A stretch of 20,823 bases of DNA from a virus: positions 1-20,823 of the IMG/VR virus record IMGVR_UViG_3300031873_001254; one strand, 5' to 3'. Both the position numbers and the translations under genes were made by a program. Of this stretch, positions 1-20,823 are shown piece by piece (position 1 is the stretch's first letter; every line of letters starts with the position of its first letter). The notes under the pieces were generated by a model that was not told the DNA's origin, did not search any database, and saw only the letters and a list, made by a program, of their open reading frames with translations.

Positions 1-813
1 TTTTAAATTAAATCCTACCCCTGCATGTAATCCAGACATCCCGCTGACATTAGACCGAGTATTATATCCTCCACGAATAAATAGCATTTTCATAATGCTA
101 TACTCTGTGCCAATACCATAACTCATCCCGCCTGCTAGCGCATAATCGCCATCTACTGCTATAATTAATGACCGGATACTCGTATGGCATCCAGCTTTAA
201 CAACAGTAGGCAAGCTATCACCTTTGATGGCTGGACCAATGTTCTGGACAGCCAAGCCAGCTTTAATACTATCGGTAAGGCTGTATTTTGCACCTACGTC
301 GCCTGCAAAGCCCGATGCTGATACATCACCTATCCGCTGTGATATTGTCTTCAAATTGACACCAAAAGCACAATTCTGCATTATTTTGACCCCGTAACCA
401 AGCGAAATAGCTGATTCCATTGTATTGAATGTATCGTTTGTTGCCACATAATTGCCTGCGCTGTCTTCTGTAGTCTTATCTATCTTACCTGAATACAGAG
501 CCAGCACAGATACCGCCAGCGTGCCATATTTACCCATTGGTACTGCGTAGGATACATTATCATACCCTAACGACTGGATGTAAAGCATGTGTGTCAGCCC
601 TATCTCCATTCGTTCAATCTCTACTAATCCAGCAGGGTTCCAGTATGATGCGCTTACGTCATTGACCAATGATACTCCGACCTCGCCCATACCGTTAGCT
701 CTTGCACCCGGTTGGATGGCAAGGAACTGCGCACTTGCCGACCCTACATCCTTTGCTTGAACCAACCCTGTGCTTGCCACCACCATCAGTACAACATAAA
801 TTAATTTCTTCAT
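1..813 (-). CDS. PorV/PorQ-like outer membrane beta-barrel protein (partial, C-terminus outside window)
   Basis: The frame is open from the ATG at 811-813 to the left edge (271 codons, no stop), so the C-terminus is missing. It begins with a signal peptide (MKK, hydrophobic core, cleavage probably after VQA near residue 20). Next comes the family hallmark: QFLAIQPGARANGMGE and SYWNPAGL, close to the GAR..GMG and NPAGL signatures of the PorV/PorQ/UPF0164 family. The rest alternates short amphipathic strands, as expected for an outer-membrane barrel. In known T9SS, PorV is the outer-membrane shuttle that receives cargo from the translocon, and PorQ-type relatives act at the attachment step. The Shine-Dalgarno (AAGGAGG) overlaps the stop of the upstream T9SS-cargo gene, so the two are probably cotranslated. 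The family is solid. Whether this copy serves the neighbouring cargo is inference. Confidence 0.8.
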   Translation of the reverse strand, partial: MKKLIYVVLMVVASTGLVQAKDVGSASAQFLAIQPGARANGMGEVGVSLVNDVSASYWNPAGLVEIERMEIGLTHMLYIQSLGYDNVSYAVPMGKYGTLAVSVLALYSGKIDKTTEDSAGNYVATNDTFNTMESAISLGYGVKIMQNCAFGVNLKTISQRIGDVSASGFAGDVGAKYSLTDSIKAGLAVQNIGPAIKGDSLPTVVKAGCHTSIRSLIIAVDGDYALAGGMSYGIGTEYSIMKMLFIRGGYNTRSNVSGMSGLHAGVGFNLK

Positions 814-827
814 TGTTTTATTCCTCC

Positions 828-2915
828 TTATTTTTGTACGCCGATTTTGCCCGTCTTTTTATTGCCATTGCTATCTGTCAGTAAGTAAATATACAATCCC
901 ATGCTTATTGACTCGCCAGACTCGTTCTTCCCATCCCATTCCACATTACTACTATCAAGACTATTGATTGACCGAACTAATCTGCCGATAATATCGTATA
1001 TCTCTATTTTGGTATTTTGAGGCAAGTTCCCGAATTTCAGTGTATTGCGTACTGATTTTGAGAAATTAATCGGATTCGGATAGACCCGAAATTCAGATAA
1101 ACCAGAAGACGATAGCGCACCGATATTATAGGTAGAGAAATGTCCGACCTGCGCTTTTATAACCTTTCTCTCTTTATCAATCTCATTGCAACCGCCATCA
1201 TTAACTTTTTCCCAACATTCAGTATCTTCGTTCAATCGGCAGACCTTGAGGTCGTCAACTTTTATACAGGTACCATCAACAACATCGTCATTATCATCAT
1301 CAGTATACGGTATCTCAATAGTCACCAAATCATCAAAATCGCCATAATCAGAACCATCGTCTTTTTTGCACTCAAATCCTCTGACCTTATCCTCGCACAT
1401 ACTGTCTACTGCTTTATCATTCGCATGATTAACTTTATCTTTTGTTTCATCTGATAATTCGTCTCCGGTCTTAATCATAAGCTGGACATCCCCAGAAACC
1501 GCATCAGGCGGGATAACAACCTGTGTATTAGGGTCTTCGCTAGCAACAATCGTTCCGCCATTCTTCCCATATACCAAGACCGCAACATTAATCTGAATAT
1601 CTTGAGATAACTGCAAAGCAGTGACATTTATTGTATTGATTCCGGGTTTACCATTATCATCAAAAAACTTTATTTTAATTTTGCCAGTGACATCGCTCTC
1701 GCCTTCCTCTTTATCGAGTCTACCTTTACCTTTGTTGACTTTGAATTGTATCTTGATGCTTTTTATGCGATTACTATATATATCCCACAAACATGATGTG
1801 ATGTCTGACGATTGCCCAGATATGATAGAGGAAGGACTAGCTTCTACATCCATATCAACCAATGTCCCCGCCATAATAGTTAATGTATTACTTAATGCAA
1901 CTTTCCCATCATAGGAAAACTTTATTTTAATATCTTCTGCTTTCGTATAAGCATAATGTAACAATATTGAATTACCTTCATATGTTTTAGGGGATGTAAC
2001 ACGCAGAACATCTGAACCCGTAAGTGATTCGTCAGATGCGAGTATGGGTTGAATTAAAGCACTATCGTCTAAATTAAAAGGAATTGTAACACCTGCGGAA
2101 TCTTTGCCCGTTACAGTTACAGGAAAACTTGTGCCTGCCGTAACTGTGCTATCAACAGACACTACGAAATAGTCAACATCAGTCAATGGTTTCGCTTTGA
2201 CAGATATTCTATCACTTAACGATGTTGTCCCATTGCTTACAATTTTTATCTTAATATCTTCCACTGCTGTATATGAAAGAGTTAAAATTATGGTTGAATC
2301 TCCTCCCCATGTTTTACTCACAATAACTAACATACCAGAAGCTGCTAATGATTCATCGTCCGCATGTACGGCTGTAATTAAAGCATCCGTGGAAAGCATA
2401 AGACTTAATATCGTTGCACCTTCTTTATTTTTGGGTATTGTAGTCACAGGAAAATGGGTTTTTTCTGTAACCGAATTTGCAACAGATATTTCATAATGGT
2501 CAACCTCACGAGACTGCACATAGGAACTTACTGTGTCTGATATTATAGTCACATCTGGGTCATAATCCATGATTTTTATGGCATAGTAATTAGTGGCTCC
2601 ATAATCACCTTCATCAGGAGTAACAGATATTTCCCAATTATCAGTAACCGCTAAATGTGAAACAGTATCGGTTTCACCATTAGTAAAATCACTTTCAACA
2701 ATAGGATTAGTTGAATGTGCTAATACAAAATATCCGCTATCGCCATAACCATAACCCTCAACAGATACCGTTACAGAAACAATAGCAGGGTTTCCGGTAC
2801 TATCTAAACCTTCCTGCAACGATAATGAAGCAGAATAAGGGTCAGATAAAACACATCCAAATGTTACCGATGCTACCGATACAATCAACATCAATCCTGC
2901 AATTACTTTTTTCAT
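828..2915 (-). CDS. Secreted multidomain protein with T9SS type A sorting domain
   Basis: A 695-residue protein with an N-terminal signal peptide (about residues 1-20; Cys21 might form an atypical lipobox). Residues about 25-135 form a beta-rich domain. Three imperfect Ig/invasin-like repeats of about 100 residues follow; each has a V-D-x-x-x start and the first two contain an ED-I-K-I-K strand. A segment near residues 455-500 (GGTIV...VVIPPDAVSGDVQL) resembles domains found in surface proteins. A Cys-containing Asp-rich stretch precedes the last 89 residues, which match the T9SS C-terminal sorting domain: VYPNPINF, IEIYDIIGRLV, W-D-G-K, and GLYIYLL near the end. Such proteins cross the outer membrane through T9SS and are anchored or released. 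The start has a strong AAGGAGG. It sits 28 bases downstream of the 2944-3207 gene and directly upstream of the PorV-like gene. Function beyond surface display or adhesion is unknown. Confidence 0.8.
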   Translation of the reverse strand: MKKVIAGLMLIVSVASVTFGCVLSDPYSASLSLQEGLDSTGNPAIVSVTVSVEGYGYGDSGYFVLAHSTNPIVESDFTNGETDTVSHLAVTDNWEISVTPDEGDYGATNYYAIKIMDYDPDVTIISDTVSSYVQSREVDHYEISVANSVTEKTHFPVTTIPKNKEGATILSLMLSTDALITAVHADDESLAASGMLVIVSKTWGGDSTIILTLSYTAVEDIKIKIVSNGTTSLSDRISVKAKPLTDVDYFVVSVDSTVTAGTSFPVTVTGKDSAGVTIPFNLDDSALIQPILASDESLTGSDVLRVTSPKTYEGNSILLHYAYTKAEDIKIKFSYDGKVALSNTLTIMAGTLVDMDVEASPSSIISGQSSDITSCLWDIYSNRIKSIKIQFKVNKGKGRLDKEEGESDVTGKIKIKFFDDNGKPGINTINVTALQLSQDIQINVAVLVYGKNGGTIVASEDPNTQVVIPPDAVSGDVQLMIKTGDELSDETKDKVNHANDKAVDSMCEDKVRGFECKKDDGSDYGDFDDLVTIEIPYTDDDNDDVVDGTCIKVDDLKVCRLNEDTECWEKVNDGGCNEIDKERKVIKAQVGHFSTYNIGALSSSGLSEFRVYPNPINFSKSVRNTLKFGNLPQNTKIEIYDIIGRLVRSINSLDSSNVEWDGKNESGESISMGLYIYLLTDSNGNKKTGKIGVQK

Positions 2916-2943
2916 ACAGCCTCCTTTGTATTTGTTTTATCTT

Positions 2944-3207
2944 TTATCTATACCAGCGTTGTTCCCATGCTATTATCTTATATTCAACTAACGCTTTCTT
3001 GACTGCCACCCGGGCTGTGTACCCGTTCTTATTGAGCCAGTCAGGGGTAACACCTATATTCAATAACTCCTGCAACTCATTCTCACAGAATCTCAATATC
3101 CATTTATAACGAACCGCACAGGCAAGCCCATCTTTACAGTTGCACTGTTTATACTTATACTCAATCACCGCAAGAATCTTTTCAACCCGCTCTTTGGAAA
3201 AACCCAT
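2944..3207 (-). CDS. Small hypothetical protein (87 aa)
   Basis: I do not recognise the family. The protein is basic and largely helical, with Cys at CNC (residues 22-24), GLAC and RFC, and several Trp/Tyr residues toward the C-terminus (W-E-Q-R-W-Y-R). The start is supported by a Shine-Dalgarno formed by TAAGGAG, in which the TAA is the stop codon of the upstream DUF932 gene. The two are therefore tightly coupled in one operon. No signal peptide or membrane segment is seen. The even, clustered Cys might suggest metal binding, but there is no clear CxxC pair arrangement. Confidence 0.65.
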   Translation of the reverse strand: MGFSKERVEKILAVIEYKYKQCNCKDGLACAVRYKWILRFCENELQELLNIGVTPDWLNKNGYTARVAVKKALVEYKIIAWEQRWYR

Positions 3208-3217
3208 ATGTTACTCC

Positions 3218-4165
3218 TTATATCTTCGCTACTGCCAAATCCCATGCTTTCTGTTTCAGGTCAGCTCCGCTACCATATAGGATGCTCTTTGTCCGGCTCG
3301 CATCAGTGCCACGAACATAGTCTACATACTCAACCACCGCATTCATAGCTGCCCATAAAGTCCCGGCAACTGCTTTCGCATCATTGCCCTTGCCGTGTTC
3401 ATAGAGTTCAACCAGTGTCTCATAGTTATTCTCTGACCGAGTTGACAGTTTTCCTTCTTCATCCTTCGTAACCAACCCAATTTTCTCAAGGTACTCTGCA
3501 TACTGCGGTTGAGTTACTTTCACTGTCAGCATTTTCTGGGACATAGTTTCAAACATCTGATATTGATAATTGACAATACCAAGTTCTTTGCGGACATCGT
3601 CAATCTTAGAACCGATAGATATAGTATGACGCAAAGATATCTTTTTATCTGCGGTTGATATAGCGAAATTTAATGTGTTCTGACAAACGACTCTTATAGG
3701 AGAGAACATCATTTCAACTGCTGAACTGCCATCATGTGAATTCGCTAATAAGAGGTATTTTTCAATAACATCATCTTTCGTTACCTTTATATAGCCCGGG
3801 AGTTTCGCCAGTATCCATACCCGTTCACCTTTACCCAAAGACCCTGCGGTATGATACATCGCTTCCTTAACACCAACGATTGAATCAAAAAATGAGAATG
3901 CTTCCTTATTCTGAAGAGGCGTATAGACTTTACCAACAATACCTAACGCCACTTGATTGTCTGTCCGAACAGTCGCATACTTACCCGGAATTAATTGTGT
4001 CGTCCCATCGGTTTGTGCAAAATATAATCCACGCTTTTCCACTTTCCAATCCAACCCTGCTGCTTCAATTGCTTCGGCACTGGTCGCCACATTCTCTAAC
4101 TTCGTTCCTTCTCCGTGCCATGGTTTTTCGCCGACATACATAAGAGAATTAATGTTTGCAACCAT
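3218..4165 (-). CDS. DUF932 phage/plasmid-like protein
   Basis: The protein matches the DUF932 family (the TIGR03299-type phage/plasmid-like protein). It has the N-terminal MYVGEKPWHGEGT, an A-E-A-I-E-A-A-G-L-D-W-K-V segment, GLVGK-type VALGIVGKVYTPLQN, and the central VCQNTLNFA motif followed by R-H-T. Members are about 300-350 residues and common on phages and plasmids; their biochemical role is not established. The start is a choice between TTG at 4171 and ATG at 4165. The ATG sits 9 bases after GGAGG and the TTG only 3, so the ATG (315 aa) is preferred. The gene follows its own promoter at 4215-4243 and is coupled to the next gene by a stop/Shine-Dalgarno overlap. Confidence 0.85.
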   Translation of the reverse strand: MVANINSLMYVGEKPWHGEGTKLENVATSAEAIEAAGLDWKVEKRGLYFAQTDGTTQLIPGKYATVRTDNQVALGIVGKVYTPLQNKEAFSFFDSIVGVKEAMYHTAGSLGKGERVWILAKLPGYIKVTKDDVIEKYLLLANSHDGSSAVEMMFSPIRVVCQNTLNFAISTADKKISLRHTISIGSKIDDVRKELGIVNYQYQMFETMSQKMLTVKVTQPQYAEYLEKIGLVTKDEEGKLSTRSENNYETLVELYEHGKGNDAKAVAGTLWAAMNAVVEYVDYVRGTDASRTKSILYGSGADLKQKAWDLAVAKI

Positions 4166-4214
4166 TTTCAATTACCTCCCTTTATAAATTTTAGTATTTT
4201 TATCCTTCACTATT

Positions 4215-4252
4215 AGTATAACACAGATTACACAGTTTGTCAAGGGGGGTAT
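4215..4252 (-). promoter_or_regulatory. Sigma70-type promoter with conserved upstream block, driving the DUF932-T9SS unit
   Basis: Read on the minus strand, the -35 is TTGACA (4243-4238), the spacer is 17 bases, and the -10 is TATACT (4220-4215), about 50 bases before the DUF932 start. Two blocks are shared exactly with the promoter at 5374-5401. One is 21 bases covering the -10 region and beyond (plus-strand 4205-4225 and 5364-5384). The other is 17 bases covering the -35 and an upstream run of six C (4236-4252 and 5394-5410). Only the inner spacer differs. The shared blocks are larger than a promoter needs, so they may include a regulator site. Confidence 0.75.
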
Positions 4253-4259
4253 CCTTTAT

Positions 4260-4589
4260 TTACAGGTGCCCCTTCCTATCTACAATTTCTTTCAGCGTAT
4301 ACTTACCGATAGGGAAATGTAAATCTCTTTCAATTCCTAATCCTAATGGACCCTTATAAGATGCGAGTTCTACTGAACTAAAACATCCCAATTCAGCACA
4401 ATCATCATCACCTAAATTAGCATAGCCAAAAAATTCTTTATAATCTTCGTCGTATTCTGTCGCAAACCATGTACCTGCACCGGCAGGATTAAAAAATTTT
4501 GCGATTACCTTGATTTCTGACGCATTCTTATTAGATGTATTTCCCTGTTCAGCAAAAGCCTTGAGTAACTCTTTCGTGAGTAGCTTCAT
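4260..4589 (-). CDS. DUF2958 family protein
   Basis: A 109-residue protein that fits DUF2958, a family frequent on plasmids, phages and integrative elements. Visible family features are the N-terminal MKLLTKELLK, AKFFNPAGAGTWFATEYD, a FFGYANLGDDDCAELGCFS stretch, and the C-terminal GPLGLGIERDLHF. The molecular function is not known. It lies 13 bases after the histone-like ORF. Its Shine-Dalgarno AAGGAG overlaps that ORF's TAA, so it belongs to the metallopeptidase unit driven from 5374-5401. No terminator is visible between it and the downstream promoter at 4215-4243. Confidence 0.75.
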   Translation of the reverse strand: MKLLTKELLKAFAEQGNTSNKNASEIKVIAKFFNPAGAGTWFATEYDEDYKEFFGYANLGDDDCAELGCFSSVELASYKGPLGLGIERDLHFPIGKYTLKEIVDRKGHL

Positions 4590-4602
4590 AATATTTTTCT
4601 CC

Positions 4603-4752
4603 TTACGGTCTCAATGTTCTCTTGCTATTCATTCGCAAGTAATAATTGATAGTATCATTTACTTTTATTTCAAGTAATTGTATAAATGCTTTTGAGACCC
4701 TGCGATTTTGTTTCTTACAATAATCACGGACAGCTTTCTTGACAATATACAT
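4603..4752 (-). CDS. Minimal histone-fold-like small protein (49 aa), putative
   Basis: A small ORF of 49 codons fills the gap between the metallopeptidase and DUF2958. Its ATG follows the upstream TGA by one base (TGATATG) with GAGGGA ahead as Shine-Dalgarno. The stop TAA forms part of the next gene's Shine-Dalgarno, so it is embedded in the operon. The pattern resembles short bacterial/phage single histone-fold proteins: helix 1 (IVKKAVRDYCKK), loop with RRVS, a long helix 2 beginning KAFIQLLEIKV, and a second loop ending SKRTLRP, like the RKT-(V/L)-RP of histones. It differs in two ways: helix 2 is a few residues shorter than usual, and the chain stops where helix 3 would begin. The coding call is good; the histone-fold assignment is tentative. 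Confidence 0.5.
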   Translation of the reverse strand: MYIVKKAVRDYCKKQNRRVSKAFIQLLEIKVNDTINYYLRMNSKRTLRP

Positions 4753-4753
4753 A

Positions 4754-5341
4754 TCACTTTCCCTCACTTTCTGCCGGAACATTTATTGTATCCGGTGTTT
4801 GATTTTGACCTGCATTAACATTGCTTTTAGCTACCAGCATCTTCTCATAATACTTCATTCGTTTGGTATACTTCCTGATTGATGCCTGAAGCCGTTTTAG
4901 TTGTATTTGTTTTTTCTGTAATAACTTTTGAGTATGCTCGTACCTAACGAGCCGAATGTCAACCTTCTCTTTAACTTTAACCTTCGGCTCCTTTACCCGA
5001 AATTCATATGCACTAACCCATGCAGTATTATAATTCCTATCCATCTGCCGATGCTTGTACCCAAGGATATGGTCATATTCGTGCATAACAACATAAGCGA
5101 ATCGTTCTTTATCGTTGATTTGTTTGGGAACACGCAATCGCATAAAACGACCATTATAATAAGCATATCCCGTGTATCTTTCAACTGGGTCGTCATATAA
5201 AGTACCCTTGCTATGTACAATCTTAACCGTAAGATTTTGAGTGCGGTTATCTTCACCTGCTTTAATGCTTTCCTTAATAGCACGTACAATAAATGATTTC
5301 AAATCAATGGTCACGTAATGCGTATGATTTTCAATTTTCAT
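4754..5341 (-). CDS. Putative zinc metallopeptidase (HExxH) with C-terminal coiled coil
   Basis: A 195-residue protein whose residues about 88-99 read VVMHEYDHILGYKH. This is an HExxH zinc site with further His at the fourth position after the motif and in GYKH, typical of SprT/WSS1-like or M48-like gluzincin-type folds in phages. The N-terminal half is beta-rich (Y-T-G-Y-A-Y-Y-N-G-R). Residues about 125-175 are Lys/Gln-rich and predicted helical coiled coil, probably for oligomerisation or partner binding. The substrate is unknown. The start has AAGGAGG with 4-base spacing, and the promoter at 5374-5401 lies about 35 bases upstream, making this the first gene of its unit. Confidence 0.65.
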   Translation of the reverse strand: MKIENHTHYVTIDLKSFIVRAIKESIKAGEDNRTQNLTVKIVHSKGTLYDDPVERYTGYAYYNGRFMRLRVPKQINDKERFAYVVMHEYDHILGYKHRQMDRNYNTAWVSAYEFRVKEPKVKVKEKVDIRLVRYEHTQKLLQKKQIQLKRLQASIRKYTKRMKYYEKMLVAKSNVNAGQNQTPDTINVPAESEGK

Positions 5342-5373
5342 TTTGCCTCCTTAATATTTTATACTTCACTATT

Positions 5374-5410
5374 AGTATAACACATCTAACACTTTTGTCA
5401 AGGGGGGTAT
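5374..5410 (-). promoter_or_regulatory. Sigma70-type promoter of the metallopeptidase unit
   Basis: On the minus strand, the -35 is TTGACA (5401-5396), the spacer is 16 bases, and the -10 is TATACT (5379-5374). Flanking sequence is shared with the promoter at 4215-4252 over two exact blocks (21 and 17 bases). The run of six C upstream of the -35 is retained. It lies back to back with the plus-strand promoter at 5449-5477, so this is a divergent control region. Confidence 0.75.
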
Positions 5411-5448
5411 GTTTTTCGGGGACACTATTTTTTGGCAAAAAATAATTG

Positions 5449-5477
5449 TTGACAAAAACCGTCAGGTCTGATACAAT
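5449..5477 (+). promoter_or_regulatory. Strong extended -10 sigma70-type promoter of the plus-strand island
   Basis: The -35 TTGACA (5449-5454), a 17-base spacer and the -10 TACAAT (5472-5477) are visible, with a TGN extension just before the -10. It lies 114 bases before the ATG of the 5591 gene, which leaves an untranslated leader of about 105 bases. It is the only convincing plus-strand promoter seen in the window. Confidence 0.8.
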
Positions 5478-5486
5478 ACTACTATA

Positions 5487-5558
5487 TTACTTGTTTATGT
5501 TTGTTGTTGCACATTAAAAGGAGGTGATGGTGAATTTTTTGGTGAAACAAACAAGTAA
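5487..5558 (+). promoter_or_regulatory. Leader inverted repeat (possible 5' stem-loop)
   Basis: TTACTTGTTT at 5487-5496 is perfectly complementary to AAACAAGTAA at 5549-5558, with four more pairs possible across a 2-base bulge. The left arm starts about ten bases after the -10, so the transcript would begin almost at the stem. The loop of about 52 bases holds a strong AAGGAGG (5518-5524). The real Shine-Dalgarno of the 5591 gene lies after the right arm. It could protect the 5' end or control translation; the role is inference. Confidence 0.4.
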
Positions 5559-5562
5559 GTAA
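5527..5562 (+). CDS. Possible 11-residue leader peptide
   Basis: ATG at 5527 follows AAGGAGG (5518-5524) and reads 11 codons (MVNFLVKQTSK) to TAA at 5560-5562. The spacing to ATG is only 2 bases; the next codon, GTG at 5530, would be 5 bases away. It sits inside the loop of the leader inverted repeat. The strong Shine-Dalgarno without a long ORF is what makes it worth listing; translation is unproven. Confidence 0.2.
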   Translation: MVNFLVKQTSK

Positions 5563-5590
5563 ACAAATACAACTATAAAGGAGAATTATT

Positions 5591-6178
5591 ATGCAACCGA
5601 AATTAGAATCAATAGCACTGAAGGCACAAGTTGTTCTTAAAGGCGCAAGCCCGTTGTTGATGCACAGACCGACAACGGCGGATTTTTTGAAAGAGGTCGG
5701 TATCCACAAAGGCACAATGCCTACCCCCGAACAGGAAGCTCTCGCAGGAGCTTATTGGAGAGGGAACAAACCAAATACAGAGTTGATAATCCCGGCAAAT
5801 TGTTTTATCCAGTCTTTTATTAACGCATCAAAAATGCTTAAAACGACTGGCAGGAAAACATTGTGCGGTAATTTCATCAATTCTTGTCCGCTGATTACCC
5901 CAATGGAAATTGGTCTTGGCAAAAAAGAATATGTTGTTGATACGCAAACTGTTGTATTGCAGGGCAAAAACCGTATTCCTCGGTCAAGAGCTAGGGTTGA
6001 TGAATGGACGGCAACCTTTACGATTGAATGGGATGGCGAATTTGTATCTGACCACGCCATGGAAGAAGTAATGACTACTTCTGGTCGCAGGGTTGGAATC
6101 CTTGATTATAGACCGCAGAAAAAAGGATTCAACGGAAGATTTGTAGTAGACAAGTTTGAGTTGATAAAGAGTAAATAA
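5591..6178 (+). CDS. Conserved-looking phage protein of unknown function, SPLLM-motif family
   Basis: A 195-residue protein with Shine-Dalgarno AAAGGAG 8 bases before the ATG. I cannot assign a function. It begins with a beta-strand motif KAQVVLKGASPLLMHR, followed by PTPEQEALAGAYWR, a helix PANCFIQSFINASKML, YVVDTQTVVLQGKNRIPRSRARVDEW and GRRVGILDYRPQKKG. The strand-glycine-SPLLMHR opening, basic central strand and glycine-rich end vaguely recall RAMP/Cas7-like RRM folds that bind nucleic acid, but this is only a resemblance. It is the first gene after the plus-strand promoter and is closed by an intrinsic terminator, so it may be expressed as a strong single-gene transcript. A short relative of its N-terminus lies at 6350-6535. 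Confidence 0.6.
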   Translation: MQPKLESIALKAQVVLKGASPLLMHRPTTADFLKEVGIHKGTMPTPEQEALAGAYWRGNKPNTELIIPANCFIQSFINASKMLKTTGRKTLCGNFINSCPLITPMEIGLGKKEYVVDTQTVVLQGKNRIPRSRARVDEWTATFTIEWDGEFVSDHAMEEVMTTSGRRVGILDYRPQKKGFNGRFVVDKFELIKSK

Positions 6179-6188
6179 ACATATTGAA

Positions 6189-6232
6189 CCTAGCGGGGAA
6201 GAATTATCATCTCGACCCCGCTGGGTTTTTTT
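6189..6232 (+). terminator. Intrinsic terminator after the 5591 gene
   Basis: CCTAGCGGGG (6189-6198) pairs with CCCCGCTGGG (6216-6225), ten pairs including one G-T, with a 17-base loop and then seven T. It lies 10 bases after the stop codon. The downstream genes at 6350 and 6653 therefore need read-through or another promoter that I cannot identify. Confidence 0.85.
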
Positions 6233-6252
6233 GTTTGAATAAGATTTATTAT

Positions 6253-6325
6253 GGTATGGTGCGGTATGGTACGGTATGGCTCGGTGCGGCAAGGTTGGGT
6301 CCGGTAGGGTAAGGTAGGGTAGGGG
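6253..6325 (+). repeat. GGTNN pentamer array 1 (15 units)
   Basis: Fifteen consecutive units of GG(T/C)NN keep an exact 5-base phase (GGT at 6253, 6258 and so on to 6323) without any insertion or deletion. The two N positions vary freely. Units 6 and 8 have GGC. The array closes with GGTAG, GGTAG, GGGG and then T6, and 24 bases later the 6350 gene starts, so the array lies in that gene's 5' region directly before its Shine-Dalgarno. Confidence 0.9.
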
Positions 6326-6349
6326 TTTTTTATTCAAAGGAGAATAACT

Positions 6350-6535
6350 ATGAAAAAATTCAAGGATACAACTATGAAGGCAATCGTTACTATCAGAGGA
6401 ATTAGCCCTTTATTGATGGGAAAATCACAATTCAAAGATATACATTGGGATTTCCCATTTGTTTCTCCTTACGAAACTCATTGGTGTGGTACTTGTGAAC
6501 AAGAAAGGCAAAAAAATAAAAACAAAATTATGTAA
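6350..6535 (+). CDS. Short (61 aa) N-terminal relative of the 5591 protein, probably a remnant
   Basis: Residues about 6-22 read MKAIVTIRGISPLLMGK, matching KAQVVLKGASPLLMHR of the 5591 protein (KA.V...G.SPLLM). After this the sequence diverges and stops within about 40 residues; the tail contains HWCGTC and a Lys-rich end. It is about one third of the length of its relative, so it looks like a truncated or decayed paralogue, although it keeps an excellent Shine-Dalgarno (AAGGAG, 7-base spacing). It is framed by GGTNN arrays on both sides. It could alternatively be a functional mini-protein. Confidence 0.5.
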   Translation: MKKFKDTTMKAIVTIRGISPLLMGKSQFKDIHWDFPFVSPYETHWCGTCEQERQKNKNKIM

Positions 6536-6545
6536 ATTATATTGA

Positions 6546-6628
6546 GGTATGGTTAGGTCCGGTCGGGTGAGGTGATGTACGGTAAGGTTGTGTATGGTAC
6601 GGTGTGGCAGGGCGAGGTAGGGTAGGGT
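6546..6628 (+). repeat. GGTNN pentamer array 2 (17 units)
   Basis: Seventeen units in perfect 5-base phase from 6546 to 6628. Units 7 and 10 begin TGT instead of GGT. The array ends GGTAG GGTAG GGTTT, then T-rich sequence and the leader ATTCAAAGGAG, nearly the same leader as after array 1. It starts about 10 bases after the stop of the 6350 gene and ends 25 bases before the ParB-like start. Confidence 0.9.
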
Positions 6629-6652
6629 TTTTATTCAAAGGAGGATAATTAT

Positions 6653-7336
6653 ATGATATTGAGGGATGTTTTAATTAAAGATTTGATTGAGGATTTAACA
6701 CTTTATCCGAGGGACGAAGTCAATTGGATGACTATTGTTCGTTACAAAGACAATATGCAAACAGGTTCCATATTCCCGCCAGTAATCGTAGCAAAATATA
6801 AAAATAAATTTGTCCTTATCGATGGTTTCCATCGAGTTGCAGCCTGCCGACGACTTAACATTGAAAGAATCAAAGCCGAGGTCTTTCGGGGACTCACAAA
6901 AGAACAGATGTATCTTAAAGGCGTTGAGGCAAATGCAAAAAACGCAAGACCGTTCTCATCAAAGGAATTGCGTCAGATTGTCTTGAAATGCCGTAACGAC
7001 TACAAGATGCCAGACAATGAGATATCAATGATTGTTTGTATCCCCGAAGAAAGATTGTCGGTATTTATGGCTGACCGGTTGGCAGTGACGCAGGCGGACG
7101 AAGTGTTTGTTTTGAAATCGCAACTGAAACATTTGGCTGGCACAACGGTAAGCGAAACATTTCAAAATGAACAACGAATATATTCAGCACATTGCCAGCT
7201 TACATTTCTTGAGGAGTTCATTTATTTGCTTGAACATAATCATCTTGATTTGAAGAATGAAGAGATAAAAGAAAAGGTTGATAGGATATTAAAACTTTTG
7301 AAAGAGAAGATACAATTACTCTGGATAATTGAATAA
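6653..7336 (+). CDS. ParB-like nuclease (ParB/Srx fold) domain protein
   Basis: A 227-residue protein. Residues 15-80 show the ParB/sulfiredoxin fold: Y-P-R-D-E-V at the start, FPPVIVAKYKNKFVLIDGFHR (DGxHR at 57-61) followed by VAACRRL and a strand KAEVF. Residues about 95-155 are helical with ARPFSSKELRQIV and an EISMIVCIPEERLSVFM segment that may be a helix-turn-helix, as in ParB DNA-binding domains. The C-terminus (190-225) is a Lys/Glu-rich helix that could dimerise. Stand-alone phage ParB-like proteins act as DNA binders, nucleases or NTP-binding partition factors; the role here is open. No ParA partner is in the window. A 5' array and a downstream cluster of arrays flank the gene, so these repeats are candidate binding sites. 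Confidence 0.7.
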   Translation: MILRDVLIKDLIEDLTLYPRDEVNWMTIVRYKDNMQTGSIFPPVIVAKYKNKFVLIDGFHRVAACRRLNIERIKAEVFRGLTKEQMYLKGVEANAKNARPFSSKELRQIVLKCRNDYKMPDNEISMIVCIPEERLSVFMADRLAVTQADEVFVLKSQLKHLAGTTVSETFQNEQRIYSAHCQLTFLEEFIYLLEHNHLDLKNEEIKEKVDRILKLLKEKIQLLWIIE

Positions 7337-7347
7337 ATTATTCAGAG
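7319..7347 (+). other. Hairpin at the end of the ParB-like gene (copy 1)
   Basis: CTCTGGATAATT pairs with AATTATTCAGAG around a 5-base loop: twelve pairs, one of them G-T. It spans the last codons and the stop of the ParB-like gene. No T-run follows on the plus strand, so it is not an ordinary terminator. A diverged copy lies at 7569-7597. Confidence 0.6.
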
Positions 7348-7350
7348 CAG

Positions 7351-7433
7351 GGTATGGTCGGGTCGGGCGAGGTGCGGTGGTGTCAGGCTTGGTATGGTCC
7401 GGTGGGGTTGGATATGGTTAGGTAGGGTAGGGT
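7351..7433 (+). repeat. GGTNN pentamer array 3 (17 units)
   Basis: Seventeen units in phase from 7351. Unit 7 is TGTCA and unit 13 is GATAT. It closes GGTAG GGTAG GGTTT. The next 40 bases are AT-rich (TTTTGCAATCATTTAT...) and hold no gene. The first three units resemble those of array 5, matching the copied hairpin that precedes both. Confidence 0.9.
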
Positions 7434-7473
7434 TTTGCAATCATTTATCTTAAAATATATAATTTTATAATAA

Positions 7474-7541
7474 GGTCCGGCGTGGTGAGGCTGGGTGCGG
7501 CGATGCTGGGTTTGGTATGGTAAGGTAGGGTAGGGTGAGGC
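7474..7541 (+). repeat. GGTNN pentamer array 4 (14 units)
   Basis: Fourteen units in phase, with GGC in units 2, 4, 6 and 14 and TGC in unit 7. The closing units are GGTAG GGTAG GGTGA GGCTT, followed by TTTTGCAATCATAAATT, an AT-rich spacer like the others. No gene follows. Confidence 0.9.
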
Positions 7542-7568
7542 TTTTTGCAATCATAAATTTTATAATTA

Positions 7569-7597
7569 CTCTGGATAGTTTAATAGACTGTTCAGAG
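7569..7597 (+). other. Hairpin copy 2 (duplicated end of the ParB-like gene)
   Basis: The 48 bases from about 7562 to 7610 align with 7312-7360 (gene end, hairpin and array start) with only a few changes. The stem is kept: stem position 10/20 changes from A-T to G-C, and two other changes turn T-A pairs into T-G. There is no reading frame here, so this appears to be a duplicated gene end without the gene. Confidence 0.6.
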
Positions 7598-7600
7598 CGG

Positions 7601-7669
7601 GGTATGGTCAGGTCGGGTGGTGTCGGGTGCGGTAGTGTTTGGTCGGGTAAGGTAGGGTAGGGTAGGGGC
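7601..7669 (+). repeat. GGTNN pentamer array 5 (14 units)
   Basis: Fourteen units in phase. Units 5 and 8 begin TGT. It ends with three GGTAG units, then GGGCT and a T-run. The spacer after it (CTCCAATAACAATTTTTTCA) is of a second spacer type, shared in part with the one at 8241-8260. Confidence 0.9.
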
Positions 7670-7695
7670 TTTTTCTCCAATAACAATTTTTTCAG

Positions 7696-7773
7696 GGTTA
7701 GGTACGGTAGGGTGTGGTGTGGCGATGTATGGTTGGGTCTGGTTGGTCCCGGTAGGGTAAGGTAAGGTAGGGC
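7696..7773 (+). repeat. GGTNN pentamer array 6 (16 units)
   Basis: Sixteen units in phase. Unit 7 is TGTAT and unit 11 (7746-7750) has lost the GGT pattern by substitution, yet the phase is kept. It closes GGTAA GGTAA GGTAG GGCTT, followed by the spacer TGCAATCATTTATAATTTAT. Confidence 0.9.
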
Positions 7774-7803
7774 TTTGCAATCATTTATAATTTATAAAAA
7801 TAG

Positions 7804-7871
7804 GGTTGGGTAAGGTTGGGTCCGGTTTGGTCAGGTAAGGTTAGGTCAGGTGATGTCAGGTAGGGTAGGGC
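7804..7871 (+). repeat. GGTNN pentamer array 7 (14 units)
   Basis: Fourteen units in phase. The only departure from GG is TGTCA in unit 11. It ends GGTAG GGTAG GGCTT, then an AT-rich spacer of about 35 bases without coding potential. Confidence 0.9.
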
Positions 7872-7906
7872 TTTTGTTATTATTTATAATTTTTAATAAA
7901 CAATCT

Positions 7907-7979
7907 GGTCGGGTATGGTATGGTTAGGTATGGTTGAGTAAGGTCCGGTTGGGTATGGTCAGGTAGGGTGAGGTAGGGC
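7907..7979 (+). repeat. GGTNN pentamer array 8 (15 units)
   Basis: Fifteen units in phase. Unit 7 is AGTAA. It ends GGTAG GGTGA GGTAG GGCTT, then the spacer TTTTGCAATTATTTCTTAAC. Confidence 0.9.
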
Positions 7980-8012
7980 TTTTTGCAATTATTTCTTAAC
8001 CAATTTTTTTAA

Positions 8013-8080
8013 GGTAGGGTTTGGTTTGGTGTGGCGGTGTGTGGTGATGTGTGGTCCGGCGGGATAGGGTAGGGTAGGGT
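8013..8080 (+). repeat. GGTNN pentamer array 9 (14 units)
   Basis: Fourteen units in phase. Units 6 and 8 are both TGTGT and unit 11 is GATAG. It ends GGTAG GGTAG GGTTT followed by TTTGCAATTATTTATAAATT, the clearest copy of the AT-rich spacer. Confidence 0.9.
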
Positions 8081-8111
8081 TTTTGCAATTATTTATAAAT
8101 TATAAAAATAT

Positions 8112-8149
8112 GGTGCGGTGAGGTCAGGTACGGTCGGGTCTGGTAGGGT
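8112..8149 (+). repeat. GGTNN pentamer array 10 (8 units, short)
   Basis: Eight units in phase, with GGT intact in all of them, closing GGTAG GGTTT and then GCAATTATCATC. It is about half the usual length, as if the middle had been lost in a multiple of five bases. Confidence 0.85.
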
Positions 8150-8190
8150 TTGCAATTATCATCATTTTTTTTATATACTTTATCCATTAA

Positions 8191-8238
8191 GGTAGGGTAA
8201 TGTCAGGTGTGGTAATGTAGGGTAGGGTTTGGTAGGGT
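8191..8238 (+). repeat. GGTNN pentamer array 11 (10 units)
   Basis: Ten units in phase. Units 3 and 6 begin TGT. The closing pair GGTAG GGTTT appears twice in succession. The spacer after it contains CCATAACAATTTTTT, like the one after array 5. Confidence 0.85.
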
Positions 8239-8263
8239 TTTCTTTCCCATAACAATTTTTTGC

Positions 8264-8278
8264 GGTGAGGTAAGGAAG
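8264..8278 (+). repeat. Vestigial GGTNN array 12 (3 units)
   Basis: GGTGA GGTAA GGAAG in phase, directly before the leader and Shine-Dalgarno of the 8315 gene. This is the same position that arrays 1 and 2 hold relative to their genes, which suggests a worn-down copy. Confidence 0.5.
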
Positions 8279-8314
8279 GCGAATTATACAAAGACAAAGG
8301 GGAGGTGAATTGTA

Positions 8315-8473
8315 ATGAGATATACATGGGCAGATGAGGGATACAAGCGAATTCCGATTACAACGATTGCGCAAGCCAAGTCATCGTATGCTTCCCTGAT
8401 TCGATGGGCTAATGCAACAAAGAAAGAACTAGACCGTTTGGTTGCAGAAAAGAAAATAAGATTAGCAAGTTAA
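8315..8473 (+). CDS. Small hypothetical protein (52 aa)
   Basis: ATG at 8315 has a strong Shine-Dalgarno (GGGGAGGTG at 8299-8307) and reads 52 codons to TAA at 8471-8473. The protein is MRYTWADEGYKRIPITTIAQ followed by a basic helical second half (SLIRWANATKKELDRL and VAEKKIRLAS). I do not recognise it. Its length, charge and the segment from residue 15 to 45 would fit a small DNA-binding helical protein, but there is no proof. It is the last plus-strand gene before the bidirectional terminator. Confidence 0.6.
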   Translation: MRYTWADEGYKRIPITTIAQAKSSYASLIRWANATKKELDRLVAEKKIRLAS

Positions 8474-8540
8474 TAAATATATCAGGCGGGGTTTCATCTA
8501 TCGATGATTCCTATAAATCCAATTGTGTAAAGCAAAGTGA

Positions 8541-8595
8541 GGTCTGGTTTTGTAGTATGTGGTAATGCAAGGCGATGTAATGCAATGCAATGAAA
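8541..8595 (+). repeat. Degenerate pentamer array 13 (11 units, drifting to TGYAA)
   Basis: From 8541 the 5-base period continues for eleven units, but the unit changes from GGTNN to TGTAA/TGCAA/TGAAA along the array; three units are TGCAA. A few pentamers just upstream (TGTAA AGCAA AGTGA) are in the same phase. It lies between the 8315 gene and the terminator. It is probably an old, mutated array, or a relative with a different unit. Confidence 0.6.
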
Positions 8596-8616
8596 AATTA
8601 AGTACAGCAAAACTAT

Positions 8617-8652
8617 AAATCGGCGGATAGGTTAATGCCTTTTCGCCGATTT
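8617..8652. terminator. Bidirectional intrinsic terminator between convergent genes
   Basis: AAATCGGCG (8617-8625) pairs perfectly with CGCCGATTT (8644-8652) around an 18-base loop, with T-rich sequence on the plus side and a weaker T-containing tail on the minus side. It closes the plus-strand island and the leftward tail/lysis block, whose last stop codon overlaps the right arm. Confidence 0.75.
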
Positions 8653-9392
8653 TATTTACCGAAGCTCTTCCATATACCCGCAAATACCCCTAACGATATC
8701 CATTGTCTGTAAAATCCCTGCATCAATAATTGAGCCGACCGCACATCGCAGGTGCTTCCGCATCTCAAAATTATCGACGGAATATCTATCAATGTATTAT
8801 GTTTCAAATCATTATTTTCAGTCATATAGCTAACACCTTTGACGGCAGACCTCGTGCGATGAGCGACTTCATCAAGAATATTATTAGCAATTTCCTCGCT
8901 CCCTGCTACTTTATTACATACGGCTTCGAGACCGCTATCAGCAACATAAGCGGTTACGTCGAATGTCAACAAGAGGTCAACTTCAAGAAATTTCGCATAA
9001 TTCAAACGAGCATTTTGGTCTTGTTCTAATATAGTATCACCTTCAGAATAAATACTAGCAGGGATATATTTTTTTTCCTTCATATTTCCTTCGTAAGTAA
9101 CAACTGATTTCAAATATTGAATAGCACACTCTCGATAGCGAGGCTGCTGTGATTCACCCATCGAATTTGCGTTCCCATATCCTTTATAGACTTTATTCAA
9201 TAACCTTGTAGAATAAACCTTACACCCAACGGTTTTTAATAAATCACATAACGGAATTGAAACATCAATGACGAGCGAATCGATGTAAAGTCCATTAATC
9301 ACCGGCTTCTGATAAATCCATTGTTTAACATCCGCATTGAAATACAATCCGCCTACTGGATTAATTAGAATCTTTTTGTCTTTGCACCCCAT
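8652..9392 (-). CDS. Amidase_3-fold protein lacking the zinc ligands (probably inactive)
   Basis: The 246-residue chain follows the layout of N-acetylmuramoyl-L-alanine amidase family 3. It has a first strand ending NPVGG (11-15, in place of DPGHGG), a helix then GCKVYSTR (57-63, like G-x-x-V-x-x-TR), and NARLNYAKFLEVDLLLTFD (127-145, like R...AN...ADL-SIH). A G-x-E helix and SEEIANNILDEV (165-176) come next, then VKGVSY, DIPSIILRCG (203-212, in place of PAVLVE-GF), and a C-terminal A-I-x-x-G-I-like helix. All expected catalytic positions are replaced: no His at 11-15, Asp in place of the second His, Arg in place of the last Glu. The whole protein has only two His, neither in place. It may bind peptidoglycan or act structurally. 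It is last in the lysis region; the start has GGGAGG. Confidence 0.6.
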   Translation of the reverse strand: MGCKDKKILINPVGGLYFNADVKQWIYQKPVINGLYIDSLVIDVSIPLCDLLKTVGCKVYSTRLLNKVYKGYGNANSMGESQQPRYRECAIQYLKSVVTYEGNMKEKKYIPASIYSEGDTILEQDQNARLNYAKFLEVDLLLTFDVTAYVADSGLEAVCNKVAGSEEIANNILDEVAHRTRSAVKGVSYMTENNDLKHNTLIDIPSIILRCGSTCDVRSAQLLMQGFYRQWISLGVFAGIWKSFGK

Positions 9393-9413
9393 GATACTTC
9401 CTCCCTTTGTTGT

Positions 9414-10073
9414 TTAATATCTTACTATTGCGACACCGCCTGCATCCCATTTTTTATCTTCAACATCCAAATTAAATTTATATGAACCAAGAACACCAAC
9501 CATTATATTATCCCCAATATTAATCCCTTGACCCATCAGGCATTGCTTATTCTGGAATTGATAGCCAAATATTGTTGCCCAAAAAGGAATAGGATTTCTT
9601 TCCGTAATCGTGGATACATTTGTCGTAGTATGGCTTGATGCCTCTACGGTTGACGAATTAGTGCTGGTCGATATTGATGTGTTCGTACTGGTTCCTGTTG
9701 AAGAAGATGAACCCACAACAACCATTATGCTATTAGATGTAGTTCGCTTTTCTGTGCGTTTCTCTATTCTGCCGTCAGGATATTTGATTTCTACAATTAT
9801 TGTTTCTGATTGATATGCCTTATTAATCTTCTTGAGCTTATCTATTTGACTATTCATTGTTGTAATATCAGTGTTGAGTTGGGTGATTGTTGATTCCGCT
9901 TTTTTCAATGATTCGGTATCTACTACGGTAGTAACGGTTTCAACGGTTTTTACATTAGGCGAGAATGTCTTAATAAGAGCATACACCAACAGAATGATAC
10001 ACACTAACCAACAATACTTATGCCAATTATCTTTCAGATATACCAATGCCCGAATCATTTTTTCCCATATCAT
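9414..10073 (-). CDS. Membrane-anchored coiled-coil protein, possible spanin-like lysis protein
   Basis: A 219-residue protein. A membrane segment lies at about 20-36 (CWLVCIILLVYALI) after a positively charged N-terminus. A coiled coil at about 52-90 follows, then a short strand pair with PDGRIEKRTEKR, a Ser/Thr-rich linker at about 111-157, and a C-terminal domain (160-219) that looks beta-stranded and ends in an aromatic residue (AIVRY). This layout, an inner-membrane anchor, a periplasmic coiled coil and a distal end, fits a spanin-like protein linking inner and outer membranes. The place between two amidase-fold genes supports a lysis role. No sequence family was recognised, so the function is inference. 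Confidence 0.4.
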   Translation of the reverse strand: MIWEKMIRALVYLKDNWHKYCWLVCIILLVYALIKTFSPNVKTVETVTTVVDTESLKKAESTITQLNTDITTMNSQIDKLKKINKAYQSETIIVEIKYPDGRIEKRTEKRTTSNSIMVVVGSSSSTGTSTNTSISTSTNSSTVEASSHTTTNVSTITERNPIPFWATIFGYQFQNKQCLMGQGINIGDNIMVGVLGSYKFNLDVEDKKWDAGGVAIVRY

Positions 10074-10097
10074 AAACCCCTCCCTTTGTCTTTATTT

Positions 10098-10838
10098 TTA
10101 TAAACATGACCTGAAGTAATCAGTATTCCAGAATTTACCCGGACATTGCTTCTGTCTAGGCACATTCATCTTATCATAAACTTCCCGATGCCCTATCACA
10201 TTAGCTATTGGGATTGAAAATGTATCCACAAATGTTCTCGTCACCATTAATGCAAACTCCCATAACATACGAGGCACTTGGTTTTTGTCAAAATCACCGA
10301 TTGCACATAACCCCAGATAATTCTCATTGAACTCTTTATATCCTGCGTGTGTGCCAATCATTGATAAAGGTCTGCCATATTTGAATATGTATTTATCATC
10401 TATTGATTCAATTAATCCATGATATCCCACATCCATCCATGCCAGTTCAAAATATCGTTTATCAGCAGGATTAGCTTCTTTCTTTTTTAGCTCTGCAAAA
10501 TAATAATCATATTCAGGTTTTTTATACCATTCGCCATTTTTATATTTCACATATTCTATGCCCGATAACTTTTCCTTTTGAGGCTCTGCCACTGCATTGA
10601 AATCAATCCTGAACGATTTGTGATATTTGATGACACCATCAATATTATTATGAACTAAATCATCTCTTGTAGCTGAATGATGCCAAACAATCCCCAACCA
10701 TTTTCTCGATGTAGATATATCAATCGACAGTGTTAATCGTGGTTTCTTCGGAATATAAATCACTGGTTTTGGTTTCGGTACTACTGGTACAATTATAGCA
10801 TTCTGTATCAATCCTTTGAAAAAACTAACAAGATTCAT
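10098..10838 (-). CDS. N-acetylmuramoyl-L-alanine amidase (Amidase_2), endolysin
   Basis: A 246-residue protein with the Amidase_2/PGRP fold found in T7 lysozyme-type endolysins. It has IVWHHSAT (50-57, first zinc His at 53), MDVGYHGLIE (135-144), GTHAGYKEFNENYLGLCAIGDF (162-183), and IGHREV (215-220, His217) with CPGKFW (232-237, Cys232 as third ligand). The enzyme would cut the bond between N-acetylmuramate and L-Ala in host peptidoglycan. Residues about 80-130 are an insertion rich in Lys and Tyr. The N-terminus (5-30) is hydrophobic and Pro-rich but not a clear signal peptide, so export may rely on a holin. The start follows AAAGGAG. It is downstream of the tail fibre gene in the same leftward block. 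Confidence 0.85.
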   Translation of the reverse strand: MNLVSFFKGLIQNAIIVPVVPKPKPVIYIPKKPRLTLSIDISTSRKWLGIVWHHSATRDDLVHNNIDGVIKYHKSFRIDFNAVAEPQKEKLSGIEYVKYKNGEWYKKPEYDYYFAELKKKEANPADKRYFELAWMDVGYHGLIESIDDKYIFKYGRPLSMIGTHAGYKEFNENYLGLCAIGDFDKNQVPRMLWEFALMVTRTFVDTFSIPIANVIGHREVYDKMNVPRQKQCPGKFWNTDYFRSCL

Positions 10839-10849
10839 AAACAGCTCCT

Positions 10850-12910
10850 TTATAATGTTTTCTGGATATTAGAAATCGTAACATTTGTACCTTTAAGCGT
10901 AGTATCCCCTGTTATATACCCGGCTTTCATGGTAGTTGGCGCCGTGGCATCAAACATCAACGCTGATGCGTTTCCTATGAATGTACAATTGGTAACTATT
11001 GGTGTTGCTGTTGTTGCAGTCAATTTAATGCCAACCGCACTAGCATGACCTATATGAAATTGACATCCTTGAATATTAGGCACACAAGTTCCGCCAATCT
11101 CGACTAAATTAATACCAATCGTTGTTGCCAGATGACAACTAATCATATCGAATGTCGCATCTGTCGCCGTGATACACACACCGTCACGTTTGAAGACAGT
11201 ATCCATAATTTTTGCTACTGATACAGTGTCAAGCGTCAAAGAAACAGAAGCGCTATCCATAAATTCACAATTGTAAAATTCCGGCGTTGCAGTATTTAAT
11301 ACATCAACATTAGTTAATGAACAAGTAAAAAACTTTGCTGTTCCTGCTGAATCAATGGTGATTACACCGTTATGTATACAATCGTGAAACTCTGAATCAG
11401 TTTCTATCTCTATGATATTATTGCTCGCTGTTCCTAATATCTTGCAAGAAAAAAATTTGCTCAATGCCTGCACAGTAATAGTTTGACCCGCCTCCAGAGC
11501 ATCTCCTGCAAACCATGCTTCTTTAGATATAAAACAATTTCTTAATTCACTATAGCCATTCAGGTACAAAACCTCATCATTGCCAATTATTGTGGTATTC
11601 CATACATTAAGCAAACCAGTGGTCAGTGATTCATTATTAATAACTTTATATTTCGTCTGACGAATAATGCTATCATAAATATTAACTATGCTCGTCCCCG
11701 TTAAATGAATACAACCAACTGATGTTGACCGAGATTCTACTTCACAGTTTACGAGTGTCAGCGTTCCAGCATCAATATTAATCCCGCCGAATAACATCCC
11801 TGTGCTGACTTGTCCGATTTTACAGTTCGTTAGTTTAACAGTTCCTCCGCTAATATTGATTAAATTAGCGTTAGCTGTATAACCAGCAATAAACCGAATG
11901 GTCATATCAGAGAATTCTATGGTTGGTGTTGCACCAATATCTATCCATGCAGTCGGTGCTAAACTATATAAATCCTCAAATTCAAGTATTGTTTTATCTA
12001 TACCTCCACCAATAATCTTTACATACCCTATTGTTCCGAGACTGAATTGGAATGGACAGTTATAAATACCGGGTTGGAGAATAACGGTATAAGGATTATC
12101 AATAGTAGGTGTGATTGCATTAGCATCAAGTCTGCTGGCAATGACATCATACAGCGTTTCATAATTTCCACCAACTGCTCCAACAGTTACAAGATTGGTT
12201 CCTATTGAATTACTGCTTTGCGAAAACTTTGGTCTTACATCAATGATGCTTGCTGGGTCAACAGTCTCTGTATTCATACGCTTAATAACAGCCAATCTCA
12301 TACCATGATGCCCAGTAGATAACGCAGGTATTGAAGGATTTTTTATAACATTATCACCTTGAAAGAAATGAAATTCGTAATACCATTTTTCTCGAATCGC
12401 AGTTTCACCTAATACAGAATCTTGCATTTCAGAATCATCGCTCGGCAAATATTCTTTACGCCAAAATTCAACATATATTAAATCATACCGGTATGAACCC
12501 GCTGGCGGGATTGCTGTTTGTTCACTGGTAAAATCATATTCATAATAACCAAATCCATCTACCGCATGTTCATAGGTCAACGATGGGAATGTGGTCAAGA
12601 CATCAGGCAAATCAAGTCGAATCCCAGAAAACTCTGCACCTGTTATAAATGATTGAGCATAGGCTCTGCCCTGATAGATACGAACAGTATTATCTCCGGG
12701 TGACGCTAATGCCTGCACATCAAAAGAAATTCCAATACACCCAAAATGCGCAAGTTCATTTATGGCTTGCTGAAGTTCATAATTAGCCATATCTTGAGAT
12801 TCCACCACCTCAAAATCAGCAGGATTTTTCCCCGCCTGATATATTACCGTAGCATATCGCTTTTCCTTCCAATACGCTAAATCATAAAATTCTCTTTTAC
12901 TTACAGTCAT
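10850..12910 (-). CDS. Tail fibre/tailspike with right-handed beta-helix
   Basis: A 686-residue protein. The N-terminal 220 residues look like a baseplate-attachment and collar region (KREFYDLAYWKEKRYATVIY, then RYDLIYVEFWRKEY, and DPASIIDVRPKF, typical of phage fibre N-terminal domains). From about 235 the chain holds parallel beta-helix rungs with short repeated strands of the type I-x-N-C-x-I or L-x-N-C-x-F, beginning at TVILQPGIYNCPF. No catalytic pair was identified. It probably binds or degrades a host surface glycan. It lies directly after the structural gene at 12925 and just before the endolysin, as expected for a receptor-binding protein. Confidence 0.7.
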   Translation of the reverse strand: MTVSKREFYDLAYWKEKRYATVIYQAGKNPADFEVVESQDMANYELQQAINELAHFGCIGISFDVQALASPGDNTVRIYQGRAYAQSFITGAEFSGIRLDLPDVLTTFPSLTYEHAVDGFGYYEYDFTSEQTAIPPAGSYRYDLIYVEFWRKEYLPSDDSEMQDSVLGETAIREKWYYEFHFFQGDNVIKNPSIPALSTGHHGMRLAVIKRMNTETVDPASIIDVRPKFSQSSNSIGTNLVTVGAVGGNYETLYDVIASRLDANAITPTIDNPYTVILQPGIYNCPFQFSLGTIGYVKIIGGGIDKTILEFEDLYSLAPTAWIDIGATPTIEFSDMTIRFIAGYTANANLINISGGTVKLTNCKIGQVSTGMLFGGINIDAGTLTLVNCEVESRSTSVGCIHLTGTSIVNIYDSIIRQTKYKVINNESLTTGLLNVWNTTIIGNDEVLYLNGYSELRNCFISKEAWFAGDALEAGQTITVQALSKFFSCKILGTASNNIIEIETDSEFHDCIHNGVITIDSAGTAKFFTCSLTNVDVLNTATPEFYNCEFMDSASVSLTLDTVSVAKIMDTVFKRDGVCITATDATFDMISCHLATTIGINLVEIGGTCVPNIQGCQFHIGHASAVGIKLTATTATPIVTNCTFIGNASALMFDATAPTTMKAGYITGDTTLKGTNVTISNIQKTL

Positions 12911-12924
12911 AAATTAATCCCCCC

Positions 12925-13674
12925 TTAAATTGTTATCTTCCATGTTATTCTCAAGTTTTCTGATGTTAATAAGGTATGGCTTGTAACTGGAGAATAAGCA
13001 AATCCTCTGAAAAAACTCGCATCATCTTTAATAAATAACATAACTTCATTAACTGTTTTTGTAAGGCTGGGTCCAAAGAACGAAGTAAATCGCAAAATAT
13101 TCGTCGGTTCAATCAAAACCTTTCTGTATTCATGCAAATCCAAATAATCAATAAAAGATACATTGGAAACAATGTATGCCACATCTATTAATCGTCCCAT
13201 ATTAATTACATTTATTTCATCATTACTACCACGATATGCACACCCAATATATATTATTTTTGTACCAACAGGTGTGGGTTCGCTTATATTGGCAGTAGCA
13301 ACCACTTCAATATTCCCTATATTCGGATTCCCAGAATTAACAAGAAATATATGATTATACGGAGTAATATTATCCGAAAGGTCTGCTAATAATATATATT
13401 TATCTGTTGCCGGAGTTAAGACATCAATATAATAATAATTTCCGCCAGAATATATAGGAAAATCATTATGAATAACGAGTTGATTACCTGTATTATCCCA
13501 TTCCATTTGGAAATTATTTCCTAATGTAGGATTCACTTCTTTGCCAGCAACAACCACTCCACTGCCTATAGCAATAGAAAATTTATCATACGGTAATAAT
13601 GCTTTCAATATTCGGGCAATTTCTCGTTTTGATGAAATTGCTAAATCAATTGAACTTGAACTTAATCCACTCAT
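12925..13674 (-). CDS. Putative tail/baseplate structural protein, unknown family
   Basis: A 249-residue protein rich in beta-strand sequence: GSGVVVAGKEVNPTLG, then NYYYIDVLTPATDKYILLAD, GTKIIYIGCAYRG and a C-terminal RITWKITI. I cannot name a family. The N-terminus SSIDLAISSKREIARILKALLPYDKF is helical, a common way to attach to a baseplate. Shine-Dalgarno AAAGGAG supports the start. It lies between the gpI-like gene and the tail fibre, so a fibre adaptor or minor tail protein is likely by position only. Confidence 0.5.
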   Translation of the reverse strand: MSGLSSSSIDLAISSKREIARILKALLPYDKFSIAIGSGVVVAGKEVNPTLGNNFQMEWDNTGNQLVIHNDFPIYSGGNYYYIDVLTPATDKYILLADLSDNITPYNHIFLVNSGNPNIGNIEVVATANISEPTPVGTKIIYIGCAYRGSNDEINVINMGRLIDVAYIVSNVSFIDYLDLHEYRKVLIEPTNILRFTSFFGPSLTKTVNEVMLFIKDDASFFRGFAYSPVTSHTLLTSENLRITWKITI

Positions 13675-13686
13675 AATTTCACTCCT

Positions 13687-14460
13687 TTATAAATAATCGT
13701 CTGATGCAAGACGGGTTGGAGAACCGAATCCCGCATCATTCAATGCAACGGGTACTGGACTACCGAATGGTTGCATACCAAAACCAACAATACTTACTAC
13801 CCATGGAATATCTCTTGTGCCGATTTCTTCCCTAACTCGTTCCGGCACATCTATGATAATATCAAGAACAATGGTTTTATAATATATACCTGCTGGACGA
13901 ACGAATGTATCTAATGCTGGTATTACATAAGCTTCAATTTGTTCAATATCTTCAACAGTTAGCCCTCGTAAATGTATTTGTACACCAAATAAAAAAAATC
14001 CTAATGTACGAAGATTAGGTATCCATGGGCGAGTATCATTCCAGCTATTGCCTGAAATTTGAGTTTGACCAGTCCCACGAAATAAAAAAGATTCATTTTG
14101 CCAATTGTATCCAAGTAATAAACTAGGGTCTTTCCAATATTCATAGATTTCAATTGTCGCCAAGGGGAAATACGCATTGATAGTATCTATAATATTTTGT
14201 TTAACGGAATCGGTGAGTGATGTCTTAACTAACGCCAACAGTAATGTCCGGTATGAATCAATATCAAATGCAGATGTAAATATTTGACCAAGCCTATCTC
14301 CCCAAATAGTTTGTATATTTTCTGCCCGGCATGTCTTAATATTTGTATCACCTTGCGTGCGTACTAATTCGTCATCCAGAAGTTGAAGTCCTTTAGCATA
14401 AACATATAAAATAGATAATAACTTTGATGATTTAACAGTAATAGGCGACATTTCAGCCAT
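13687..14460 (-). CDS. Putative baseplate/tail protein, gpI-like by position
   Basis: A 257-residue protein. The N-terminal half is helical (KLLSILYVYAKGLQLLDDEL, ENIQTIWGDRLGQIF, YRTLLLALVKTSLTDSVKQN) and resembles the layout of tail proteins encoded after baseplate J, such as P2 gpI, which close the baseplate and carry the fibre. The second half has VRPAGIYYKTIVLDI, close to a recurrent fold in such proteins (A-G-I-x-Y), and a Pro/Gly-rich tail GFGMQPFGSPVPVALNDAGF. It is two genes after baseplate J, as in P2-like tail clusters. Confidence 0.5.
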   Translation of the reverse strand: MAEMSPITVKSSKLLSILYVYAKGLQLLDDELVRTQGDTNIKTCRAENIQTIWGDRLGQIFTSAFDIDSYRTLLLALVKTSLTDSVKQNIIDTINAYFPLATIEIYEYWKDPSLLLGYNWQNESFLFRGTGQTQISGNSWNDTRPWIPNLRTLGFFLFGVQIHLRGLTVEDIEQIEAYVIPALDTFVRPAGIYYKTIVLDIIIDVPERVREEIGTRDIPWVVSIVGFGMQPFGSPVPVALNDAGFGSPTRLASDDYL

Positions 14461-14468
14461 AAATTTCC

Positions 14469-14750
14469 TTAACTATAATTTACAATCAGATTATTCTCGT
14501 TATCAACTAAATTTACATAAGTTGTAAAATTACCATCACCATCAGATAATACTACAGCGGATTCTTTGCCATTGATATATATGATGACATTTGCATTTGG
14601 TAAAGGTACTTTACCCGTTATTTTTGTTTGTTTCTCTTGAAAAACAAAACTATCGGTTGAAATAGCATAAATTTTTGGATTCAAGTCCTGCAACATTGAA
14701 GTAAAAAATGTATTGTTCCGCTCTTCAAAAGTATCAATCTTAATAAACAT
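14469..14750 (-). CDS. Small Ig-like domain protein (93 aa)
   Basis: Residues 40-93 look like one bacterial Ig-like repeat: KITGKVPLPNANVIIYINGK, followed by VVLSDGDGNFTTYVNL and LIVNYS. The N-terminal 40 residues are helical (EERNNTFFTSMLQDL). Small Ig-like proteins often decorate phage tails or bind surface carbohydrate. It is tucked between baseplate J and the gpI-like gene; the Shine-Dalgarno overlaps the TAG of baseplate J (TAGGAGA). Role by position only. Confidence 0.5.
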   Translation of the reverse strand: MFIKIDTFEERNNTFFTSMLQDLNPKIYAISTDSFVFQEKQTKITGKVPLPNANVIIYINGKESAVVLSDGDGNFTTYVNLVDNENNLIVNYS

Positions 14751-14759
14751 TACATTCTC

Positions 14760-16373
14760 CTAAAATGATTGATTAACTGTTATTGTTCCCGCACGTGGAT
14801 ATTCGTTCCCCAAAAGTTGTATCGTTGAATTAGTATTCTCTGTACTGCGAGATAACCGTGCTATCGGCAACATATCAGATACTCCCGATGTATCATGTAT
14901 AATATTTAACACATCTCCATATACAATTCGAGAACCAATATTTTGCGCCTCAATATAAGTCGTCAGTTGGTCAATAATACTATCTTGTATATCAGCAAAT
15001 ATATAACCATTCTGTATTTCAACAGTACACGTAATATCAATAAATGTTTCTATCGCTGACCGTATCAAAATATCAATACCGGCAACATGGTAACTATCGC
15101 TATCCATAAGTTCTTGAATGTCATTGAAAAGTTTATTGTACGAATATGTTACTTTAATGATATCGCCCGGAGATGCACCCGAAATAATATTGAGTTTATC
15201 GTATGCCCTTGTTGATTTGCTATATATGCCAGTATCTACGATTAATGCAAAGTCTACCGCTGGTATGGCTATATCATTGACTAAAACTTGGGTAATAGAT
15301 ATAACCGGTTGCTTCAAGAAAACATAATCTACTCCCGTATAAACATAGGATTCGTCCTCAATTAATCCCGTAAATCCAGCTTCGGATTGAATATAAACAT
15401 CTACTTTACCGCCAAGCCCACCATCTCTGACCATAACAGGATTTCCGACATCGGCAACATAAACATCAATCACTTCTGACCGTGCCAGAACAACTTCTCT
15501 AATACCAGTAGTGGTTGCTATATTTCTACTTTTGAATACAGTAATAAGACGTTGTGCATAATTCTCGTTAGTTTCTTGGTCAACTCCGCCTGTTGTTGCA
15601 ATAGGATTCATTATTCCATCAATATCCGTTGGGTCTATTGATATAGTAATTGTATTGCTTCCAACATTCCCTTGCATCCCGGCAACATCAGCTTCAATTG
15701 GTATGAGTACATATATATCACCAGCAACAATTGTCACTGCCTGCGTGGTAAGAAAAGTTATTTGTTGGTTATTGGTTAATGATGGTTGTGTCCCGACTCT
15801 AGTTCCCAGAGGGATAGTAACTGGATATGCACGGGCAACATTCATATAAAATTTAATCGTTCCGCTTGCTTTGGTGGCAGGTAAACGAGGTCTGCTAAAA
15901 TTTTCACCATACGCATCTAATTCTTCAGTGCTTATCTCTGATATGTTTTGTAATGATTGAATCAAAAATATATGCCGTATAGCATTATATTCATCGGAAA
16001 ATTGCCGTGACATTACATTAACAAATAAATCACGAGCAACAGATTTGTTTACATCGAGATTCGGCAATAATGTATTAAAATCTGTTCTTAACTCATTAGC
16101 AATAGTATCAAAATCTTTAATGAATTGAGGCGGATTATATTTATAAGTTATGTAATAACCCTGCCCGGGTGTCGGTTCTACACCAGATAAAGCCCACGAT
16201 ATTTCATTGCCGAATATTTGATAATCAAGCCCTTCGGTATAACTTGCGACATCAGATTTTAAACCAACTCTAATGACTTCAATTGGTGCATACAATAAAA
16301 TATCGGTTGTATCCGGCGTATTTCCTCTGGTTATCCTTTGGGTTAATTGATTGATTACGCTAGCTGTTGTCAT
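14760..16373 (-). CDS. Baseplate J family protein
   Basis: A 537-residue protein with clear baseplate J (gpJ-like wedge) features. These include ELDAYGENFSRPRLPATKA (around 155-175), GTIKFY, IPLGTRVGT, then TTQAVTI...VLIPIEADVAGMQGNVGSNTI (about 215-245), GGVDQETNENYAQRL and the C-terminal domain with VDVYIQSE and a strand-rich end. It forms the baseplate wedge that triggers sheath contraction. It starts by ATGA overlap with the HNH gene's stop, so translation is coupled. The length is larger than P2 gpJ but normal for other members. Confidence 0.85.
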   Translation of the reverse strand: MTTASVINQLTQRITRGNTPDTTDILLYAPIEVIRVGLKSDVASYTEGLDYQIFGNEISWALSGVEPTPGQGYYITYKYNPPQFIKDFDTIANELRTDFNTLLPNLDVNKSVARDLFVNVMSRQFSDEYNAIRHIFLIQSLQNISEISTEELDAYGENFSRPRLPATKASGTIKFYMNVARAYPVTIPLGTRVGTQPSLTNNQQITFLTTQAVTIVAGDIYVLIPIEADVAGMQGNVGSNTITISIDPTDIDGIMNPIATTGGVDQETNENYAQRLITVFKSRNIATTTGIREVVLARSEVIDVYVADVGNPVMVRDGGLGGKVDVYIQSEAGFTGLIEDESYVYTGVDYVFLKQPVISITQVLVNDIAIPAVDFALIVDTGIYSKSTRAYDKLNIISGASPGDIIKVTYSYNKLFNDIQELMDSDSYHVAGIDILIRSAIETFIDITCTVEIQNGYIFADIQDSIIDQLTTYIEAQNIGSRIVYGDVLNIIHDTSGVSDMLPIARLSRSTENTNSTIQLLGNEYPRAGTITVNQSF

Positions 16374-17116
16374 AGTTGCCTAATCTCCTTTTTTTTCTTA
16401 TGTAGTTTTTTATGGCATTTATCGCAGTAAGTAATGCCATTTATTATGTCCCATAATGGAGTATATAACATTGCTCCTTCATACAAATCAAATAATGACA
16501 AACATTCTTGAACTTCCTTTAATAACTGACTAAAAGATTTCTTATTGTGATGGGCATGTAATTTTCCACCTCGCTGTTTACATATTCGACAAGTAAAATC
16601 GTCACGTATAAAAATGGCGGTGCGCCATTGTTTATACTTATCAGAAGCCCTGATTCTATGAGTTACTGGTGTTATTCCACCTTTCCACCCGGGGCTATTT
16701 TCTTTTTGTTGACCAATAATTTTACATTTTTTAGAACAATACTTACCCAATTTAGAAGGTTCAATCAAGAATTCTTTATGACATATCTGGCAAATTCTTT
16801 TTATTTTTCCACCCTTCCAACTTTGACTATTCTTACCTCCTCGATTAATTGAAATGTCAATTCCTTTACACTTATGAGAACAGAATTTTCCACCACTTCT
16901 TTTGATATCAAAAGGTTTTACACTGAATTCCTTGTGACATGTTTGACAAATCCGTTTTACTAATCCGCCTTTCCACATGTAACTATTTTTTCCTAAATAA
17001 TTCCTTGAATAAACAATTCCCATACATTTACGAGAACAAAATTTACCATGTCCTTTTTTAATTACAGAGGGAGAAACATTAAATTCTTTGCGACATACTT
17101 GGCAAATTTTCTTTAT
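16370..17116 (-). CDS. HNH homing endonuclease with three tandem Cys4 modules, non-canonical start
   Basis: The first ATG is at 17023, but the frame upstream encodes a complete extra Cys4 module (CQVC and CSRKC), and the only good Shine-Dalgarno (AGGAG, 17128-17124) is 7 bases before an in-frame ATA at 17116-17114. No ATG, GTG or TTG exists between. I take 17116 as the likely start (248 aa). Three modules follow the same pattern: CxxC, about 20 residues, CxxxC, ending near NS-x-x-WKGG (Cys 5/8/27/31, 57/60/79/83, 109/112/127/131). The nuclease part has CRIC (176-179), HAHHN (187-191), N226 and YCDKCHKKLH (230-239), a typical HNH with zinc. It is free-standing between gp25-like and baseplate J genes, as mobile phage endonucleases often are. 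Confidence 0.7.
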   Translation of the reverse strand: MKKICQVCRKEFNVSPSVIKKGHGKFCSRKCMGIVYSRNYLGKNSYMWKGGLVKRICQTCHKEFSVKPFDIKRSGGKFCSHKCKGIDISINRGGKNSQSWKGGKIKRICQICHKEFLIEPSKLGKYCSKKCKIIGQQKENSPGWKGGITPVTHRIRASDKYKQWRTAIFIRDDFTCRICKQRGGKLHAHHNKKSFSQLLKEVQECLSLFDLYEGAMLYTPLWDIINGITYCDKCHKKLHKKKKEIRQL

Positions 17117-17127
17117 ATATTTTCTCC

Positions 17128-17544
17128 TTATGTAACATTAAATGCAAAGGCAATTCGTGCGCCTTGCACTGTCGTTATCATTAAATTAAATGAAAGTGAT
17201 TTAATAGATAATTTATTAATAACAATACCGTCTAATGAAAAAATTTGTTCGTAAGGGGATAATGATTGTATTAATATTTGTGAATTTTGTTGTTCAATCA
17301 TATGCTGGATACCAAAATAAATATCTTTCCCTAAAACTGATTCAGCTAATTCACGAGGAATTGTTTGCCCAATTAAATCATAAACACCACATCCTTCGGC
17401 AGTATCAAACTTATTATCTCCTCGAGATGTGAGAACAATCCTATATAAATCTTGATTCAGTTTACTGTATTGCTCAACAATAGTAATATCACCTTGCGTA
17501 TCAATTACTACATCGCCATCATCGAGCTGTAGGTCGTATGACAT
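17128..17544 (-). CDS. gp25-like/gpW baseplate wedge protein
   Basis: A 138-residue protein of the T4 gp25 / P2 gpW type. It has the N-terminal YDLQLDDGDVVIDTQGDI, the central QDLYRIVLTSRGDNKFDTAEGCGVYDLIGQ (like Q-x-I-x-x-x-L-T-x-x-G-E) and the C-terminal TVQGARIAFAFNV. It is a core wedge subunit in contractile tails. Baseplate J normally follows it; here the HNH gene is inserted. Shine-Dalgarno AAGGAG precedes the ATG. Its TAA forms part of the HNH Shine-Dalgarno. Confidence 0.75.
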   Translation of the reverse strand: MSYDLQLDDGDVVIDTQGDITIVEQYSKLNQDLYRIVLTSRGDNKFDTAEGCGVYDLIGQTIPRELAESVLGKDIYFGIQHMIEQQNSQILIQSLSPYEQIFSLDGIVINKLSIKSLSFNLMITTVQGARIAFAFNVT

Positions 17545-17662
17545 TGCTTACTCCTTGAATAAACTGTACGCTATGATTTTTCACTGGTATTAATCTATCA
17601 CCAAATAATAACCAATAAAGAATAAAAATTGAAACAAGAAATATTAAATCCCATAATCTCAT
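17519..17662 (-). CDS. Possible small single-pass membrane protein (47 aa)
   Basis: ATG at 17662 follows the upstream stop by one base (TAATATG), and the frame of 47 codons ends inside the start of the gp25-like gene (26-base overlap). Residues 3-20 form one strong membrane segment (LWDLIFLVSIFILYWLLF), then a basic tail. There is no clear Shine-Dalgarno, only coupling to the spike gene. A holin-like or unrelated small membrane protein is possible. It may also be untranslated spacer. Confidence 0.35.
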   Translation of the reverse strand: MRLWDLIFLVSIFILYWLLFGDRLIPVKNHSVQFIQGVSNVIRPTAR

Positions 17663-17663
17663 A

Positions 17664-18734
17664 TTATGTCGCCTTTGTTTTTGTTGTTTCTATCTCCGCC
17701 TGTGTTGGAATAGTAAGTGGCGGTACAACTATCATTGGACCTGTGTTTACCCCCGGTGCTGCTGATACATGATAATGCGTTGCAAGTTCTGTCATCAACC
17801 GTGTCACTATCGTAATAATCTTTTGTGCCTGTCCTATCGTTATCGCACTCGTATCTCCCAATTGAATATCATCGGATTCAATGAGCTTATGGTTTGTCGT
17901 TTCATGGCTATCTTTGCTAGTTATAATCTCATTCTCTTCAATAGTTCTCGTTGTATTCTTGCTGTTTATAATCTCATCTTCTGTGATATTGGTTGTGGCA
18001 TTAACCGCATCCACTGTCATATTCTGAATGCCTTCAATTACCACATTACTGTGTTCATCAAACTCAATTTTTATCAAACTCCCGCTTGCAAACGTATCCT
18101 CGTCTGCCTCGCTTAACCCATCATTTAATCGAATGGATAATTTCCCATCTCTCTGAAGATACATCAATATGCCAAGCTGTATCTTATTAACCGATGTAAT
18201 CTCTCCACTACTCGACATCTCATATGCTGGAACATTGCAAGAAGGACAAGATTCCATCTTTATTTTATCATTTTGATTGTTATATGCGTAAGTGGTAGCC
18301 CATGCTTCAATCGTTGATATTTTTTTACATGCTTTGCATTTTGCACTTCCAATCAAATTACGCACAATAATCTCACCACTCTCAAACGCTGACCCATCTT
18401 GATGTGTAGGAAAACTACTAATAGTCTTAAAGTTACCCCATGCTTTATCATCACTCATAAAATTCGGTGGCACATAAGCCAATATCACGGGCATCTCATA
18501 TGTTCTTACATCGCAAAGGACTAACGCATATTTATATGGCATAGCATAAATACCCCAACCTTGTTCACAAAATGGCATAGGGATAGGTACTTCTATTCTA
18601 GCGCCACTCTTATCAAGCCATTGAATCACAACAGTTGCTTTTATAGTATCAACAGACAGAATCATACCAATGCGAATATGTTTGTATAATTCCATTATGT
18701 CTTTATCGCCAGCTTTTTCAAATATATTTTTCAT
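17664..18734 (-). CDS. Baseplate spike protein with zinc-ribbon insertion
   Basis: A 356-residue protein. Residues 18-90 form an OB-like domain (IRIGMILSVDTIKATVVIQW, then IPMPFCEQGWGIYAMPYKYALVLC and MPVILAYVPP), as in P2 gpV/T4 gp5 spikes. An inserted Cys4 ribbon follows: CKAC at 133-136 and CPSC at 163-166. The later part has short repeats around TEDEIINSK and ENEIITSK, which suit a triple-stranded beta-helix shaft, and ends with ATHYHV and a Pro-rich tip (MIVVPPLTIP), close to the HxH metal-binding tip of spikes. It starts by ATGA overlap with the hub gene. The insertion is unusual. Confidence 0.65.
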   Translation of the reverse strand: MKNIFEKAGDKDIMELYKHIRIGMILSVDTIKATVVIQWLDKSGARIEVPIPMPFCEQGWGIYAMPYKYALVLCDVRTYEMPVILAYVPPNFMSDDKAWGNFKTISSFPTHQDGSAFESGEIIVRNLIGSAKCKACKKISTIEAWATTYAYNNQNDKIKMESCPSCNVPAYEMSSSGEITSVNKIQLGILMYLQRDGKLSIRLNDGLSEADEDTFASGSLIKIEFDEHSNVVIEGIQNMTVDAVNATTNITEDEIINSKNTTRTIEENEIITSKDSHETTNHKLIESDDIQLGDTSAITIGQAQKIITIVTRLMTELATHYHVSAAPGVNTGPMIVVPPLTIPTQAEIETTKTKAT

Positions 18735-20823
18735 AATGATGGTACTTCGTTTCCTGTTGGTATAGGCGATATTGACTCTGGTGCGCCTGAATCGGATGTT
18801 TTTGGTATAGCTGTTGAATCCATTGAATAGAACGCATTTTTTTTTGTTTCTTTTAAAAATTGAAGAAATTGTGTTGTCATTAATTTATCACCCATAGGTG
18901 ACTCCAATAACATTTTCATATCATCAGATGGACGATTAAGGTACAACTCCTTCATTCCTTGTAGTAATTGGTCATTTTCATCATTGGAAAAGGCAAACCC
19001 GACATTGAAATGTTTTCCCCATAACCTACCATGTGTTAATCTTAATGATGTTGTAAAGCTACCGCCTTGGGTATATTTATGCGAAATCCCGCTGATATAA
19101 TATACTTTCATATTCTCTACTAATTTTTTTGCTTGTGAAGCTGGAAGCGGGACTTCGGATTTTGCCACTTCTATATTGCCAAAAGTAGCATTTGCTACTG
19201 TTGGAGATACCCCAAGATTCCTCGCAGATAACGCAAGCTTAGCGATGAACTCACCATAATTTCCTACAAAAGCAACTATATTGCAAAGAAAATATTCAGG
19301 GGTTCCGGGTATTTCTACTGTTGCAGATTGTGCTTCGCAATTTCTTCGGTTTAACCAAGCACGAGCATAAAGATATCTCGTTTCGTGAAGTTTTTGTTGG
19401 TCGCTAGATTGTAATGCTTTATCATTGCCCGCTAAAACAGGAATGTTTTTTGAGCGGAATCGCATCCCATATCGTTGTATCCATTCATCATCCGCAGAAG
19501 CAAATGCTGATAAATTTTTGACAATATTCTGCGGAATACCTAATTGCGATTGAGAAACAACCTCGACAGAAGTTACTATGCCAGAATCCGTAAAACTATG
19601 CTGTTCTGAAAGAATATCTTTATCTTCAATAAAATATTTAATATTTGCAGGATTCAAATTATAAAAAGGCGGATGATAATTAATAACACCAAAATTATCA
19701 GCATAAAATTCAAATTCCATAACTTCTGCGATTTCTTTGCAAATATCCCATCGAAATTTATAATCACTTTCCCAAAGCCGATAGGAGGTCTTAAATGCTG
19801 ATACATATGGTTGCCATACTTTATTTATCAAATCCTCATAAATATTCAATGGTATCTTGTCAAATTGCCAAGGCATACTTGCTATGCGAACTTTGCGGTC
19901 TTCCATTGTACCAGATTCAGTTTTTTTAGCAAAAGTATATTGTCCTGTATTCCCATCTAGTTCAACACCCCTATCATCTAATATTTCTATTTGCGATACT
20001 CCACCCCAATAACCTTCTCGTCCTCTTATTAAACTCTCGATTATTTTTGGTCCTGTTGCTTCCTCATCTCCATAGGCTTGTAATTTTGAAACGAAAGGAG
20101 TCAATCCTAATCCTTCGGCTCTATACCGAGGGTCTACGGCAGGGTCAATATTAACACGAGATATACGCAAAGGATTACCTATATCCTCACAATTAATGGT
20201 TATCGTGTAATTAGGATTTTGCCCACCCGTAAAACTAACATTAGTATTCTTAATAAAACCAGTAAATCCCGGAATATAATCTTGCGGAAATCGAGGAATA
20301 CCTACGATTGATTTCCCTGTCGTATAGCGTTTTGTAAAATATACTTGAACCATATCATTCGGGAGAAATGCACATTCCCTGCGTTCAGTATATAAAATAG
20401 CACCGTCAGAATCTCGAACAATCTTAAATATACTTAATTTTCTTGATGATATTTTTTCTACATTTGACATTTGGTTAGGCTGAATACTCTTCTTTTCCAT
20501 TTTTTCGGAATCAAACATTTCTGCATTTTCAATTCCATACAATATATTCTCTACAAATCCATTTTCTTCTAACGGTAATTTTATAGTAATACCTGCCGTG
20601 CCAACACCATCACGATTAATGGTAGTATTTACACTAACAAGACCCATCATAAGTTCCAATAAATAAGGCTCATAAATAGCCCGAACAGTGCTATATGATA
20701 TTTGATTATTTTTTAATGTAGTGCTTTCAACTGCAAGCTGGTCTTCCGCTTTTGTCAACATCTGATTTATAATAGGTATTTCTTCCCATCCGGGGGGTAA
20801 TGTTTCAAGTTGTCTTTTGTAAT
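18731..20823 (-). CDS. Baseplate hub protein (gpD/gp27-like), partial at N-terminus
   Basis: The first ATG is at 20761, but the frame stays open to the edge (20821) and encodes a plausible extra 20 residues (YKRQLETLPPGWEEIPIINQ). There is no Shine-Dalgarno before 20761, so the true start is probably outside the window. The visible part (about 696 residues) has a beta-rich N-terminal part (MMGLVSVNTTINRDGVGTAG), a middle with SDYKFRWDICKEIAEVMEFEFYADNFGVINYHPP, and a hub C-terminus with VYYISGISHKYTQGGSFTTSLRL followed by THGRLWG. That last motif (Y-I-x-x-I-x-H...G-x-x-T-x-L-x-L) is characteristic of gpD/gp27-like or XkdQ-like hub proteins, which link tail tube and spike. The spike gene starts within its stop codon. 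Confidence 0.7.
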   Translation of the reverse strand, partial: YKRQLETLPPGWEEIPIINQMLTKAEDQLAVESTTLKNNQISYSTVRAIYEPYLLELMMGLVSVNTTINRDGVGTAGITIKLPLEENGFVENILYGIENAEMFDSEKMEKKSIQPNQMSNVEKISSRKLSIFKIVRDSDGAILYTERRECAFLPNDMVQVYFTKRYTTGKSIVGIPRFPQDYIPGFTGFIKNTNVSFTGGQNPNYTITINCEDIGNPLRISRVNIDPAVDPRYRAEGLGLTPFVSKLQAYGDEEATGPKIIESLIRGREGYWGGVSQIEILDDRGVELDGNTGQYTFAKKTESGTMEDRKVRIASMPWQFDKIPLNIYEDLINKVWQPYVSAFKTSYRLWESDYKFRWDICKEIAEVMEFEFYADNFGVINYHPPFYNLNPANIKYFIEDKDILSEQHSFTDSGIVTSVEVVSQSQLGIPQNIVKNLSAFASADDEWIQRYGMRFRSKNIPVLAGNDKALQSSDQQKLHETRYLYARAWLNRRNCEAQSATVEIPGTPEYFLCNIVAFVGNYGEFIAKLALSARNLGVSPTVANATFGNIEVAKSEVPLPASQAKKLVENMKVYYISGISHKYTQGGSFTTSLRLTHGRLWGKHFNVGFAFSNDENDQLLQGMKELYLNRPSDDMKMLLESPMGDKLMTTQFLQFLKETKKNAFYSMDSTAIPKTSDSGAPESISPIPTGNEVPSL

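Follow-up and report, generated by a model that had tools for sequence, protein, structure and literature searches.

The DNA analysed here, a stretch of 20,823 nucleotides (positions 1 to 20,823 of IMG/VR record IMGVR_UViG_3300031873_001254; hereafter, the window), very probably carries a VIPR locus on the genome of a tailed phage. VIPR is an RNA-guided DNA-binding relative of CRISPR that was first described in a 2026 preprint, where it is proposed as ancestral to CRISPR (PMC13142463), and our literature search found no other paper describing it. In the published system, Vipr, a phage-encoded ancestral RAMP protein, coats guide RNAs (vrRNAs), in which 9–16 GGY/NN units are followed by a constant tail. 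DNA is recognized through the NN pairs, a single base being skipped between successive pairs; phages use the system to silence competing phages, and a DNA-interacting accessory gene, vap, lies beside vipr (PMC13142463). The window contains a Vipr-related RAMP homologue, vrRNA arrays of alternating GGY and NN, and a conserved 3' tail, and its locus represents a new, deeply divergent and intact-looking example of VIPR with about 11 guides. The repeat code, traced here from raw sequence alone, is seen in a phage lineage far from characterised VIPR, and the locus offers a compact multi-guide system in which to study how accessory proteins extend silencing.

Organization of the locus and its arrays

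The arrays are carried on a plus-strand island at 5.5–8.6 kb, and the baseplate and tail gene block occupies the minus strand. The order within the island is a promoter-like site, vipr, a terminator-like hairpin, guide 1, a 61-aa ORF, guide 2, a ParB-like gene and guides 3–11, and its features are as follows.

5449–5477, plus strand: candidate sigma-70-like promoter upstream of vipr (TTGACA-17-TACAAT, 11/12, with TG before the second hexamer; consensus match only)
5591–6178, plus strand: vipr, encoding a 195-aa RAMP (Cas7/Csm3-like) protein (homology, AlphaFold2 model)
6186–6233, plus strand: terminator-like hairpin and T run after vipr (RNA fold of 6160–6240, z -5.7; terminator scan)
6253–6334, plus strand: vrRNA 1, 14 units and a T-rich tail that reaches into the ribosome site of the 61-aa ORF
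6350–6535, plus strand: 61-aa ORF with the Vipr N-terminal motif VTIRGISPLLM (the profile match is weak, with 13 bits across 24 residues)
6546–6634, plus strand: vrRNA 2, 16 units and a tail of the vrRNA 1 type that reaches into the ParB-like gene's ribosome site
6653–7336, plus strand: candidate accessory gene (vap), 227 aa, ParB/Noc-like (phrog_1033 match; AlphaFold2 model)
7319–7347, plus strand: 12-bp hairpin immediately upstream of vrRNA 3 (-13.7 kcal/mol, z -7.1)
7351–7440, plus strand: vrRNA 3, 16 units and tail
7474–7555, plus strand: vrRNA 4, 13 units and tail
7569–7597, plus strand: 13-bp hairpin immediately upstream of vrRNA 5 (-15.3 kcal/mol, z -5.2)
7601–7680, plus strand: vrRNA 5, 13 units and tail
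7696–7784, plus strand: vrRNA 6, 15 units and tail
7804–7880, plus strand: vrRNA 7, 13 units and tail
7907–7992, plus strand: vrRNA 8, 14 units and tail
8013–8092, plus strand: vrRNA 9, 13 units and tail
8112–8158, plus strand: vrRNA 10, short, 7 units and tail
8191–8245, plus strand: vrRNA 11, short, 9 units and partial tail
8541–8595, plus strand: degenerate array of KGY units (sequence inspection), probably a decayed vrRNA

Scanning of the window on both strands revealed 11 solid phase-locked GGYNN arrays of 7 to 16 units each between 6253 and 8240, all of them on the plus strand and none on the minus strand. Arrays 1–9 have 13–16 units and fall within the published range of 9–16, whereas arrays 10 and 11 fall short of it once the fixed tail units are set aside. 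The 11 arrays contain 143 in-phase units: 127 have an exact GGY, and the triplet of the other 16 is degenerate but keeps the phase (11 TGT, one TGC, one AGT, two GAT and one GTC). Column entropies over these 143 units are 0.48, 0.17 and 0.46 bit at the triplet positions versus 1.88 and 1.92 bits at NN; that is, the GGY positions are nearly fixed and the NN positions nearly free. Runs of at least six units number 29 in the region 6200–8300 (overlapping count) versus zero in 300 dinucleotide-preserving shuffles, in which not even a five-unit run was found. The entropies and the shuffles bear out the sequence-only reading of this DNA, according to which GG(T/C) and two free bases recur in exact 5-base phase. 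A dozen arrays with about 155 units had been counted in that reading; the coordinates were right, but the array at 8264 turns out to be marginal (2–3 units only), so that 11 are solid, and the unit count is nearer 143. The degenerate array at 8541–8590 (GGTCT GGTTT TGTAG TATGT GGTAA TGCAA GGCGA TGTAA TGCAA TGCAA) had been overlooked. As regards the placement of degenerate units within arrays, a fixed position (unit 7) was rejected because it is not general across 365 arrays, and a location after purine-rich NN is likewise not general in this set, where there is a mild excess after GG, GA, CG and AG only.

The arrays end in a common tail, GGTAGGGTAGGGYTTTTGCAATYAT or a variant of it, and in most arrays the tail comprises GGTAGGGTAGGG, a T run and GCAAT. 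Guides 1 and 2 have the same tail, which in both cases extends into the ribosome site of the gene that follows, and GGTAGGGTAGGGYTTTTGCAATYAT is common to most of the others. RNA folding of the window arrays gave no stable fold for the tail. The hairpins ahead of guides 3 and 5 are homologous to each other; a comparison by eye shows changes at three pairs, each of which remains paired (one double change from A-U to G-C, and two changes from U-A to U-G). Hammerhead ribozymes are interspersed between the vrRNAs in some VIPR arrays. Rfam detected no ribozyme or riboswitch in the window and 18 array loci, and with no Rfam match in the window no hammerhead ribozyme was recognized between its vrRNAs.

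The Vipr protein and its place among known systems

The 195-aa protein of the window belongs to PHROG 4652 (phrog_4652, 1e-14), the function of which is listed as unknown in PHROG, and has no match in Pfam, NCBIfam or PADLOC. Its AlphaFold2 model, based on a 59-sequence alignment, has a pLDDT of 92.7 and a pTM of 0.87, and the best PDB matches of this model are to backbone chains of the Csm3/Cmr4 type and of type VII Cas7 (best E 2.2e-7, probability 1.00, TM about 0.5–0.6). A conserved C-terminal block (G165xxxG169, RP, GRF) is compatible with the glycine-rich loop of RAMP proteins. A profile seeded with the window protein recovered positions 28474–29061 of phage SUSP1 at 7e-46, and GGYNN arrays flank this SUSP1 gene and its neighbour on both sides; judging from the profile match, the size and the flanking arrays, the gene is presumably the published Vipr. 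A tree built from 81 Vipr proteins places SUSP1 in a supported 24-row clade (97/93) and the window Vipr outside that clade on a long branch; by identity, the protein closest to it is that of L108 (34%). Thus, the window Vipr does not appear to group with VIPR type II, which is the SUSP1 clade.

The reference phage SUSP1 has a type II VIPR with four guides, a pseudoknot tail and the accessory gene vap1 (PMC13142463). The window is similar to SUSP1 in having a Vipr of the RAMP family that likewise has 195 aa, GGY/NN arrays on the strand of Vipr, a conserved 3' tail, a small adjoining candidate accessory gene and a tailed-phage carrier. However, the two Vipr proteins are only 18% identical (alignment A1), and the window has about 11 guides rather than four, a short T-rich tail instead of a pseudoknot, a ParB/Noc-like candidate accessory instead of vap1, and hairpins ahead of two of its guides. 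The backbone of class 1 CRISPR-Cas systems (Cas7/Csm3, types III and VII) also has a RAMP fold that coats guide RNA at regular intervals. In contrast, the window locus has a 5-nt pitch and a noncontiguous code and is without CRISPR repeats, spacers and cas genes; a tandem-repeat scan found no CRISPR repeat-spacer array in the window, and no cas family was recognized among the window ORFs scanned. The constraint on spacing proposed in the sequence-only reading is upheld. A multi-subunit RNA-binding protein on a fixed triplet at every fifth nucleotide was one of the options listed there; VIPR has been described in that way, and the arrays adjoin a gene for a RAMP-fold protein. The role that the free NN would have as a guide was missed, and the statement that no family with this unit had been described is out of date, since vrRNAs of alternating GGY/NN are described in PMC13142463. 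Contacts at every half-turn of DNA and G-quadruplexes, which were also proposed, are not needed to explain the data, because the RAMP neighbour and the published system have been found.

It is unlikely that the locus is a relic of VIPR that has lost its activity. Such decay would fit the proportion of non-GGY units (TGY, GAT and others), which is 16 of 143 in the window versus 5.4% of internal units over all loci, together with the shortness of arrays 10 and 11, the decayed array at 8541 and the 61-aa ORF at 6350–6535, which its motif suggests is probably a truncated copy of vipr. However, vipr itself is an intact ORF, with a confident predicted fold and the family-conserved residues W139, G165, G169, R174 and G182 all present, and arrays 1–9 are long, in phase and tailed.

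The trp RNA-binding attenuation protein (TRAP) reads, as a multimer, NAG-NN sites that consist of a fixed triplet and two-base spacers. The GGYNN arrays resemble such sites, and arrays 1 and 2 lie directly ahead of ribosome sites, as though a TRAP-like or DNA-binding regulator recognized GGY every five nucleotides, with NN as a mere spacer, and controlled the phage's own genes. We consider this very improbable, because the neighbouring protein is a RAMP of Cas7/Csm3 fold, unrelated to TRAP, because most window arrays have no gene directly downstream, and because NN is diverse between arrays, as guides would be. The spacers of TRAP sites carry no information, unlike NN, which serves as the guide in VIPR. 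In relatives of the window locus, NN has been shown experimentally to dictate the choice of DNA target (PMC13142463).

Distribution of the arrays in viral genomes

The identification of the window as a VIPR locus is extended by a search of IMG/VR for ten GGY triplets recurring every 5 nt, which matched at least 119 contigs, nearly all of the matches listed having several arrays with diverse NN. Such a pattern search of relatives had been suggested in the sequence-only reading as a check. Using a profile grown from the 195-aa protein of the window and counting one homologue per locus, we found a homologue of the 5591–6178 protein in 85 of 119 array contigs among the matches listed, or 86 loci including the window. 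At the loci with the protein among the matches listed, all 262 arrays of at least eight units are on the strand of the vipr homologue and none on the opposite strand. The median distance from these arrays to the vipr homologue is 232 bp among the matches listed; because the loci were extracted around arrays, this value is biased downward, but the strand agreement is not biased. Based on the strand agreement and the gene association across the 86 loci, the arrays and the RAMP protein form one system. Neutral pentamer slippage or some other simple-repeat artefact, although it would account for a few near-perfect simple repeats among the at least 119 contigs, is extremely improbable as the origin of arrays that have near-random NN and share their strand, the gene beside them and a conserved tail. 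The pattern, its strand and the adjoining gene are conserved across more than 80 divergent phage contigs.

The few simple repeats, near-perfect and with a pentamer or a decamer as unit (L122 at 5147, L129 at 6674, L136 at 9715 and L137 at 12206), satisfy the GGYNN pattern but have neither NN diversity nor a Vipr homologue and are false positives of the pattern search. The other array loci without a vipr homologue may be situated on contigs that end before the gene, or may belong to a more distant type. Very long arrays of 24–42 uninterrupted units, compared with 9–16 units in published vrRNAs, were found in L076, L042, L127 and L092. The Pseudomonas phage vB_Pae_LESphi2 (L270; a prophage of P. 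aeruginosa LESB58) has a Vipr homologue at 2513–3097, annotated as 'hypothetical protein'; a GGYNN array of 10 units lies immediately upstream of it, at 2351–2400. In phage DSL-LC04 (OR003939.1, 22435–22968), a Vipr homologue bears the annotation 'helix-turn-helix transcriptional regulator'.

Candidate accessory gene, proposed mechanism and phage context

The 227-aa protein encoded between guides 2 and 3 matches phrog_1033 at 7.5e-13, and its AlphaFold2 model, of moderate confidence (pLDDT 72), matches ParB/Noc CTPase structures (E 5e-8). It is comparable to the ParB/Noc CTPase clamps in its fold and in its position beside a DNA-targeting element, but a DGFHR motif stands where ParB has the GERR box. 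The family of this protein also adjoins Vipr in L130, L097 and L087, making four loci with the window; tblastn did not find the protein in named phages, and a peptide scan of viral contigs confirmed no relatives. We judge that the ParB-like protein is probably a VIPR accessory (vap). The accessory genes of published VIPR systems are numbered vap1–6, the main text of PMC13142463 contains no mention of ParB, and the candidate accessory of ParB/Noc fold and the guide-leading hairpin are potentially new. A more specific and rather doubtful proposal is that the window represents a VIPR subtype in which the accessory is a ParB/Noc-like CTP-dependent DNA clamp and the hairpin before two guides is a separate guide-processing element. 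If the clamp reading were true, Vipr-vrRNA would act as a programmable parS that loads a sliding clamp onto the target DNA, and the clamp would spread, silencing a whole region instead of one site.

By analogy with the published system, each array with its T-rich tail would be transcribed as a short guide RNA (vrRNA), along which copies of Vipr would line up and form a ribonucleoprotein (PMC13142463). In our view there would probably be one Vipr per pentamer, gripping the fixed GGY and leaving NN free to pair. The complex would then bind double-stranded DNA whose sequence agrees with the NN pairs when a single base is skipped from one pair to the next, and the target gene would be repressed, as in the published silencing (PMC13142463); this gene would probably belong to a competing phage, prophage or satellite. 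As vap, the ParB-like protein would probably strengthen binding or silencing.

Exact 8-unit cores of guides 1, 3, 6, 7 and 8 were run through IMG/VR under the 1-nt skip rule, and yielded chance-level hits, none of which extends convincingly into the flanking units. The best match (10/14), for guide 8, is in L250/L262, and about one such match is estimated to occur by chance. No self-target above chance was present in the window, and a pooled test of skip lengths 0–3 on 1.15 Mb of loci, which is underpowered, gave no clear winner. No target was found for the five guides, and we therefore infer targeting by the window locus from homology.

Two proteins encoded on the minus strand within positions 1–2915 of the window, an outer-membrane protein of the PorV/PorQ family and another that carries a type IX-like C-terminal sorting domain, are unusual beside phage genes and are possibly host flank or cargo. 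The PorV-family gene and the type IX-like sorting tail suggest that the host may be a Bacteroidota-like or related bacterium. A search for the host by way of the PorV-like gene led only to a gene of 35% identity in a metagenome-assembled genome (MAG), and six genomes of the phylum of that MAG contained no guide 3 target when up to three mismatches were allowed. The window has no DNA similarity to named phages, and peptide scans of viral contigs and of genome contigs confirmed no relatives of its baseplate protein. The minus strand also encodes a DUF932/TIGR03299 phage-plasmid protein (3218–4171, E 2e-77) and two different amidase-like lysis candidates, at 8652–9392 (weak Amidase_3 match) and 10098–10838 (Amidase_2).
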